A stretch of DNA of 64,000 nt from Bifidobacterium aquikefiri. GTDB taxonomy: Bacteria; Actinomycetota; Actinomycetes; Actinomycetales; Bifidobacteriaceae. The notes below the pieces were generated by a model, which did not search any database, was not told the origin of the DNA, and was given only the letters and a program-made list of their open reading frames with translations. A program made the position numbers and the translations under genes. Below are positions 1-64,000 of the stretch, piece by piece. Each line of letters begins with the position of its first letter. Within the stretch, counting starts at the first letter, position 1. Location: NCBI RefSeq assembly GCF_002259795.1, contig NZ_MWXA01000002.1:62001-126000 (forward strand), in the 5' to 3' direction.

Positions 1-293
1 GTTTTGACCAGATGGCGGAATGTATCAAGACCGCCTGGCATGTGCTTGCCCTCAAGGCCGGCAACGTCCTGACTGTCACGATATTTCAACACTTCAAGCA
101 GCAGACCCTTCTTACTGCCAAAATAATGCAAGACCCCGGCGTGAGTCATGCCGACCTGCCCTGCGATATCTTGCAACGTGGTGTTGCTTGTCCCCTTCTC
201 GCCAAACATCAAGGCCGCCACCTTGAGAATCTCCTGACGCTTCGCAAAAGTCTCAGGACGATGTTGCACGACCCTTTGCTCTCGAGCCTTCAT
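1..293 (-). CDS. TetR-family transcriptional regulator (N-terminal part, cut by window edge)
   Basis: The reverse strand opens with ATG at 293 and stays open to the window edge, so about 97 N-terminal residues are visible and the ligand-binding domain is missing. The first 60 residues match the TetR DNA-binding domain: a helix ending RQEILKVAALMFGEKG, then TTLQDIAGQVGM and the recognition helix THAGVLHYFGSKKGLL. An in-frame TGA upstream of the ATG fixes the start, and a GGAAG sequence lies roughly ten bases before it. Dimeric repressors of this family usually control a neighbouring gene, which here lies outside the window. The target is unknown. Confidence 0.85.
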   Translation of the reverse strand, partial: MKAREQRVVQHRPETFAKRQEILKVAALMFGEKGTSNTTLQDIAGQVGMTHAGVLHYFGSKKGLLLEVLKYRDSQDVAGLEGKHMPGGLDTFRHLVK

Positions 294-320
294 CTCAACG
301 CACTTCCTTCACGCTCATGA

Positions 321-333
321 TGCCAGATTGGCA
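321..333. promoter_or_regulatory. Short palindrome upstream of the TetR gene (possible operator)
   Basis: TGCCA-GAT-TGGCA is a perfect 5-bp inverted repeat about 30 bases upstream of the TetR start codon. TetR proteins commonly repress their own gene through such a site. This is a weak call, because 5-bp arms can occur by chance. Confidence 0.3.
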
Positions 334-505
334 AGTATTGCAGGCGAATTCACCCAACATATAAGAAGTCTACCTATATTCTTCCGCCTGTTCGAGCCAC
401 TCGCCGGAATTGCTGCCAAGGCAACCATGGGTGACGTGATGCCCTGTGCATTTGAATTTCCACGAGTAATGCGGGTACCACGAACATCATTGAAACCGTT
501 GATAT

Positions 506-1543
506 TCAGCCCCCTTGCAATGCATGAGCAATATCGACATGCTGTCTTGCCGTTGAGTTCCTGGCGATGAGGTGCGTCGGGAAAATGAGCTCTCTGTGTG
601 CAGTGTCGCCGGCGAGCGCCGCGAGAAGAATCGTCACCAATGCCATGCTTTGCTCATATACCGGCTGAGCAACGGTTGTCAGGCCGAAGGCTTCACTGAG
701 ATTGTTGCCGTCAATGCCAATGACTGCAACGTCTACGCCGGGTGTAAGCGAGCGCTCTCGCAGACACTGGATCGCACCCATGGCCATCTCGTCGGAAGAC
801 GCAACGATGGCTGTCACATCCGGCCGCCGGTTCAACAGAATCTTGGCAGCTTCGTATCCATGCTGTGCAGTCATCACCCGTGCCGGCGAATCAAGGCTGT
901 CGGAACATTCCAGCCCGTGCCTTCCGAGCATGGCTTTCCATGCCCGTCGTCTGCGCTCCGTTGGTGCATTGGGGCATGTGTCGTTCGTCATGCCGGAGAG
1001 GTGACCAATGATCCTGTGACCGTGAGCAATCAGATTTTCGCACGCGCTGCGCATCGCGGCTTCGTCGTCGATTCCGACGTGCGAGAACCCGGGCTGGCGC
1101 ACCGAAAGAAACGCAACCGGCAGATTCAACGATTTCAACAGCTCAACCTCTTGTTCGCTGAAGTACACCGAGAGCACGGCCACTGCATCGACCTTGCTAC
1201 GGAGCACTGTTGGATTGAAGGTCGGTCTCGGCTTTCCCTCGTCATCAGGAAGCGTGTATATCAGGGCATCATAATGTCTCTCATGAAGTGCCATCTCAAT
1301 CGACTGCACAGCCGTGGCAAGAAACCATCGTGACACATCGGGCAGCACAATCCCGATCGAATGCGAGGTGCCGCTTGCCAGCGCCGAGGCACTATGCGAT
1401 GGCGAATAGCCAAGTTCCAGTGCTACTTTGAGCACATGCTCCCGTGTCTGTTGCCCCACACCAGGCAAGTTGTTGAGCGCTCTGGAGACGGTCGCCGTCG
1501 ATACTTGGGCAGCATTGGCCACTTCCTCAATTCTGACATTCAT
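506..1543 (-). CDS. LacI-family transcriptional regulator
   Basis: A LacI-type repressor of about 345 residues. The N-terminus carries the helix-turn-helix (VRIEEVANAAQVSTATVSRA) and the hinge helix; the rest is the periplasmic-binding-protein-like sugar domain, ending with the usual ARNSTA segment. ATG at 1543 puts the helix-turn-helix at the normal distance from the N-terminus. An in-frame ATG three codons upstream (1552) lies too close to the GGAG ribosome site. The gene follows the two permease genes after about 30 bases, so it is probably the last gene of the importer operon and its local regulator. The effector sugar cannot be read from the sequence. Confidence 0.93.
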   Translation of the reverse strand: MNVRIEEVANAAQVSTATVSRALNNLPGVGQQTREHVLKVALELGYSPSHSASALASGTSHSIGIVLPDVSRWFLATAVQSIEMALHERHYDALIYTLPDDEGKPRPTFNPTVLRSKVDAVAVLSVYFSEQEVELLKSLNLPVAFLSVRQPGFSHVGIDDEAAMRSACENLIAHGHRIIGHLSGMTNDTCPNAPTERRRRAWKAMLGRHGLECSDSLDSPARVMTAQHGYEAAKILLNRRPDVTAIVASSDEMAMGAIQCLRERSLTPGVDVAVIGIDGNNLSEAFGLTTVAQPVYEQSMALVTILLAALAGDTAHRELIFPTHLIARNSTARQHVDIAHALQGG

Positions 1544-1573
1544 AGCTATCATTATCTCCGTAACGAATCGGTG

Positions 1574-2425
1574 CTATTTCACGGCTCCGTCAGCGATACC
1601 TCGAATAATGTTTCTCTGCGCGACCGCATAGAAGATGATGACCGGCAGAATTGTCATGACCAGCCCGGCCATGGCAAGATTCCACTGAATCGTGAATTGT
1701 CCGAAGAACGAGAATGTTGAAAGAGGAATCGTCTTCACGTGCTCACTCGAAAGGACGAGAGAAGGTAGCAGATAATCATTCCAGATCCAAATCACGTTCA
1801 GAATCACGACGGTGTTCGTTATGGGACGCAGCATGGGAAAGACTATTCTCCAGAAGACCGTCCATGGTGACGCACCGTCGATATATCCTGCTTCTTCCAG
1901 ACTGATGGGGATCGACTTCACAAATCCGTGATAGAGAAACACCGACATTGCCGATCCGAAACCGATATACATGAATATCAGACCCTGCCGCGTATCGATG
2001 ATCTGGAATCCTAGCGTCTGCTGAATCTGTGAGAAGAACTGGATGAGCGGCATCATCAATGTCTGGAAGGGAATCAGCATCGTGGCAACGAAAGTCATGT
2101 AGATAACTTTCGCCCACATCCTATCTTCGTGTCGTGCCAGAACCCATGCCGTCATGGATGAGAAGAGGATGATCAGCAAGGTTGAGACCACCGTAATGAT
2201 GAAGCTGTTCATGATGGCCGTCAGAATATTCATGCGTTCCATGGCCACTTGGTAGTATTGGAAGCTGAGACTTTTGGGCAGAGAGAGCACGTTTTCGTAC
2301 AGTTCCTCCCGTGTCTTGAACGAGTTGACTGCCAAGAGATACAGCGGCGAGAGATGGATCAGGGAGACTGCAAACACCAGCAGACTGCCGATCCAAAGCC
2401 AGACTTTTGCCTGTTTTTCACTCAT
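1574..2425 (-). CDS. ABC sugar importer permease, MalG-like
   Basis: An inner-membrane permease of the carbohydrate uptake CUT1 family (MalG side), 283 residues with six predicted membrane segments. It has the cytoplasmic EAA loop that contacts the ATPase (SLEEAGYIDGASPWTVFWRIVFP). The start overlaps the stop of the preceding permease (TGATG), so the two are translationally coupled; a GTG codon just upstream is an alternative start. With its partner at 2425-3297 and the binding protein at 3436-4692 it forms an importer. No ATPase gene is adjacent, so a shared MsmK/MalK-type ATPase encoded elsewhere is likely (inference). Confidence 0.93.
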   Translation of the reverse strand: MSEKQAKVWLWIGSLLVFAVSLIHLSPLYLLAVNSFKTREELYENVLSLPKSLSFQYYQVAMERMNILTAIMNSFIITVVSTLLIILFSSMTAWVLARHEDRMWAKVIYMTFVATMLIPFQTLMMPLIQFFSQIQQTLGFQIIDTRQGLIFMYIGFGSAMSVFLYHGFVKSIPISLEEAGYIDGASPWTVFWRIVFPMLRPITNTVVILNVIWIWNDYLLPSLVLSSEHVKTIPLSTFSFFGQFTIQWNLAMAGLVMTILPVIIFYAVAQRNIIRGIADGAVK

Positions 2426-3297
2426 CACAGCCCCACTTCCCTCTTCTTGGTGATGCTGACCTGCGCCAAGGTAAATATTGCAACGATGATGAAGAACAGC
2501 ACTGCCTTGGCCTGGCCATAGCCATAATTGCCGTTGAGGAATATTTCGTTATAGATATTCATGGCAAACAGTTCGGTGGCATTACTCGGACCACCAGCAG
2601 TGAGCGAGAGATTGGTGTCAAAGATCTTGAAAGAATTGGACAGGGTCATAAACAGCGAGATTGTGAACGCCGGCATGATAAGCGGGAATTTGATATGCCA
2701 GAACAGTTTCCACCCATGTGCACCATCAACTTCGGCAGCTTCAATCAGATCCTGAGGGATGGTCTGGATACCTGAGATGTAGATGATCATCACATACCCT
2801 GCCGTCTGCCATGTCGAGACGAAGATCAGGGCGAACAGCGCGAAAGTTGGATTCAGGAGCCAGTTGAAGAAAATGAACTTCCATCCCGTCACATTGCCGA
2901 TGATGGCAAAGCCGTCTGAGAAGATGAACTTCCAGATGTAGCCAAGAATCAGACCGCCTATCAGATAGGGCATGAAATAGAAGGTTCTGACCACACCCGC
3001 GAGCTTCATCTTCGATGTCACCAGCAAGGCAACAATGAGCCCCAGGGCATTCGTCAACACGACTGCTCCAGCGGTGAATATGAAGGTCTTCACAGCAGAA
3101 CGGATGAATCTCGTGTCGCTCATGGCAGAAACATAATTCGTAAAACCTATGAATCGTTTCGCATTCGCCGCGATGCCATCCCATGACACGAAGGAATATG
3201 AGATTCCCATAACAAAGGGAACCAGTACCACCAGCGAAAAAATACAAACCGTAGGTCCAACGAAGAGAAGATTCCAATACCAGTCTTTTCTTTTCAT
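2425..3297 (-). CDS. ABC sugar importer permease, MalF-like
   Basis: CUT1 permease of about 290 residues beginning MKRKDWYWN, with six predicted membrane helices and the EAA loop DLIEAAEVDGAHGWKLFWHI. The start at 3297 is supported by a strong GGGGAG site seven bases upstream. A longer reading to 3381 would add residues that look like the untranslated spacer. It lies downstream of the binding-protein gene, separated by a spacer with a stem-loop, and is coupled to the second permease through TGATG. The transported sugar is unknown. A disaccharide, oligosaccharide or aryl-glycoside would be typical for this family. Confidence 0.93.
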   Translation of the reverse strand: MKRKDWYWNLLFVGPTVCIFSLVVLVPFVMGISYSFVSWDGIAANAKRFIGFTNYVSAMSDTRFIRSAVKTFIFTAGAVVLTNALGLIVALLVTSKMKLAGVVRTFYFMPYLIGGLILGYIWKFIFSDGFAIIGNVTGWKFIFFNWLLNPTFALFALIFVSTWQTAGYVMIIYISGIQTIPQDLIEAAEVDGAHGWKLFWHIKFPLIMPAFTISLFMTLSNSFKIFDTNLSLTAGGPSNATELFAMNIYNEIFLNGNYGYGQAKAVLFFIIVAIFTLAQVSITKKREVGL

Positions 3298-3348
3298 TGC
3301 ATTACTCCCCTCAGCTTGGAGGCGCTGGCGGGCAGGTGTCAAGAAAGT

Positions 3349-3386
3349 CAGGGTGGCAGGGGTCAGTCGACCGCTGACCACCCTGA
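3349..3386 (-). terminator. Stem-loop between binding-protein and permease genes (attenuator-like)
   Basis: CAGGGTGG and GTCAG pair with CTGAC and CACCCTG, forming a bulged hairpin in the gap between the binding-protein stop and the permease start. There is only a short T-rich stretch after it on the reverse strand. In sugar ABC operons such hairpins usually stabilise or partly terminate the message, so that the binding protein is made in excess. Confidence 0.5.
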
Positions 3387-3435
3387 TATGTCAATGCCCT
3401 TTCAACCTCGCGCCAGTTGTCTCATCAATAGGCAA

Positions 3436-4692
3436 TCAGCGCTTGACACCAGCTGTGACAAAGTCTTCGCTGAGCTTTGTCATCAATTGCTGACCGGTCA
3501 TCGCCTTGTCGGTGAAGAAGGACTGTGCCGTTCCAACAAGATACGTGTCGGCAATTCCTGAAGGCCAGTACTGATACACCCAAGGGATGTTATCACCGGA
3601 ATTCGAGGCCTTGTAGACGGCTTGGGCCAAGACGTCCATCTTCGATTCATCGACCTTGATATTGGTCATTGCCGGAATGAATTGGAACTTGTTCACAATG
3701 TAATCCTGACCTGTTTTACTCGTAACAAGCCAGTTCAAGAAATCAATGCTGGCCTTTTGCTCAGCGGTCGATTTTGTGCCATTGACATGCCAGTACAGCG
3801 GCACCCCTACGGCTAGCTTGTCGTTGCCATCAAGAGGGAAAGGAACCATCTGCAATTTCGCAGCGGAATCCTTGTAGTCAGACGAAATCATCGTGTTGAT
3901 CCACATGCCTTGGTTTACCGAAGCGGTCTTCCCCGTCATCAGATCGCCAATTTCCTTGTCATAGTTTATTTGCAGCGGATTATTGGTATTGGCACGAATT
4001 GCCTCGTAGATCGTGCCCAGTTCCTTGAATTCCTTGACGTTTTGAAGCTTCACCTTGCCCGATACGACATCTGCGACAAACTGCTTCGGGTTGCTCTGCA
4101 TCGAGAACGCCGTATTGAGCATATGCCCAATCAGAAAGTATGATTCCTGCGAAAGCTCGAACCCTGTGTATTTGCCATCGGCCTTTGCCTGCTTGAGCAT
4201 AGAGATGAAATCACTCTGCGTGCTCACTTTCGAGGCACTGACCAGACCGGTATTGACGATCAGCCCATATCCTTCAACGGCTGCAGGCATGCCGAAGACT
4301 TTCCCACCTACTTCATATGCCTTGTTTTTCGCAATATATTTGGTGAATGGAGCGTTCGTCAGGTCGGCCATATACGACTTGAGCGTATCGCCCTCCTGTC
4401 CGCCACCGGTCATGAAAATGTTCGGTCCGGTAGTCTGATTGGTGAGCTTGGTCTTCAGCTGAGTAATGTAATCGTCCCCGGTAGTTCCCCAAACCTCAAC
4501 GGTTACGCCCTTTTCCTTCTTGTATTCCTTGGCCAGGGCCTTCAAGGAATCGACGATTTCAACTTTTGAATCGAATAATGTTATTGTGGATGCCGTTCCC
4601 GAAGTGGCCGAACCACCACAGCCAGCCAATCCCAGAATGCTCAATGTAGCAACGGCAGCAGATACGGCCTTTCGAGTTATATGTGTCCCCAT
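3436..4692 (-). CDS. ABC sugar importer substrate-binding lipoprotein
   Basis: A 418-residue extracellular solute-binding protein (family 1, MalE/UgpB-like). The N-terminus MGTHITRKAV is followed by a hydrophobic stretch and the lipobox LAGC, with the lipidated Cys at about residue 25. The start at 4692 is chosen because it yields this clean signal peptide and has a GAGG ribosome site. A longer in-frame reading to 4791 adds non-signal-like residues. The mature part contains the usual family features, such as AAVEGYGLIVNTGL and a C-terminal region rich in aromatic residues (WVYQYWPSGI). It is the first gene of the importer operon. The ligand is not predictable here. Confidence 0.94.
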   Translation of the reverse strand: MGTHITRKAVSAAVATLSILGLAGCGGSATSGTASTITLFDSKVEIVDSLKALAKEYKKEKGVTVEVWGTTGDDYITQLKTKLTNQTTGPNIFMTGGGQEGDTLKSYMADLTNAPFTKYIAKNKAYEVGGKVFGMPAAVEGYGLIVNTGLVSASKVSTQSDFISMLKQAKADGKYTGFELSQESYFLIGHMLNTAFSMQSNPKQFVADVVSGKVKLQNVKEFKELGTIYEAIRANTNNPLQINYDKEIGDLMTGKTASVNQGMWINTMISSDYKDSAAKLQMVPFPLDGNDKLAVGVPLYWHVNGTKSTAEQKASIDFLNWLVTSKTGQDYIVNKFQFIPAMTNIKVDESKMDVLAQAVYKASNSGDNIPWVYQYWPSGIADTYLVGTAQSFFTDKAMTGQQLMTKLSEDFVTAGVKR

Positions 4693-4824
4693 GTTCCCCA
4701 CCTCTTCGACTGTGAAGATGTTTCGATAACACTGTGTCTGAACTGCATGCATTGCCTGAACGGCATTCGCCTGCCGACTCATCCCCTGCAATATACACAG
4801 CTGTTAGTTGGACTATTGGATTCG

Positions 4825-4866
4825 AAGTACCTTGTTGAGAGTACTTGAGTTATCACGAAGTGATAA
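4825..4866. promoter_or_regulatory. Two inverted repeats upstream of the importer operon (candidate LacI operators)
   Basis: TTATCAC-GAA-GTGATAA (4850-4866) is a perfect 7-bp palindrome. AAGTAC and GTACTT (4825-4830 and 4841-4846) form a second dyad directly next to it. Both lie between the operon and its presumed upstream promoter, where a LacI repressor would act. The assignment to the LacI protein at 506-1543 is inference from linkage. Confidence 0.45.
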
Positions 4867-4965
4867 TATTCAGACCGTTCGATGCCCCTCTGCATTGAAC
4901 GGCAAAACGCGTAGCACTGACAAGTATATGACTCGGCAACGCGGTACGCAAGCGCTTACTCTCTT

Positions 4966-5013
4966 GAAAAACAAGCGAGTTATGCCAGCGCGGCATCGCA
5001 CTGGCATAACTCG
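4966..5013 (-). terminator. Rho-independent terminator after the dehydrogenase gene
   Basis: CGAGTTATGCCAG (4976-4988) pairs perfectly with CTGGCATAACTCG (5001-5013) around a 12-base loop. On the reverse strand the stem is followed by CTTGTTTTTC. It lies about 70 bases past the dehydrogenase stop and should end the pentulose operon. Confidence 0.8.
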
Positions 5014-5084
5014 CCAGACCATGCCTGCCTCGGAACATGCAATCTGGGAACATACATGGCGTGGAGCATCTCTATGTCAAGGAT

Positions 5085-6158
5085 TCACTCCGGTGATGTG
5101 CCCGAAATGGCTACCTTGCCCACCATGTGTCCGCTTTTCACCATGCGGTGGGCCTTGTCTATGGATTCAGCGTTCACAGGGCCGAGCTGCCGTGCCAAGG
5201 TGCTGCGAATGATACCCAAATCGACAAGTTCGGCAACGGCATCGAGAATCTCATGTTGGCGAATCATATCGGGTGCGTGATGCTTTGCACGTGCGAACAT
5301 GAATTCCCAATGCCACGAAAGAGCCTTGTCCTTGAGAGAATACCAATCGAGATCATTCTCATCATCAATCGCCACAATCTCGCCGAATGGCTTCATCACT
5401 GTGTTGTACAGCTCTATGTTGCCCTTGCTGTAGGCGCTGAATATCCAGTCGATACCGGCCGGTGCCAGTGCCTGTATCTGCCGTGCAAGGTTTCCCTCGT
5501 GGTAATCGACCACCTCATCGGCACCCATGTCTAGAGCCCATTGCTGAGATTCATCTCTCGAGGCAAGTGCTATGATTCTGAGCGTCGTCAAGCGGTGTGC
5601 GAGTTGAATGACCATGGAGCCGACTCCACCTGCAGCGCCAACGACCAGAAGCGTCTGCCTCTGCGACGTGTCTATAGCTTGTGTGGATGTTGGATTGATC
5701 GTTGCTGGGTGCGAGTCATGTTCAATGCCCAGCTTGTCAAACAATGCCTCCCAGGCGGTAAGGCTCGTCAATGGCATCGCTGCAGCGTGGGCGTCATCAA
5801 GACTGGCCGGAGCATGGCCAACGATGCGTTCATCGACCAGCTGATATTCAGCATACGAACCCTGCCGGGTTATATCTCCCGCATACCAGACTCGCTCACC
5901 TGCATGGAAGAGACTTGCCTCGGAACCGACTTCGACGACATCCCCGACAGCATCCCATCCAAGAATTCGGAGGGTTTCAGATGCGGGCTGAGATCCCATC
6001 GAGGCGCGTATCTTCGTATCAACCGGATTGATCGAAATGGCATGAACCCTGACGAGAAGGTCTCGATGCTGCGGTTGTGCCGGTCGATCCACGACCATAT
6101 CGCGAAAGCTCCGCGAATCATCGTGCGATTGCACCTGATTGATTACGATGGCGTTCAT
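5085..6158 (-). CDS. Zinc-type alcohol dehydrogenase / quinone oxidoreductase family protein
   Basis: A 357-residue medium-chain dehydrogenase/reductase. The N-terminus MNAIVINQV leads into the GroES-like domain, and the nucleotide-binding motif VVGAAGGVGSMVIQLAH lies midway. The best match is the zinc-binding alcohol dehydrogenase subfamily near NADPH:quinone reductases. I see no clear catalytic zinc cysteines, so an NADPH-dependent reductase that lacks zinc is plausible. ATG at 6158 gives a normal family N-terminus, although its ribosome site is weak. It is the last gene of the pentulose operon, separated from araD by a perfect hairpin. It might oxidise or reduce a pentitol or ketose (inference), or simply share the transcript. 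Confidence 0.85.
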   Translation of the reverse strand: MNAIVINQVQSHDDSRSFRDMVVDRPAQPQHRDLLVRVHAISINPVDTKIRASMGSQPASETLRILGWDAVGDVVEVGSEASLFHAGERVWYAGDITRQGSYAEYQLVDERIVGHAPASLDDAHAAAMPLTSLTAWEALFDKLGIEHDSHPATINPTSTQAIDTSQRQTLLVVGAAGGVGSMVIQLAHRLTTLRIIALASRDESQQWALDMGADEVVDYHEGNLARQIQALAPAGIDWIFSAYSKGNIELYNTVMKPFGEIVAIDDENDLDWYSLKDKALSWHWEFMFARAKHHAPDMIRQHEILDAVAELVDLGIIRSTLARQLGPVNAESIDKAHRMVKSGHMVGKVAISGTSPE

Positions 6159-6203
6159 TGTCGAATTTTCTTGCATGAATTCATCGTAATCATCACAGGC
6201 CAT

Positions 6204-6233
6204 CTTCGCCCATGGAACTTTCCATGGGCGAAG
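6204..6233. repeat. Perfect 14-bp inverted repeat between araD-like and dehydrogenase genes
   Basis: CTTCGCCCATGGAA (6204-6217) pairs with TTCCATGGGCGAAG (6220-6233) with only two bases between the arms. Neither strand has a following T-run, so it is probably a processing or stability hairpin inside the operon rather than a strong terminator. It might also be a protein-binding palindrome. Confidence 0.75.
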
Positions 6234-6249
6234 AGATGGTTCAACTACT

Positions 6250-6948
6250 TCAGTGCTGGCCGTACACGTTCTGATAGCGATCATTGAGCTTGTCAATATC
6301 GCTCTGCTCGATCTCAATGACATCGCCCAGCTGCTGAGCGGCCCACACGGTATGCGCGACTTCTTCAGTCATGGCAGCGGCCTTTACCGCATCTTCCGCA
6401 TCCTTGCCAATGGTGAAAGGGCCATGATTCTGCATCAGCACAGCTGGTGAGTGTGGATACTGCTTCAGCGTTTCCACGACTCCCTGACCGATGGCTTCTG
6501 ACCCGATGAGTTTGAATGGGCCGACTGGTACCGGTCCACCGAATTCATCCCCCATCATCGTCAGCGCACAGGGTATGTCCCTTCCCGTTGCCGCCCATGC
6601 CGTTGCATAGGTCGAATGCGTATGCACAACCCCATATACATCTGGCATATGGCGATAGATATATGCGTGAGAGGCCGTGTCCGATGAGGGTGCCTCCGTT
6701 CCATCAACCACATTGCCATCGAGATCCGTGACAACCATGGATTGTGGCGTGAGATACTCATATCGCACGCCGGATGGTTTGATAACCATCAAATCGGCAG
6801 AATGCAGACGTTGGGAGACATTGCCGGCAGTCCAGACCACGAGGTTCCACTTCAATAGTTGCTGGTGCAAGGTCGCAACCGTTTCGCGAACTTCCTTGAC
6901 TTCGGCCCTGACCTCGTCAGAGTAATCGTTCAGTGATGCCATATTCAT
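6250..6948 (-). CDS. araD: L-ribulose-5-phosphate 4-epimerase
   Basis: A class II aldolase-fold enzyme of about 232 residues that converts L-ribulose 5-phosphate to D-xylulose 5-phosphate. Visible family marks are the phosphate-binding WTAGNVSQR and KPSGVRY segments, SSDTASHAYIYR, the metal-binding HTHSTYA pair near residues 109-111, and the later QNHGPF histidine. The start is ATG at 6948, or 6942 two codons later; both follow an AAAGAG sequence. It sits downstream of the 3-epimerase and kinase genes, which together would take L-xylulose to D-xylulose 5-phosphate. A fuculose-phosphate aldolase is less likely given this context and sequence. Confidence 0.92.
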   Translation of the reverse strand: MNMASLNDYSDEVRAEVKEVRETVATLHQQLLKWNLVVWTAGNVSQRLHSADLMVIKPSGVRYEYLTPQSMVVTDLDGNVVDGTEAPSSDTASHAYIYRHMPDVYGVVHTHSTYATAWAATGRDIPCALTMMGDEFGGPVPVGPFKLIGSEAIGQGVVETLKQYPHSPAVLMQNHGPFTIGKDAEDAVKAAAMTEEVAHTVWAAQQLGDVIEIEQSDIDKLNDRYQNVYGQH

Positions 6949-7088
6949 CGCTCTTTTCTTGAATGTTGTAAAAGGTATTGGGAAACGAATCTGAAAAACA
7001 AATCTGTACATCATGGTTGCTGCAGAAGAGCACCGTGAGCTGCGAATGCACCGGATCGCAGACGCAGCTCCTCACCACCGGCATGATT

Positions 7089-7967
7089 TCACGCCAGTAT
7101 CGGCTCCTGAACGATGCCAACCTTTTCGAATAGCGCATCGAAGAAGGCCTTGGCCTTGCGCACGGCGGCGAGAGGATCGGACTCCTTGCCCTTCCACATC
7201 TCCACCGTATAGGATCCGCAATATTGCAGTCTTGCGAACAACCTCAAGGCAGCCTCGAAATCAACCGTTCCCTCCCCAAAGGGCACGTCGCGGAAAGCTC
7301 CTGGGAATGTGTCGGTAACGGGCCTGGTCTCCTTGAGATGCACGGCGACGACGTTATCGATGTTGCTTTCGATATCGCGTCCCATATCTGCACCCTCCCA
7401 TGCCGTCAGATTGCCAATGTCTGGATATGCCTGCAACCAGGGGCTTCGGATCAATGACTTGTAGTACACATCCTTGTCAAGGGTGTTGATGAATGGGTCA
7501 TCCATCGTTTCGATGGACAGCATCACCATTTTCTTGGCGGCCATGTGCACGCATTTCCTCAGGTTCTCTACAAAATATTCCCGAGAACTCAAGGATTTGT
7601 GCTCGTAATACACGTCATAGCCCGCGAGCTGAATGTTGCGGATTCCCAAGTCGCTCGCCAGATCAATGGCCTTGCGCATGATCTGCAACGACGTGCGCCG
7701 CGTTTCTGGATCTGCGGAACCGAGCGGGAAGCGCCTATGCCCAGAGAGCATCAAGGTATTGATTCTGCTGTTTGTCTTCCAGAGAGCCTTTCTGAAGTCC
7801 TCCCGTTCAGGCTTATTCCAATCCAGACGCTTCAACCGTTCATCGCTCTCATCAACTGAGAACTCCAGAAAATTGAAGCCGAGTGTATGCACCAGATTGA
7901 ATTCGTCTTCCCAGGAGAGACCGTTAGGCAGAGCTTTTTCATAGATGCCAACAGCATTGACAACCAT
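7089..7967 (-). CDS. ulaE: L-ribulose-5-phosphate 3-epimerase (UlaE/SgbU type)
   Basis: A 292-residue TIM-barrel enzyme of the xylose-isomerase-like superfamily that interconverts L-xylulose 5-phosphate and L-ribulose 5-phosphate. The expected metal ligands are present: Glu153 (SIETMDD), Asp183 (YPDIGNLTAW), His210 (AVHLKETRP) and Glu256 (TVEMW). The GAFRDVPFGEG segment is typical of this family. The length equals that of E. coli UlaE. It starts three bases after the kinase stop, with a GGAGG site embedded in the end of the kinase gene, so the two are coupled. It provides the middle step of the pathway encoded by the operon. Confidence 0.93.
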   Translation of the reverse strand: MVVNAVGIYEKALPNGLSWEDEFNLVHTLGFNFLEFSVDESDERLKRLDWNKPEREDFRKALWKTNSRINTLMLSGHRRFPLGSADPETRRTSLQIMRKAIDLASDLGIRNIQLAGYDVYYEHKSLSSREYFVENLRKCVHMAAKKMVMLSIETMDDPFINTLDKDVYYKSLIRSPWLQAYPDIGNLTAWEGADMGRDIESNIDNVVAVHLKETRPVTDTFPGAFRDVPFGEGTVDFEAALRLFARLQYCGSYTVEMWKGKESDPLAAVRKAKAFFDALFEKVGIVQEPILA

Positions 7968-7970
7968 CGA

Positions 7971-9494
7971 TTAATCCTCCAGCTCCCGTTGCATCGTGCG
8001 CAGCACATTCCAGCCCGAATCCAGAACGTCGAGCATTGAAGAATACGCTTGGTATTTCTTGTCATATATCGCGCTCTGCTCAGGATCTGGCGTGAATTGC
8101 TGAGCTACCTTCGTCATGTGTGCAGAGGCTTCGTTAAAGTCCTTGTAGACTCCAAGACCCACAGATGCGCAAATGGCGCCACCGAGGCCACCAAGCTCCT
8201 TGACTGCAACGGTTTCAACCGTGATGCCGAGCACGTCTGCAAACATCTGCACCCACGCCGCAGAGTTGCACGCGCCACCTGACATTCTGATTGCCGTTGG
8301 CTTGTGCTTCAACACTCGAAGCAGTTGGTCAACATGCTGGCGGTGGGCAAAGGCAACACCTTCATAGACAGCCCTGATGATCTGTGCAAAGGAATCCGAG
8401 CTGCGCATGCCAATGAGCGCACCTTCAGCCCCCAGATTCACATTGTTTCCATAGAGGAACGGGAAGAAGAGCGATGTCGAATTTCGCGCATCGGACGACG
8501 AGAGAATCTTTTCAAGCTCGTCGTATCCGATAGCCTGACGGCCATCCTTCGAAAGCATGCGAAGCATGTTGTCGAGGTTTCCCGCAGATGTAGGACTCGA
8601 GGCTTCAACCAACACATCACCTGTGGGGAACAGTGAATTCATGCAGCCACTGCTTTGCGCAGCCTTGGTCTTGCTCGGGAATACGTTGATATTCCATGTT
8701 CCTGCGGTCACGCTGAACAGGTCTTCGTCGAGAACACCTGTGGCGATTGCACAGGCATCGATATCGAACATGCCTGCGAATACAGGCGTTCCAACAGCGA
8801 TTCCCGTATTCTTCGAGGCCTGTTCGCAAATGCTTCCGCACTGATCCGTTGCACGCACCAGCTGTGGCATTGCAGGCAGCATCTCCGGGATTCCAAAGAA
8901 ATCGAAGAGCCGTGAATCGTATTCACCAGTTTCGAGATTCACCAGATTATTGCCTGATGCATCTCCCTGTTCCTCCCAGATCTCACCGGTCAGCATGAAC
9001 CGAATGAAATCCTTATTGGAAAGCACATGGCCGATCGATGCATATTTCTGCGGCTCATGATCCTTGATCCATCGCAACAGCACCGGGAACTGCATCACCA
9101 TGACATGCTGGTGGCTTATGGGATAGATCTCACCAACCCGAGCCTCAAATGCATTGGCAAGATCGGATGCTCGGCTATCAGACGAAAGGATGCAATCCAT
9201 CGAAGGCTTGCCTTCCTTATCCAACATGTACAGGCCCTTACCGTGTCCGACCGGCACTACGGCATCGATCTGGTCGCCGGTCAGACCGGCATCCATCAGT
9301 GACGAGTTCGTGGCCTTGCCGATATCTCTCCACATCTGCTGCGGATTGACTTCACGGAATCCAGGTCTTCCCTCCACTGCATCTGTTGGGAACGAAACCA
9401 CAGACAACTGATTGCCCGTTTCATCAAGAATGATGACCTTGGTATTGGTTCCACCATTGTCGATGACGAGAAAATGCTTATGCTCCATTGACAT
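7971..9494 (-). CDS. FGGY-family carbohydrate kinase, probably L-xylulokinase
   Basis: A 507-residue sugar kinase with the ATPase fold. The phosphate-1 motif is near the N-terminus (VIDNGGTNTKVIIL), and the C-terminal FGGY signature region includes RMSGGACNSAAWVQMFADVLG. Sequence and neighbours fit the LyxK / L-xylulose kinase branch: the next two genes are the 3- and 4-epimerases that process L-xylulose 5-phosphate. L-ribulokinase is an alternative, but AraB proteins are longer. ATG at 9494 follows AGGAG at good spacing. It is the second gene of the operon behind the GatC-like transporter, which suggests that the imported sugar arrives unphosphorylated. Confidence 0.88.
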   Translation of the reverse strand: MSMEHKHFLVIDNGGTNTKVIILDETGNQLSVVSFPTDAVEGRPGFREVNPQQMWRDIGKATNSSLMDAGLTGDQIDAVVPVGHGKGLYMLDKEGKPSMDCILSSDSRASDLANAFEARVGEIYPISHQHVMVMQFPVLLRWIKDHEPQKYASIGHVLSNKDFIRFMLTGEIWEEQGDASGNNLVNLETGEYDSRLFDFFGIPEMLPAMPQLVRATDQCGSICEQASKNTGIAVGTPVFAGMFDIDACAIATGVLDEDLFSVTAGTWNINVFPSKTKAAQSSGCMNSLFPTGDVLVEASSPTSAGNLDNMLRMLSKDGRQAIGYDELEKILSSSDARNSTSLFFPFLYGNNVNLGAEGALIGMRSSDSFAQIIRAVYEGVAFAHRQHVDQLLRVLKHKPTAIRMSGGACNSAAWVQMFADVLGITVETVAVKELGGLGGAICASVGLGVYKDFNEASAHMTKVAQQFTPDPEQSAIYDKKYQAYSSMLDVLDSGWNVLRTMQRELED

Positions 9495-9521
9495 ACCTAT
9501 CTCCTTATGCAGATTTCAATA

Positions 9522-10781
9522 TCAGATCAAATTGAAGAGTTTGCCGGCCTCGACGGCAATCCAGCCGACCCAGCCGCTGACGGCACCGGTCATGTTGGAT
9601 ATGCCCGTGAAGTCTGCAGGGAGCTTGATATTGCTCGTTACAGCGGACTGCGTAACGTACGGTGCGATATATGAACCAACGTAAAGAATGATGACGATGC
9701 TGATCGCTCCTGTTATGAGCATCTTGAACATGTTTCTGCGCACGAATGGGGTGACCAGCGCGAGCAGGAAGGTAAGGGATGCAAGATCTGCGAATGGGAG
9801 CATCCTGTTGCCAGGAAGTATGAGCGCGAGCACGATTGCGACAGGAATCAGCAGCAGACCAGAGGCGAGAACCGATGGCTCACCAATGAGCAGCGCAGTA
9901 TCCATGCCGATGAAGAACTCTCTGTTCGGGAACCATTTCTTCAGCTGCTTCTCGGCTGCATCACGCACGGTAATCAGACCTTCGAGCAACACGCCAATCA
10001 TCTTTGGCAGCAGCACCATGGCAGCCGCGACGTTGATGGCGAGGCTGATGGCCTTCGCAGGCGAATATGCAGCGAGAATTCCAATGATCAGACCAAGGAT
10101 AAAGCCCAGGACTACTGGCTCGCCAAAGGCGCCGAAACGCTTTTGGATCTTCTCCGCGTTGAAGTCCACCTTCTTGAGTCCAGGAATTCTATCGATCACC
10201 CAGTTCACACCAATGGCCAATGGAGACCACATCATGCCGGCAAGGTGCGGGAACGAAATGCCCGAGAGTTTGTATTCCTTCTGGATGTAAGGCGCAGACC
10301 AATCGGCAACCTTGAGCACGATGGCGAATATGATCCAGACGAAAACGGTCGAGAACCAGAAGTTCTTCGTGACGGCGAATACCGTCGCTCCAACCTGCAG
10401 GAAGATCCAGTAGTTGAAGATATCGACATCAACGGTCTTCGTCAGCTTCAAAACAACCATGATTGCGTTGATTATCAGAAAACCGACAACGACTGCGGCC
10501 ATGATAGGCGTGCCCCAGCCAATCGTCGAGGCTGTTGGCCAACCGACATCGACCACCGTCAGGTGCATGCCCAGGCGATTGACCATCGCCTTGGATGCGG
10601 GCCCGAGGTTGTCGAGCAGCAGGTTGATGACCATATTGACGCCAACAAAACCGACACCAACCGTCATGCCGGCCTTGAACGATTTTCCGATGCCGAGCCT
10701 AAATATCAGGCCGACGACAAAGAAGATTATAGGCATCATCACAGCTGCGCCCAAACCTATTATTGTATTGATGACACTCAT
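9522..10781 (-). CDS. PTS galactitol-family EIIC-like transporter (GatC), without EIIA/EIIB genes
   Basis: A 419-residue polytopic membrane protein with ten or more hydrophobic segments, matching the galactitol-family EIIC component. Typical segments are VNMVINLLLDNLGPASKAM, GWPTASTIGWGTP and GEPSVLASGLLLIP. No EIIA or EIIB gene lies in the operon. The next gene instead encodes a sugar kinase followed by two epimerases. I infer that it works either as a facilitator for an unphosphorylated pentulose or pentitol, or with EIIA/EIIB encoded elsewhere. ATG at 10781 follows AAAGGG. It is the first gene of the operon and is controlled from the region shared with the SorC regulator. Confidence 0.88.
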   Translation of the reverse strand: MSVINTIIGLGAAVMMPIIFFVVGLIFRLGIGKSFKAGMTVGVGFVGVNMVINLLLDNLGPASKAMVNRLGMHLTVVDVGWPTASTIGWGTPIMAAVVVGFLIINAIMVVLKLTKTVDVDIFNYWIFLQVGATVFAVTKNFWFSTVFVWIIFAIVLKVADWSAPYIQKEYKLSGISFPHLAGMMWSPLAIGVNWVIDRIPGLKKVDFNAEKIQKRFGAFGEPVVLGFILGLIIGILAAYSPAKAISLAINVAAAMVLLPKMIGVLLEGLITVRDAAEKQLKKWFPNREFFIGMDTALLIGEPSVLASGLLLIPVAIVLALILPGNRMLPFADLASLTFLLALVTPFVRRNMFKMLITGAISIVIILYVGSYIAPYVTQSAVTSNIKLPADFTGISNMTGAVSGWVGWIAVEAGKLFNLI

Positions 10782-11012
10782 GGTTTCCCTTTCGTTGTTC
10801 CAGAACTTCTTCCTTGAGTCCTGGGAGTCATCGTGTTGTTACCAAGCACCGTCGCTTGTGTGCTGAGGAATCGAATCGCGCAACGTTGACGCGTACGCAT
10901 ACACGTTGTTCGCTGCACAACCCCCTGTTCGGTTCCCCAGACGAACGATTTCGCCGTAACAGACTTACCTATGTAACGTATCGCAATTAGGTGGTCACAT
11001 CTATGGAATTGA

Positions 11013-11026
11013 TGAACATATGTTCA
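11013..11026. promoter_or_regulatory. Operator 1 for the SorC regulator (perfect palindrome)
   Basis: TGAACATATGTTCA is a perfect 14-bp palindrome. It shares the TGAACA / TGTTCA half-sites with a second site at the start of the regulator gene, about 100 bases away. It sits directly upstream of the proposed -35 of the regulator gene and in the control region of the divergent operon. Two matching sites flanking a SorC gene strongly suggest binding by this regulator. Confidence 0.65.
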
Positions 11027-11056
11027 TTGGACTATTCAAGTCTTCGCTCATTTAAA
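11027..11056 (+). promoter_or_regulatory. Possible promoter of the SorC gene
   Basis: TTGGAC (11027-11032) and TTTAAA (11051-11056) are separated by 18 bases and lie between the two palindromes. The fit to the sigma-70 consensus is moderate and was judged by eye. Confidence 0.35.
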
Positions 11057-11115
11057 CAGCAATTCCCAAAATTATGGCTACTTAACACAGGTGTCTTCGA
11101 ATTTGAGTGTATGAT

Positions 11116-11133
11116 TATGAACAAATGTTCATA
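11116..11133. promoter_or_regulatory. Operator 2 for the SorC regulator, overlapping its translation start
   Basis: TATGAACA-AA-TGTTCATA repeats the half-sites of the upstream palindrome with 8-bp arms. It overlaps the likely ATG (11125) of the regulator gene, so binding would block the gene's own transcription or translation. A loop between this site and the one at 11013-11026 is possible (inference). Confidence 0.6.
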
Positions 11134-12120
11134 AGAAATTCGCAGCTGGCATCAGCTGAATCACGTCAGCATATCCAGCTCACGCTCAGGGTGGCTCGCA
11201 TGTATTACATGCATGACATGACCCAGGCACAAATTGCAGCATCAATCGGCTACTCCCGCCCAACGGTCTCCCGCCTGCTTCAAGAGGCTCGAGACGAAGG
11301 CATAGTCCACATCGACATCGGCCATGTACTTGAACGCGTGATGACGCTTGAAAACAGGCTCATCGATTGTTTCGGTCTGAAATACGCCCGTGTGGCGCCA
11401 AGCTTTTCCGATCAGACCCCTTCAGAAACAGTCCCGGAGTATGCTGCCACCCTGTTTTCCGAAAAGGCGCAGGAGGACTCGCTGATCACCGTCTCCAACG
11501 GTCGTGCGGTTGCCGCAACCGTGCGCAACATTCCTATCAGAAACTGGCCCAAGGCCAATGTCGCGCAAATGGTGGGTGCGCTTTCGCCATCCAACCACAT
11601 GACAGATTCTCCAGATATCTGCCATCTGCTTGCCAATCGTCTGAACTGCACATTTACCCCACTGCATGCACCGATGATCATGTCAGCTCCATCGATCGCC
11701 GCTGCGATGCGGCGAGAACCGCAGATCGCCACTTCCCTCGCCCTGGGTGGCGGAGCCGATGTAGCGATAGAGGGCGTTGGTGCCGTTATCAACAATCATT
11801 TGAGTCCGGTGTTCGATAATTATGTCGATGCACCCATGATCAGGCGAATGAGGGATCTGGGAGCGGTCGGAACGGTCTGCGGTCATTTCATTGACGCACA
11901 GGGCAATCACGTTCATACCGAATTGTGCGTAAGAACCATTTCTATTGACATCGAACGCCTGAAGCATATTCCTCTGGTTATCGGCGTGGCGTGGGGAAAG
12001 CAGAAGATCGAGGCCATTCGCGCCTGCCTGGTGGGCGGATATCTTTCGGCACTGGTGACGGATCAAAGTACCGCCGAACTCTTGCTCGCCAAGTATCAGC
12101 AGCCTGCGCCGGGGCGCTAG
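11125..12120 (+). CDS. SorC/DeoR-type sugar-binding transcriptional regulator
   Basis: About 331 residues. The helix-turn-helix near residues 30-60 (DMTQAQIAASIGYSRPTVSRLLQEA) is followed by a SorC-type sugar-phosphate-binding domain (VSNGRAVAATV, LALGGGADVAIEGVGAV, RDLGAVGTVCGHFID). SorC proteins sense a phosphorylated sugar and control the divergent catabolic operon, which fits the kinase operon next door. The start is uncertain: ATG at 11125 is used here, and GTG at 11107 in the same frame would add six residues. Neither has a strong ribosome site, and a palindromic operator overlaps both. Confidence 0.9.
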   Translation: MFIRNSQLASAESRQHIQLTLRVARMYYMHDMTQAQIAASIGYSRPTVSRLLQEARDEGIVHIDIGHVLERVMTLENRLIDCFGLKYARVAPSFSDQTPSETVPEYAATLFSEKAQEDSLITVSNGRAVAATVRNIPIRNWPKANVAQMVGALSPSNHMTDSPDICHLLANRLNCTFTPLHAPMIMSAPSIAAAMRREPQIATSLALGGGADVAIEGVGAVINNHLSPVFDNYVDAPMIRRMRDLGAVGTVCGHFIDAQGNHVHTELCVRTISIDIERLKHIPLVIGVAWGKQKIEAIRACLVGGYLSALVTDQSTAELLLAKYQQPAPGR

Positions 12121-12165
12121 ATCTTCAGGGTCTGGGTTGGCAATCTGCGGTGCTGCCTCAAGCGG

Positions 12166-12185
12166 TGTCAGGTGTGCACCTGACA
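12166..12185. repeat. 20-base near-perfect palindrome upstream of sdaA
   Basis: TGTCAGGTG and CACCTGACA flank a two-base centre between the regulator stop and the sdaA promoter region. With no T-run after it, the element may be an operator or a weak hairpin terminator for the regulator gene. Confidence 0.45.
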
Positions 12186-12206
12186 GTGTTCGCCCAGAGA
12201 GAGTGT

Positions 12207-12234
12207 TTGCCACGAGAGAGCATGCGTATATATG
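12207..12234 (+). promoter_or_regulatory. Possible sdaA promoter
   Basis: TTGCCA (12207-12212) and TATATG (12229-12234) are 16 bases apart and end about 47 bases before the sdaA start codon. The call rests on consensus resemblance and position only. Confidence 0.35.
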
Positions 12235-12281
12235 TCCGAATCATTTTGGTTATACGCTTCTCTACGGAAGGAGAGGCAGCC

Positions 12282-13790
12282 ATGTTGAGCATACAGGACA
12301 TTTTCAGTATCGGCGTGGGACCGTCATCATCACATACCGTTGGTCCGATGTGCGCAGCACGAGCATTCATCGGATCTGTGGAGGATGGTGAATTGCTATG
12401 CGCCATAAGGCGCATCAAAGTGACGCTCTATGGTTCGCTGGCGCTTACCGGTCTCGGACATGGCACGGACCGAGCCATTCTCGCCGGGCTCGAAGGCGCA
12501 ACGCCGGCTGATGTTGACACTGACCACATGGCCGAAATCGTGCAGAACTGCGAGCGTAACGCATCCCTACATCTGATGGGTACGCACAGCATTGCCTTTG
12601 ATTATGGCGAGGACATCGTTTTTGAGCGTTGGAAGCGCATGCTACTTCACCCCAATGGCATGAGATTCCAAGCATTCGACGACTCAGGTTCAGTACTCGA
12701 TGAACAGGTCTGGTATTCCATAGGAGGCGGTTTCATCAGAAAGGGGACACCTCACGACCCTCTCGTCGGTCTACATGACAATGCGACGGCAGATTCAAGT
12801 TGGCTTGGCGAGACAACGACTCCGGCAAGTGACGCTTCACAGGGCAACATCGGCGATGTTCCAGCCAACGAAGACAGTGACTCGGCACCGGTTCCCTATA
12901 ACTTCGCATCGTGCGACGAGCTACTCACACTGTGTGATGTGCAACATTTGAGCATTGAAGCAATCATGATGGCCAACGAGAAGGCATCTCGTTCAGAAGC
13001 CGACGTTGTTGCCGGGCTGGATTCGATCTGGAATGTCATGCATTCCTGCGTCCAGGCAGGGTGCACCAGCAAGCGCAGCACACTGCCTGGCGGTCTGCAT
13101 GTTCCTCGCCGCGCTGCACATATCTACGCCAATCTCAAGCCCAGCGGCATCGACATACTGAATGAAAACAGCCATTCCTTCAACGCCTCGCTGAGAGAGA
13201 AGGAAATGGAGTGGGTTGATCTTTTTGCCCTGGCAGTGAGCGAGGAGAACGCCAGTGGCGGTCGAATCGTCACGGCACCAACCAACGGTTCCGCTGGCAT
13301 CATTCCAGCTGTGCTCCATTATTATTGGTATTTTGTCGATGGTGCAAACATGCACGGCATCGAGCGCTTCCTGCTCACGGCCGGTGCAGTCGGCTATCTT
13401 TTCAAAAGAAATGCCTCCATATCTGGCGCGGAGGTCGGATGTCAAGGTGAGGTTGGTTCTGCTTGCTCGATGGCAGCAGCCGGCCTATGCGCAGTGCTTG
13501 GGGGCACACCCGCCCAGATTGAGAATGCAGCGGAAGTCGGCATCGAACATCACCTGGGACTGACATGCGACCCTGTTGCAGGGCTTGTTCAGATACCCTG
13601 CATTGAACGCAATGCCATGGCAAGCATGACCGCAATCAACGCAGCGCGCATCTCCATGCTGGCAGAGGGCAAGCATATGGTGAGCCTTGATCAGGCAATC
13701 AACACCATGAAGCAGACGGGTCACGATATGATGGACAAATATAAGGAGACTTCACGCGGTGGTCTGGCTGTCAACGTAGTTGAATGTTAA
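12282..13790 (+). CDS. sdaA: L-serine ammonia-lyase (L-serine dehydratase), single-chain, iron-sulfur type
   Basis: A 502-residue cytoplasmic enzyme that converts L-serine to pyruvate and ammonia using a 4Fe-4S cluster. The N-terminal beta domain begins with the classic [16 protein letters not shown]. The C-terminal alpha domain has [20 protein letters not shown] and the cluster cysteines in [16 protein letters not shown] and the later [19 protein letters not shown] at 12282 follows GGAAGGAGAGG. A longer open frame from 11991 overlaps the regulator gene and is not a real start. Unusually, an acidic Ser/Thr/Pro-rich stretch of about 40 residues (near 170-210) lies between the two domains. Confidence 0.96.
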
Positions 13791-13833
13791 ATAACAGCTC
13801 AATCGCAGAAATGTAAGCTTTCTGGAAACTATT

Positions 13834-13855
13834 CGAAATATTTTCGAGTTTTTTG
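13834..13855 (+). terminator. Weak terminator after sdaA
   Basis: CGAAA-TAT-TTTCG forms a short stem followed by AGTTTTTT about 45 bases after the sdaA stop. The stem is only five pairs, so termination may be partial. Confidence 0.4.
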
Positions 13856-13867
13856 CTGTTTTAGCTT

Positions 13868-13887
13868 CCCAAAATCGATTTTTGGGG
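13868..13887. promoter_or_regulatory. Quasi-palindrome before the second LacI gene
   Basis: CCCAAAATCGATTTTTGGGG is a palindrome apart from one extra T, centred on TCGA. It lies about 40 bases upstream of the LacI gene start, so it may be an autoregulatory operator. It could also act as part of the sdaA terminator. Confidence 0.4.
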
Positions 13888-13924
13888 CACAATAGGTGAA
13901 GAATATAGTGAACGGAGCGGTCGA

Positions 13925-14959
13925 TTGGGAACAACACTCGCAGATATAGCCTCCAAGGCAGGGGTGAGCCAGGCTTCGGTTTCGCGCGTTATCAATGCAA
14001 AACCCGGGGTTTCCGAGGATCTACGCAATACCGTTATCGATGCCATCACATCCCTAGGCATGCCAGTCGACAAGATGCAGCGTAACGGGACACGTCTCAT
14101 TGCAATCGTCACACCAAATATGTCGAATCCCATCTTTCCCGAATTCGTGACAGAAATTACGAATCTTCTCGCGCAACGCGGTTTTCTCGTCATTGTATGC
14201 TCATATACACCTTCGGGAACTTCAGAGGATGGATACCTTGAACTCCTACAGAGTCAGCCCCTCGCCGGCGTTATCTTTCTTGGCGGAAAGTACGATACCA
14301 AAGACTCGAATCTGCTGATTTACAACACACTCGCCGACCGCGGCATCCCCGCAGCATTCGTCAACGGTGCCAAGCGAAACATGGATGGCATCTACGTGAG
14401 CACCGACGATGCGCTGGCAATGACCATCGCATTGAAACACCTCACCGACCTCGGGCACCGTCATATCGGACTTCTGCTCGGAGACAGGAATCATTTCCCC
14501 TCGATCATCAAGCATGGGGCAGCTCTTGAATTCTTTGCCCGGCATGCAATTGAGCATGGTGATGACATGACAGCCTGGACCACCTATGGTGTCGAATCCG
14601 GGCAGATGGCAGCACGACTGCTCATCGAAAATGGGGCTACAGCCATCGCCTGTGCCAGCGACGAATTGGCGTTGGGCGCGATAAAGGCCACGCGTTCACT
14701 CGGCTTGAGCATTCCCCAGGACGTTTCAGTCACTGGATACGATGATTCACCGGCCATGAGCTTCATGACCCCTTCGCTGACAACAGTTCGCCAGCCGGTG
14801 GCAAGGATCTGCCTTTCGACTATAAATGCCCTCATGGCAATGATGGAAAACAAGACACTGACATCACGCAGAGACGTCATTCTCTTCGAGCCCGAGCTGA
14901 TCGTGCGTGAATCGACAGGCCGCTGCATCAGACACAACGCCCCTGCGGTTGAACCGTAA
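13925..14959 (+). CDS. LacI-family transcriptional regulator (solo)
   Basis: A 344-residue LacI-type regulator. The helix-turn-helix is at the very N-terminus (TLADIASKAGVSQASVSRVI), with the sugar-sensing domain after it (CASDELALGAIKATRSLG, VTGYDDSPAMSFMTP). The start is TTG at 13925. No ATG or GTG lies in frame upstream, a GGAG site is seven bases before it, and the helix-turn-helix begins at once. No sugar operon is adjacent: sdaA lies upstream and a convergent LOG-family gene downstream. Its targets must be its own gene or distant genes. Confidence 0.93.
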   Translation: MGTTLADIASKAGVSQASVSRVINAKPGVSEDLRNTVIDAITSLGMPVDKMQRNGTRLIAIVTPNMSNPIFPEFVTEITNLLAQRGFLVIVCSYTPSGTSEDGYLELLQSQPLAGVIFLGGKYDTKDSNLLIYNTLADRGIPAAFVNGAKRNMDGIYVSTDDALAMTIALKHLTDLGHRHIGLLLGDRNHFPSIIKHGAALEFFARHAIEHGDDMTAWTTYGVESGQMAARLLIENGATAIACASDELALGAIKATRSLGLSIPQDVSVTGYDDSPAMSFMTPSLTTVRQPVARICLSTINALMAMMENKTLTSRRDVILFEPELIVRESTGRCIRHNAPAVEP

Positions 14960-15261
14960 ACGCAAGAGTGTTTTCGTTTTAAAACAACCACGGCACTGTA
15001 AGGCAACAAAACTTGCAGTCCCGTATACAAATTGCATGAATTTTCATTGACATCACTTCTCGCAAGACAATCACATGCTCAAAATCCAGTTTTACAGCGA
15101 GGAGCAGAGCTCCATATGACATTTTTGAACTTCCCCATCACGGGTTTACCTCCCCTGTGCCTGTGCGGGACAAGTTTATGGGCAGGCAACAAACACTGCT
15201 TCAGTGATGCGAAGGCGTACACCGCCTTGTGAACGGTCTTGTGCATACAAGGTGCGGCAAA
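14960..15261. other. Convergent intergenic region, no gene seen
   Basis: This stretch of about 300 bases separates the LacI gene (forward) from the LOG-family gene (reverse). Small hairpins occur, such as AAGGCG-tacac-CGCCTT at 15212-15228 and CACTG-AAG-CAGTG just beside it on the reverse strand. Either could help terminate the LOG-family transcript. I see no convincing coding sequence. Confidence 0.5.
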
Positions 15262-15876
15262 TCACTGCGTGCGGGTATAGGTGCGGACTGTTGGCGGAAC
15301 GTATTGCCTGGCCCACGGGATGATTTCATCAAAGGAATTGGCGAACAGAAGTTTGTCAAATGAACCTTGGTTTAGAAAACCGTTGTCAACCATGCGCTGA
15401 TACATGGTACGAATCGGATCCCAGTAACCATCCAGATTGAAGAAGACGCATGGTTTCGAAGTCAGACCAATTCTGGCCCACGAAAATGCCTCGGTGATCT
15501 CCTCGACAGTTCCTGGGCCACCGGGGAACGCAATATACACATCGCCAAGCTCCATCATTCGACGTTTGCGCTCATCCATGTCGTGCACGACCTCAACAGT
15601 CGTCAATCCTTCGTATGGTCGTTCGCGTTCGGCGAGTGCCTGTGGAATAATGCCATGTGCCGAACCGCCATGCTTCAGCACGCTTTTGGCAACGATACCC
15701 ATAAGCCCAACGCCTCCTGCACCGAATACCAGCTCACCCCTCGAATCGGCAATCCATTTGCCCAGCCGATCTGCCCAATCCGCATATTTGGGATCCTTCC
15801 CGGTTGCCGCTCCACAATATACCGTGACTTTCAGCGTCTTCTGCTCGATCCGATTACCACTGTGCTGCTCTTTCAC
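15262..15876 (-). CDS. LOG-family protein (cytokinin riboside 5'-monophosphate phosphoribohydrolase-like)
   Basis: About 204 residues of the Rossmann-like LOG family (formerly annotated as lysine decarboxylase). Its members cleave nucleoside 5'-monophosphates to base and ribose 5-phosphate. The diagnostic AFPGGPGTVEEITE motif is present, as are VFGAGGVGLMG and MDERKRRMMELGD. The start is most likely GTG at 15876, with GGAGG five bases upstream. Another in-frame GTG four codons earlier (15888) is possible. It probably forms its own unit upstream of nothing obvious. The in vivo substrate in bacteria is usually unknown. Confidence 0.9.
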   Translation of the reverse strand: MKEQHSGNRIEQKTLKVTVYCGAATGKDPKYADWADRLGKWIADSRGELVFGAGGVGLMGIVAKSVLKHGGSAHGIIPQALAERERPYEGLTTVEVVHDMDERKRRMMELGDVYIAFPGGPGTVEEITEAFSWARIGLTSKPCVFFNLDGYWDPIRTMYQRMVDNGFLNQGSFDKLLFANSFDEIIPWARQYVPPTVRTYTRTQ

Positions 15877-15962
15877 GCAATCCTCCACATTCTTTGTCGC
15901 TCCCTATCAGTGTAACGACATTCAAACCGCACCAGACAGCGGTCGTGGCTTCAACAAGCGTT

Positions 15963-16673
15963 TCACGACATCGCGCCCGCGAGGAAGTTGACGGTTGCGC
16001 CGATCAGCAACGTATTGAATAGGTATGAAAGCAGCGTATGGGCCAGAGCGACCTTGCGGACGGCTTGAGTTGTCAGATCAGTGTCAGAGACCTGAAAAGT
16101 CATACCCATGGTGAAGGCAAGATAGGCAAAATCACTGTATTGCGGATTTTTCGTGCCAGGAAAGTCAACACATCCATGATCCGCACTGTAATACATTCCC
16201 GCATATCTGAGTGTGTATAAGGTGTGAATCAGCCCCCACGTGAGCAGGATGCTCGACAAGGTCAGCGCTGCGACCGGCAAGGTATGCTCCTGAGAAGTGC
16301 GCCCTGTGCTCATCATGATGACGAGCGCTGCCACCGAAACCACACTGGAAACCACAATGACAATATCCGCGATGGTTCGTGATGGATCCTCACCCTGCGC
16401 GTGTTCGCGGGTTCTCTCGCCATCAAGCCTGGCGATGCGCAGCCACACTCGTGCGAGATAGAACAGGCATGCACTGACCCATCCGATAACACATGCTGTC
16501 GGGATATTCTTCCCAAGAAAGAACGCAATCAGCCCAATCGGAATGCCGAATGCAAACATCGCTGAAGTGCGACGCCCAGAGCGTGAGACCCCGTTCTCCT
16601 TGCGCTGCTGGTTTCCTTCCCGCTTCCGCCCATGCTTCGAGCTCCTGCCACAGTCATCTTCAGATCCGCTCAA
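15963..16673 (-). CDS. DUF1345 family membrane protein
   Basis: A 236-residue inner-membrane protein with about five hydrophobic segments and the DUF1345 signature YSDFAYLAFTMGMTFQVSDT. The N-terminal 35 residues are charged and probably cytoplasmic. The start is TTG at 16673, supported by a GGAGG site seven bases upstream. The next in-frame ATG (16559) would remove the charged N-terminus and lacks a ribosome site. The function of the family is unknown. The gene lies upstream of the LOG-family gene with a gap of under 90 bases, so the two may be co-transcribed. Confidence 0.88.
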   Translation of the reverse strand: MSGSEDDCGRSSKHGRKREGNQQRKENGVSRSGRRTSAMFAFGIPIGLIAFFLGKNIPTACVIGWVSACLFYLARVWLRIARLDGERTREHAQGEDPSRTIADIVIVVSSVVSVAALVIMMSTGRTSQEHTLPVAALTLSSILLTWGLIHTLYTLRYAGMYYSADHGCVDFPGTKNPQYSDFAYLAFTMGMTFQVSDTDLTTQAVRKVALAHTLLSYLFNTLLIGATVNFLAGAMS

Positions 16674-16888
16674 TCCCCTACCTCCATGCGAAAAACGACA
16701 TCACCGTCAAAGACTCTTCAATCTGCCATATACAGCAATATGATACGAAGCGGCAGATACCGAAAGGGGATTTATATGATGGCGAACACATCCGCCGCAT
16801 CGATGCTGGTTCATATTCTCAGCCATTCAGATGGCAGAATAGCTGAGAATTCTTGCAATTCGTCACGAAGTTGGATTGCCACTGTTAC

Positions 16889-19800
16889 TTATGAAAGCAG
16901 AGAGAGCAGGTCGTCCTTGGTGAGGGACGACATGGACTGACCGGAACGGGATGCGGAATCCACGAAACGGGAAGCGAGATCAGACTTGGAATGCTGCAGC
17001 TTCAGAATGCGCTCCTCGATGGTGTCTTGCGCAACGACCTGATAGACATTCACATCCTGCGTCTGACCGATACGATGAGCGCGATCGGTTGCCTGATTCT
17101 GTGCAGCCGCATTCCACCACGGGTCGGCATGCACCACAACGCAGGCACCAGTGAGGTTCAGTCCGGTGTTTCCTGCCTTCAACGAAATCAGAAACACCGG
17201 CGTATCGTCCTTGTTGAACTGATTGACAAGATCGAGACGCTTCTTCTTCGGCGTCGCACCTGTAATGACATCGTATCTGACACCGTCCATGCGCAAACGT
17301 TCCGCAATCAGATCGAGATAGCTTGTAAATTGCGAGAAGATGAGCATCTTGCGCCCAGCATCCTGGGATGCTGATACCAAGTCTTCGATGGCATCCAACT
17401 TTGCAGACTCGCCCTTGCCTGATGCAGCATCGGCAAAGAGCAGACGCGGATCGCAACATACCTGGCGCAACTTGGTGAGCTGAGCCAAGACAAGCAGCTT
17501 CCCCTCCGTGAAATCGGGATCGCTCTGGCGTGTAAGCGTATCGCGCAGACGCTGTTCAAGTGCGGCATAGAGCTTTCGCTGTTCTCCCTGCATTTTCACG
17601 GTGATGACATTCTCAATCTTGTCAGGCAAATCCTTGAGGACCTCGGATTTCAAACGCCTCAAGATGAATGGTCCGATGAACCCTTGCAGCTTCAACTGAA
17701 CATTGCGATCGCCGCTCAGGATAGGCATTTCAAATCGTTCACGGAAGTGAGCATAGGATCCCAGGATGCCCGGCATCAGGAAGTCGAAGATACTCCACAA
17801 CTCCGAGAGTCGGTTCTCAATTGGCGTACCGGTCAGGGCAAATCGATGCAGAGTCTTGATCGATCGCACGGCGCGAGATGACTTGGTTGCATGATTCTTC
17901 ACATATTGTGCTTCATCAAGCACCATACAATAGCATTGCAATGTCTTATAGTCGTCCAAGTCGCGGCGCAGCAGATCATACGACGTGATGATCACATCGG
18001 GAGCCTGGGTCGATGATGCCACATGCTCTGCCGTGGCAGACAATGGCATATCGTCCGTAGTCCGCTCCGCTTCGGCAACACTCAAAGCTCTTGCCTGTTC
18101 AAGCAATTCATGGCGTTCGGCCTTCGTTCCCGATGCCACCACAACCTTCAAGTCTGGGGCGAACTTTTCAGCTTCTGCAGCCCAGTTATAGACCAGTGAT
18201 GCTGGGCACACGATCAGGTTAGGCCCCGTCGCTCTCGCCTCATTCTGGCGTGCCAGCAAGAAGGATAGCAGCTGTGCAGTTTTGCCCAAGCCCATCTCAT
18301 CGGCCAGAATGCCGCCAAATCCCTTGTCACACACGGCACTGAGCCATCTGAAGCCTTCGGCTTGGTAAGGCCGCAGCACGCCCTGCAAGGACTTTGGCAC
18401 GCAATACCGAGCCGGGTCTATGACCTTCAACTCCTGCACATACGCTTTGAAGCTGTCTGATTTCGCAGAATCGGGAACCTGACTATCGAGGTAATACGCC
18501 TCAAAAGCAGGCAATTCAACACTGCCGGATGTAAATGCGCTCTGCTTGATGGCCAGGTCGTCGGCAATATCGTCAAGCTGATGGGTATCGACAGTTCCCA
18601 TGTCGACGAAGGTACCGTTGCGCAGTCTGTGGAAGCGCCGATGCTTGCGATAGCTTTGCAACAGTTCCCGTACCTCGTCTGGGTCGATTTCGTCGGCAAT
18701 CGGCGAAATCTCGACCAGCCCAGATTTCATATTCAGACCAATGCCAATGATTGGCTTCGGCATGTCGGTCAGACCGTCGAAAGCTGGCGTTGCGAACACG
18801 CTCCCGAGGCTCTTCAAGATGGTCAATCCCTCGGTTATGAGCTTGTATATTGCCTTGTCATCAGATTCTTCGATGCGGGCAGTCACACCGTCAGGCATGG
18901 GGAAGTACTGGCGCACGGCCTCGACAGCCAAGCGCTCGGTGTCTTTGTCACGCTTGATTCCATTGCTGTTTCTGGCATCAATTCCAGAAAAAACGTGGAA
19001 GCTCTCATCGCCATATCTGGCCTGTACGTCGCAGATGACACCCTCTTTGTCACGGTCGAGATAGCACTCGATGACGCAGGGCTCAGTGCGCAACTGCAGC
19101 AGTTCCTCTGGAATGTCCGCAATGATATGGCTCTTCCCGCCTGGACGGGACGATGGGGCGCCTGAGCCTGCGGGATCATGATCCTCTGGGATGCCTGGCG
19201 AAGTTTGCGTTTCAGAAGGAGTGGCAAGAAATGGCAGAATGGTACGCGTGAAGGCATCCAGGTCATCCTCACCGAGATAGAGTCCATCCGGGTCTCCCTC
19301 AGCGCACAGGGTTGAAATAAGCTCACGATGATTCACAAAATACTGACTGCACCGATAGATGACAGCTTGATTGATGACCATGCTCTGTGATGCCAGAGAA
19401 GGCATTGAGGCTGATGGATTCGACGTTTCGGCCAACGCTGCAAGTGCGGCATTCCTTTCGATTGCCTTCACGGCACGAGAAGGTGCTTCGACGGGGCGAA
19501 TCACCACAAATGACGAGTTTCTACCTGGGATGAACCGCTCGGCAACAGCGTCATGCTGAATCAGATATCCCGAGTCCTGATCGCTCCGCGACCCGAAGGC
19601 ATCAGGCTTCTCTGTGGAGTCATGCTCTGGGACTATCCGAATCCCCAGATCGGGATCGCCGTCAACGACATGCGCCGGTCCCGAAGCCTCGAAAAGTTCC
19701 TGTGGTGGGGCATAGTCGATGGTTTCGTCCGAACCGACGAACAGTTCCAGCAATTCTGCGGTTTCAGAGTCAGAGAGCGAAAGGGCTGCTATCTTCGGCT

Positions 19801-20680
19801 GATAATGCTCGGCATAATAGCCCGAACTGCGTTCGGAAGCCAGACTCTTTCGGATCTCGAGAGCACGGTCGATAATGCCCAGTACTTCGCGAGAGCGCGG
19901 TGCGAGAGCTTCCATCGTGTGAATGAAGGAAAGACGCTGTCCATACGAAAAATATTCTCGAGCGCGAAAGGCATCGATCATGCCTTGAATATCCTTGACC
20001 ACGTAGTTGATGTTGTGGGAGGGTACAAGAATGCGGAGGCGCAGCGACCAACCACGTGCAGCACATTCAATGCTGGGGCGCAGCCGCACGCTACCATCAG
20101 GCATGTTCTTGTGCATATCCGAGTGAGCATGGCCACCGGCTACCTCAGATACGGTGCTGACTTCCTTCAGAAGTGCTATCTGGCGGCTTTTGGCCTCAGC
20201 GCTTTGTTCGGCATCGCGTTGACGCATGAACCTTCTCAAGATTCTCGTAGTGCCTTTGTGATTCACCTTTTCCCGCAGTGGAGAGCGTGGCACACTTGAG
20301 CCAAGGAACAGTTCTGGATGTTCGTTATATTGTTTGATCAGCGCAACTGTGTGTTTGCAGCCGGCACCCATGCGATTGAATGCAGGGCATGTGCATGAGA
20401 TTGATACGATCTTTCCACTGGGAATCGCGATTGCTGCACTTACCTGATAGTCGGAGTTTCCAACCGAAGAGTGGAATCGTGTGGAAACCACGGGAGCTGT
20501 GCTCTCCACCTCTGCGGAGAGCATGAGCAGAGCATCTGAGGTGCCTTCGTTCTTGGTCGCACTTCTCATGGAATGCATACGACCGCTGGATATCACTTCA
20601 TACGCACGGTTATATGCTCGAGTCCCGAAATATCGCCGAATTTGCCGCTCTGGTACCGTTTCCGTCATCTCAACTGTCAT
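16889..20680 (-). CDS. SWIM zinc-finger SNF2-family helicase
   Basis: A very large protein of about 1263 residues related to bacterial Snf2/Rad54-like ATPases. Near the N-terminus is a SWIM zinc finger (CTCPAF...GCKH, Cys96/98/108 and His110 from the chosen start). A long middle region follows. The C-terminal third is an SF2 motor: motif I ILADEMGLGKTAQ, motif II VLDEAQYVKN, ALTGTPIENRLSELWSIFDF and motif VI NQATDRAHRIGQ. Members remodel protein-DNA complexes or assist polymerase recycling (family knowledge). ATG at 20680 or 20668 is likely; extension to 20779 adds unlikely residues. It is monocistronic, between DUF1345 and the mevalonate operon. Confidence 0.95.
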   Translation of the reverse strand: MTVEMTETVPERQIRRYFGTRAYNRAYEVISSGRMHSMRSATKNEGTSDALLMLSAEVESTAPVVSTRFHSSVGNSDYQVSAAIAIPSGKIVSISCTCPAFNRMGAGCKHTVALIKQYNEHPELFLGSSVPRSPLREKVNHKGTTRILRRFMRQRDAEQSAEAKSRQIALLKEVSTVSEVAGGHAHSDMHKNMPDGSVRLRPSIECAARGWSLRLRILVPSHNINYVVKDIQGMIDAFRAREYFSYGQRLSFIHTMEALAPRSREVLGIIDRALEIRKSLASERSSGYYAEHYQPKIAALSLSDSETAELLELFVGSDETIDYAPPQELFEASGPAHVVDGDPDLGIRIVPEHDSTEKPDAFGSRSDQDSGYLIQHDAVAERFIPGRNSSFVVIRPVEAPSRAVKAIERNAALAALAETSNPSASMPSLASQSMVINQAVIYRCSQYFVNHRELISTLCAEGDPDGLYLGEDDLDAFTRTILPFLATPSETQTSPGIPEDHDPAGSGAPSSRPGGKSHIIADIPEELLQLRTEPCVIECYLDRDKEGVICDVQARYGDESFHVFSGIDARNSNGIKRDKDTERLAVEAVRQYFPMPDGVTARIEESDDKAIYKLITEGLTILKSLGSVFATPAFDGLTDMPKPIIGIGLNMKSGLVEISPIADEIDPDEVRELLQSYRKHRRFHRLRNGTFVDMGTVDTHQLDDIADDLAIKQSAFTSGSVELPAFEAYYLDSQVPDSAKSDSFKAYVQELKVIDPARYCVPKSLQGVLRPYQAEGFRWLSAVCDKGFGGILADEMGLGKTAQLLSFLLARQNEARATGPNLIVCPASLVYNWAAEAEKFAPDLKVVVASGTKAERHELLEQARALSVAEAERTTDDMPLSATAEHVASSTQAPDVIITSYDLLRRDLDDYKTLQCYCMVLDEAQYVKNHATKSSRAVRSIKTLHRFALTGTPIENRLSELWSIFDFLMPGILGSYAHFRERFEMPILSGDRNVQLKLQGFIGPFILRRLKSEVLKDLPDKIENVITVKMQGEQRKLYAALEQRLRDTLTRQSDPDFTEGKLLVLAQLTKLRQVCCDPRLLFADAASGKGESAKLDAIEDLVSASQDAGRKMLIFSQFTSYLDLIAERLRMDGVRYDVITGATPKKKRLDLVNQFNKDDTPVFLISLKAGNTGLNLTGACVVVHADPWWNAAAQNQATDRAHRIGQTQDVNVYQVVAQDTIEERILKLQHSKSDLASRFVDSASRSGQSMSSLTKDDLLSLLS

Positions 20681-20874
20681 CGAGTCGCTTACTCGCCTTC
20701 TGCAGTTGTGCTCAACTGCTCTCTCATTGCGTCCATCGCCGGTCTCAGCCGGCCATTTCCCTATCTCGCTCTCAACCAATTGCCATCATGCAGACGTCTT
20801 TCTCCCAACGATGCCAACATGGTGTTCGCAAGAAAATCTGATGATGCAAAAAGGACATGTCAATAGTAGTCCAC

Positions 20875-22125
20875 TCAGTGAACCGAGCGATTTGCGTAGC
20901 CTTTCAGTGAAATTCCGAGCACCTCGGCCTCTTGCGCCGTCTCGCCCGTGATCACAAGATCAGTCCTCGATAACTCAGTGAGAGAACGCGCCCCCAACAA
21001 GGTCATGATGGAACCCAACTGCTGCTTCCATCGCTCGATTTCTGCGATCAGGCCTTCCGTGCCGGATGCAATCAACGTATGCAGAAAATGCCCGGACACC
21101 CCGACCGCCTGAGCACCCATGGAGAGCGCAATGGCAACGTCGAGTGGCGTTCTGACTCCACCGGAGGCAATCACTTGCGGTTTGGAACAATGCCGCTCTG
21201 CACCTTCTTGAGTGGGACGGTTTTGGCCGAATATATCGTTGTCTACTGTGGCAACGTTCATCAGACTCAGCACCGTTGACTCTCCCCAACCCGTCATGTA
21301 GCTGAATTCGGAACGCTTTCTGCGCTGATTTTCAATGGTGATGAAATCAGTCCCACCTTTGCCACTCACATCGATTGCGGCAGCCTTCGTGGTGTAGAGA
21401 TAACGGATCGTTGCCTGGCTCATGCCGAAACCGACCTCTTTGACAATGACCGGAACCTGCACAGTCTCTGCAATCGCATCGATGCTCGCCTTCCAATCCC
21501 TGAAGTCCCGGTCGCCTTCGGGCATCACAATCTCCTGGGCAGCGTTGACATGGACCTGCAACGCATCTGCATCAATCATCTCGACGGCCTGCTGTGCCTG
21601 TGCCGCGGTTACACTCGGCCCAACATTGGCTATGAGAAAGCCTCGCGTATGTTCTCTGAGCGTTGCGAATGTTGGCGTGAGCGACGAATCGCGCAAGGCC
21701 GCATGCTGCGAGCCCGAGGCGATGGAGATGCCTGTTGCATTGGCTGCCTCTGCCAGCGAAGCGTTCAAGACTCCCGTCTGTTTGGAACCACCCGTCATGG
21801 CGTTGATATAGAACGGAAGCTCCCAACGCGCACCGAGCACATCCGTGTGGAGATCGATGTCGGTGACCGCGATGTCAGGGAAGCTGTTGTGAATGAATCT
21901 GACATCGTCAAAGGAGTTGCGATTCTCGGCTTCATGCTGGCTGTTTGCCAGTCTCACATGGTCGTCTTTACGAGAATACGACTGTTGCGCGGCTCTATGT
22001 ACCTGATCGGCATATGCAGCATGGGGCGCAGCGGCTGATGCGGACGCGGATTGCAGACCAGTAGCGTGTGCCGGTGACATTGCAGGATCAGCATGTTCAG
22101 GCGTGTTCCCAGTTGACATGATCAT
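20875..22125 (-). CDS. fni: Type 2 isopentenyl-diphosphate delta-isomerase (FMN-dependent)
   Basis: A 416-residue FMN- and NADPH-dependent TIM-barrel enzyme that interconverts IPP and DMAPP. Motifs seen are SRKDDHVRLA near residue 52, FYINAMTGGSKQTG, SGSQHAAL, LQVHVNAAQE, VKEVGFGMS, DVSGKGGTDF and ASGGVRTPLDVA. The first 50 residues are an Ala-rich extension absent from most homologues. The start overlaps the mvaK2 stop (ATGA), and a second ATG two codons later (22119) is also possible. As the last gene of mvaK1-mvaD-mvaK2-fni it completes the lower mevalonate pathway. HMG-CoA synthase and reductase genes are not in this window. Confidence 0.96.
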   Translation of the reverse strand: MIMSTGNTPEHADPAMSPAHATGLQSASASAAAPHAAYADQVHRAAQQSYSRKDDHVRLANSQHEAENRNSFDDVRFIHNSFPDIAVTDIDLHTDVLGARWELPFYINAMTGGSKQTGVLNASLAEAANATGISIASGSQHAALRDSSLTPTFATLREHTRGFLIANVGPSVTAAQAQQAVEMIDADALQVHVNAAQEIVMPEGDRDFRDWKASIDAIAETVQVPVIVKEVGFGMSQATIRYLYTTKAAAIDVSGKGGTDFITIENQRRKRSEFSYMTGWGESTVLSLMNVATVDNDIFGQNRPTQEGAERHCSKPQVIASGGVRTPLDVAIALSMGAQAVGVSGHFLHTLIASGTEGLIAEIERWKQQLGSIMTLLGARSLTELSRTDLVITGETAQEAEVLGISLKGYANRSVH

Positions 22126-23387
22126 TCATCCCCCATGCTGATGCGAAGATTCAACGCCTCGATACCGCAGGCATTCCAATCGTGTTGAATTGCACGCGCA
22201 TCAACATCCATTCCGCAGATGGCGATACCGCAGTCGCCTCCCCCTGCTCCAGAACTTTTTGCAGCAGCACCATGGGATTCGGCAATGCTCACCAAGCGAT
22301 GCAACGCTGGTGTTTCAACGACGGTACCGGTTATCTCGGTAAGACTCAGCAGGATCCGGCGTGCCTCGCGAATCTGTGTCTGGATTGCACTGATATCGCC
22401 ATGTCCGAAGGCTTCGGCCATGGATTGAACACAGGCATCGCTGCGCTGTATGAACGCTGCATAACGCTGTTCAGCGTGAGCAGACGATTCATGCGCTTTC
22501 ACGGTTTTTGAAACCACTGGTTCTGAAACCACTGGTTCTGAAACCACGGTTTTTGAAACCACGGTTTTTGAAACCACGGTGCCGGACTGCGCATGAAGCT
22601 GATGCTTGGTATTTCCATGCACCCTGTGCTGCACGTTTGCGACCAGCTCAGGCGTCGAAGCAGGCGCTCCCGTCCATCCGACGAGGAACTTCATTGCTGT
22701 AGGGATCGGCAGCTGTTCGATTGACAATCCCGGCCAATCCATATGGATGAGCTGTGCAATGCTCAGCGATGATTCCGCGTTGCGCGCCGCTATCCATGCA
22801 CGGTCTGGCGAACTGTATGCAATGCAACCATGGAATGTACCTGCTGCAATGTCTCCGCCCGAACCCGATGATTGCACTTCGTTCGCTGCGAGGAAGGCTA
22901 GCTTGTAACGTTGCATCGCATCGATGTCAAGATTGTAAAAACTGCAGAGTGCCTGGACCGTGGCTACGGTGACCGCAGCTGAAGAGCCAAGGCCGTATTT
23001 CTTTCCCGACGCATCATCCAATCCGCTTGATACGGAAATATCACAGTATTTCAGCGTTTTTCCCACTTCACGTGCAAGCTTTTCAACCATGCGGATGGCA
23101 TTGATGATGAATCCCCAGCCCGATTGATCCGCAGAATCAACGACTATCGTGTCCTGACTGCGATGCCATTGGACAGATTGCTGCGTAAATCTGTTCGACT
23201 GCAATGATCCCTGAGAGGAATCGCCATGCGAAGCTCGAACCTCAACATCAAGAAAACGGTCTACCGCAACGACAATTGCACGGTGGCCAGGCTCGACAAC
23301 CGCATATTCACCTGCCACATAGAGTTTTCCAGGTGCTCTGCCAGTAGCTGTCTCTTCCAAATCATCGTCCTTCGTCCGATTTTCCAT
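22122..23387 (-). CDS. mvaK2: Phosphomevalonate kinase
   Basis: A 421-residue GHMP kinase that phosphorylates mevalonate 5-phosphate. The N-terminal motif GRAPGKLYVAGEYAVVEPGH and the ATP loop KKYGLGSSAAVTVA are clear, and the C-terminal GHMP motif appears as AAKSSGAGGGDCGIAI. It is longer than typical (about 360 residues), partly because of a repeat insert near residue 275 made of five five-residue units, VVSKT or VVSEP, encoded by 15-bp tandem repeats. It follows mvaD after 27 bases and overlaps fni by four. No strong ribosome site is seen, so translation may depend on the upstream gene. Confidence 0.94.
   Translation of the reverse strand: MENRTKDDDLEETATGRAPGKLYVAGEYAVVEPGHRAIVVAVDRFLDVEVRASHGDSSQGSLQSNRFTQQSVQWHRSQDTIVVDSADQSGWGFIINAIRMVEKLAREVGKTLKYCDISVSSGLDDASGKKYGLGSSAAVTVATVQALCSFYNLDIDAMQRYKLAFLAANEVQSSGSGGDIAAGTFHGCIAYSSPDRAWIAARNAESSLSIAQLIHMDWPGLSIEQLPIPTAMKFLVGWTGAPASTPELVANVQHRVHGNTKHQLHAQSGTVVSKTVVSKTVVSEPVVSEPVVSKTVKAHESSAHAEQRYAAFIQRSDACVQSMAEAFGHGDISAIQTQIREARRILLSLTEITGTVVETPALHRLVSIAESHGAAAKSSGAGGGDCGIAICGMDVDARAIQHDWNACGIEALNLRISMGDE
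22501..22575. repeat. Five 15-bp tandem repeats inside mvaK2
   Basis: Five exact 15-base units of two types lie end to end: acggtttttgaaacc (A) and actggttctgaaacc (B), in the order A-B-B-A-A on the forward strand. Each unit adds five residues (VVSKT for A, VVSEP for B) and keeps the frame. Unit number may vary between strains through replication slippage. Confidence 0.95.
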
Positions 23388-23414
23388 TTGCGCTGTTTAT
23401 CAGAGCACACGACT

Positions 23415-24566
23415 TTATATGTCCAAATGTTGATCCAGTATTCGGACACCCTCACCGGCCATATGTATGTGAATATCGCGCTGCGGCATACGTTCACGCA
23501 GTGCTTCACATACGTGCACAGCATCCTGCGCAGAAGTGAGCACCTTGACATTTGGCCCTGCGTCCATCGTAGACCAGGCTCCCAAGCCACTGGCGCGAAC
23601 ATCCTCAACCGCGTGCAATGCCTCCACTGTTTCTGGCTGCCAATACAGAACTGGCGGCTGCGCCGTCATCATCGTTGCATGCATGCCATATGAGTTTCTT
23701 TCAGTCACAACTCCAAGCATCTCGACGTCGCCACGACTGACAGCAGTGATGGCCTGCTGCAGATCGTCTGTGCATGATTGAATCCAGGATCCGTACAAGG
23801 GCGAAGTCTCAACAGAGCGACGCATGGCGACGCGGCTTGAGACGGCCTTCTTCTTGTCAGAAATAAGTATTACGATCATCGCGAGCTGCATGCCGAAGTC
23901 GTGTGCAGACCTACCCGCAGCAACAGACTCACCATTGGATTCAAGCAGGGATGCAATTGGTTCGGCATATGAAGTGGCATCGTCATGTCCGGCCTGCCAC
24001 ACCGCCAAACCAGCATAGATGGAGCGTGAAGCCGAGCCCGAACCACACCTTGCCAGTCTTGAAAGATACCTGTCGTCCAGATTCAGACCAGCCGCGCGCG
24101 AAGCCGCTGCCGCGAGCGCTGCGAATGCGGATGCGGAACTCGCCAGGCCTGCCGCATACGGCACGGTATTGTGTGAGATAACGCTGGCAGGCGCATGAAT
24201 TCCAGAGAGCTCACGAATCCTATCGAGAAAGGAACTCACCCTGTGCAAGGCCTTTCCCTGATGCCGTTCTCCGTCAATTATCAAAGTATCGGGACTCGTC
24301 GCAGAAGCATCGCTACACTCTTCGGACGTATGTATGGATTTCAAGTCCCTGCTGGATGTATCGGTATGGAACGTGACCTGGGTGGTCGTGCTCAATCCAT
24401 CAACGGTCAGAGAAAGGCTGGACGCATTTGGAATGATCAGTGATTCGTCGGCCTTGCCCCAGTATTTCACGAGAGCGATATTGGCGTTTGCACTGGCGGT
24501 TGCCTGCATCGACCCGGAAGACACCTGATCTATCTGTGCGTTGATCTGTGCACTCTCCAGTCTCAT
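23415..24566 (-). CDS. mvaD: Diphosphomevalonate decarboxylase
   Basis: A 383-residue GHMP-superfamily enzyme that performs ATP-dependent decarboxylation of mevalonate 5-diphosphate to isopentenyl diphosphate. Diagnostic segments are NANIALVKYWGKAD (near residue 27), PNASSLSLT, PYAAGLASSASAFAALA, CGSGSASRSIY and, later, TMDAGPNVKVL. It overlaps the mvaK1 stop by four bases (ATGA) and precedes mvaK2 by 27 bases. The length is slightly above the usual 320-340 residues, because of small loop insertions and a longer N-terminus. Confidence 0.96.
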   Translation of the reverse strand: MRLESAQINAQIDQVSSGSMQATASANANIALVKYWGKADESLIIPNASSLSLTVDGLSTTTQVTFHTDTSSRDLKSIHTSEECSDASATSPDTLIIDGERHQGKALHRVSSFLDRIRELSGIHAPASVISHNTVPYAAGLASSASAFAALAAAASRAAGLNLDDRYLSRLARCGSGSASRSIYAGLAVWQAGHDDATSYAEPIASLLESNGESVAAGRSAHDFGMQLAMIVILISDKKKAVSSRVAMRRSVETSPLYGSWIQSCTDDLQQAITAVSRGDVEMLGVVTERNSYGMHATMMTAQPPVLYWQPETVEALHAVEDVRASGLGAWSTMDAGPNVKVLTSAQDAVHVCEALRERMPQRDIHIHMAGEGVRILDQHLDI

Positions 24567-25657
24567 GCCACGGCTCCGAGCCTATGGGACCAGACGCCTC
24601 GTGCACCTGTTTGCTTGAGCTTGCGCATAACCGTATCAGCCTGCCTCTGGTCTGCCGCGAGTGCGACGATGCAGCCGCCAAGTCCACCGCCGGTCATCTT
24701 CGCACCCAAAGCTCCTGACTCGCGTGCGGCACTCACCAACCTGTTCAAGGTTGGATCGCTTACCTTGAGTTGGGCAAGCAGGATATGAGCAGCGTTCATA
24801 TGAACTCCCAAATCGCCAATCGCTCCTCGTTGCAGATCATTCACGGACTGTGACCCCAGAGTGCCAAGTTCCGCGAGAATCGCGCCAACACGGGGCTTAT
24901 CCTGCTCGTATTGGCTACGTACACTATCAACCGCCTCACGTGTACTTCCACAGATTCCCGAATCGGCAATGATCAGTACACCCGAAGACTGAATGGATAG
25001 CTGTGAGATTCTGCCTGCGCTAAGCATCACGGCATTGCGAGAGCATGTGGTTGCCGAATCCAGACCAGATGGGTGACCATGGGTGACCATTTCTGCGCGA
25101 TTGGTGAGTTCAAACAGTTCTTGAGAAGTAGCGCTCATTCCGTAGGCATCCAGCACTGCTCGGATAACGGCTCCAGCCGCGGCGGCCGAAGAACCAAGTC
25201 CTCGTTCTGCCGGAAAATCCGCCTCGGTCACGAAGGTGAAGGCCGACCAGCGTCTCGGTGAGACGAATTCCTCTGCAACAGTCACAGCTCTTCGAATGCC
25301 GGCGAAACGTTGACCGGATTCCTCCAACGGGGCGCTGAATCCCAGGGCTCGTAATTCGTGTCTGCCATTGAGGTTCGGAGTTGCCCACGCCTTCATCTTC
25401 ATGCTGTGCAGGGGAAAGGCCACCGCAGGGTATCCGTAGACTGCGCTGTGCTCTCCAATAAGTATCGTCTTTGCCCATGTTTCGCCATATCCGGAATGAA
25501 ATGCCCCACGCGAGGTGCTATCGACGTGCGCAGTATGGGAAGCAAGCTGAGGACTGGCAGAACGCATCACATGACCCGAGACCTTCGACGCAGTCTCAGT
25601 GCCCAGAAGGGCCGACTGCGCTCGTCTACGGTCTTGCTCATACGTCAGTTCCTTCAT
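24563..25657 (-). CDS. mvaK1: Mevalonate kinase
   Basis: A 364-residue GHMP kinase that makes mevalonate 5-phosphate. Motifs seen are KTILIGEHSAVYGYPAVAFP, the ATP loop FPAERGLGSSAAAAGAV, and the C-terminal GALGAKMTGGGLGGCIVAL. About 55 residues precede the first motif, a longer N-terminus than in most bacteria; an internal start is possible, but ATG at 25657 has an AGGTGGAG sequence about ten bases upstream. It is the first gene of the mevalonate operon, and its promoter should lie in 25658-25899. Confidence 0.95.
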   Translation of the reverse strand: MKELTYEQDRRRAQSALLGTETASKVSGHVMRSASPQLASHTAHVDSTSRGAFHSGYGETWAKTILIGEHSAVYGYPAVAFPLHSMKMKAWATPNLNGRHELRALGFSAPLEESGQRFAGIRRAVTVAEEFVSPRRWSAFTFVTEADFPAERGLGSSAAAAGAVIRAVLDAYGMSATSQELFELTNRAEMVTHGHPSGLDSATTCSRNAVMLSAGRISQLSIQSSGVLIIADSGICGSTREAVDSVRSQYEQDKPRVGAILAELGTLGSQSVNDLQRGAIGDLGVHMNAAHILLAQLKVSDPTLNRLVSAARESGALGAKMTGGGLGGCIVALAADQRQADTVMRKLKQTGARGVWSHRLGAVA

Positions 25658-25899
25658 GAAAGCTCTGCTCCACCTTTCCGGCTCAACGATCCTGGTGCAT
25701 ATCGCGATTCAGAACCGTCGCACGAACCGTTACCGGCGAAATTCACTCTCGCCATTATTTATATGCATACCGTTTAAGGATTATACGGTCGATTGCCTCT
25801 CGCCCGCAGCGCAGAACGATGATAATACAGTGGAGATTCACAATTCCGCTGCAAAGTTTTGAGATAGAAACTCGCGATCTCGTTGACTCGTTCGACATG

Positions 25900-27654
25900 C
25901 TATCGTGCAAGCTGCTGATCGTTTGCGTTGTGAGATGTTTTCTGCTCGCCTGTGCCCGAAACTTTCCACGCTTCAGTCACCGCGTCAACGGGCATCGTGT
26001 CCAGATCGATTTTCGGATCAATCTGCTGTGTGGCGAGTATTTCTGAGGCCTCTTGGGCCGAAGATACGGCCGGCATCGAACCCATGAGGTTCTTTCCGGC
26101 AGTTTCAGGAAGGAACAGGATGGCGATTCCGCCAATCACTGAGAACAGCATCACATAGAACGCAGGCATATAGGCGTTGCCAGTCAACTCGATCAATCCC
26201 TGCACGAAGAATGGTGTGGTGCCACCAAAAAGTGAAACACCAACGTTATAGGTGATGGCCATTCCTCCGAAACGTGAAGCTGTCGGGAAAAGTGCCGGAA
26301 GCGCCGAGGCAATCACACTGATATAACCGGCAACCGGCAGTGCAAGCATGATGAGCGAAAGATGCATGGCAAGCGAATTGCCCGAATTGATGAGCATGAA
26401 TGCAGGAATCACCGCGGCCACAGCAATCACCGCGGATGTGACGAACACAGGCTTTCTTCCATAGCGATCCGAAAGACGGCCGGCGAACGGCATCAGGATT
26501 GTTATGAGCACCAGTACTGGAATCGTGGCCATGGCTGAATTGGTGGTGCTTTCGCCAAGTTCATGTGAAAGATATGTTGGCATGTAGCTTGTCAGAATGT
26601 ATCCAAGTGTGTTGCCTGCTGCGACGAGTGCGATGCCAAGAAGAATCTCCTTGTGGAAATGTTTGAAAACGCCACGAAGCGAATGCGTGGCGAATATGCG
26701 TTCATCGCGTTGCTTCGGTCCAACGATGGAGAAGCGCCAACGCCCTCGCTTGGATATTCTCGGTTTGCTCATGTCAACATCAGGATCTTCAAGCTCGAAA
26801 TGAGGAGTCTCAGGTATTCGAGACCGGAAGTACACCGCGATGACCCCAAGAGGAATCGCCAGGAAATATGGGATTCGCCAAGCCCAGTTCACCATCGCGT
26901 CAATACCCCAGTAGTGTTCGGAAATGGCGGTCGTGACCGCCACCGCGCCTGCACCGACGGCGAAACCAAGATACGAACCGACATCAAGCCATGAACTGAA
27001 GAACCCTCGGCGTCTGTCTGGAGAGAACTCGGACACATATGTCGCTGCTCCTGCATATTCACCGCCTGTGGAGAAACCTTGGATCATCTTGAGAACATAC
27101 AGAGGCACCGGTGCCCATAGACCGATCTGCGCCGCAGAAGGCAGGGCCCCGATCAACGATGTGGAGACTGCCATCACCGACATGGTGATGAACAGCACCT
27201 TCTGCCGGCCGATTCTATCGCCCAATGGCCCGAGAATGAATCCTCCGAGAGGACGAGCCAGGAAGCTCACCGCAAAGCCCAGCAACATTATCAGAACGCC
27301 CAGCGAATTCGGAATGCCTTTGGTGAAGACGGTCGTCATCACCACCGTCAGATAGCCATAAATGCCGAAATCGAACCATTCCATGAAATTGCCCACCGAA
27401 GTGCCAAGCACTGCCTGCTTGACGGAATCCTCCTCGACCATAACGATGTCATCTCGTTGAAGATTTCTGGGTCGTGGGAAGGGGAAGCGAATGCGATGAT
27501 GCTTCCTTGTGCGATCCGATTTCGCGACCTTTCTTTCCTCCTCTGCTTGCCTTGTCTGCGTTTCCTTCTGAGTGGCCGATCTCGCTGCAGCCATCGAAGC
27601 TTCGGAAGAGGTTTTCATACCATGTGACGTTCGTGTAGTTGACTTGCTGTGCAT
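25900..27654 (-). CDS. MHS-family MFS transporter (ProP / metabolite:H+ symporter-like)
   Basis: A 584-residue twelve-helix transporter. The MHS marks are GNFMEWFDFGIYGYL, GPLGDRIGRQKVL and STGGEYAGAATYVSEF in the first half, with GRLSDRYGRKPVF in the second. Relatives move proline, betaine, shikimate, citrate or other carboxylates; the substrate here is unknown. A basic, Ser/Thr-rich extension of about 70 residues precedes the first helix. The ATG at 27654 has a good AAGGA site, so this extension is probably real. The gene is divergent from the lactonase-like gene and is not linked to an obvious pathway. Confidence 0.93.
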   Translation of the reverse strand: MHSKSTTRTSHGMKTSSEASMAAARSATQKETQTRQAEEERKVAKSDRTRKHHRIRFPFPRPRNLQRDDIVMVEEDSVKQAVLGTSVGNFMEWFDFGIYGYLTVVMTTVFTKGIPNSLGVLIMLLGFAVSFLARPLGGFILGPLGDRIGRQKVLFITMSVMAVSTSLIGALPSAAQIGLWAPVPLYVLKMIQGFSTGGEYAGAATYVSEFSPDRRRGFFSSWLDVGSYLGFAVGAGAVAVTTAISEHYWGIDAMVNWAWRIPYFLAIPLGVIAVYFRSRIPETPHFELEDPDVDMSKPRISKRGRWRFSIVGPKQRDERIFATHSLRGVFKHFHKEILLGIALVAAGNTLGYILTSYMPTYLSHELGESTTNSAMATIPVLVLITILMPFAGRLSDRYGRKPVFVTSAVIAVAAVIPAFMLINSGNSLAMHLSLIMLALPVAGYISVIASALPALFPTASRFGGMAITYNVGVSLFGGTTPFFVQGLIELTGNAYMPAFYVMLFSVIGGIAILFLPETAGKNLMGSMPAVSSAQEASEILATQQIDPKIDLDTMPVDAVTEAWKVSGTGEQKTSHNANDQQLAR

Positions 27655-27998
27655 TCTTTCCTTGTATATGCAGATCGTGCTCTTCGATCCTGCTTATGGG
27701 CCGACTTTGTCGTTATTGCGCAATCGAGCTCGGAAGCCCAAATTGACTTTCTGCAGCCAAAATTCATGCAAAAGACCGGAGCAATGGTCCTCAATCAGGC
27801 GGAAAACACACGCAAATAACGCGCCACAGTCAGCATTCGGTCAGTGAATGTGATGCTCTATGCACTGACCTTATCGATACGGGACTTTCCATCGCGTGGC
27901 AACGCGCACCACACGTCGTATCGCAAAGCCCGACAATAATACCGCATGGTGCGGAATTGGGGAATCTGCCCAGTATCAATCATCTCCACAGCATCGGT
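27655..27998. other. Divergent intergenic region between MHS transporter and lactonase genes
   Basis: This stretch of about 340 bases must hold both promoters. I could not identify convincing -35/-10 pairs or operators. The exact right edge depends on the uncertain lactonase start. Confidence 0.4.
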
Positions 27999-29222
27999 AG
28001 AATGCTCTGTATGGGAACACGTTTGGGAACACCGGCATATGACAATGATCAGGAACTGCTTGTGGGCGGCTGGAGTGCAGACGGAGATGGCCAGGCACAG
28101 GGCATCGAATGGATCACTGCATGCCATCAATCTACTGGCCGATCAGGTCATGGGTATGGTAACGAAGATGGCATCGGACTCGAACATCACGGATGCGTGG
28201 CTAAGATTCCTTCACCATCATGGCTGTGCCTCAACAACGGCAGCGTGTATGGCTGTCTGGAATTCAGCAACGAACTCGTGTCATACTCATGCACGACGAG
28301 CAGGGATCGGCAGCACCCAGGGCTTCAACTCCACCAGCTATCGCGAGTGAGCACGCCGGGTGAAGGTCCGACGCACGTTGCCCTGTGCAAGGACGATGTG
28401 GGCTCCATGCATATAGTGAGTGCCTGCTACGGCGATGGAACCGTAACCGTACATCCTATCGATGCGCAGGGAAGCATTGGCAAGGCCGAGCAAGCCTTGC
28501 ATGGAGAAGGGCATGGTCCTCTCCCCGCACAGGAACATTCCCATGCTCATTGGATTCTCCCGATAGAGGCCCGCGCGCAGAATACTGCCGGATCATCTCC
28601 ATCCGCCCGCCATTTGGTATTGGTCAGTGACCTCGGCGCAGACCGCATCCGCACATATGCTTGGAGCAACGGAAATCTCAACGAGATTGGATCACTACAG
28701 CTGCCAGCCGGTACCGGGCCGAGGGACTTGCACATGCTGCCCGCGCATCTGCAGGACTTTGGCGATTCGGTTGCAATCATCCTCATTACCGAATGGAGCC
28801 GCAAGGCGTTCGTGTTGCGACTTGACTCATCCAATCCTGCAGGAATCAGCATCGTCACGAATGTGGATCTTGGCGCAACGCAGAAGGATCAGGCATCATC
28901 GCTGGCATATATCCCCGACGATGCCAATGACCCCGAGCACGGCTTCGCCTATGTCGGGCTGCGTGGAACCAACCGCATCATCCCGCTGCGTTGGAATGGA
29001 TCCACGCTGGCAAGACTCTCAAATTCAGGTGACGACTCATGGCAGAGCGGTTTCCCCAGCGGCGGAAGCTGGCCAAGACATATTCTGGCAATCGGTCACA
29101 GACTGCTCGTCTCGAATCAGCTTACGTCCACGATCAATGGCTTTACCTGCGATGATGACGGCCAACCTCATGAGGAAGCTTCGCTGCATATCCCCTCGCC
29201 GACCTGCATCCTGAGCGTTTGA
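27999..29222 (+). CDS. Lactonase-family beta-propeller protein (6-phosphogluconolactonase-like)
   Basis: About 407 residues resembling the YbhE/Pgl seven-bladed propeller family (Lactonase, Pfam). Recurrent blade motifs are seen: LLVGGW, SWLCLNNGSVYG, GPTHVALCKDD, HSHAHWILP, DLGADRIRTYAW, GTGPRDLHMLP, AYVGLRGTNRIIPL and SWPRHILAIGHRLLVSNQ. The family hydrolyses 6-phosphogluconolactone or related sugar lactones, but many members have untested substrates. The start is uncertain: ATG 27999 is used; ATG 28008 and TTG 27957 are alternatives, and none has a strong ribosome site. It stands alone, convergent with the RpiR gene. Confidence 0.85.
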   Translation, partial: RMLCMGTRLGTPAYDNDQELLVGGWSADGDGQAQGIEWITACHQSTGRSGHGYGNEDGIGLEHHGCVAKIPSPSWLCLNNGSVYGCLEFSNELVSYSCTTSRDRQHPGLQLHQLSRVSTPGEGPTHVALCKDDVGSMHIVSACYGDGTVTVHPIDAQGSIGKAEQALHGEGHGPLPAQEHSHAHWILPIEARAQNTAGSSPSARHLVLVSDLGADRIRTYAWSNGNLNEIGSLQLPAGTGPRDLHMLPAHLQDFGDSVAIILITEWSRKAFVLRLDSSNPAGISIVTNVDLGATQKDQASSLAYIPDDANDPEHGFAYVGLRGTNRIIPLRWNGSTLARLSNSGDDSWQSGFPSGGSWPRHILAIGHRLLVSNQLTSTINGFTCDDDGQPHEEASLHIPSPTCILSV

Positions 29223-29280
29223 GAAATCCGATTCAGGAGGCATCCCATGCGCGATAAGCCTGTTGTGCTGCATCTCACAT

Positions 29281-30141
29281 TCACCGACGGGATGCATAGT
29301 TCTCCAGCTCTCTGAGTTTGTCAAAACGCTGATTGATCGTATCGATTCGACTCCGGGATGCATCCACATTCTCACCTTGCTGAGCGCTGGTTGCCACATA
29401 ATCGGCGATCAGTGCAAGCACACTGAATACGGCCGTGTAGCTTGAGAGCACATGAGAGTGGAGATCGGTCTCAATGAATTGCGCATCTGCTTCGAGTGCG
29501 GTTCGACGAACTGTAGAATCGCCGATGATGATGAGTTGCACATGCTGTTCCGCAAGCGTTGTGGCAAGATTGTGGAACACTGCCGTGCGTCTGCGCGCTC
29601 CAAAGAGGATTGCAACGTCCTCCTTGTTCAAATCCACTATCTCTTCGGCCAGGCTTTGCCCCGGCTCTGGAAGCGCCTGCACCCTTGCCCGTGACTGCAT
29701 CAGTTGCTCACGTAGGTGCAGGGCCATCGGATAGTTATTTCGCAGCCCAATGACTGCAACATTTCTGGCCTTCATAATCGATTGAGCAATTCGATCCATC
29801 GTGGCGTTGTCGAGTCGGCTGAAGGTGTGCTGCAGCGCGGCGACATCGTTGTTCATATGATCGACCAACAGACCCCTGGTGGTTTCTCCCTGGCTGAGGA
29901 ACTCAGGCGATCCGGGTTGATGATGCCTTCGTATATCACGCTTGAATTCCGCTGCATTGCGAAACCCTATCTTACGGTACAGGCGGCTTAGGGTTGGCTG
30001 AGAGACCTTGGAGAGCTTGGAGAGTTCCGCCGAGTTCAAAAGGAGCGCATCCGAAAGATGCCCAAGAATGAACATCGCTGCGTCTTGCTCAGCTGCTGTA
30101 AGTGAATCGTAATTTTCCTGTATACGCTCAACTATGCTCAT
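29281..30141 (-). CDS. RpiR-family transcriptional regulator (HTH plus SIS domain)
   Basis: About 286 residues. The N-terminal HTH_6 domain (LTAAEQDAAMFILGHL, LSKVSQPTLSRLYRKIGF) precedes a SIS sugar-phosphate-isomerase-like domain (VAVIGLRNNYPMALHLREQL, VAILFGARRRTAVFHNLA). ATG at 30141 is used; a GTG three codons upstream is an alternative. It is divergent from the allantoin operon, with palindromic sites in between, so it is the probable regulator of that operon (inference). RpiR proteins usually sense small phosphorylated sugars, but this one may sense a purine-breakdown intermediate such as allantoin, allantoate or glyoxylate. Confidence 0.92.
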   Translation of the reverse strand: MSIVERIQENYDSLTAAEQDAAMFILGHLSDALLLNSAELSKLSKVSQPTLSRLYRKIGFRNAAEFKRDIRRHHQPGSPEFLSQGETTRGLLVDHMNNDVAALQHTFSRLDNATMDRIAQSIMKARNVAVIGLRNNYPMALHLREQLMQSRARVQALPEPGQSLAEEIVDLNKEDVAILFGARRRTAVFHNLATTLAEQHVQLIIIGDSTVRRTALEADAQFIETDLHSHVLSSYTAVFSVLALIADYVATSAQQGENVDASRSRIDTINQRFDKLRELENYASRR

Positions 30142-30519
30142 CACCCTCACATCTTACAATGGTGGCCGCCTTTGAACACTGCCCCAGATCATGAGCTGGC
30201 GACTTGCGCACCCGCATGTGCTGCCCGGCAGAGCAGCAGCAGGCACCAAGTAACGAATATTTCCGATCCTTTACCAATAGGTTTCCACATATAAGTGACT
30301 TTGACACCAAATGTTCCGTCTCGCACAATTACGTAACGAAATAGAAATTTCAGAATATAAGTTCTGAAACAAATATTTCAGATAGTGAATCCGTCATCAC
30401 ACGTTGAGCTTCAAGATATACAGCAATCGGTTCAATTCACTAAGTTCTCACTGAAATTGAAATTTCCACACCCTCTGCCGTCAACCATCGCAGAAGCTCG
30501 CTTGGCAAGGAGAACAGAC
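30142..30519. other. Divergent control region between RpiR regulator and allantoin operon
   Basis: This A+T-rich stretch of about 380 bases contains no gene. It holds a strong inverted repeat (listed separately) and several further TTTC / GAAA half-site arrangements, for example GAAAC-aaata-TTTC near 30366 and GAAATTTC near 30344 and 30458. Confidence 0.6.
30348..30369. promoter_or_regulatory. Candidate RpiR operator upstream of the allantoin operon
   Basis: TTTCAGAA (30348-30355) and TTCTGAAA (30362-30369) are perfect 8-bp arms around a six-base spacer. RpiR-family sites are often such AT-rich palindromes. The position, about 150 bases upstream of the permease start and near the RpiR gene, fits control of both directions. 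A related arrangement, GAAATAATTGTTTC, occurs before the aminotransferase gene near 32865. Confidence 0.55.
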
Positions 30520-32088
30520 ATGACTTCAATATCAGTTGAAGAAGGAATACAACACAGTCACACAACCCCGCAAGATGAGGTGATCATCAAAAGCGACTAC
30601 GATGCACGTCTGGCCAATTCGGATCTCGCACCACTCAAGAAACAGACGTGGTCTTGGTACAACATTTTCGCATTCTGGATGTCAGACGTTCATTCCGTGG
30701 GTGGATATGTGACCGCAGGAAGCCTCTTCGCACTGGGTATAGCAAGCTGGCAGGTGCTGCTCGCACTCATTGTGGGAATCGTCATCGTTCAGGTTTTCGT
30801 CAATCTGGTTGCAAAACCAAGCCAAAGCATGGGTGTCCCATTCCCCGTCACCACCCGATTCGTATTCGGCGTCAAGGGTGCCAACATTCCCGCAATCATC
30901 AGAGGAATCATCGCCGTGGCATGGTACGGCGTCCAGACATTCCTTGCATCCGAATCGTTGAACATCGTATTTCTGAAATTCATTCCCTCATCCCAGACCC
31001 TTGCGACGGACTATAAGTTCCTTGGGCTGTCTGCACTCGGCTGAATCTCGTATGGAATCCTATGGATCGCACAGACCTGCGTCTTCTGGAAGGGTATGAA
31101 CGCCATCCGCAAATTCATCGACTGGGCGGGCCCACTCGTGTATGCAGTCATGTTCATTCTCGCCGTCTACCTCGTTATCGAGGCCGGAGGCATCAGCCAC
31201 ATCAACCTCAATCTCTCATCCGGCAAGCCACTGAGCTTCATGCAGTCAATCCCAGTCATCATCACCGCGATTGCACTGGTCGTGTCGTACTTTGCAGGAC
31301 CCATGCTGAACTTCGGCGATTTTTCAAGGTACTCGCACACCTACAAGAGCGTCAAGAAGGGTAACTTCTGGGGACTCCCCGTCAACTTCCTCGTCTTCTC
31401 ACTGCTCACCGTCATCTGCGCCTCGGCAACGGAACCCGTGTTCGGCAAACTCATCACCGACCCAATCGAAACCGTTGAACAGATCGGCGCTCCAGTTGCA
31501 ATTCTTCTTGGAGGCTTGACCTTCGTCATTGCAACCGTGGGCATCAACATCGTTGCAAACTTTGTTTCACCGGCATTCGACTTCTCACACGTCAATCCTC
31601 AGAAGATCAGCTGGCGCGCAGGTGGCATGATCGCCGCAATCGGATCGGTCGTCATCACCCCATGGAACTGGTACGCAAACGATCAGGCAATCCACTACAC
31701 GCTCGACCTTCTCGGATCGCTGATTGGACCACTCTTCGGCATTCTGATCGCCGGGTATTTCACCATCTCAAAGCAGCTCGTAGCCGTTGACGACATGTTC
31801 ACGATGAGTCCGAAAGGACACTACTGGTATCACAAGGGATTCAACCCCAATGCAGTGCTTGCACTCGCCATCGCCGGTGTCATCTCGGTCGCAAGCGCCA
31901 TCGCCCCTTCGCCTCTTAAGCAGCTTGGACTCTTCGACATCACATGGATTTCCAACTTCAGCTGGTTCATCGGCGCTGGCTTGGGATATGTTCTGTTCGT
32001 GATCCTCGAACGGAGGAATCCACAGATGCCACAGCTGGATGCCGCTTCGCCAGACGTCAACAACGGCGCTCTGCCGGCAAATAATTGA
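30520..32088 (+). pseudogene. NCS1-family allantoin/nucleobase permease, interrupted by an in-frame TGA
   Basis: Read as one frame this encodes a normal-length NCS1 permease (about 522 codons, twelve predicted helices) of the purine/cytosine/allantoin transporter family. It begins at ATG 30520 after AGGAG. Codon 175, at 31042-31044, is TGA. The frame continues intact on both sides: GLSALG, stop, ISYGILWIAQ, then AGPMLNFGDFSRYSH, ICASATEPVFG and WNWYANDQAIHYTL. Trp occupies this kind of position in many relatives, so one G-to-A change (TGG to TGA) explains it. As it stands, only the first quarter (174 residues) is made from this start. Restart at ATG 31096 is possible but would lack the first helices. 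Confidence 0.9.
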
Positions 32089-32115
32089 TCATTCAACGAA
32101 GGCATAGACACCGTT

Positions 32116-32862
32116 ATGAAAATCAAGGTAATCAACCCGAATACAACCGAAGCGATGACGCAGTCCATCAAGCACGCTGCGCTATTGGTAGCAGAAGATG
32201 GCACAACCATCGAGGCAGTGAGCCCAAGGATGGGACCCGTGTCCATTGAGAGTCACTATGACGAAGCTCTTGCCAGTCTCGGTGTACTTGACGAGATTCG
32301 CCGAGGTGAAGACGAAGGCACAGATTCGTATGTGATTGCATGCTTTGGAGATCCAGGGCTCGACGCAGCCAGAGAGTTGACGTCCGCTCCGGTTCTCGGC
32401 ATTGCTGAAGCGGCGTTTCATGCAGCCAGCTTCACCGGCAGATCATTCGGCATAGTCACCACACTGTCTCGAACATTGGGCAGGGCAAGGGACTTGGTTG
32501 ATGCCTATGGATTTTCAAAGCTCTGTGTGAGCTACGCAGCCTGTGAAATACCCGTTCTCGCTCTTGAGAACGACCCGCAGACCTGCTATCGCAAGCTGGA
32601 GACCGAATCAAAGAAGGTGCTTGCCGAATCCGGCGCAGATTCCATCGTTCTGGGCTGCGCCGGCATGGCCGGAATGTGCCAACGCCTTACCGAAGCGCTG
32701 CATGTTCCTGTGATTGACGGTGTTGAGGCCGCTGTATCACTCGCTCAGGCTTTGGTGAGAATGAAGATACGTACAAGCACCACGGGAGAATTCGCACTTC
32801 CTCCGGCAAAGCCTGTCGTTGGGCTGTTGCAACCGTTCACTCTGGATGGGGCAGATTCATGA
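32116..32862 (+). CDS. Allantoin/hydantoin racemase (Asp/Glu racemase superfamily)
   Basis: A 248-residue enzyme beginning MKIKVINPNTTEAMT, the hallmark of HyuE/HpxA-type hydantoin racemases. The two catalytic cysteines of the superfamily are visible in VIACFGDPGLDAARE and IVLGCAGMAGMC. Such enzymes interconvert (R)- and (S)-allantoin, so that a stereospecific allantoinase can use both. It begins 27 bases after the permease gene, in the same operon as allantoinase and allantoate amidohydrolase, which favours allantoin over other hydantoins as substrate. Nothing looks damaged. Confidence 0.92.
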   Translation: MKIKVINPNTTEAMTQSIKHAALLVAEDGTTIEAVSPRMGPVSIESHYDEALASLGVLDEIRRGEDEGTDSYVIACFGDPGLDAARELTSAPVLGIAEAAFHAASFTGRSFGIVTTLSRTLGRARDLVDAYGFSKLCVSYAACEIPVLALENDPQTCYRKLETESKKVLAESGADSIVLGCAGMAGMCQRLTEALHVPVIDGVEAAVSLAQALVRMKIRTSTTGEFALPPAKPVVGLLQPFTLDGADS

Positions 32863-32962
32863 TAGAAATAATTGTTTCAAGTTGGTAATTTTTGAATAAT
32901 AAATTTCATATATGAATGATCCAGAGATTTCCTACAGAGGTTTCAAGCCCAAAGGAGAGGTT

Positions 32963-34240
32963 ATGAGCGCAGAGTCCAATGAAAATATCAATGCAGAAGT
33001 CATGCAGGTGGAACCTTTGAACCCACCGCATCGTTTGCTTATGGCACCGGGACCGGTGAATGTCGACCCACGAGTATTGAGTGCGATGTCACAGCCTACG
33101 GTCGGACAGTTCGACCCATACATGTTCAAGGTCATGGGCGAAGTTCAGCTCATGCTGCGTGCGATTTTCAAAACAACCAACAAACAGACATTCGTCGTTG
33201 ACGGAACGTCACGTTCAGCAATCGAAGCCGCCTTCGTCTCCGTGCTTGCGCCAGGCGACAAGGTGTTGGTCTGCTGCGCCGGACGCTTCGGGATGCTTCT
33301 CAAGGAGATTGCCCAACGGTGCAAGGCTGAGACCCATGTTATCGAGCGCCCGTGGGGTGAAGTCTTCAGCATCGACGAAATCGCCGATGCGATCAGGCGC
33401 ATTCACCCAAAACTTGTAGCCACGGTTCATGGAGACACATCGACGACCATGCTGCAACCACTCGAAGGACTCGGTGAGATCTGCCACGAGAATGGCGCAT
33501 TGCTCTTCACCGATGCAACCGCTTCACTAGCCGGCAACGAGCTGAAAACCGACGAATGGCAGATCGACATCGTCACTGCCGGGATGCAGAAATGCCTGGG
33601 AGCTTCATCGGGCATGGCTCCAATCACCATTTCTGAGCGAGCGGTCGCAGTGATGGATGAACGCAAAAGCATTGAGGCCGGCATAGCCGACACCAGCGAA
33701 GAGATACAGAACAACCGCATTAACAGCAACTACTTCGATCTGCCACAGATCATCGACTATTGGGGACCGCGGCATCTCAATCACCACACCGAGGCCACAC
33801 ACCTGCTCTATGGAGTGCACGAGGCTACCCGAATCATCGCTGAAGAGGGAATAGATCATGTGATCGAACGCCATCAAATCAACGGACTTGCAATGTCAAC
33901 CGCACTGCTAAAGATGGGCCTGAAACTGTATGGAGATCAGCAAACGCGAATGAACGACGTCATAGGCGTAGTCATTCCAGACGGTCTTCATGACACGGCA
34001 ATCCGTTCACAACTGCTTGAGGAGTTCGGCGTTGAAATCGCGTCCTCATTCGGCCCACTGCAAGGCAAAATCTGGCGAATCGGAGTCATGGCGTGGAATG
34101 CCCGGAAGGATGCAGTACTCACGGCCGCATCGGCTTTGGGCACGGTTCTCAATCAAAACGGCGCGAAACTTGACATTCAGAAGGGCATTGATGCAGCTTC
34201 CGCCATCTACGCCCAGTCAGAGAAAGAGAGCAAGGCATGA
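32963..34240 (+). CDS. pucG: (S)-ureidoglycine-glyoxylate aminotransferase
   Basis: A 425-residue PLP enzyme of the class V aminotransferase fold, most like Bacillus PucG. It transfers the amino group of (S)-ureidoglycine to glyoxylate, giving glycine and oxalurate. Motifs seen are LMAPGPVNVDPRVLSAM near the N-terminus, the cofactor-binding FVVDGTSRSAIEA, TVHGDTSTTM and the PLP lysine in TAGMQKCLGASSG. ATG at 32963 follows GGAGAGG; a longer reading to 32912 is unlikely. The gene overlaps the next one by four bases. Alanine-glyoxylate or serine-pyruvate aminotransferases share the fold, but the allantoin context points to PucG. Confidence 0.92.
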   Translation: MSAESNENINAEVMQVEPLNPPHRLLMAPGPVNVDPRVLSAMSQPTVGQFDPYMFKVMGEVQLMLRAIFKTTNKQTFVVDGTSRSAIEAAFVSVLAPGDKVLVCCAGRFGMLLKEIAQRCKAETHVIERPWGEVFSIDEIADAIRRIHPKLVATVHGDTSTTMLQPLEGLGEICHENGALLFTDATASLAGNELKTDEWQIDIVTAGMQKCLGASSGMAPITISERAVAVMDERKSIEAGIADTSEEIQNNRINSNYFDLPQIIDYWGPRHLNHHTEATHLLYGVHEATRIIAEEGIDHVIERHQINGLAMSTALLKMGLKLYGDQQTRMNDVIGVVIPDGLHDTAIRSQLLEEFGVEIASSFGPLQGKIWRIGVMAWNARKDAVLTAASALGTVLNQNGAKLDIQKGIDAASAIYAQSEKESKA

Positions 34241-35589
34241 AGGCATCGCTGAAGGAAACGACGAGGGAAACAACGCGGGAAACGACAACGGATTCCCTGG
34301 ATTCGGCTCTGGCACTCTCGCATCCATATGGCAGACCAAGTGAATGGGCAAGCAGCGAGGCCGGCATCATCATGGATCGCTGCGACCAGCTTGCCGGATT
34401 CTCTCAGATGAAACACGGCATTGAACGCACCTATCTTTCACCAGAGATGAAGAGTGCATACCAGCTCACGGGCTCATGGATGAAGGAAGCGGGTTTGACG
34501 GTCCATATCGACCCGGCCGGCAATCTTGTGGGCAAAGTCGAAGGGCGCGAAAATGGTCTTCCGGCACTCGTTCTTGGCTCACACCTTGACAGCGTGCCCG
34601 ATGCCGGACGATATGACGGCATCCTTGGTGTCGTCTCTGCAATTGCTGTAGCGAAACGGCTAACTACCAGTGGACTGATGAACAGGCTGCCCTTCTCACT
34701 GGAAGTCGTGGGATTCGGAGATGAAGAGGGTGCACGCTTTGGAGCCACTCTTCTCGGTTCGTATGCCCTTGCGGGCAGTTGGAATCGCGAATGGCTCAAT
34801 CTCAAGGACGCCGACGGCATCAGCATGAGAGAGGCATTCCTCGACTTTGGGCTTGACCCTGACGATGTCGGCAAGGCAGCCTTGAGCCCTGCAGATGCCT
34901 TTGGCTATATGGAGCTCCACATTGAACAGGGACCTATTCTTGAGTCTCGTGACAGATCCTTGTCTTTCGTGTCTTCCATTGCAGCTGCATCGCGATATGT
35001 CATAACAGTAACCGGGGAATCTCGGCACATTGCCACCCCATACAACCTGAGAAGGGATGCTCTTACCGCCGCCGCAGAGATGATTGAAAGCATCGATCGT
35101 ATCAGCCGTGAGGCAGGGGCAAGATCCAACGTTGGCGAAATCTCCGCCTTCCCGGGCGGCGTGAATGTGATTGCCGGTACAACGACGTTCAGCCTCGACG
35201 TGCGGGCGGGCACCGATGACATACGTGATTCGACATTGGCCGCGATGTGGAACGCCATCGATACCATCTGCACATCCCGTAAGGTCAGCGTGGAAAGAAA
35301 GCTCATTCACACCGCGAGTGCGGTAACTTGCGATACTCAATTGCGCTCATGCATCGCCGAAGGCATCGAGAAGGCTGAGGGCAAGGATGCCTTTGGTCTG
35401 GTAAGCTTCCCCGGGCATGATGGCATGGCCGTTTCCGACTTGCTTCCCATTGCCATGCTGTATGTACGCTGCAAGGGAGGCATCAGCCACAGTCCTGATG
35501 AATCCGTGAGAGACATCGATGTCGCCCTTGGCATCGATGCATTTGAGCAGGCTGTGGAAACGCTCGCCGCTCGATTCGATCAAGCTTAG
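34237..35589 (+). CDS. Allantoate amidohydrolase (M20 family)
   Basis: A 450-residue binuclear metallohydrolase that turns allantoate into ureidoglycine, ammonia and CO2. Metal ligands of the family are seen in VLGSHLDSVPDAGRYDGILG, GFGDEEGARF and YMELHIEQGP, plus a late GGISHSPDE. The segment that in relatives reads H-A-G-T-x-P is altered here to ESRHIATPYNLRRDA; the His is kept. The start codon overlaps the pucG stop (ATGA). The first 20 residues include a threefold ETT(R/T) repeat encoded by 12-bp repeats. N-carbamoyl-amino-acid hydrolase (HyuC) is the nearest alternative. Confidence 0.92.
   Translation: MKASLKETTRETTRETTTDSLDSALALSHPYGRPSEWASSEAGIIMDRCDQLAGFSQMKHGIERTYLSPEMKSAYQLTGSWMKEAGLTVHIDPAGNLVGKVEGRENGLPALVLGSHLDSVPDAGRYDGILGVVSAIAVAKRLTTSGLMNRLPFSLEVVGFGDEEGARFGATLLGSYALAGSWNREWLNLKDADGISMREAFLDFGLDPDDVGKAALSPADAFGYMELHIEQGPILESRDRSLSFVSSIAAASRYVITVTGESRHIATPYNLRRDALTAAAEMIESIDRISREAGARSNVGEISAFPGGVNVIAGTTTFSLDVRAGTDDIRDSTLAAMWNAIDTICTSRKVSVERKLIHTASAVTCDTQLRSCIAEGIEKAEGKDAFGLVSFPGHDGMAVSDLLPIAMLYVRCKGGISHSPDESVRDIDVALGIDAFEQAVETLAARFDQA
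34255..34290. repeat. Three imperfect 12-bp tandem repeats at the start of the allantoate amidohydrolase gene
   Basis: GAAACGACGAGG, GAAACAACGCGG and GAAACGACAACG follow each other in frame and encode ETTR-ETTR-ETTT. They enlarge a disordered N-terminal tail and do not reach the catalytic domain. Confidence 0.85.
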
Positions 35590-35627
35590 GCACATCACAC
35601 AGCTCAACACGAAGTTGGAGGTTTCAT

Positions 35628-36968
35628 ATGCATAATAACGATGACGGTTCCGCTCGAACTGCCGACGAAGTCTTCCGAGGCAAGATACTGATCAATGGTG
35701 TTGTCTCTCAAGCTTCAGTTGGCATCACTGGCGAAACGATAAGCCAGGTTTGCGAAGATCCTGCCGGGAGCATTGCATCGAAGCGAGAAACGTTGCTCAG
35801 TGATGATGAGGTGCTCATTCCTGGCGTGGTGGATACCCATGTACACATCAATGAGCCAGGGCGTACCGAGTGGGAAGGATTCGACTATGCCACGCGAGCA
35901 GCGGCATACGGTGGCATCACCACGGTCATCGACATGCCTCTCAACAGCAATCCACCAACGTTAAGTGTTGATGCACTCGAACTCAAACAATCGATCGCGG
36001 CAGGCAAAGCCTATACGCAACTCGGTTTTTGGGGAGGCGTGGACGGTTCGAATCTTGGTCATCTCAAACCACTCTGGGATGCTGGAGTATTCGGATTCAA
36101 GGCGTTCCTCTCCCCCAGCGGGGTCGAAGAATATGGCTCACTCTCATTTGATCAGCTCGAAGATGCCATGCGGGAGATAGCCGATTTCGGAGGTCAACTC
36201 ATCATTCATGCGGAAGAACCGGATGAATTGATGACGGACCCCACAAAAATCGGTCAGAGCTATCGCAGCTTCGCTGAATCCCGACCCGCCAAGAGCGAAA
36301 GCGATGCGGTGGAACATGTGATGAAGCTGGTCGAGCGCACTGGTTGCAAAACTCATATTCTGCATGTTTCCAGCGGTCTGACGGTGTCCGTTCTTGCCGA
36401 TGCGAAGGCCAGCGGATTGCCAGTCACAGCGGAAACCTGTCCTCATTACCTCACTCTGGACTGCGACCACATCCCCGACGGCAATACTGCGTTTAAATGC
36501 TGCCCACCGATTCGAAGTCTCCAGGAACAGAACAAGCTGTGGGAAGGTCTGGTGGACGGCACGATTGACATGGTGGTGACAGACCATTCTCCAACGACCG
36601 CTCGTATGAAGGCGGGAACACTCGCCTCTGCCTGGGGTGGGGTTTCGAGCTTACAAGTCGGATTCCGTGCCGTACTCACCTCAGCCATGCAACGAGGTCT
36701 AGGTCTTGCGGATGTGATTCGCTGGATGTCGACCAATAGCTCTGCATTTGTAGAATTACATGATCGCGGATCCATCACCGTCGGCAATAGGGCCGATCTC
36801 GTTGTACTCAAACCTCAGGAGCATTTCATTGTCGATGCTGCCAAGCTCAGTAGCCGCAATCCAATCAGTGCCTTTGACGGCAAGGATCTTCAGGGGGTGG
36901 TCGTTCGTACACTCATTGGCGGGGCAGAGCCGACTGCAAGCAGGGAACATTTGATTCTGAGAAAATAA
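35628..36968 (+). CDS. allB: Allantoinase
   Basis: A 446-residue cyclic amidohydrolase that opens the hydantoin ring of allantoin to allantoate. Metal-site motifs are VDTHVHINEPGRTEWEGF near residue 70, the lysine region FGFKAFLSPSG, IIHAEEPDE, THILHVSSG and the catalytic Asp in VVTDHSPTT. The TEWEGF sequence after the first histidines is typical of allantoinase rather than dihydropyrimidinase. ATG at 35628 has a GGAGG site six bases upstream. It is unusual that the gene for the first ring-opening step lies behind those of later steps, but all are in one operon. Confidence 0.95.
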   Translation: MHNNDDGSARTADEVFRGKILINGVVSQASVGITGETISQVCEDPAGSIASKRETLLSDDEVLIPGVVDTHVHINEPGRTEWEGFDYATRAAAYGGITTVIDMPLNSNPPTLSVDALELKQSIAAGKAYTQLGFWGGVDGSNLGHLKPLWDAGVFGFKAFLSPSGVEEYGSLSFDQLEDAMREIADFGGQLIIHAEEPDELMTDPTKIGQSYRSFAESRPAKSESDAVEHVMKLVERTGCKTHILHVSSGLTVSVLADAKASGLPVTAETCPHYLTLDCDHIPDGNTAFKCCPPIRSLQEQNKLWEGLVDGTIDMVVTDHSPTTARMKAGTLASAWGGVSSLQVGFRAVLTSAMQRGLGLADVIRWMSTNSSAFVELHDRGSITVGNRADLVVLKPQEHFIVDAAKLSSRNPISAFDGKDLQGVVVRTLIGGAEPTASREHLILRK

Positions 36969-36996
36969 GAGGGAATAGGCATGGGAGCGATAATCG

Positions 36997-38370
36997 ATGG
37001 AGCAGGCCATGAATGGATCAAGTAGACAGGATTGCAAAGCAGATCGTACTCTGCAACCATCCGAAGATGTGTCAGCGAGGATGCCCGATTTGTCTTCCGC
37101 TCCCGATCACGAAGCTGCGGGTGGCCCTCATTCTCAGCAATCGCAAGACCATAAATTCATAGATCCCAGCGTCTGGCGAATTGTGGGGAATCCTCTTGTC
37201 CCCCCAGTGCACGATGGTCCCCTGCACGACTTGGGCGTTGCAGTCAAGGATCTCTTTGCCGTTCAAGGTTTTGCCATCGGTGCCGGTAATCCGAAGTTCC
37301 TCAGCGAAGCGCGCATACAGAAGAATCACGCATCGGCAGTTCGTTCATTGCTTGAAGCGGGGGCTCACGTGGTCGGCATCGCTCAAACCGATGAATTCGC
37401 CTATTCGTTGTCAGGGGTCAACATCCACTATGGGGCTGCACCCAATCCATCCGCACCTGGCAGAATCAGTGGGGGTTCCTCTTCAGGACCCGCAACTGCG
37501 GTGTCAGGCGGGCAGGCAGAGATTGGGCTCGGCACAGATACGGCAGGCTCGATTCGCGTACCTGCCGCCTATCAGGGATTATGGGGCATTCGCACCTCTA
37601 CGGGCAGAATTCAGCGGGACGGTGTTCATCCGCTCTCACCGTCCTTTGACACGGTAGGCATCCTTGCCAGGGATGCGCACACACTTGCCATCGCCGCAGA
37701 GCAACTCATGCCGGAACCGGATAGAGCCGCACCAGCCGGCGTGAAGACAGACGTGCTGTTGGATTCCTGTGTTGACGAGGATGTTCGAATCGCATTTTCA
37801 CAATGGCGTTCCACAGCGCTTCGCAATCTTCACACTCACGATTGCGAAATCCACGATTCTACAATCACAGCCAATTCGGGTGAGCTTGCAATCACACACG
37901 ACATGCTTGATGCCTGGCTCACCATATTCAATACCGTGCGGGGTTACGAAGCATGGAAGGCACATGGTGGGTGGGTCAGCAACCATTGGAATGATATGGA
38001 TCCACAGATTGCATCACGTTTTGAACGCGACATGCACATCACCGCGGAAGATTATGAGAATTTCTGCGTCACCTTTGCCGATGCCAGAGCCGAGATCAGG
38101 AATCTCCTCGGCAACCATCTCCTTCTTATTCCAACCGTCAGCTGTGTCGCACCGCTCGCCGGAGATTCCGACGAGAGCATCCAGGCAATCGCGCACGCCA
38201 GAGCCGAAACCATGCTATTGACGACAATCGCCGGCATCGCAGGCTTGCCGGCAGTGAACATTCCGATAAGGACCAAGGCAGGCTTGCCCTGCGGCGCATG
38301 TCTCATTGGCCCCTCAGGTTCGGACAAGGGCGTAATCGCCGCAGCCGAGCACCTGGCCAAGAATGTGTGA
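36997..38370 (+). CDS. Amidase-signature hydrolase, possible oxalurate/ureido-compound hydrolase
   Basis: A 457-residue amidase-signature enzyme with an intact Ser-Ser-Lys triad: Lys84 in VAVKDLF, the cis-Ser in GGSSSGPA (about 161) and the nucleophile in DTAGSIRVP (Ser185). About 50 low-complexity residues precede the domain. It is the last gene of the allantoin operon, 28 bases after allB. PucG yields oxalurate, for which no dedicated hydrolase or oxamate carbamoyltransferase gene is present here, so this amidase may act on oxalurate or a related ureido compound (inference). AtzE/AtzF-like or glutamyl-tRNA amidotransferase-like activity are alternatives. Amidase sequences predict substrates poorly. 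Confidence 0.88.
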   Translation: MEQAMNGSSRQDCKADRTLQPSEDVSARMPDLSSAPDHEAAGGPHSQQSQDHKFIDPSVWRIVGNPLVPPVHDGPLHDLGVAVKDLFAVQGFAIGAGNPKFLSEARIQKNHASAVRSLLEAGAHVVGIAQTDEFAYSLSGVNIHYGAAPNPSAPGRISGGSSSGPATAVSGGQAEIGLGTDTAGSIRVPAAYQGLWGIRTSTGRIQRDGVHPLSPSFDTVGILARDAHTLAIAAEQLMPEPDRAAPAGVKTDVLLDSCVDEDVRIAFSQWRSTALRNLHTHDCEIHDSTITANSGELAITHDMLDAWLTIFNTVRGYEAWKAHGGWVSNHWNDMDPQIASRFERDMHITAEDYENFCVTFADARAEIRNLLGNHLLLIPTVSCVAPLAGDSDESIQAIAHARAETMLLTTIAGIAGLPAVNIPIRTKAGLPCGACLIGPSGSDKGVIAAAEHLAKNV

Positions 38371-38492
38371 GGGACACAAGAGCGGCATGCCGCAGTGAGC
38401 TTTTACGCCCAGATCTGCACACCGTGAAAAATCACCATCGCTCTAGCACGTCATTCCCTGCCCAAACGCATGAACCGCTGCAAACCTTGCTA

Positions 38493-38510
38493 GAGTGGAA
38501 GTCGTTTCCA
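38493..38510. promoter_or_regulatory. Inverted repeat upstream of the aldo/keto reductase gene
   Basis: GTGGAA and TTCCAC flank a five-base centre, about 30 bases before the reductase start codon. Its placement suggests an operator or a leader hairpin. No cognate regulator gene is adjacent. Confidence 0.35.
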
Positions 38511-38538
38511 CACTGTTGAGAAGAAATGGGCGTTTCCT

Positions 38539-39402
38539 ATGACCTTGTCTCCCTCGTTCGCCGACCAGCCGTTGCCCACCCGCAAGTCGCATGATGGATT
38601 GGTTCTGCCCGCGATTGGCTTTGGCACCTACAAGCTGCGCGGTAACAATGACGTGAAATCGATTGTTTCCGCGCTTGATGCCGGCTATCGTCTGCTCGAC
38701 AGCGCCGTCCGATACGAAAACGAAGGCACAGTCGGACAGGCTGTCCAGCTCAGCTCAGTCTCCCGCGAAGACATTATCGTGACCTCGAAGCTGCCCGGAA
38801 AGTATCAGTCCTTCGATGACGCTCTGGCAACCGTGCAGGAGAGCCTGATGCGTACTCACCTCGAATACATTGACCTGTATATGATCCACTGGCCAAATCC
38901 GCTCGAGGATCATTACGTTGACGCCTGGAGAGGTCTGATCGAGGCAAAAAAGCGCGGTTTGGTACATCATATCGGCGTGAGCAACTTCCTTCCGGAACAT
39001 ATACAACGCTTGGTTGCCGAGACAGGAGTCGCACCTTGCGTCAACCAGATCCAGCTTCATCCCTATCTGCAGCAGCGGGAGATCAAGGCATTCGATGATC
39101 GCAATGACATTATCACCGAGGCTTGGAGTCCGCTCCGCCGTATGCGTGAGACGCTGAACGACCCAACAATCGTAGAAATTGCAGAGAAACACCATGCCAA
39201 TCCCGCTCAGGTCGTATTGCGCTGGCACGTAGACAATGGTGATGTACCGATTCCAAAGTCGCAGAATCCAAAGCGCCAACTCGAGAACCTCGATGTCATG
39301 GGATTCGAATTCGACGACGAAGACCGCAGACAATTGGCCAGTCTCGACAGCCCGAACGGCAGCATGGGCGACTTCGATCCACGAACCCATCAGGAGATGT
39401 AG
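38539..39402 (+). CDS. Aldo/keto reductase (2,5-diketo-gluconate reductase-like)
   Basis: A 287-residue NADPH-dependent oxidoreductase with the (alpha/beta)8 fold. Family motifs: GFGTYKL, DAGYRLLDSAVRYENEGTVG (catalytic Asp and Tyr), VTSKLPGK (catalytic Lys), YMIHWPNP (His), HHIGVSNF, and the cofactor segment IPKSQNPKRQLENL near residue 240. It would reduce carbonyls of sugars or aldehydes; the substrate is not predictable. It has its own upstream region after the allantoin operon, so it is probably a separate transcript. A 9-bp tandem repeat array follows the stop. Confidence 0.93.
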   Translation: MTLSPSFADQPLPTRKSHDGLVLPAIGFGTYKLRGNNDVKSIVSALDAGYRLLDSAVRYENEGTVGQAVQLSSVSREDIIVTSKLPGKYQSFDDALATVQESLMRTHLEYIDLYMIHWPNPLEDHYVDAWRGLIEAKKRGLVHHIGVSNFLPEHIQRLVAETGVAPCVNQIQLHPYLQQREIKAFDDRNDIITEAWSPLRRMRETLNDPTIVEIAEKHHANPAQVVLRWHVDNGDVPIPKSQNPKRQLENLDVMGFEFDDEDRRQLASLDSPNGSMGDFDPRTHQEM

Positions 39403-39430
39403 GGCAAATACCCTTACACGCCATTCCGAA

Positions 39431-39493
39431 CCGCTACAGCCGCTACAGCCGCTACAGCCACTACAGCCACTACAGCCACTACAGCCACTACAG
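39431..39493. repeat. Seven 9-bp tandem repeats between reductase and DUF4186 genes
   Basis: Three units of ccgctacag are followed by four of ccactacag, ending at caagg. The array lies downstream of the aldo/keto reductase stop and contains the stop codon of the oppositely oriented DUF4186 gene (TAG at 39488-39490 on the reverse strand). It is a microsatellite-like array, not a CRISPR. Confidence 0.95.
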
Positions 39494-39910
39494 CAAGGTA
39501 AGCTGTTCGGCCTCGTGACTTGCCGCTTGCACCGGGTGTTCACGCATGTCGCGCTCTATCCAGGCCATGATGACAGCCGAAAGATGGTTGATTTCGTCTG
39601 GTGTAAGCTCATGACCTTTGGGAATGCCGTACCAGCGCTCCATACACGTTCTGCAGCATGTGCCTGTCGCATGCTGCGCGGTGAAGACTGGATGTCCTCG
39701 ATACGGTGTCTGCTTACCGTCCTTTACAGGGAAAGCAGCACCAACGCGAGTACCCAACATGTCATGAGCATGCCGGTCGATGGTGTCCAGACCCTTGCTC
39801 CGTGCATAGGCTCTATCTTTTACACTCAGCGTAAAGCTCGCACGAAACTTTGATTTTGCGAGCTTTGCCAGCATCCCCTGAACCCATTGAGTGTCATATT
39901 TCGGCTGCAT
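39488..39910 (-). CDS. DUF4186 domain-containing protein
   Basis: About 140 residues matching DUF4186: KSKFRASFTLSVKDRAYA, DTIDRHAHDML and the highly conserved KQTPYRGHPVFTAQHATGTCCRTCMERWYGIPKG, quoted in parts as GHPVFTAQHATGTCC then CMERWYGI. His and Cys residues suggest metal binding. The function is unknown. The start is uncertain: ATG at 39910 gives the usual family length and has GGAG very close by, ATG at 39937 is an alternative, and an open frame extends to 40078. The C-terminus runs into the 9-bp repeat array, which supplies the stop codon. It is divergent from cfa. Confidence 0.87.
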   Translation of the reverse strand: MQPKYDTQWVQGMLAKLAKSKFRASFTLSVKDRAYARSKGLDTIDRHAHDMLGTRVGAAFPVKDGKQTPYRGHPVFTAQHATGTCCRTCMERWYGIPKGHELTPDEINHLSAVIMAWIERDMREHPVQAASHEAEQLTLL

Positions 39911-40002
39911 GACTCCACTGTATAACGTGAGAATCATAGCGCCAGTCCGAAATTGCACAAGTGAACAAACATATGATTTGTTATGCCAGGGGTAGTAACC
40001 TA

Positions 40003-40019
40003 GGTAAGCAGTACTTACC
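40003..40019. promoter_or_regulatory. Inverted repeat in the cfa / DUF4186 divergent promoter region
   Basis: GGTAAG and CTTACC flank a five-base centre about 50 bases before the cfa start codon. The site overlaps where the -10 region of cfa might lie, so it is a plausible operator. The regulator is unknown. Confidence 0.4.
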
Positions 40020-40066
40020 CTGCGATACAGGGCTGTTGGGGAACATTCAGAAAAGATTGGGGTTTT

Positions 40067-41359
40067 ATGGCGAAGCATAGAATGAATGTTGCAGAAATGG
40101 TTGAGGCATTTGTCGATCCCGACGCGCCTCTACAGGTCACCGCGTTCGACGGTTCCCATTTTGGCAGTGACGATGCACAACTTCATCTTGAAGTCCGCAA
40201 TTCACGGGCTGTATATTATATATTCGAAAATCCGAACGATCTGGGACTCGCCCGCGCATATCTGCAGGGCGACATCGCTTCTCCAGAACTCACGCCCGGA
40301 GACCCCTATGAGGTGTTCAAGCAATTGGAGGAACTGCAAGCTCAGTTCCACAAGCCAACGGCAGCGACCTTGGCAAACATCACCTCGTCGATTCTTTCAC
40401 ACGGGTTCCACGTTCCCAAGCCACCTCAGATCGAACTGCCATCCGTGGCCAGGCGCATCAGCGAGGGCATTTTGCCACATACCAAAAAGGGCGATGCAAC
40501 TACAGTCAGCTATCACTACGATCTGAGCAACGAGTTCTACAATCTCTTCCTCGGTCCTTCAATGACCTACACCTGCGCCTGCTTCGACAAGGAAGACGAC
40601 TCACTCGAAAAGGCAGAATACAACAAGCTGAACCTTGTGCTTGACAAGCTGAACCTTAAGTCCGGCGACTATCTGCTGGATATCGGCTGCGGCTGGGGCT
40701 CAATGGAGGTCACCGCCGCAAAGCGCGGCATCCACGTTATCGGCGTCACCCTGTCAGAGGAGCAAGTACAGTGGGCAAATGATTGGATTCGCAAAGAGGG
40801 TCTTGAAGATCTGGCCGAAGTCCGACTCGAGGATTATCGCGATATTCCTGAGTCCGGTTTCGATGGAATCTGCTCGCTTGGCATGATGGAGCACGTTGGG
40901 CATAAGCATTATCCCGCCTACTTCAAGGAAATGCTTGAGAAGCTGCGTCCAGGCGGCATGTTGCTGAATCATCAGATCACACGGACGAATTCACATCAGG
41001 GCAAGCGTGCGGGCGGCTTCATTGACCGTTACATCTTCCCCGATGGTGAACTCGCAAGCCCAGGTGAGATCGAATACGTGATCAACAATGTGGGTTTCGA
41101 AGTCATCAACCAGGAGAATCTTCGCCAGCATTATGCCCTGACCCTGATGAACTGGAACAAGAACCTTCAGCGTAACTGGAAAAAGGCCGTCGACATGGTC
41201 GGAGAGCAAAAGGCACGCCTCTGGGGCGTGTATATGGCAGGCTCACGCTTCAACTTCGAAATGAACACAATCCAGATACATCAGTTCCTCTGCATCAAGC
41301 CAGACCCTGAAACCGGAACGACGACGTACCCGCTCCGCCCATGGTGGCCGCGGCACTGA
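40067..41359 (+). CDS. cfa: Cyclopropane-fatty-acyl-phospholipid synthase
   Basis: A 430-residue SAM-dependent enzyme that adds a methylene across cis double bonds of membrane phospholipids. The SAM-binding motif LLDIGCGWGSMEVTAA is near residue 205. Family segments VSYHYDLSNEFYNLFLGPSMTYTCACF, GVTLSEEQVQWA, SLGMMEHVGHKHYPAYF and DRYIFPDGELAS are present, here cited in parts. Membranes with cyclopropane acids are known in bifidobacteria and lactobacilli, and they resist acid and cold. The gene stands alone and ends at a strong hairpin. The N-terminal lipid-contact domain is complete. Confidence 0.95.
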   Translation: MAKHRMNVAEMVEAFVDPDAPLQVTAFDGSHFGSDDAQLHLEVRNSRAVYYIFENPNDLGLARAYLQGDIASPELTPGDPYEVFKQLEELQAQFHKPTAATLANITSSILSHGFHVPKPPQIELPSVARRISEGILPHTKKGDATTVSYHYDLSNEFYNLFLGPSMTYTCACFDKEDDSLEKAEYNKLNLVLDKLNLKSGDYLLDIGCGWGSMEVTAAKRGIHVIGVTLSEEQVQWANDWIRKEGLEDLAEVRLEDYRDIPESGFDGICSLGMMEHVGHKHYPAYFKEMLEKLRPGGMLLNHQITRTNSHQGKRAGGFIDRYIFPDGELASPGEIEYVINNVGFEVINQENLRQHYALTLMNWNKNLQRNWKKAVDMVGEQKARLWGVYMAGSRFNFEMNTIQIHQFLCIKPDPETGTTTYPLRPWWPRH

Positions 41360-41365
41360 TATACC

Positions 41366-41425
41366 TTGTGCTTTGGATGACGGTTTTTGACCATTGTGGT
41401 TGAAAAACCGTCATCCAAAGCACAA
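41366..41425. terminator. Bidirectional terminator with a perfect 23-bp stem
   Basis: TTGTGCTTTGGATGACGG plus TTTTT (41366-41388) pairs completely with the mirrored arm at 41403-41425 around a 14-base loop. The arms end in A/T runs on both strands, and the element lies between the convergent cfa and FMN-binding lipoprotein genes. It should therefore stop transcription from both sides. Confidence 0.9.
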
Positions 41426-41438
41426 TCTGTTTCTCGTC

Positions 41439-42005
41439 TTATTCGGAGGCCTGTTCTCGGGCTACCTCTATGGCCTTGTTGAAGGCGTCAGATGTCCAGC
41501 TGGCTCCTGCCACCTTGTCCACCTTGAGGGTCTTGAGAGCTTTGCCATCGACAACCCCTGGAACTGCCTTGATGAAGGCTCGCTGATGCTTCTGTGAGAT
41601 CGAGTTTGAGGAGTGACCGACGACTTCTATATCACTCACCTTGCCGGCCGTTACCTTAACATGCACATCAATCGAATCTTCACCAACCGGCCCGTATGTG
41701 CTCTTGACTGAATACGTTCCATCCTTGTAGGTGCCACTGTCAGTTTTCGTCGATGATGGCGACGCAGAGGCAGTCGAGGATGCAGAGGATGAGCCGCTCG
41801 ACCCACTCGAGTCCGTGGGAGCGGAACTTGACTCTTCGCCACCGCCAGCGTATTCGTCGTCCATCGGTACGGCTTTCGGCTGACCGCATGCGCTAAACAC
41901 CACGCTCGCCGCAACCACTCCCACAGCAGCCAAGGCTGCATGTCTCACTCTTCGTGGCACAGCTGCGGCGTTGATAACGACATCTGTGCTGTTCTTGCTC
42001 TTCAT
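41439..42005 (-). CDS. FMN-binding domain lipoprotein
   Basis: A 188-residue secreted lipoprotein. A basic N-terminus and hydrophobic stretch end in the lipobox VFSAC (Cys40). A Ser/Gly/Ala-rich linker follows (residues 55-90), then an FMN_bind domain (GTYKDGTYSV to the end). The segment GASWTS (167-172) matches the flavinylation motif at which ApbE attaches FMN to Thr or Ser in NqrC/RnfG-type domains. An apbE gene lies at the other end of this locus. As the last gene of the iron operon it may pass electrons to ferric iron outside the membrane, or support the ABC part (inference). Confidence 0.92.
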   Translation of the reverse strand: MKSKNSTDVVINAAAVPRRVRHAALAAVGVVAASVVFSACGQPKAVPMDDEYAGGGEESSSAPTDSSGSSGSSSASSTASASPSSTKTDSGTYKDGTYSVKSTYGPVGEDSIDVHVKVTAGKVSDIEVVGHSSNSISQKHQRAFIKAVPGVVDGKALKTLKVDKVAGASWTSDAFNKAIEVAREQASE

Positions 42006-42057
42006 CTGTGCTTCCCTCGGACTGCTTCGGCTGCATCACAACCGCAATGCTTGATAA

Positions 42058-42855
42058 TCAGTGTGCTTTTGCCGATTTCGTGATGGTATCAAAACCTACA
42101 GGCATCGATGATTCCTCGGCCGACTGTTTGCTGTTTTCAGCATGACGAGTCTTGGCCGGTTCACCGCCTGCATCGACATATCGCTGCTGCGCGGCTTCGT
42201 CGTTCCATCGCTCGCCAACCAATACACCATGGTTGAGCATGATTTCGCGCTGTGCACATGAAGCAACAAGCGAATCATGAGTAACGACCACAATAGTCGT
42301 ACCCTGTGCATGCAACTTCTTGAAAAGATCGAGCACAATCTTCTCATTTGCCTCATCAAGGTTTCCCGTAGGCTCATCAGCCAGAATCAGTTTGGGGCAA
42401 TTTATCAAAGCTCTTGCAATGCACACGCGTTGCTGTTCCCCTCCAGACAATTGGCTTGGCAAATGGTGCGCACGTTCGGCCAGCCCAACATTGGAGAGTG
42501 CCTCCATCGCCTGCTTCTCGTTGACGACCGAATGGTAGTACTGGGCGACCATCACGTTTTCGACCGCGGTCAGGTGAGGAACCAGATAGAACTTCTGGAA
42601 GACCAGTCCGATTATGTTCTTTCTTACATCGGCAAGCTGGGATGCATTCAGATCATTGAGCTCTCGACCTTCAAGCGTCACCGTTCCCTCGCTCGGGGTA
42701 TCCATACAGCCGATGATGTTCATCAGCGTGGTCTTGCCTGAACCTGACGAGCCTACGATAGCGAGCCACTCCCCCTCCTGAACCGAGAGGCTGAGATCAT
42801 CAACCGCATGCAAATCGCCATAAATCTTCGAAACATGATCTAATTCGAGCAGCAT
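42058..42855 (-). CDS. ABC transporter ATP-binding protein (MacB/LolD type)
   Basis: A 265-residue ATPase with Walker [10 protein letters not shown] (residues 35-43), Q-loop VFQKF, signature LSGGEQQR (136-143) and Walker [10 protein letters not shown] (156-164). These mark the MacB/LolD/FtsE branch that pairs with FtsX-like permeases, two of which are encoded just upstream. The last 45 residues are a charged tail beyond the usual domain. ATP hydrolysis would drive movement of the FtsX permeases, perhaps to move a periplasmic or lipoprotein component instead of importing a solute (inference). Confidence 0.95.
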
Positions 42856-43002
42856 GTCTGCTCCTTTCGTGTCAAATTCACGATGAGATTGTTTTTTGTT
42901 GCCTTGTCTAAAAACGAAGCTTGAAAAACGTTGAAACGACGGTGCGAAAAAACGCTTATACTCGGAGATTCTCTAAAATAGGCCGCAAAATTCATTTTTC
43001 GC

Positions 43003-44208
43003 TCACTCCTCACTCAAAACGACTGCCGGATCTATGCGCGAAGCCTTCACAACGGGTCGAATCGTCGCCAAAATGGCAATGATTCCACTCAAGACAACCG
43101 CGACACCCACGAGCCACCAATTCATCGCGATGTTTCTGCCGAATACGAGCGAACAGAGCAAACGAGCGAGCCAGAAACCAATGGTCGCGCCCAGACCGCC
43201 ACCAACGAGGCCGTAGATAACCGATTCCGTATAGAACTCGGTACGAATGCTCGAGTTGGGAGCACCGAGAGCCTTGCGAAGTCCAATTTCATTGCGCCTT
43301 TGGGAAACGATCGAGGTCATGGTCGTTCCCACACCAACGAAGGTGAGTGCAAGAACCACCACGGAAATCAACCAGAACAATGTTTGCAGCATGGTGATGA
43401 TCTTCGTGTCGGAAGAGCTTATTTTCGTGACAGTCTGCGCTTTCACGCCCATACTGGTCATGTCGTTGATGCTCGTTGCAATCGCGGTCAGATCGGTACC
43501 CATCGCACTCGAAGAATATTCAATGACATCCGCTCCACGCTTTACACCGGAAAGTGCATTGACATCGGCATTCGTGGCGTACACGATCTCGTCTTCCGAA
43601 CCGCCGGTATTAACGATGCCCGCAACCCGATATGTGCTTCCGCCGCCGTTGAGAATATCCGTGGAAACCCGGCCATCCTGCGTTGTCTTCGAAGTAGTCG
43701 AACCGCCATTATCTGAGGATTGATAGGCAATCGTTACATTGCCACCAACGTTCAATCCCAAAGCCGAAGCCACATCACTGCCAACCATTACCGCACCATG
43801 CGAAGGCCATGAACCCTGCACACTCCAGTGGTGATTCAGAGCCCTCACCTGAGTGCTCTCGATTCCCGCAAGCATGTATGGAGCTGCGTTAATACGCACG
43901 GTCTCGTACCGGTATGTCGCGAATTTGGCAGATGATTTCGCACGCACCATCGAGGTGGTGTGCGCAACCATCGCGTCAGAGATGCCGGTCTTCTCAGCTC
44001 CTTGCTTCTCGATGGCAGCAACGACAAGATTCGCACCATAGGGGCGCATATCCTCATTCATCTGCTGCGGCACTGCGATACATACCGCCGCAAGGCAAAA
44101 CAGCGTTGCAGCACCGACCATCGTTGCAATGACTGCCATCAGTGCACGCGAACGTCTACGAAATATCGCCCCGAGAATCATCGCCATGAACATCCGTGAG
44201 TTATTCAT
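43003..44208 (-). CDS. FtsX/MacB-type ABC permease (second)
   Basis: About 401 residues: a first membrane helix (near residue 25-45), a large extracytoplasmic MacB_PCD-like domain, and three C-terminal helices. The FtsX signature RRNEIGLRKALGAPNSSIRTEF sits in the loop before the last helices, cited here in part as EIGLRKALGA. ATG at 44208 (MNNSRMF) has a GAGGG site six bases upstream; an upstream ATG at 44244 is less likely. It forms a heterodimer with the permease at 44307-45713 and is powered by the ATPase downstream. A gap of about 150 A+T-rich bases precedes the ATPase gene. Confidence 0.93.
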   Translation of the reverse strand: MNNSRMFMAMILGAIFRRRSRALMAVIATMVGAATLFCLAAVCIAVPQQMNEDMRPYGANLVVAAIEKQGAEKTGISDAMVAHTTSMVRAKSSAKFATYRYETVRINAAPYMLAGIESTQVRALNHHWSVQGSWPSHGAVMVGSDVASALGLNVGGNVTIAYQSSDNGGSTTSKTTQDGRVSTDILNGGGSTYRVAGIVNTGGSEDEIVYATNADVNALSGVKRGADVIEYSSSAMGTDLTAIATSINDMTSMGVKAQTVTKISSSDTKIITMLQTLFWLISVVVLALTFVGVGTTMTSIVSQRRNEIGLRKALGAPNSSIRTEFYTESVIYGLVGGGLGATIGFWLARLLCSLVFGRNIAMNWWLVGVAVVLSGIIAILATIRPVVKASRIDPAVVLSEE

Positions 44209-44306
44209 ATCAATCCCTCTGCACACATTGACAACACCATTCAACCAACTTCCCCTCGTATCGCCACGCCACGCAGTGAGGCAGCGAATCCGCGAAACTC
44301 GCGATC

Positions 44307-45713
44307 CTATCTTCCATGCAGCACCTCCGCCGGTCGCAGCCCGAGAATCGACCGAATGGCAGACAATGATGCCAACAGGATCGTGACAGCAAGCAGCACA
44401 AAGACCAGAACAAAGACCATAGGGCTCATCGAAATGCCGGAACCAAACACGACGTGTCCAATCACCTGCGCAGCCCCAGAACCAAGTGCAGTCCCAACGA
44501 GCGCACCCACCAGACTTACCACACCCGTTTCAAGAAGGATCAACCGGATCACCGCACCATCGCTCGCGCCAATCGCCTTGAGCAACGCGAATTCCGAGGA
44601 ACGTTCACCAATCGACGCTGCCATAAGATTCGCTACGGCAATGGCAGCTGAAATCAGACTCAGCACTGTCATAAGAATCATCACTGCCTGAGTCTTCTTC
44701 AGCACATCGCCCTGCAACGCGGCAACCTGACGCACCTGTTTGGCAACCGAACCAGGAATAACCTCCTCAATCTGATATGCAATTGACGAAGGATATGCAG
44801 TGCAATACCATGTTTCCCATTCTTCCTGAGAGAGTGCTGCAGGATTACGCGCCGCCTTCCTCGCCAGGTCATTTTCTGGCGTAGTCAGCGCTTTCACCTC
44901 GATGCGATCAACCGAATTTGGAGTATCGTTCAAGCGTTCGGCAGCTTCAGAAGTCATGTATATCGCATTGTCATCACTATCGCCTGATTGGAAGATGCCC
45001 ACAATGCGCACATGCTGTTCTCGGCCCGATTTATGCAGGGTGATGCTTCCACCGACCTGCACGTTCAACTGTTGGGCGAGCGTGCTGCCAATCATCGCCT
45101 CACTGTTTTCCATGCCAGACCGCTTGGTTATCTTGTCGGATGCCCAATTGCCCGTCACCTTCCACCACGAGCGCATGTTACGGATGCCGGCAACGGTGGA
45201 TTCGCCGGTATCGAGACTGAGCGTCTTCGCGAACCATGTGCCAACAATTGCCACAGACGATGACCCGGATCCGGGCGAAGAAGAGCACGATGCCTTCTGC
45301 GAATCATCGCGGCATACTTCCCCGACCGTTGCATGCATGTTCAACTGAGGCGCAAAATCCGTGATGTTATATGCCCAGAAGATCGTCTTGATCTTCTGCA
45401 CGTCAGATTCCTTCATGAATGCAGTGGGATCGGTATCGGTCGAACCTCCTGTTGCAGCGGCATTGCCCGAATCATCTCCGGAATCGGCGCCACCGGACGA
45501 ATACAGATCTGAAATCACCGCATCCGACTTTGGCTGTACGACGATATTCGAGCCATAGGTAGAAAGCTCGGCGTTTAACTTGTCACCGACATCAAACACG
45601 ACTCCAAGCATGGCAGTGCACACACAGGTCGAAAGCCCCACACTCACCGCAATCAGTATGCGACGGCGCAATTGCCTGCTTAACGAGCGAAACACCATAC
45701 GATTCAAGAACAT
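44307..45713 (-). CDS. FtsX/MacB-type ABC permease (first)
   Basis: A 468-residue permease of the same class as its neighbour: an N-terminal helix (RRRILIAVSVGLSTCVCTAM), an extracytoplasmic domain of about 280 residues with Ser/Gly/Asp-rich loops, and three C-terminal helices with the loop ERSSEFALLKAIGASDGAV. Two Cys residues in the outer domain (VCRDDSQKASCSSS) could form a disulfide. It is 12 bases downstream of the DUF2318 gene and is therefore co-translated with the iron-uptake genes. Confidence 0.93.
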   Translation of the reverse strand: MFLNRMVFRSLSRQLRRRILIAVSVGLSTCVCTAMLGVVFDVGDKLNAELSTYGSNIVVQPKSDAVISDLYSSGGADSGDDSGNAAATGGSTDTDPTAFMKESDVQKIKTIFWAYNITDFAPQLNMHATVGEVCRDDSQKASCSSSPGSGSSSVAIVGTWFAKTLSLDTGESTVAGIRNMRSWWKVTGNWASDKITKRSGMENSEAMIGSTLAQQLNVQVGGSITLHKSGREQHVRIVGIFQSGDSDDNAIYMTSEAAERLNDTPNSVDRIEVKALTTPENDLARKAARNPAALSQEEWETWYCTAYPSSIAYQIEEVIPGSVAKQVRQVAALQGDVLKKTQAVMILMTVLSLISAAIAVANLMAASIGERSSEFALLKAIGASDGAVIRLILLETGVVSLVGALVGTALGSGAAQVIGHVVFGSGISMSPMVFVLVFVLLAVTILLASLSAIRSILGLRPAEVLHGR

Positions 45714-45725
45714 CTCAGCATCACC

Positions 45726-47006
45726 TCAACTCTTGAAATGACTGGACAAAGCATCAAGATCCGCGGTGTTGATCACAATCGCGCCGTGGGTTGTCTTATA
45801 GGGGAAAGGAATCGGATTGCAACCACCCTTGAAACCGATGGTCGCAAGATTGATAGCGACATCGCAGCGTTTACAGATGATCTTCCCATCCTTTTCGTAG
45901 TATCCGGCATCGCCACAGTTATCACATGCATCAAGTCCGACACCGTATGCCCCCCCGTTCTTCTTGATAATGATGAACCGCATCACTGTGCCATCTTTCG
46001 CCTTGTATTGGAAGCGATGCAGATGCCCGTCCGAAACCTCAGAGAACTTGATCGTTGCGACATCATGGGAGAGCGAATAGCTTTCTGGAGGAGAGAGTAC
46101 CGGCTGTTTGTTGGTCTGTGCAACACCATAGGTCAATGCAACCGTGACACCAATGGCAACGATTACAGTCCACGCTGCCGAAAGCATCGCACGGCGCCTC
46201 AACGCCGTACGCCTACGCGAATCCGCTGGATTGCGTGCAACGGCGGGAATGCGGAAACCAGCAACAACACTTGCAATCGCGGGCACGATGAAAACCCATA
46301 CCTGTGCGATGATCAGCCAACTCGCATTATTGATGAGCCACACCAACACATGGAAGCTCAAGCCTTGAAGCATGATGTCGCCAACGGAAAGCATCAAGGT
46401 AACCAACGACGTCAGATGCTGAATAACAATCAAGGCAATCAACATCAGCGCTGCAACCGTAAACCATAACGGTGTGGCTGTGAGCCGTATTGATCTGATG
46501 ATGCATGCGACGATGATCGACGCTGCGACTCCCAGAATGAAGCCGAGCGCACGCAGCAGCATCTCGGAAGTGAATACCGGATCGCCTGGCTCAATGAAAA
46601 TCGTCAGTTCGAGTATCACATCAGGCAAGGCGCGAAATACGGTGAGGGCAATCGCAATACCAGCGACAGCATTTCCAATGTGAAGCCAGACTGCGTGATG
46701 AGCCCAATCGCGGGTGAGGCCACGCGCACGCACGATGACCATGATAAGCGCGATATCAGCGATAACGCAGCACACAAGCGTCGGATAGTTGATGAAGGTG
46801 CGCTGGATGATTACTGCGGTCGCACGCAAGGCCGCAAATACAACGGCTCCAAGTATGCCCACAACCAGTCCGATACAGCGCCAATGTGCGCTCAATGGCC
46901 GCTTTCGGCCTTCCCCAACCGAGAGCAGAACGTTCAGACACATAACGAGCAAAGCCGGGCCCAATGTCCCCGGCATCACGGTAACAAACTGTTCAAGCAT
47001 GTGCAC
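45726..47006 (-). CDS. DUF2318 domain-containing membrane protein (Fe-S-like)
   Basis: A 426-residue protein with about eight membrane helices and a C-terminal extracytoplasmic DUF2318 domain. That domain carries a cysteine cluster: CDNC (361-364), CKRC (378-381) and a further Cys at 396 in GGCNPIP. These could bind iron or an Fe-S cluster. Family members are found in FTR1/P19-type iron loci. The protein may reduce or bind iron at the membrane and hand it to the FTR1 permease (inference). It precedes the two FtsX permease genes with almost no gap. Confidence 0.92.
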   Translation of the reverse strand: MHMLEQFVTVMPGTLGPALLVMCLNVLLSVGEGRKRPLSAHWRCIGLVVGILGAVVFAALRATAVIIQRTFINYPTLVCCVIADIALIMVIVRARGLTRDWAHHAVWLHIGNAVAGIAIALTVFRALPDVILELTIFIEPGDPVFTSEMLLRALGFILGVAASIIVACIIRSIRLTATPLWFTVAALMLIALIVIQHLTSLVTLMLSVGDIMLQGLSFHVLVWLINNASWLIIAQVWVFIVPAIASVVAGFRIPAVARNPADSRRRTALRRRAMLSAAWTVIVAIGVTVALTYGVAQTNKQPVLSPPESYSLSHDVATIKFSEVSDGHLHRFQYKAKDGTVMRFIIIKKNGGAYGVGLDACDNCGDAGYYEKDGKIICKRCDVAINLATIGFKGGCNPIPFPYKTTHGAIVINTADLDALSSHFKS

Positions 47007-47145
47007 CCCTTCCCTGAAACAGTTTTCACACTCGCATTTCTGAATGGAGCTTCTGCCAATGCTTCAGAACCAATGTTGTCAGAACACCCTTCACAAATGC
47101 GAGCACATCACAGGCAACGTACAGCGTTATGTACCGCCTGACTCT

Positions 47146-47757
47146 TTACCACTCGTGTGGCGTGTAATCCCAGTTCCAGCTCACCGTCAATGGTGTTGTC
47201 CAGAAACGGCCCTTCACACCGGTTTCCGGGTCGACGTGCAGCATCCAGCCTTTGGATTCCGGCGATTCGATCTTATAGGTAAGCTTGTATGTTCCAGCCT
47301 TCTTGAGCATGATGTTTGCACCATAATGTGGGCCATCGGAAGCATTCATCTCCATGAAGGTTCCCGATTGAGTGTTACTGGCGTCGCTTTCATCAGTAAT
47401 GGTGTAATTCACCGTGAGATCGGGGACGAATTCACCTTTGCCGTAGCCGAGCTCATTATTGGCGAGCGCATGAATGTCCGCTTCCAAATGCATGTTTGCA
47501 TCCGCTGCCTTCAGACCCATGCCTGCCGGTTCCATATCGACTGGCTGGAAGAACACGGTGCCCACATTGAGTGGGCCAACCTGCTGGTCATCGCCGATGG
47601 GAACCTCCTCGAAGCCATTGGAACTGCTCGAAGAGCTATCGGATGCCGACGATGTACTCTTCGCGCTGCTGCTGGTGGCTGCCGAACCGCAGCCGGAGAG
47701 CGCAAGTGCTCCGGAAAGAACAAGCACGGCGGCTATCATGAGTTTATTCTTCTTCAT
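47146..47757 (-). CDS. Periplasmic iron-binding lipoprotein, P19/Tp34/FetP family
   Basis: A 203-residue lipoprotein. The signal peptide ends in the lipobox LSGC (Cys23), followed by a Ser-rich linker, then the Tp34/P19 domain (VGTVFFQPVDMEPAGMGL, EADIHALANN, DLTVNYTITD, ASDGPHYGANIML, LHVDPETGV). The Met and His residues in these segments are the copper/iron ligands of P19 and FetP. These proteins bind Cu and Fe and feed FTR1-like permeases. It sits directly downstream of the FTR1 gene, as in Campylobacter and E. coli Fet systems. Confidence 0.94.
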   Translation of the reverse strand: MKKNKLMIAAVLVLSGALALSGCGSAATSSSAKSTSSASDSSSSSSNGFEEVPIGDDQQVGPLNVGTVFFQPVDMEPAGMGLKAADANMHLEADIHALANNELGYGKGEFVPDLTVNYTITDESDASNTQSGTFMEMNASDGPHYGANIMLKKAGTYKLTYKIESPESKGWMLHVDPETGVKGRFWTTPLTVSWNWDYTPHEW

Positions 47758-47879
47758 ATTTCTCTTATTCCTTGTTTTATAGGGTTATTGATTGGTTTCA
47801 GTTGAAGTTGTATGTGCCGCTCTACAGTCCGTCCATTCAATGCCTCGTCCTGCGACTGCTCGTGTTGCAAGAGACTGCG

Positions 47880-49574
47880 TTATTCGGCCGTCTGTACATT
47901 GCGTTCTCTTCGAGAGCGAATCACCGAAATCAGCAGCAGGGCAATGACTGCAATGATTGCGATGATCTGTGCAGCAATGGTCTGCGCGTATGGATACAGA
48001 CCAAGCCAATCGTTCGTTGGAACGGATGGGTAATAGGTCGCAGGAATCAGGTCGCCTTCGATAAGTGCGTGCACGCCGCCTCCGGCGAAAATCACCACCA
48101 TGATTGCCATCAGGGCGCTGGTGATCACGAAGAATGGTCGAATCGGGATCTTCACCGAAGTGAAGCGGATCAGCAGGAATATGCATACCAGCAGAATCGC
48201 CGCCGCCGCGAATCCAGCCCATATCTCGCGGCTTCCACTGGGCGCCATCGTGAAGATCGCCTGATAAAACATCACGGTCTCGGCTCCCTCGCGGAACACA
48301 GCAAGGAATGAGAGCAGTGCAAGCGAAATGACATTGCCGGTCGACACGGCCGCTACCGTCTTCTCCTTGATGTAACGATTCCAGGATTCAGCCGACGATT
48401 TGGAAAGCATCCAACTGCTCGTGAAGAGCAGCATGACCATGGCGATCAGCGCGGTCACACCTTCAAGCATCTCCTGATGTGCACCAGCCGAGCTGAACAC
48501 AAAGGTGAAGAGCAGTGCAACCAAACCGCTCCCAACAAGGCCTGCCAGAATGCCCCAATAGATGTATCTGATCTTGTCCCTGTGACCAGCCTTAAGCAGG
48601 TATGCGATGATTGCCGCGACAACGAGAATCGCTTCCAGACCTTCACGGAGCAACACGACGAAAGCCTGACCGAAGGCGCTCGTAAAGAATGCAGTCATCG
48701 GGCTTACTGTGCCTGCGGCACCGCCGTCCAGAATCGATGCATCCTTGACAAGCATCTTCTTGAGCTCAGCAACAAGATTGGCAATGGTTGTCTTCGATTC
48801 GCCCTTCACCATCGCCATGCGCGTCTCTTTGAACTGGTATTCAACCTGTGAGACGCGATTGCCACTGATGGCGTTCATCACGGTCTTTTCGAAGCCAAGC
48901 TTCTCGTAATACTGGTAATACGCCTCGTTGACGAGGTCAGATCCTTTGCGGCCATCACCGGAATCACTGGCCTTTTGAGCCTTGTCAAGAATCTTCGTCA
49001 TCTGCGATGCAACTTGAACCCAAGTTCTTGATCCCTTGCCGTTGTTCTTGTTTTTTTTCGCAGCATCAAGTTTTTTACGGTCGGCCTCGATTTGCGCATT
49101 CAATGCTTTTGCGTATGCCGGCGGCTTGGCGAGTGATGTGTCGGCATCGAGTTTCTGAGCCGCTGCATTCACCTGCTGGTCGAGCGTGGCAATCTGCTGC
49201 TGAATCTTCTCGCCATTGCCAGTCATGTATGAAAGCTGCTGGATATCTTGGAACTCTTGCTGCAACTGCTGCTGCGTCTGATCACCGAGTTTTTCGCTGG
49301 TAACGCTTGCGAAGTTTGTAGCCACATACAAGGTGTTGTAGGCACTGCCAAAATCCGATGCCGCCCCTGCCGTGTCACCGGATGCATAGCCTTGTTGTCC
49401 CTCGCTCAGCTGCTTTGAGATGGCGGTGGAAACGTCACTCCAAGTTGCGTATTGAATGGTATCTGCCGCGTGTGCTGCGGTGGGTACGAACATGGCAGCA
49501 ATCGATAGCAGCGCAATGCCAAGTGCTACAACCGCTCGTAAGCCTTTGCGTTGAACAAGAGGTTCATGCTGCAT
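47880..49574 (-). CDS. FTR1-family iron permease with extracytoplasmic N-terminal domain
   Basis: A 564-residue protein. A signal peptide ending near AAHA (about residue 37) precedes a Gln-rich helical extracytoplasmic domain (40-280), then a seven-helix FTR1 permease. The two iron-translocating REXXE motifs are present: REGLE at 310-314 and REGAE at 428-432. FTR1/EfeU proteins import iron across the membrane, usually after oxidation by a partner. It starts the leftward iron operon, with GGAG before ATG 49574. Its promoter region is shared with the divergent apbE gene. Confidence 0.95.
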   Translation of the reverse strand: MQHEPLVQRKGLRAVVALGIALLSIAAMFVPTAAHAADTIQYATWSDVSTAISKQLSEGQQGYASGDTAGAASDFGSAYNTLYVATNFASVTSEKLGDQTQQQLQQEFQDIQQLSYMTGNGEKIQQQIATLDQQVNAAAQKLDADTSLAKPPAYAKALNAQIEADRKKLDAAKKNKNNGKGSRTWVQVASQMTKILDKAQKASDSGDGRKGSDLVNEAYYQYYEKLGFEKTVMNAISGNRVSQVEYQFKETRMAMVKGESKTTIANLVAELKKMLVKDASILDGGAAGTVSPMTAFFTSAFGQAFVVLLREGLEAILVVAAIIAYLLKAGHRDKIRYIYWGILAGLVGSGLVALLFTFVFSSAGAHQEMLEGVTALIAMVMLLFTSSWMLSKSSAESWNRYIKEKTVAAVSTGNVISLALLSFLAVFREGAETVMFYQAIFTMAPSGSREIWAGFAAAAILLVCIFLLIRFTSVKIPIRPFFVITSALMAIMVVIFAGGGVHALIEGDLIPATYYPSVPTNDWLGLYPYAQTIAAQIIAIIAVIALLLISVIRSRRERNVQTAE

Positions 49575-49644
49575 TTTCGACTCTCTCCAAAGGTTTCTTC
49601 AAGTGTTCTCGGTACAATCGCCTTGCGATGGGCGCGTGAAGGGT

Positions 49645-49658
49645 GTGATGAATATCAC
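49645..49658. promoter_or_regulatory. Palindrome in the FTR1 / ApbE divergent region
   Basis: GTGAT-GAAT-ATCAC is a perfect 5-bp inverted repeat about 70 bases before the FTR1 start. An iron-responsive repressor site is expected somewhere in this 213-base region, but this palindrome does not closely match the consensus of Fur or DtxR boxes as I know them. Confidence 0.3.
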
Positions 49659-49787
49659 CAATCCCATAATGTAATCTGAAAAAGCTAAGATATACAGTCT
49701 TGTTATTTTAGGATTTATAGTGTAAAGATTGATTTCTTGTGCAATGGTGGGGTTTCTGGGTCAACCTTGGAAGGGCGATGATGCACT

Positions 49788-50870
49788 ATGAGCGTGTTAT
49801 CTCATATAGTGACCTTCCCGAAAGCACTAGGGACCGGCATCATCATCGCTGTTGACCAGCTCCCAGCGCAGGATTTTCACGATGTCATTGCTGAGATGAT
49901 TGAAAAATTTGAGATTGAATTGTCCAGATTCCGAGACGACTCCACAGTGAGCGCCATGGCCCATGCCAAGCATGGAGGAACTTTTGATTTCTCTGCAACT
50001 CTGACTTCCATATTCGAAATATATGATGCCCTCTACTCCGCTACCGCGGGTGCCATAGACCCGCTTGTTGGTGCAGATTTGGTGCGATTGGGTTATAGCC
50101 CCGGCTTGAGTTTCCAGATGCAGCCCGACGCGCTGGCACATAACGGCGCAGCTCATGGTCGACCATGCTGGGCAGAAGCCGTTGAACGCGATGGTTCTAT
50201 GTTGCGCACTCATCGCGCCGTCCAGCTCGATTTTGGCGCAGTCGGCAAGGGCTTCATCGTTGATGTGATTGCCGACCAGATTGCAGACCAATGTGGGCCG
50301 CAGACATCCTATGTCATCGATGCCGGTGGGGACTTGCGCATACACACATCGCAACCACAGTCCATAGCTCTCGAAGATCCGCTCGATACAACGCGGGCCG
50401 TGGGAACGGCTTCAGTCAGCGATGCTTCCTTCTGTGCATCTGCTCCCAGTAGGCGGCATTGGTTCGTGAAAGACCCCAACTACACGAATGCCATCAAAGA
50501 TTCCAATACTTCCAAGGAATCCGCCAATGAATCGCACAGATCTTCCGCCGCCCAATCCATTGAGCAATCCATCGCGAAAGATTCCCATCTGCTGCTCATG
50601 CATCATCTGCTCAACGCAATTGATGGAGAACCGGCACGAAGTATCGCTGCCACATGGGTACAGGTTGCAAAAGAAGACAACCCAGAGAACGTTCGCAACC
50701 ATCCCACCGCCTGGGCAGACGGCATCTCAACCGCACTCTTCGTCACCAACCCCAACGATCTGGCATTGAGGCTTGCCGACCAAGTCACCTTCGACTGCGC
50801 GATCCTCAACGTCCAACGCCGAGCCAGCACATCAGAGCATTTCCCAGGCACGTTCTTCACCCACGAATAG
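49788..50870 (+). CDS. apbE: FAD:protein FMN transferase (ApbE)
   Basis: A 360-residue enzyme that attaches FMN to Ser/Thr of target proteins through a phosphoester bond. ApbE marks are SRFRDDS (47-53), AIDPLVGADLVRLGY, DFGAVGKGFIVD (148-159) and VIDAGGDLRIH (177-186). A stretch rich in Ser, Asn and Lys (about 230-275), which is not in the core family, interrupts the second half. It has no obvious signal peptide, as in some cytoplasmic bacterial ApbE proteins; the lipoprotein target would then be modified before or during export, or by another route. It is divergent from the FTR1 gene. Confidence 0.92.
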   Translation: MSVLSHIVTFPKALGTGIIIAVDQLPAQDFHDVIAEMIEKFEIELSRFRDDSTVSAMAHAKHGGTFDFSATLTSIFEIYDALYSATAGAIDPLVGADLVRLGYSPGLSFQMQPDALAHNGAAHGRPCWAEAVERDGSMLRTHRAVQLDFGAVGKGFIVDVIADQIADQCGPQTSYVIDAGGDLRIHTSQPQSIALEDPLDTTRAVGTASVSDASFCASAPSRRHWFVKDPNYTNAIKDSNTSKESANESHRSSAAQSIEQSIAKDSHLLLMHHLLNAIDGEPARSIAATWVQVAKEDNPENVRNHPTAWADGISTALFVTNPNDLALRLADQVTFDCAILNVQRRASTSEHFPGTFFTHE

Positions 50871-50927
50871 CTGGGGATTAACTGAGTAGCTCAAAAGCAC
50901 CGATAAGCTAAAGAGTTGAGAGTGCCG

Positions 50928-51440
50928 TTAAATTCCCATCAATTGCATTGTCTCGGTTTCCTTCTTCCAAGGTGTTTCATAAGAAGGTCTTAAGAGACCA
51001 TTATACGAAAACTCACGAATGCCTTCCCTATAATAATTGTTGTAAACCCCTTCAAGCTTGAAATTAAAGTATTTGAAAATACCTTCAAAACTGTCGTTGA
51101 TCTCTTCAGGTGTAGTTATAAGTGGATAAGCCGTGCCCAACACATCTAAAGCTGCCCCTACAAGCATTGTGCCTATGCCTTGCTCCCTGTATTTGGGCAA
51201 AACGCGTATCGCACAAATCTTTTTTTCGGCCGGAGAGTCCTTGAGTACCTCCGCCCCTTGAACTGAACCGTCATCGCCAATAAAGAACAGTATCTGTCTT
51301 GTAATGCCCATATCAGGTAGTACTTTTTTTGAGAACCAATCATCGAAGTCGGGATAAAAATGAGATATACATAATCTATACGCATCAATGGCCCCGAATC
51401 CGGAGCTATAATCGGTACACAAAACAATCTTTCCAGTCAT
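50928..51440 (-). CDS. GNAT-family N-acetyltransferase-like protein
   Basis: A 170-residue protein with the acetyl-CoA-binding motif A of GNAT enzymes: IRVLPKYREQGIGTMLVGAA (79-98), where R85-x-x-G-x-G is the pyrophosphate loop. The rest matches no specific subfamily I recognise. ATG at 51440 follows AAGGAG. The gene and its two upstream neighbours are visibly richer in A+T than the flanking genes, which suggests transfer. It is the last gene of a three-gene unit with a membrane-anchored unknown and an ASCH-fold protein. The acceptor may be an amino acid, tRNA or protein; it cannot be predicted. Confidence 0.8.
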   Translation of the reverse strand: MTGKIVLCTDYSSGFGAIDAYRLCISHFYPDFDDWFSKKVLPDMGITRQILFFIGDDGSVQGAEVLKDSPAEKKICAIRVLPKYREQGIGTMLVGAALDVLGTAYPLITTPEEINDSFEGIFKYFNFKLEGVYNNYYREGIREFSYNGLLRPSYETPWKKETETMQLMGI

Positions 51441-51486
51441 CTCGACTCCTTTCTTTTACCAATTTGATTGACTAAGTAATAGTCTA

Positions 51487-52491
51487 TCAACTCCACCCCC
51501 ATGTGCTGAATAAGAAATGCTCAATTATATCTGAACCAATTGTCAAGACGATGAGGATCGAAAGATAAATCAATATAGTTCTGACATTAAACTCATGTAA
51601 ACGCAATTTAATATAATTGCGATAACCATCGCTCGGTTTTTTCACACTAGTTTTCCAGTGCCAAGCGATAACATCGTTTTTGACCTGCGCTGGAACATAG
51701 TTTTTCCAAACGTTTTTTTCCAACAAACGACGTTCTTTAAGTTCCTCTGCAGAATCTACATCCACACTTGCATCTGTCATCAAAAGAAAATGGATTGGCT
51801 CTATCACAAGATGAACATTTGTCTTCGAATTTTCTGAAATATTATCTGAAATATCCAGCGGCAACGTCCTGTAGTCGTTGAGCCTGAAATCGATGACTTC
51901 TTCCTTCGCAAACGCGTTGGTAAGCAAAGTATCCTTCGAAGAGGAATCCAAAACTAATTTTGAAATTCCTGAACCTGTTATTCTGAAACGATAATAGATT
52001 GGTAAAGACGCCTCGTTCGAGTCAGGTACTGTAATCTTCAACATCGTTCCTTGCGAATGTTCCTCTAACTCGAGAAGCCTCGTCTCAGGAATGCCTTTAA
52101 TTGAATACAGCATAAAGTTGGACTCCGATGGCTCATTGATCAAAGTCGCAGTTGAATAATTGTGGCCATCAGGTTTTGTTAACGTACACCGATCATTAAA
52201 AACTGCACCAAGTACATTCTGATCAAGCTTAGTCTGTAAATCCTCAATATCGGCATCCAAAATCCGAAATGGGCAGAAAAATATGATTGATTCAGCGATT
52301 TTGCTTATGGGCACAGCTTCTTCTGACCCATTTTTCTCTTGCGAAAGCATAAAACCCACGTCAAGATTAACATTGCGACTACTACTTTTCTGGTTAGTCC
52401 ATAGATTGAAATTCAATAGGAGCTTGAGTTTGGAATCAGTGGCATTCCCCTCAGGTCGCGCTTTCTTGCACCATACTGCAAAACTCTCCAC
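51487..52491 (-). CDS. Unknown protein with a C-terminal membrane anchor
   Basis: A 334-residue protein I do not recognise. It is mostly soluble with many beta-like segments, and ends in one hydrophobic helix (ILIYLSILIVLTIGSDII, about 310-328) followed by a short tail. It thus looks like a tail-anchored protein with its bulk in the cytoplasm. The start is GTG at 52491, supported by GGAGG five bases upstream; TTG at 52509 is an alternative. The base composition is A+T-rich like its two neighbours. It lies 41 bases after the ASCH-fold gene and 46 before the GNAT gene, so the three are likely co-transcribed. Confidence 0.75.
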   Translation of the reverse strand: MESFAVWCKKARPEGNATDSKLKLLLNFNLWTNQKSSSRNVNLDVGFMLSQEKNGSEEAVPISKIAESIIFFCPFRILDADIEDLQTKLDQNVLGAVFNDRCTLTKPDGHNYSTATLINEPSESNFMLYSIKGIPETRLLELEEHSQGTMLKITVPDSNEASLPIYYRFRITGSGISKLVLDSSSKDTLLTNAFAKEEVIDFRLNDYRTLPLDISDNISENSKTNVHLVIEPIHFLLMTDASVDVDSAEELKERRLLEKNVWKNYVPAQVKNDVIAWHWKTSVKKPSDGYRNYIKLRLHEFNVRTILIYLSILIVLTIGSDIIEHFLFSTWGWS

Positions 52492-52532
52492 TGAAGCCTC
52501 CGGGACCAATGAATTTGAGTAGTTCTCAGTAA

Positions 52533-52907
52533 TTATACATACATAAAAGACTGAGGTGGGCGTGTAATTCGATTTGACAATTGACAGAGTCTTAGGCCAC
52601 TTGCATATCTTCTTGGATCACTTAATTTGATTGCGTATGCCTCGGATAGGTCCGTAAAGTATTGGATAAAGGAATCGTGATCGATACAGCCAAACTCATG
52701 GGTATTTCTCCAAATTGTCTCAAGATCATCATGCATTATTGCATCTATATGAACTTGACCAATAACTTTGGATACTGGGTGCGTAGCATATATCAGCATT
52801 GTATTGACCGACGTATCAGAGAAGATCCTTCGTCTATATTCATAGCGTTTTTCACCAGAAAGTATCGCATTCGCGAAGCACGGTTTTATTGACATGAGCA
52901 CTCTCAT
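52533..52907 (-). CDS. ASCH/PUA-like domain protein
   Basis: A 124-residue protein. Its N-terminus VLMSIKPCFANAILSGEKRYEYR fits the ASCH fold, quoted in key parts as SIKP, A-x2-I-x-SGEK and YEYRRR. This is followed by MLIYATHPVSKVIGQVHI and a Trp-containing middle (DLETIWRNT). ASCH domains are PUA-related and thought to bind RNA or modified nucleotides. ATG at 52907 follows AAAGGA; extension to 53000 is unlikely. It is the first gene of the A+T-rich three-gene unit with the tail-anchored unknown and the GNAT protein. Confidence 0.8.
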   Translation of the reverse strand: MRVLMSIKPCFANAILSGEKRYEYRRRIFSDTSVNTMLIYATHPVSKVIGQVHIDAIMHDDLETIWRNTHEFGCIDHDSFIQYFTDLSEAYAIKLSDPRRYASGLRLCQLSNRITRPPQSFMYV

Positions 52908-53097
52908 GTTGTTTCCTTTCTTGACAATACTAATTAAGAGTAGTTGTGTTTGTCTTCCTTCGTCCTCGGCTGCACTTGCCCATTTCCAAGTTCGCGCCAA
53001 GCGGATAGGCGGTGGGTCTTAGATATATCGGTTCTCAATCTCTACAGTGGTAGGCAAAAGAGTCAGACAAAAACTGAACATAGAAGAGGGAAGAAAC

Positions 53098-53952
53098 ATG
53101 GCAACAAAGGTTTTGATAACAGGCACCGGCTCAGGATTCGGACGTGGCATCGCATTTGGACTGGCAAAAGACAGCAATTACAAGGTCATTGCAACGACTC
53201 AGGATTACGCACAGATATTTCCGCTCGAGCAGGAAGCCAAGAAGCTCGGATTGAAGAACATCGAATTCGACAAGCTTGATGTAACTTCTGCTGACAGCCG
53301 CAGCAAGGCAGCGGATTGGGATGTTGATGTGCTCTTGAACAATGCTGGCATCAGCGAGGGTGGCTCTGTACTGGATATACCAGCCAAGGCCATCGATGCC
53401 CAACTTCAGACCAACGTCATCGGTCCGATAGCCCTGACTCAGATAATCGCCCGCAAGATGATCGAGAGAAAATCCGGCCGGATCATATTCATGTCCTCTG
53501 TGGCAGGATTGACCGTCGATCCATTCTCCGGCGCATATTCAGCCTCGAAACATGCGGTCGAGGCCTTTGCAGAAGCGTTGTACAAGGAAACACGACCTTA
53601 TGATGTCGATGTTCTGACGATCAATCCCGGTCCGTTCCTGACCGGATTCAACGATCGAATGTTTGAAACGTACCGCAACTGGGGCGAGGATACGCCGAAG
53701 CCAGTCTTCGACTATTCGAAGCTCAATTTTCCTCACGAACAATATGATCCGCAGATCGTGATTGACGAAGCGATCACGATCATCAAGGCAAAGGACCCAA
53801 TGTACAGGAACGTTCTGCCGAAGTCGATCATTGAGGATCAGAAAAGCCAGCTCGCAGACATCTGGACGCGCAAGGCCAAGGATGGCGCGGGTGAAACCAA
53901 CGAATTGGTCTCCAAGGCGGGCAGCATCGCGAAGGAAACGCCGGTCGAGTGA
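53098..53952 (+). CDS. SDR-family oxidoreductase
   Basis: A 284-residue short-chain dehydrogenase. The cofactor loop TGTGSGFGRGIA is near residue 8, NNAG near residue 80, and the catalytic Ser-Tyr-Lys triad appears in IFMSSVAGL and AYSASKHAVEAF. After PGPFLTGF a longer C-terminal part follows. ATG at 53098 has a GAGGG site. It stands alone and is convergent with the HipA-like gene after 13 bases, so the two transcripts overlap at their ends. The substrate is unknown; the family covers sugars, alcohols and keto acids. Confidence 0.92.
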   Translation: MATKVLITGTGSGFGRGIAFGLAKDSNYKVIATTQDYAQIFPLEQEAKKLGLKNIEFDKLDVTSADSRSKAADWDVDVLLNNAGISEGGSVLDIPAKAIDAQLQTNVIGPIALTQIIARKMIERKSGRIIFMSSVAGLTVDPFSGAYSASKHAVEAFAEALYKETRPYDVDVLTINPGPFLTGFNDRMFETYRNWGEDTPKPVFDYSKLNFPHEQYDPQIVIDEAITIIKAKDPMYRNVLPKSIIEDQKSQLADIWTRKAKDGAGETNELVSKAGSIAKETPVE

Positions 53953-53965
53953 TCCTGAATGGTTT

Positions 53966-55165
53966 TTAGCGTAAAGCCTTCTCACGTTCGGAAGCTACCA
54001 GCTCGATTCTTTCTGAGAGCAGTTTGCGAATAGCCATAACCCGTTTCGGTGCAATCAGGTCGAAACGGGACAATTCATGCGCAACGCATTGTGGCCAATC
54101 TTTCAAAGCTCCGAGATCAAGCCGTTCCCAAGAAGCCTTGCTCAAGAGTCGAAGATGGCGCAGGGCGTTGGGTTTCCTCACCAATGAAAAGAATGGCTTG
54201 GCTACATAATCGCGATTGTCTATATGGAGCTCACCGACCCAAAGCGATGCACCCATGTCATACAGGGGTGCCGGCCGCACGCTCAATGTTTCAACATTAC
54301 GTATCAGTCCAAAGTTCCCGTAGTGACGATCGATGTTGCGCATGAGAAAATCCACAAGAATAAATCCGTCGGTAAGCAAGGTCACCGCTTCGACTTCCGC
54401 CCCCAAAGCGGTTGCCGAAACTATCCACTGATTTTTCTTACTCAGCTGATTGTCTTGACTGCGAGCGCTGACTGCCTGCCATGCCGAAATCAATTCCTCA
54501 TCGTCGGTCAACATCTCCTTGCACATGCAAACAAGACGGTTATCGACTTCGGCAAGCTGATATTCAACATGTGAAATGCCGAGCCTTGCACACAGATCCG
54601 AAGCAATGCGCTCATTGAGTGGTTCCTGATTATAGCGGCTACTTTTAATGAGAACGCGAGAACCATCTGAAGGATCAATTGACCAGCGTTTCGGCAAATC
54701 GCCTGCACTTGTGGCATCTGGCGAGTTGAAATCAACTTTGTCTGAAGCGATGCGTGCAGACGATGAGACCGCTGAGAATAACGCCTTTCCAAGATCCTCA
54801 TCGAAATCATTGTTGTAGAAGTTCACTTCTTCCCATTGTGTGTCGCTGTGTTGAGGGCGTACCCAGTATTGATCCGAAAGACTGAGTCCAAGTGAGCGAT
54901 TCAACACATCTGTGGTCGATTTCACGCCGATTGACTGAAGTCCGCCGTGAATGTGGTCTCGAGTATCGGGAATCGCTCTTGCCCTCCACCAATCGCTGAT
55001 TTTCCGGGCATGCAGACTCAGTCTGCCATGATCGTAGAATTCCAAAGGTAGACGAGACTCATCAAGGAGATGCCCGGAACCAATTGCATCTCCAGAATCG
55101 GCATCTACCGCGAATGACAGTACCGCATGGTTGCGGCACATGAGCTCACGCTGTTCTACGATCAT
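53966..55165 (-). CDS. HipA-like Ser/Thr kinase without a HipB partner
   Basis: A 399-residue protein with a HipA-type kinase domain: LIKSSRY with Lys174 for ATP, the helix region LNERIASDLCARLGI, the catalytic loop NIDRHYGNF (Asp279, Asn284), and PLYDMGAS with Asp303 for metal. The N-terminal 150 residues (LNRSLGLSLSDQYWVRP, WEEVNFYNND) match no HipA_N domain I know but recur in HipA-like proteins often listed as excisionases. No HTH antitoxin gene is adjacent, and the catalytic residues look intact. ATG at 55165 follows GGAGG. It could be a solo kinase toxin or a regulatory kinase. Confidence 0.85.
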   Translation of the reverse strand: MIVEQRELMCRNHAVLSFAVDADSGDAIGSGHLLDESRLPLEFYDHGRLSLHARKISDWWRARAIPDTRDHIHGGLQSIGVKSTTDVLNRSLGLSLSDQYWVRPQHSDTQWEEVNFYNNDFDEDLGKALFSAVSSSARIASDKVDFNSPDATSAGDLPKRWSIDPSDGSRVLIKSSRYNQEPLNERIASDLCARLGISHVEYQLAEVDNRLVCMCKEMLTDDEELISAWQAVSARSQDNQLSKKNQWIVSATALGAEVEAVTLLTDGFILVDFLMRNIDRHYGNFGLIRNVETLSVRPAPLYDMGASLWVGELHIDNRDYVAKPFFSLVRKPNALRHLRLLSKASWERLDLGALKDWPQCVAHELSRFDLIAPKRVMAIRKLLSERIELVASEREKALR

Positions 55166-55204
55166 GACTCACCTCCCTCTGGATATTTCAATAGTAGGCG
55201 AATT

Positions 55205-57106
55205 CTATGCAGTGAGCTCTGTCTGGGCGAACTGGCTGTTATAGAGATCGGCGTAGAAACCGCCCTTGGCAAGAAGCTCATCGTGTGTGCCACGCTCGAT
55301 GATGTCGCCGTGATCCATGACGAGGATCATGTCGGCGTTCTTGATTGTCGAAAGCCTATGTGCAATCACGAAGCTGGTGCGCCCAACCGTCAGCGAATCC
55401 ATGGCCTTCTGAATGACCTCCTCGGTTCGGGTGTCGACCGAGCTTGTCGCCTCGTCAAGGATCAGGATGGGTGCATTCTGAACCATGGCACGGGCAATCG
55501 TAAGCAACTGGCGCTGACCTTGCGAAAGCGAGGTCTTGTCATCAAGCTTGGTATCGTATCCGTCCGGCAGAGTCTGAATGAAACGATCCAACCCTACTGC
55601 GGCGCATGCTCGCTCAACATCCGCATGCGTCACACCCTTCTTGGAATAGGCGACGTTCTCGTAGATGCTGCCTCGGAATACCCATGTATCCTGCAAAACC
55701 ATGGAGAACTGGCTGTGCACGTTCCAGCGAGGAACATCGTTCGTTGCAACCCCATCGATGCGAATCGTGCCTCCGGTCAGATCATAGAAGCGCATGAGCA
55801 GATTCACCATAGTCGTCTTTCCGGCACCTGTCGGCCCAACGATTGCAACCTTCTCGCCTGCCTTGACAGAGGCGCTGAAGTCATGAATGACTGGAGTTTG
55901 CGGATCATAGCCAAAGCGAACATGGTCAAATTCAACATCACCCTTCACGGGCACGGGATTGCCTGTGGAATCCCGGCCAAGCAGCGCCTGCTTCTGCGAT
56001 TCATCGGCCATCTCCGGCTCTTCGAGGAATCCGAAGACACGCTCAGACGCGGCAGCCGTGCGCTGAAGGTTCTGGAAGGCCTGGGCGAACTGGCTCAGCG
56101 GCTGGGTGAACAGGCGGATGTACATCATGAAGGCAACGATCACGCCGAAGGTTATCGAATTGTTGATGACCAGCACGGCACCGACGACGCAGACGACGAC
56201 ATATCCAAGATTGCCGATGAAGTTCATGACTGGCATCATCAGTCCGGAAAGGAACTGCGACTTCCAGCCTGATTCGTACAGACTCTGGTTGTAACGCTCG
56301 AACTCCTTGATGGAATCAGCCTCGCCACTATATGCCTTGACGATGATGTGACCGGTGTATTTCTCTTCCACATGTCCGTTTACCTGACCCAGTGCAAGCT
56401 GCTGCTGCACGAAGTACTTCTGGGAGACCTTCATGATCACCAACATCAGAACGAGTCCGAGAATGCTTGATCCGATGGCCGCAAGGGTCATGATCACATT
56501 GTTGACGAACATCATGACCAGCGAACCGACGAACAACGTCACGGAAGTGATCAGCGCGCCAAGGCTCTGACCCAGGGTCTGGCCGATAGCATCCACATCG
56601 TTCGTGATGCGGCTGAGCACATCGCCATAGCTGACCTTGTCAAAGTATTTCAACGGTAGCTTGTTGATCTTCTTCGAAATTGCATCGCGAAGCTCGCGCG
56701 CGGTATTCTGCGTGATGGTCGCCATGATCCAGCTTTGAATATAGCTGAGCAAGGCATATCCAACGTAAAGACCCACAAGCAGATAGGCGACATGTTCGAC
56801 GGAAGTCATGTCGATCGAACGCAGCACCGGCTTTCCATTGATGATTTCTGGCAAACCCTTGGCAATGTAGTTCGTAATGTCCTTGAGCTTGTCTGGGCCG
56901 ACGACCTGGAAGACCGTGCCGATTGCGCCCAAAACCAAGGCAAGCAAGGTGGCCGGAATATACTTGCGCGTGAACTTGACGAGCTTGCCCATCGAAACGC
57001 TGAAATTCTCAGGTTTTTCAACAGGCCCGCCCATGCCATGCCCTGGACCTCCCATACGCCTGCGGGGAGCTTGCTGACTCTGTGATTGTGTATCTGCTGA
57101 AGACAT
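55205..57106 (-). CDS. ABC exporter half-transporter, catalytically complete subunit (MdlB/LmrD-like)
   Basis: A 633-residue half-transporter: an N-terminal Gly/Met/Pro-rich tail, six membrane helices, then a nucleotide-binding domain with Walker A GPTGAGKTT, signature SLSQGQRQ and Walker B ILILDEATSS, which retains the catalytic Glu. Together with the upstream subunit it forms a heterodimeric exporter of drugs or lipids, as in LmrCD or TM287/288. Its ATG overlaps the stop of the partner gene by one base (TGATG). The MarR regulator gene upstream points to stress- or drug-induced expression. Confidence 0.95.
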   Translation of the reverse strand: MSSADTQSQSQQAPRRRMGGPGHGMGGPVEKPENFSVSMGKLVKFTRKYIPATLLALVLGAIGTVFQVVGPDKLKDITNYIAKGLPEIINGKPVLRSIDMTSVEHVAYLLVGLYVGYALLSYIQSWIMATITQNTARELRDAISKKINKLPLKYFDKVSYGDVLSRITNDVDAIGQTLGQSLGALITSVTLFVGSLVMMFVNNVIMTLAAIGSSILGLVLMLVIMKVSQKYFVQQQLALGQVNGHVEEKYTGHIIVKAYSGEADSIKEFERYNQSLYESGWKSQFLSGLMMPVMNFIGNLGYVVVCVVGAVLVINNSITFGVIVAFMMYIRLFTQPLSQFAQAFQNLQRTAAASERVFGFLEEPEMADESQKQALLGRDSTGNPVPVKGDVEFDHVRFGYDPQTPVIHDFSASVKAGEKVAIVGPTGAGKTTMVNLLMRFYDLTGGTIRIDGVATNDVPRWNVHSQFSMVLQDTWVFRGSIYENVAYSKKGVTHADVERACAAVGLDRFIQTLPDGYDTKLDDKTSLSQGQRQLLTIARAMVQNAPILILDEATSSVDTRTEEVIQKAMDSLTVGRTSFVIAHRLSTIKNADMILVMDHGDIIERGTHDELLAKGGFYADLYNSQFAQTELTA

Positions 57107-58875
57107 CAGTCCACCAATTCCTTTGCACTGAGCTGGCTTTCGGCTATCTGCCTGTATATCTCGCAAGAGTCCAGCAATTGCTTATGCGTTCCCACGCCAA
57201 CGATGCGCCCCTCGTCAAGCACGACGATTGTGTCGGCATTCATTATGGTTCCGATGCGCTGAGCGACGATCATGACCGTACTGCCGGCAGTTTCACGCGC
57301 GAGCGCGTCGCGAACCTCTCGATCCGTCTTGAAGTCGAGAGCCGAGAATGAATCATCGAAGATCAGTATCTCCGGCTTGCTCCATACCGCTCGCGCAATC
57401 GAGAGTCGCTGCTTCTGACCACCTGACACGTTCGATCCGGACTGGGCGATTGGAGAGTCGAAGCCTTCTGGCATCTTTTCAACGAATTCCGTCGCGTGAG
57501 CGATTGAAGCCGCAGTCTCGACACCTTCCTTCCTCTTTTCAGGCGAGATCGCATCCGCCTTCGCGCCATAGGCAATATTCGACTCGACGGTTCCTCGGAA
57601 GAGGAATGATTCCTGAGGCACGTAGCCGATCTTATTGCGAAGTGCGCTGAGCTTGTAGTCCTTCACATTGACACCATCGACAAGCACCTGGCCGGATGAG
57701 GCGTCATAGAATCTCGGCACGAGGTTGATGAGCGTCGACTTTCCCGAGCCTGTCGCACCGATGAACGCTATGGTCTGACCCTTGCTCACCGTGAAGCTGA
57801 TGTCATCGAGGACGTTGTGCTTGGCATCGGGGTACTTGAATCCCATGTTGCGGAATTCCACTGTTCCTTTGAGTCCCTGCTCCCCATCGTCCCGGCTTCC
57901 ATCGCTTATTGAGATAGGGGTGTCAAGAACCTCAAGGATACGGTTTGCCGAGACGTTCGCACGAGGCAGCAGCACGAACACCATGCTCATCAGCAGGAAG
58001 CCCATGATTACCTGCACCGAGTAGCTCGAGAACACGACCATGTTCGAGAAGAGGGTGAGCTTGTCGCCCAGCGTCGCCTGTTCGATAAGATAGGCGCCAA
58101 TCCAGTAGACGGCAAGCATCAGGCCGTTGAGCACCGTGTTCATCATTGGCATCAGCACGGCTATGGCACGGTTGGTGAAGAGCTGGGTCGAGGTCAGATC
58201 GTCATTGGCATGATCGAACTTCTCTTCCTGATAATCCTCCGCATTGTATGCACGGACGACTCTGAGACCTGTCAGATTCTCGCGTGCGACGAGGTTGATG
58301 TTGTCGGTAAGCCGCTGCATGCTACGGAACTTCGGGCCGACCATGCTCATCAGGATGATGATGGCAACGACCAGGAATGCGACCGCGACACCTGTTGCGA
58401 CGGTCCACTCGAAACCTTTTCCAGCGATCTTCAGGACTGCCCACACGGCCATGACGGGCGCGCGCACTATCAATAGCAATCCCATCGTGATGAACATCTG
58501 AATCTGCGTGATGTCGTTGGTCGAGCGAGTTATCAGGCTTGCCGTCGAGAAATTGCCCAACTCCTGGGTTGAGAATGATTCCACGTGCTTGAACTCAAGC
58601 GAACGCAGACGCTGGGTGAACGTTGCGGCAACCCGGGCTGCGATGAAGCCTGTCGCGATGGCGCACGCAATGGAGCCCAGCGAAATGAGCAGCATCTTGC
58701 CGCCCGCCGTCCAGACTTGAGAAACCTTTGAATTCGGCGTCTCGACGATTCGCGTAACGTCTGACATATAGTCAGGCAGTTTCAGGTCGAACCAGACCTG
58801 CGAGATCACGAGGGCAACCCCAAGAATGAGTTCCCCGATCTCAAGCTTTGAAAGATATTTACATATACGAAGCAC
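57106..58875 (-). CDS. ABC exporter half-transporter, degenerate-site subunit (MdlA/LmrC-like)
   Basis: A 589-residue half-transporter with six membrane helices and a nucleotide-binding domain: Walker A GATGSGKST, signature VSGGQKQRLS and Walker B ILIFDDSFSALD. The residue after Walker B is Asp instead of Glu, the usual change in the degenerate subunit of heterodimeric exporters. GTG at 58875 is the likely start, because GGAGG lies five bases upstream; TTG at 58887 is in frame too. The first gene of the pair, it is preceded by a GAGGCC/GGCCTC hairpin at 58897-58914 in its leader and, about 240 bases upstream, by the MarR gene. Confidence 0.94.
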   Translation of the reverse strand: MLRICKYLSKLEIGELILGVALVISQVWFDLKLPDYMSDVTRIVETPNSKVSQVWTAGGKMLLISLGSIACAIATGFIAARVAATFTQRLRSLEFKHVESFSTQELGNFSTASLITRSTNDITQIQMFITMGLLLIVRAPVMAVWAVLKIAGKGFEWTVATGVAVAFLVVAIIILMSMVGPKFRSMQRLTDNINLVARENLTGLRVVRAYNAEDYQEEKFDHANDDLTSTQLFTNRAIAVLMPMMNTVLNGLMLAVYWIGAYLIEQATLGDKLTLFSNMVVFSSYSVQVIMGFLLMSMVFVLLPRANVSANRILEVLDTPISISDGSRDDGEQGLKGTVEFRNMGFKYPDAKHNVLDDISFTVSKGQTIAFIGATGSGKSTLINLVPRFYDASSGQVLVDGVNVKDYKLSALRNKIGYVPQESFLFRGTVESNIAYGAKADAISPEKRKEGVETAASIAHATEFVEKMPEGFDSPIAQSGSNVSGGQKQRLSIARAVWSKPEILIFDDSFSALDFKTDREVRDALARETAGSTVMIVAQRIGTIMNADTIVVLDEGRIVGVGTHKQLLDSCEIYRQIAESQLSAKELVD

Positions 58876-59111
58876 GAAGTCCTCCAAGGACTAAGAGAGG
58901 CCAAGTCTGGCCTCGTTTCTGAATTACAAGTATGTGTCAGGTATTGCTATGTGATTGTGAAAGATTGAAGTTTGCTGAACTTTGCAGGCAAGGAGCGCGC
59001 AGCGGGCAATGAGCTAGTGCGGTGCCTGATGTCGCGAGCAACGTCATGCCATTCCTTTCTGCACGAAGTGCACCGCTCTGGGCTTTTCACGAGTTCATAC
59101 CGCGTACTGCC

Positions 59112-59633
59112 CTAGGTTTCATCCTTCGAGGCAGAAAATTCCTTTTCAAAAGAGTCCTGTGCCTCTCTCAGCGACTCCTGCACCAATTCCTTCGTTGGGC
59201 GGGGCTCGCCAGGATGAGTGAGCGCCATGTAGGTGACGAATTCATTCATCAACTTCATGAAGTCATGCGTTTTCTGCTCCCCCATCTGCTCGAAAATCCA
59301 TGTGAGCGTATCGCGCATCTCGCGATGGTTGCTTTCTATCCGTTCCTTTCCCTGACTCGTGATGGAGACAAGAATGTTGCGGCGATCATCAGAGTCAATC
59401 CGGCGTGTAATCATTCCCTTCTTTTCCAGAGTTCCGAGAACCGCACTGATCCGGGCCGAACTGCTGCCCGAGAACTCGGCTAGCCGAGACGGAGTCTGCT
59501 CTCCCTTTTGCATGAGAATGCTCAGGATCAAGGGCTCGCCCTGCGACTCTCGGTTCGCCTTCTTCATCATTCCGGAGTGTGCGCTCCGGAAATTTCGTTT
59601 CATCTGTTCGAATGCCTCATCTGCAAAGCTCAT
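59112..59633 (-). CDS. MarR-family transcriptional regulator
   Basis: A 173-residue winged-helix regulator. The DNA-binding region is TPSRLAEFSGSSSARISAVLGTLEKKGMITRR, cited here as LAEFSGSSSARISAV and KGMITRR, followed by the wing DSDDRRNILVSIT. ATG at 59633 follows GGAGG. It lies about 240 bases before the exporter pair in the same direction, a typical arrangement for repression of a drug exporter. Its ligand is unknown. The C-terminus is charged and coil-like. Confidence 0.94.
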   Translation of the reverse strand: MSFADEAFEQMKRNFRSAHSGMMKKANRESQGEPLILSILMQKGEQTPSRLAEFSGSSSARISAVLGTLEKKGMITRRIDSDDRRNILVSITSQGKERIESNHREMRDTLTWIFEQMGEQKTHDFMKLMNEFVTYMALTHPGEPRPTKELVQESLREAQDSFEKEFSASKDET

Positions 59634-60020
59634 TGCACCTCCAATCGAAAGACACTGTATACCATTTATCTAACACTGTTTATTATTAACGATGATATAT
59701 TGCTCACAGCGTGAGACAATCGATTTTCACAGAATCCACCACTAGGGCGTTCACTATGGAACACATGCATGCAACGTGCTTGCCTTCTTGAGGTGTCCAC
59801 GACCGAGATTTACGAGTTTTGTGGCAATCTCAAACTACAGGACCTCGATATCGTTGCAATACTGGTCAGATTAAGCCCGATTTACACATGTTTACTTCGC
59901 AATTGCCACAAAACTCGAAATCTCACCGACTTTTCGTCCACCCACTTGAAGAATCTGGCGTACACGAGCGCAAATCGTACTAGTATTTGGGCAAGACTGC
60001 ACGGGGGGAATACGCAAGCG
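59634..60020. other. Divergent region between MarR and amino-acid permease genes
   Basis: This 387-base stretch has no supported gene. It contains a CTCAC-AGC-GTGAG palindrome at 59703-59715, a possible MarR operator, and a long inverted repeat close to the permease gene, listed separately. An open frame runs through it into the permease, but it has no ribosome site until 60021. Confidence 0.6.
59805..59924. repeat. Long inverted repeat upstream of the amino-acid permease
   Basis: GAGATTTACGAGTTTTGTGG plus CAAT (59805-59828) pairs with its mirror at 59902-59924, with only one unpaired A in the left arm and 73 bases between the arms. A transcript would fold into a strong stem with a large loop. 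It could be a regulatory leader for the permease, a terminator-like element, or a small mobile remnant. Confidence 0.8.
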
Positions 60021-61607
60021 ATGCATATGCATGCAAATACCAAGGAAAGCAATGAGGACGGTTCCGAAATGACCGATAGCGCCTCGGCCACCAGTGGAAG
60101 TTCAACCGACCCATCTGGCAACCACATACGCGCGGAACAGCCGACTTTGCACAGAACATTGAAGAATCGTCAGATTCAGCTCATTGCACTCGGCGGAGCA
60201 ATTGGAACCGGGCTGTTCTATGGATCCAGTGAAGCTATATCCATTGCAGGGCCCTCTATTCTTCTCGCATACATTGCCGGAGGGATCATCATCTTCCTCG
60301 TGGTTCGCGCATTGAGCGAAATGAGCACCGAAGAACCGGCGGCCGGAGCATTCAGCTACTACGCAAACAAGTACTGGTCGCAGCGCGCAGGATTCGTTTC
60401 AGGCTGGAACTACTGGTTCAACTATGTGCTCGTATCAATGGTCGAGCTCGCCGTCGTCGGTTCATTCGTGAACTTCTGGTTCCCAAACATTCCCGCATGG
60501 GCTTCGGCAGCGTTCTTCCTTGTGCTCATCACCGCGACGAATCTGCTGGGCGTGAGCAAGTTCGGAGAGTTTGAATTCTGGTTCGCCATCATCAAGATCG
60601 TTGCGGTTGTCGCGATGATTCTCGGAGGTCTCGCAGTCGTTGCATTCCAGCTCAAATCCACGAATGACGTTGCGGCGTCCTTCGCTCATTGGTTCAATAT
60701 CGGCGGCGGTTTCCTCCCTCACGGCATCATCGAACATTCCTCGACCACTGGCTGGACCGGACTGCTCATGGCATTGCCAGTGGTGATGTTCAGCTTCGGC
60801 GGCACAGAGCTTGTGGGCATAACCGCAGGAGAAACCGAAAAACCACGCACCACCATCCCAAAGGCGACCAACAGCATCATCTGGCGCATCCTGATCTTTT
60901 ATGTCGGGGCGCTTGGCGTGATCATGGCCGTGGTTCCGTGGAATATGATCGGCAAGCCCAACGCGCAAGGAACGGTTATCAGCCCGTTCGTACAGATTTT
61001 TGAATCGGTCGGCATTCACGCCGCGGCAGGAATCCTGAATTTCGTATGCCTGACCGCCGTCATGAGTGTCTATAATTCCGGCCTCTACGCCAATTCGCGT
61101 ATGCTATATTCACTTTCGCGCCAGGGCAATGCACCGAGATATCTGCGCCGCGTATCGCGCAACGGCGTCCCCGTTGCAGGCGTACTCACATCGGCTGTGA
61201 TCATCTCGCTCGCCGTCGTTGTCGTATTCCTCTGGCCGCAGTTCGCCTTCAACTATCTGATGTCGGTCGCCACCATCGCAGGAGTCATCAATTGGACGAT
61301 GATCATGATCACCGAATCACATTTCCGCAAGGCAATCGTCGCGGGCAAAGGCCCGAACGAACTTGCCGGAGTCCACGGCAACGCAGGGCTGCAACGGCTG
61401 CACTTCGCGCTTCCCGCGCCGACCGTGAGCCGCAATGTCGTCTTCGTCTCGCTGGCCATGCTCATCGTGTTGATGCTGCTCTCGCCCAGCTATCGCATCG
61501 CCGTGCTGGTCGGCCCCATCTGGATAGCCGTACTGCTTGTCGCTTACCAGATTCGCAAGCGAAACAGCAGCCGGGCCCAACAGCAGAGCAGGTCAAAGCG
61601 CATCTAA
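60021..61607 (+). CDS. Amino-acid permease (APC superfamily, AAT type)
   Basis: About 528 residues with twelve predicted helices. The first helix has the conserved LKNRQIQLIALGGAIGTGLF, cited in part as ALGGAIGTGLF, followed by GPSILLAYIAGG, and AGAFSYYANKYW and FGGTELVGITAGETEKP further on. AAT-type permeases import an amino acid with protons; the substrate cannot be told here, though aromatic amino acids, proline, asparagine and D-alanine are common. ATG at 60021 is used (GGGGG about ten bases upstream), and 60027 or 60069 are alternatives. The N-terminal 55 residues are hydrophilic. A hairpin terminator follows. Confidence 0.93.
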   Translation: MHMHANTKESNEDGSEMTDSASATSGSSTDPSGNHIRAEQPTLHRTLKNRQIQLIALGGAIGTGLFYGSSEAISIAGPSILLAYIAGGIIIFLVVRALSEMSTEEPAAGAFSYYANKYWSQRAGFVSGWNYWFNYVLVSMVELAVVGSFVNFWFPNIPAWASAAFFLVLITATNLLGVSKFGEFEFWFAIIKIVAVVAMILGGLAVVAFQLKSTNDVAASFAHWFNIGGGFLPHGIIEHSSTTGWTGLLMALPVVMFSFGGTELVGITAGETEKPRTTIPKATNSIIWRILIFYVGALGVIMAVVPWNMIGKPNAQGTVISPFVQIFESVGIHAAAGILNFVCLTAVMSVYNSGLYANSRMLYSLSRQGNAPRYLRRVSRNGVPVAGVLTSAVIISLAVVVVFLWPQFAFNYLMSVATIAGVINWTMIMITESHFRKAIVAGKGPNELAGVHGNAGLQRLHFALPAPTVSRNVVFVSLAMLIVLMLLSPSYRIAVLVGPIWIAVLLVAYQIRKRNSSRAQQQSRSKRI

Positions 61608-61627
61608 CAGTAGTCTGTGTAGGCGTT

Positions 61628-61683
61628 GTGTTTCGCGAGTCGCTTTTTGCTTGAATATGCCCGAAAAACGACTCACGAAGCAC
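61628..61683 (+). terminator. Terminator-like hairpin after the amino-acid permease
   Basis: GTGTTTCGcGAGTCGcTTTT pairs with the mirrored arm at 61662-61683, with two mismatches and a 12-base loop. It starts about 20 bases after the permease stop. A clear T-run after the second arm is missing, so termination may depend on the stem alone. Confidence 0.5.
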
Positions 61684-61738
61684 AAGCAATTGGGAAAGTG
61701 ACGCACAAAGCGCAGTCTGAGTGAAGTGCGTTCACCTA

Positions 61739-61775
61739 TTCCATAACATGAGACGTTTCGTCTCATTTTATGGAA
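61739..61775. repeat. 17-bp inverted repeat with three-base centre
   Basis: TTCCATAACATGAGACG (61739-61755) pairs with CGTCTCATTTTATGGAA (61759-61775) apart from one mismatch. It has no T-run, lies far from both gene ends and resembles an operator or a recombination site more than a terminator. Confidence 0.8.
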
Positions 61776-62083
61776 CATTCAGATATTCTGTGTCTCCAAC
61801 GACCGAAAGCAAGCCTGCCTGCGTTAAATTGCGGCCGGGGTTTGAGAAACACGCCTTCGCACCGTTGAAGATTGGCTTCATATCAACGGCGAAAAAGAGC
61901 GATACTCGGCAAAACCCAGAATCAGGCAACAAAATAATTTAGATTAGAAAAAATGGGGCAAAAATCGCAGTTATGCCCATACGCTCCTCATCGAACTTGA
62001 CTCTCCGAGTTCAGTCAACCAGCTTTGGTGGCCAAATCGAGAATTTTCGCTCATTGATCCTTAGCCTGTCACGCAATCGCGGC

Positions 62084-62129
62084 AAAAAAGGGGGCTGGTG
62101 CCTGGGCGCGAACTCAGACACCATCCCCC
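62084..62129 (-). terminator. Rho-independent terminator of ilvC
   Basis: On the reverse strand GGGGG-ATGGTGTC-TGAG pairs with CAGGCACCAGCCCCC and is followed directly by TTTTTT. The element lies about 65 bases past the ilvC stop codon and is a textbook terminator. Confidence 0.9.
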
Positions 62130-62192
62130 TCGATTTACGACTAACACTGAGTCAGAACAATCAGACTTCGAAATAACCCGAAGGCCCGAAGA

Positions 62193-63248
62193 CTACTCCT
62201 GAACCTGTGCGCGAGCGATCTTGCCGGTGAAGGACTGTGCTTCATCAGCGTCAGCCGCCTCGCCCTTGTTCCAGGAGAACATGGCGCGGAGCTTCGGTCC
62301 GACTTCCTCGATCTTCTCGTGGGAGTACTTCTCCTGCAGTTCCTTGAACTTAGGAGCTCCTGCATCCTGATCGTCGATGAATTCCTTGGCGAAGGAGCCA
62401 TCCTGAATGCGGCCGAGCTGGAAGCGCATGCGATCCTTGGTGGACTCGTCAACGACCTTGGACACGTAATCGCCGTACTGTGCGGTGTCGGAGCAGCTCC
62501 AGCGAGCCTTGTTCAGGCCGCCTTCGTTCATGAGGTCAACGAGCATCTTGAGTTCGTGGCAAACCTCGAAGTAGGAGATTTCTGGCTGGTAGCCAGCCTC
62601 GGTCAGCACTTCGAAGCCGGTCTCGACGAGGTGGTTGATGCCACCCATGAGCACATCCTGCTCGCCGAAGAGATCGGTCTCGGTCTCTTCCTTGAAGGTC
62701 GTCTTGATGGCGCCTGCGCGCAGCGCGCCGAGTGCCTTGGCATAGGCCAGGGTGATTGCCCAGCCATCACCGCGGGGATCCTGCTCGACGGCGACAACCA
62801 CGGGGACGCCACGGCCTGCGGCATACTCACGACGGACGATGTGGCCTGGGCCCTTTGGCGCGACCATGAAGACCGGGTGATCTGCGGAAGGCTTGATGTA
62901 GCCATAATGAATGTTAAAGCCGTGTGCAAAGGCGACTGCTGCGCCTTCCTTGATGTTTGGCTCGATATCGTTCTTCCAGATGGTGCGCTGGTACTGGTCT
63001 GGTGCCAGAATCATCACGATATCCGCCTCAGCGGTCGCTTCCGGTACCGACTTGACTTCGAGACCCTGTTCCTTTGCAAATTCAACGGACTTTGACGTTG
63101 GACGCAGACCAACAACCACATCCACGCCGGAATCGCGAAGATTCAGCGCATGTGCGTGACCTTGCGAACCGTAGCCGATGATGGCCACCTTCTTGCCCGC
63201 GAGAACCGAGAGATCGCCGTCTTTTTCATACCAGATTTGTGCTGCCAT
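62193..63248 (-). CDS. ilvC: Ketol-acid reductoisomerase
   Basis: A 351-residue class I enzyme that performs alkyl migration and NADPH-dependent reduction in valine, leucine and isoleucine synthesis. The N-terminal Rossmann motif [15 protein letters not shown] is near residue 24, followed by MILAPDQ and [12 protein letters not shown]. The C-terminal knotted domain has the metal and substrate residues [12 protein letters not shown] and [20 protein letters not shown], cited in parts. ATG at 63248 follows AAGGAG. It is monocistronic here, without ilvBN next to it. The first residues ([12 protein letters not shown]) are standard for actinobacterial IlvC. Confidence 0.97.
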
Positions 63249-63565
63249 TATATGTGTACTCCTTGTAATGTAAATGCTTATATGTAGGGCAGGTTAGAAA
63301 TTGCTGCCATGCCATTGGTTGTCTTGTACTGAATGTCGCTGCTAGTCGGTGTGACGCTACGAGATTTTGTCCCGCGTGGCCATTACCGAAGTAAAGTCTT
63401 ATGGTAGCCGTTCTTGATTGTACCCGACTCTTCTAGCGAACCGCTCCACGAGTCACATTTCGAGCAGATCCTTTTGGGATTTCTCTGTCCGCAAGTGCTT
63501 TCTCGAGTGCTTTTCAACAGAGCGCCAAGCTTTCGTTAGACGCTGTGATCAAAGCAAGATTTTAA
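63249..63565. other. Upstream region of ilvC
   Basis: This stretch of about 317 bases between ilvC and the next gene (both on the reverse strand) must hold the ilvC promoter. TACATATAAG about 40 bases before the start codon could include a -10 box. A short direct repeat (AGTGCTTT twice, 63494-63511) lies near the upstream gene's end. I saw no leader peptide with branched-chain codons. Confidence 0.45.
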
Positions 63566-64000
63566 TTATTTTGTGAAATCCACAGACTTGGTTTCGCTGC
63601 ACGAAAGCACTGATACCAAGCAACACGCCGCCATCACCGCGAGGTAGACGCCGACCGAACGCACGCCCCAATGGCTGGAGAGCCAAGTTGCGATTGTTGG
63701 CACGAATGCCGCTCCGACTATGGCCGCGAGATTGTATCCAATTCCAGCGCCCGAATAGCGGACATTCGCTTCGAAAAGCTCTGGCAGGAATGCGCCGATA
63801 GGTCCGAATGCTATGCCCATGAGTGCAAATCCGACGCAGAGGAAAGTCATGACCTGGAATGTGTTGTGATGCGCCATAAGCAGATATGGAAAGAGCAGAC
63901 TGAACACAAGCAACGCCACGTAGCTCCCGACCAAAACACGCTTGCGACCGACTCGATCCGCATAAACACACGAAAGCACGATGAATACCGCGAAAACAAC
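63566..64000 (-). CDS. MFS transporter, MHS-like (C-terminal part, cut by window edge)
   Basis: The last 144 residues of a transporter are visible; the start lies beyond 64000. The conserved MFS loop YADRVGRKRVLVGSY marks the middle of the second half, followed by GIAFGPIGAFLPELFEANVRYSGAGIGYN, cited in part, which is typical of the metabolite:H+ symporter family. About four to five helices remain before the stop. A second MHS transporter gene is at 25900-27654. The substrate is unknown. There is no obvious terminator hairpin before the ilvC promoter region. Confidence 0.88.
   Translation of the reverse strand, partial: VVFAVFIVLSCVYADRVGRKRVLVGSYVALLVFSLLFPYLLMAHHNTFQVMTFLCVGFALMGIAFGPIGAFLPELFEANVRYSGAGIGYNLAAIVGAAFVPTIATWLSSHWGVRSVGVYLAVMAACCLVSVLSCSETKSVDFTK

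Follow-up and report, generated by a model that had tools for sequence, protein, structure and literature searches.

A single in-frame TGA interrupts the NCS1-type permease gene of an allantoin operon in a Bifidobacterium aquikefiri strain

The window analysed here is a 64,000-nucleotide stretch of the Bifidobacterium aquikefiri genome that carries an allantoin degradation operon on its forward strand. The first gene of the operon encodes a permease of the NCS1 family, and its reading frame extends from the ATG at 30520 to 32088 (+), covering 1569 bases with the final stop (522 codons plus final stop). This frame contains one internal stop, a TGA at 31042-31044 (+) that occupies codon 175. The interruption, described in the initial annotation with the same frame length and codon number, was thus confirmed in the sequence.

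The five genes downstream of the permease, which had been reported as intact, are all open. They encode a member of the Asp/Glu/hydantoin racemase family that is probably an allantoin racemase (32116-32862, +), a class-V aminotransferase probably of the ureidoglycine-glyoxylate aminotransferase type (32912-34240, +), an allantoate amidohydrolase (34237-35589, +), the allantoinase AllB (35628-36968, +) and an amidase family protein (36997-38370, +). The allantoinase (TIGR03178, 479.2 bits against a cut-off of 357.85) and the allantoate amidohydrolase (NF006775, 479.6 bits, barely over the cut-off of 479) both exceeded their curated cut-offs, which identifies the cluster as an allantoin degradation operon. 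The racemase, aminotransferase and amidase were recognised by profile matches, and their pathway roles are proposed from genomic context and general knowledge.

Upstream lies a gene for an RpiR-type regulator (29281-30150, -), which is divergent from the operon. The intergenic region between this gene and the permease contains GAAAT..ATTTC repeats at 30338-30382, with several similar elements within 30252-30469, and these are a possible operator of the regulator. A gene for a ProP-like MFS transporter (25900-27654, -) is found near the operon, beyond the regulator and a lactonase-family gene. Directly behind the operon is an aldo/keto reductase gene (38539-39494), located in a part of the window that could not be aligned to the closest genome compared that has the permease gene (G018; 2,359,920 bases, one contig), and a 9-base tandem repeat of 6.8 copies follows at 39434-39494. 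Scans for promoters and terminators were uninformative, with 3 promoter matches (1.9 expected) and 2 terminator matches (1.6 expected).

The two halves of the permease frame each matched the family profile PF02133 separately and in collinear order (109.6 and 173.4 bits; cut-off 23.5). Residues 40-166 correspond to profile positions 5-129 and the second half to positions 143-440, bearing out the earlier observation that protein similarity continues across the stop. A search of the whole genome recovered the same gene as a single match over profile positions 5-440 of 440 (287.5 bits), with one TGA inside. The frame is 98% identical to the intact copy in G018, collinear and gap-free. Its 522 residues, the homology along nearly its whole length and the gap-free collinearity with the intact copy together argue that the frame did not arise by chance. 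In the intact copy the interrupted position falls within a hydrophobic segment (residues 167-185) that corresponds approximately to transmembrane helix 4. The hydantoin permease Mhp1 (2jln) aligns over residues 42-466 and, by manual count, the stop site lies near Mhp1 residue 146.

Downstream of the stop, the frame is open from the first ATG for 330 amino acids (31096-32088, +), offering a possible restart; no sign of a working transporter was found in this product. A designed restart at ATG 31096 was considered and rejected. The purine-rich stretch before this codon is probably plain coding sequence, since it lies very close to the ATG and codes for residues shared with G018.

To place the stop among relatives, codon 175 was compared across loci L003-L014, L023 and L029-L108, with 13 weak matches (L015-L022 and L024-L028) and the window's own copies set aside. 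A sense codon was present in all 93 relatives compared (81 Trp and 12 Tyr), a set whose named-collection part consists of the best 80 of 285 relatives and whose loci are not all independent, some unnamed and named loci possibly representing one genome. We infer that codon 175 was ancestrally Trp. Three of the 93 loci (L092, L098 and L105) have one stop each elsewhere in the aligned permease stretch. Permease matches at E ≤1e-40 were detected in 16 of 189 family genomes, 12 of them close (at least 77%, this genome counted) and four distant (23-25%). Among the 12 genomes with a close permease, this genome alone has an internal stop. Likewise, the permeases of other bifidobacterial allantoin operons, with named loci including those of B. 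subtile, B. tibiigranuli, B. callitrichos, B. ruminantium and B. moukalabense, have no internal stop. A check for close relatives sharing the stop, proposed with the initial annotation, therefore found none among the relatives examined (93 loci and the 11 other close family permeases), and the idea of a stop common to relatives was rejected.

Comparison with G018 gave dN/dS values for the permease of 0.020 before the stop (dS 0.76) and 0.023 after it (dS 0.49). The five downstream genes ranged from 0.062 to 0.170, the regulator and the lactonase-family gene gave 0.043 and 0.239, and a putative cyclopropane-fatty-acid-synthase homologue at 40067-41359 gave 0.021; the row for the ProP-like MFS transporter was set aside as it compares no ortholog. 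Within the operon, constraint is thus strongest on the permease. Its 11 residue differences from G018 comprise six assigned to this lineage, three to that of G018 and two to either, giving six to eight here. Neutral evolution along the whole branch would be expected to yield ~240-420 changes, taking branch dS as 0.2-0.35, which are assumed values around half of the total. The 95% bounds on six or eight residue changes restrict neutrality to at most ~3-6% of the branch, and the loosest count, in which all 15 nonsynonymous base differences are put on this lineage, restricts it to 6-10%. With dN/dS of ~0.02 and so few replacement changes, the permease must have experienced strong selection until very recently. 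These same data rule out an old pseudogene. The stop is young, or else it is an error. Conservation of both halves as in a living gene would be equally expected from a base-call error or from tolerated read-through, and each of these was weighed.

The initial annotation had left loss in the strain and sequencing error side by side. If the draft were wrong at this position, through base calling or assembly, the strain's permease would be intact, in agreement with the undiminished conservation before and after the stop and the dN/dS of ~0.02. The window's assembly comprises 2,408,364 bases in 18 contigs and was built with MIRA, the kind of draft in which such an error might arise. Lone substitution errors are rare at ~96x MiSeq coverage. 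For B. aquikefiri LMG 28769, the sequencing details in PMC5540593 give MiSeq data at 96.25x, a MIRA assembly and 18 contigs, and this reported coverage speaks against an error.

The surrounding sequence was also examined for stops by comparing 35 G018 ORFs of at least 100 codons with the window and 35 window ORFs with G018, scoring the best match of each ORF with a syntenic partner; several of these matches are truncated at one end. None of the 34 other gene pairs of the G018-syntenic stretch has a stop within the body of the gene, and the permease stands alone. Stops appeared in five further comparisons, three of G018 frames with the window and two of window frames with G018, and these lie in frame extensions, since the reciprocal comparisons show stop-free gene bodies. 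A generally error-ridden sequence was thus not seen in the syntenic ORFs. The reported 96.25x coverage and the 34 clean gene pairs favour loss over error, and we consider an error unlikely, though it keeps a real share of the probability. The most probable interpretation, favoured with good confidence, is that the stop is genuine and arose very recently, by a nonsense mutation that changed a Trp codon of the NCS1 permease gene in the allantoin operon of one strain. The stop may be a strain polymorphism or may have arisen in culture.

Ordinary bacterial tRNA-Trp can misread UGA, and low-rate read-through of this kind would supply a little full-length permease carrying the family's usual residue. 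Trp occupies the site in 81 of the 93 relatives, and the genome encodes an ordinary tRNA-Trp (anticodon CCA). However, codon 175 is a sense codon in every relative examined, any leak would be residual at best, and we know of no programmed read-through signal at this site; read-through of this sort is very unlikely. A more elaborate form, in which the TGA persists as a leaky stop and its misreading by tRNA-Trp sets a low and perhaps regulated dose of full-length permease, with the gene under selection while the stop is in place, is likewise very unlikely.

Decoding of the TGA as selenocysteine was considered separately. Scoring of 150 of 281 first-look candidates with the tRNA-Sec model gave seven matches in the genome, the best of which (48.7; cut-off 47) was the only one above the cut-off. 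ARAGORN identified all seven as ordinary tRNAs, the best being a tRNA-Leu, and the model also matched in 14 of 14 control genomes, exceeding the cut-off in five. A search of the genome for SelA returned one partial match of 19.1 bits, under the cut-off of 22.8. With ordinary tRNAs at every match among the 150 of 281 candidates scored and SelA under its cut-off, selenocysteine at this codon is without support.

If the recent nonsense mutation is real, translation would end in approximately the fourth transmembrane helix, leaving about three helices, and the truncated product would presumably not form a working transporter. The downstream genes are open, yet the strain would probably no longer import allantoin well, and the mutation would be so young that further decay is not yet visible. 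Allantoin is assigned as the substrate from operon context, because the intact G018 copy scored below the cut-offs of the NCBIfam allantoin permease models (NF008476, 277 against 620 bits; NF047713, 230.5 against 800 bits). The same copy scored 287.9 bits with TIGR00800 (ncs1), under its cut-off of 353.1.

Two ways in which the enzymes might still be supplied had been raised in the initial annotation, namely internally made allantoin and another transporter. The first is weakened, as neither uricase (PF01014) nor HIU hydrolase (PF00576) had a match in the genome. For the second, the genome contains two NCS2-type (PF00860) permeases as well as the ProP-like MFS transporter nearby, but there is no other PF02133 match in the whole genome and no good candidate emerged. 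With no match to a second PF02133 protein, a uricase or an HIU hydrolase, the operon enzymes probably rely on allantoin taken up from the surroundings, with their dedicated importer missing. Functional replacement, in which another transporter such as the MFS protein took over and made the permease dispensable, can draw on the closeness of the MFS gene to the operon and on there being no ortholog of it found in G018, where the best match is 35% identical; yet the gene sits on the far side of the regulator and the lactonase-family gene, its product best resembles the NCBIfam models of osmolyte and metabolite:H+ symporters, in each case below the cut-off, and constraint on the permease lasted until very recently, leaving replacement scarcely credible and the MFS protein as substitute importer a speculation.

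The permease resembles the NCS1 transporters of allantoin operons (PF02133; Mhp1, 2jln) in its family match over profile positions 5-440 of 440, and is unlike them in being interrupted at codon 175 and in having its substrate assigned by context. One nonsense codon within intact surroundings is also what ordinary single-mutation pseudogenes of draft bacterial genomes present, and there is no difference in kind. The case looks like the commonplace and very recent loss of a single gene in a single strain. Annotation pipelines would probably label the gene a pseudogene. For allantoin use, the strain represents its species poorly, and growth tests limited to it could be misleading.

No description of a bifidobacterial allantoin operon was found in the titles and abstract openings of the literature searched, and words starting with 'allanto' are absent from the main text of PMC5540593 and PMC11500810. 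The whole operon exists in bifidobacteria, with a patchy distribution. The permease gene is present in two of 27 genomes of the window's genus as grouped in the search, this genome and G018. Of 189 family genomes, 12 combine a close permease with an allantoinase of near full length; allantoinase at E ≤1e-80 was detected in 13 of 189, these 12 plus G119, where the match is a fragment. In 10 of 11 family genomes (all but G119) and in G018, one stretch holds relatives of the six operon genes together with a relative of the RpiR regulator, as in the window, and a relative of the regulator is present in the stretches of all 11 and of G018. In four of the 10 (L163, L165, L166 and L167) the gene order differs from that of the window while the content is the same, with the permease and racemase placed at the far end or across the regulator. 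One stop was noted in the aligned aminotransferase stretch of each of L161, L163 and L169, and L163 has one in the amidohydrolase as well. G119 retains a relic of the operon (L159, G119:C1:1620001-1639000, 8417-10335); the 19 kb stretch around its allantoinase fragment yielded no permease, and an RpiR gene stands there beside the C-terminal part of the allantoinase (query residues 218-434).
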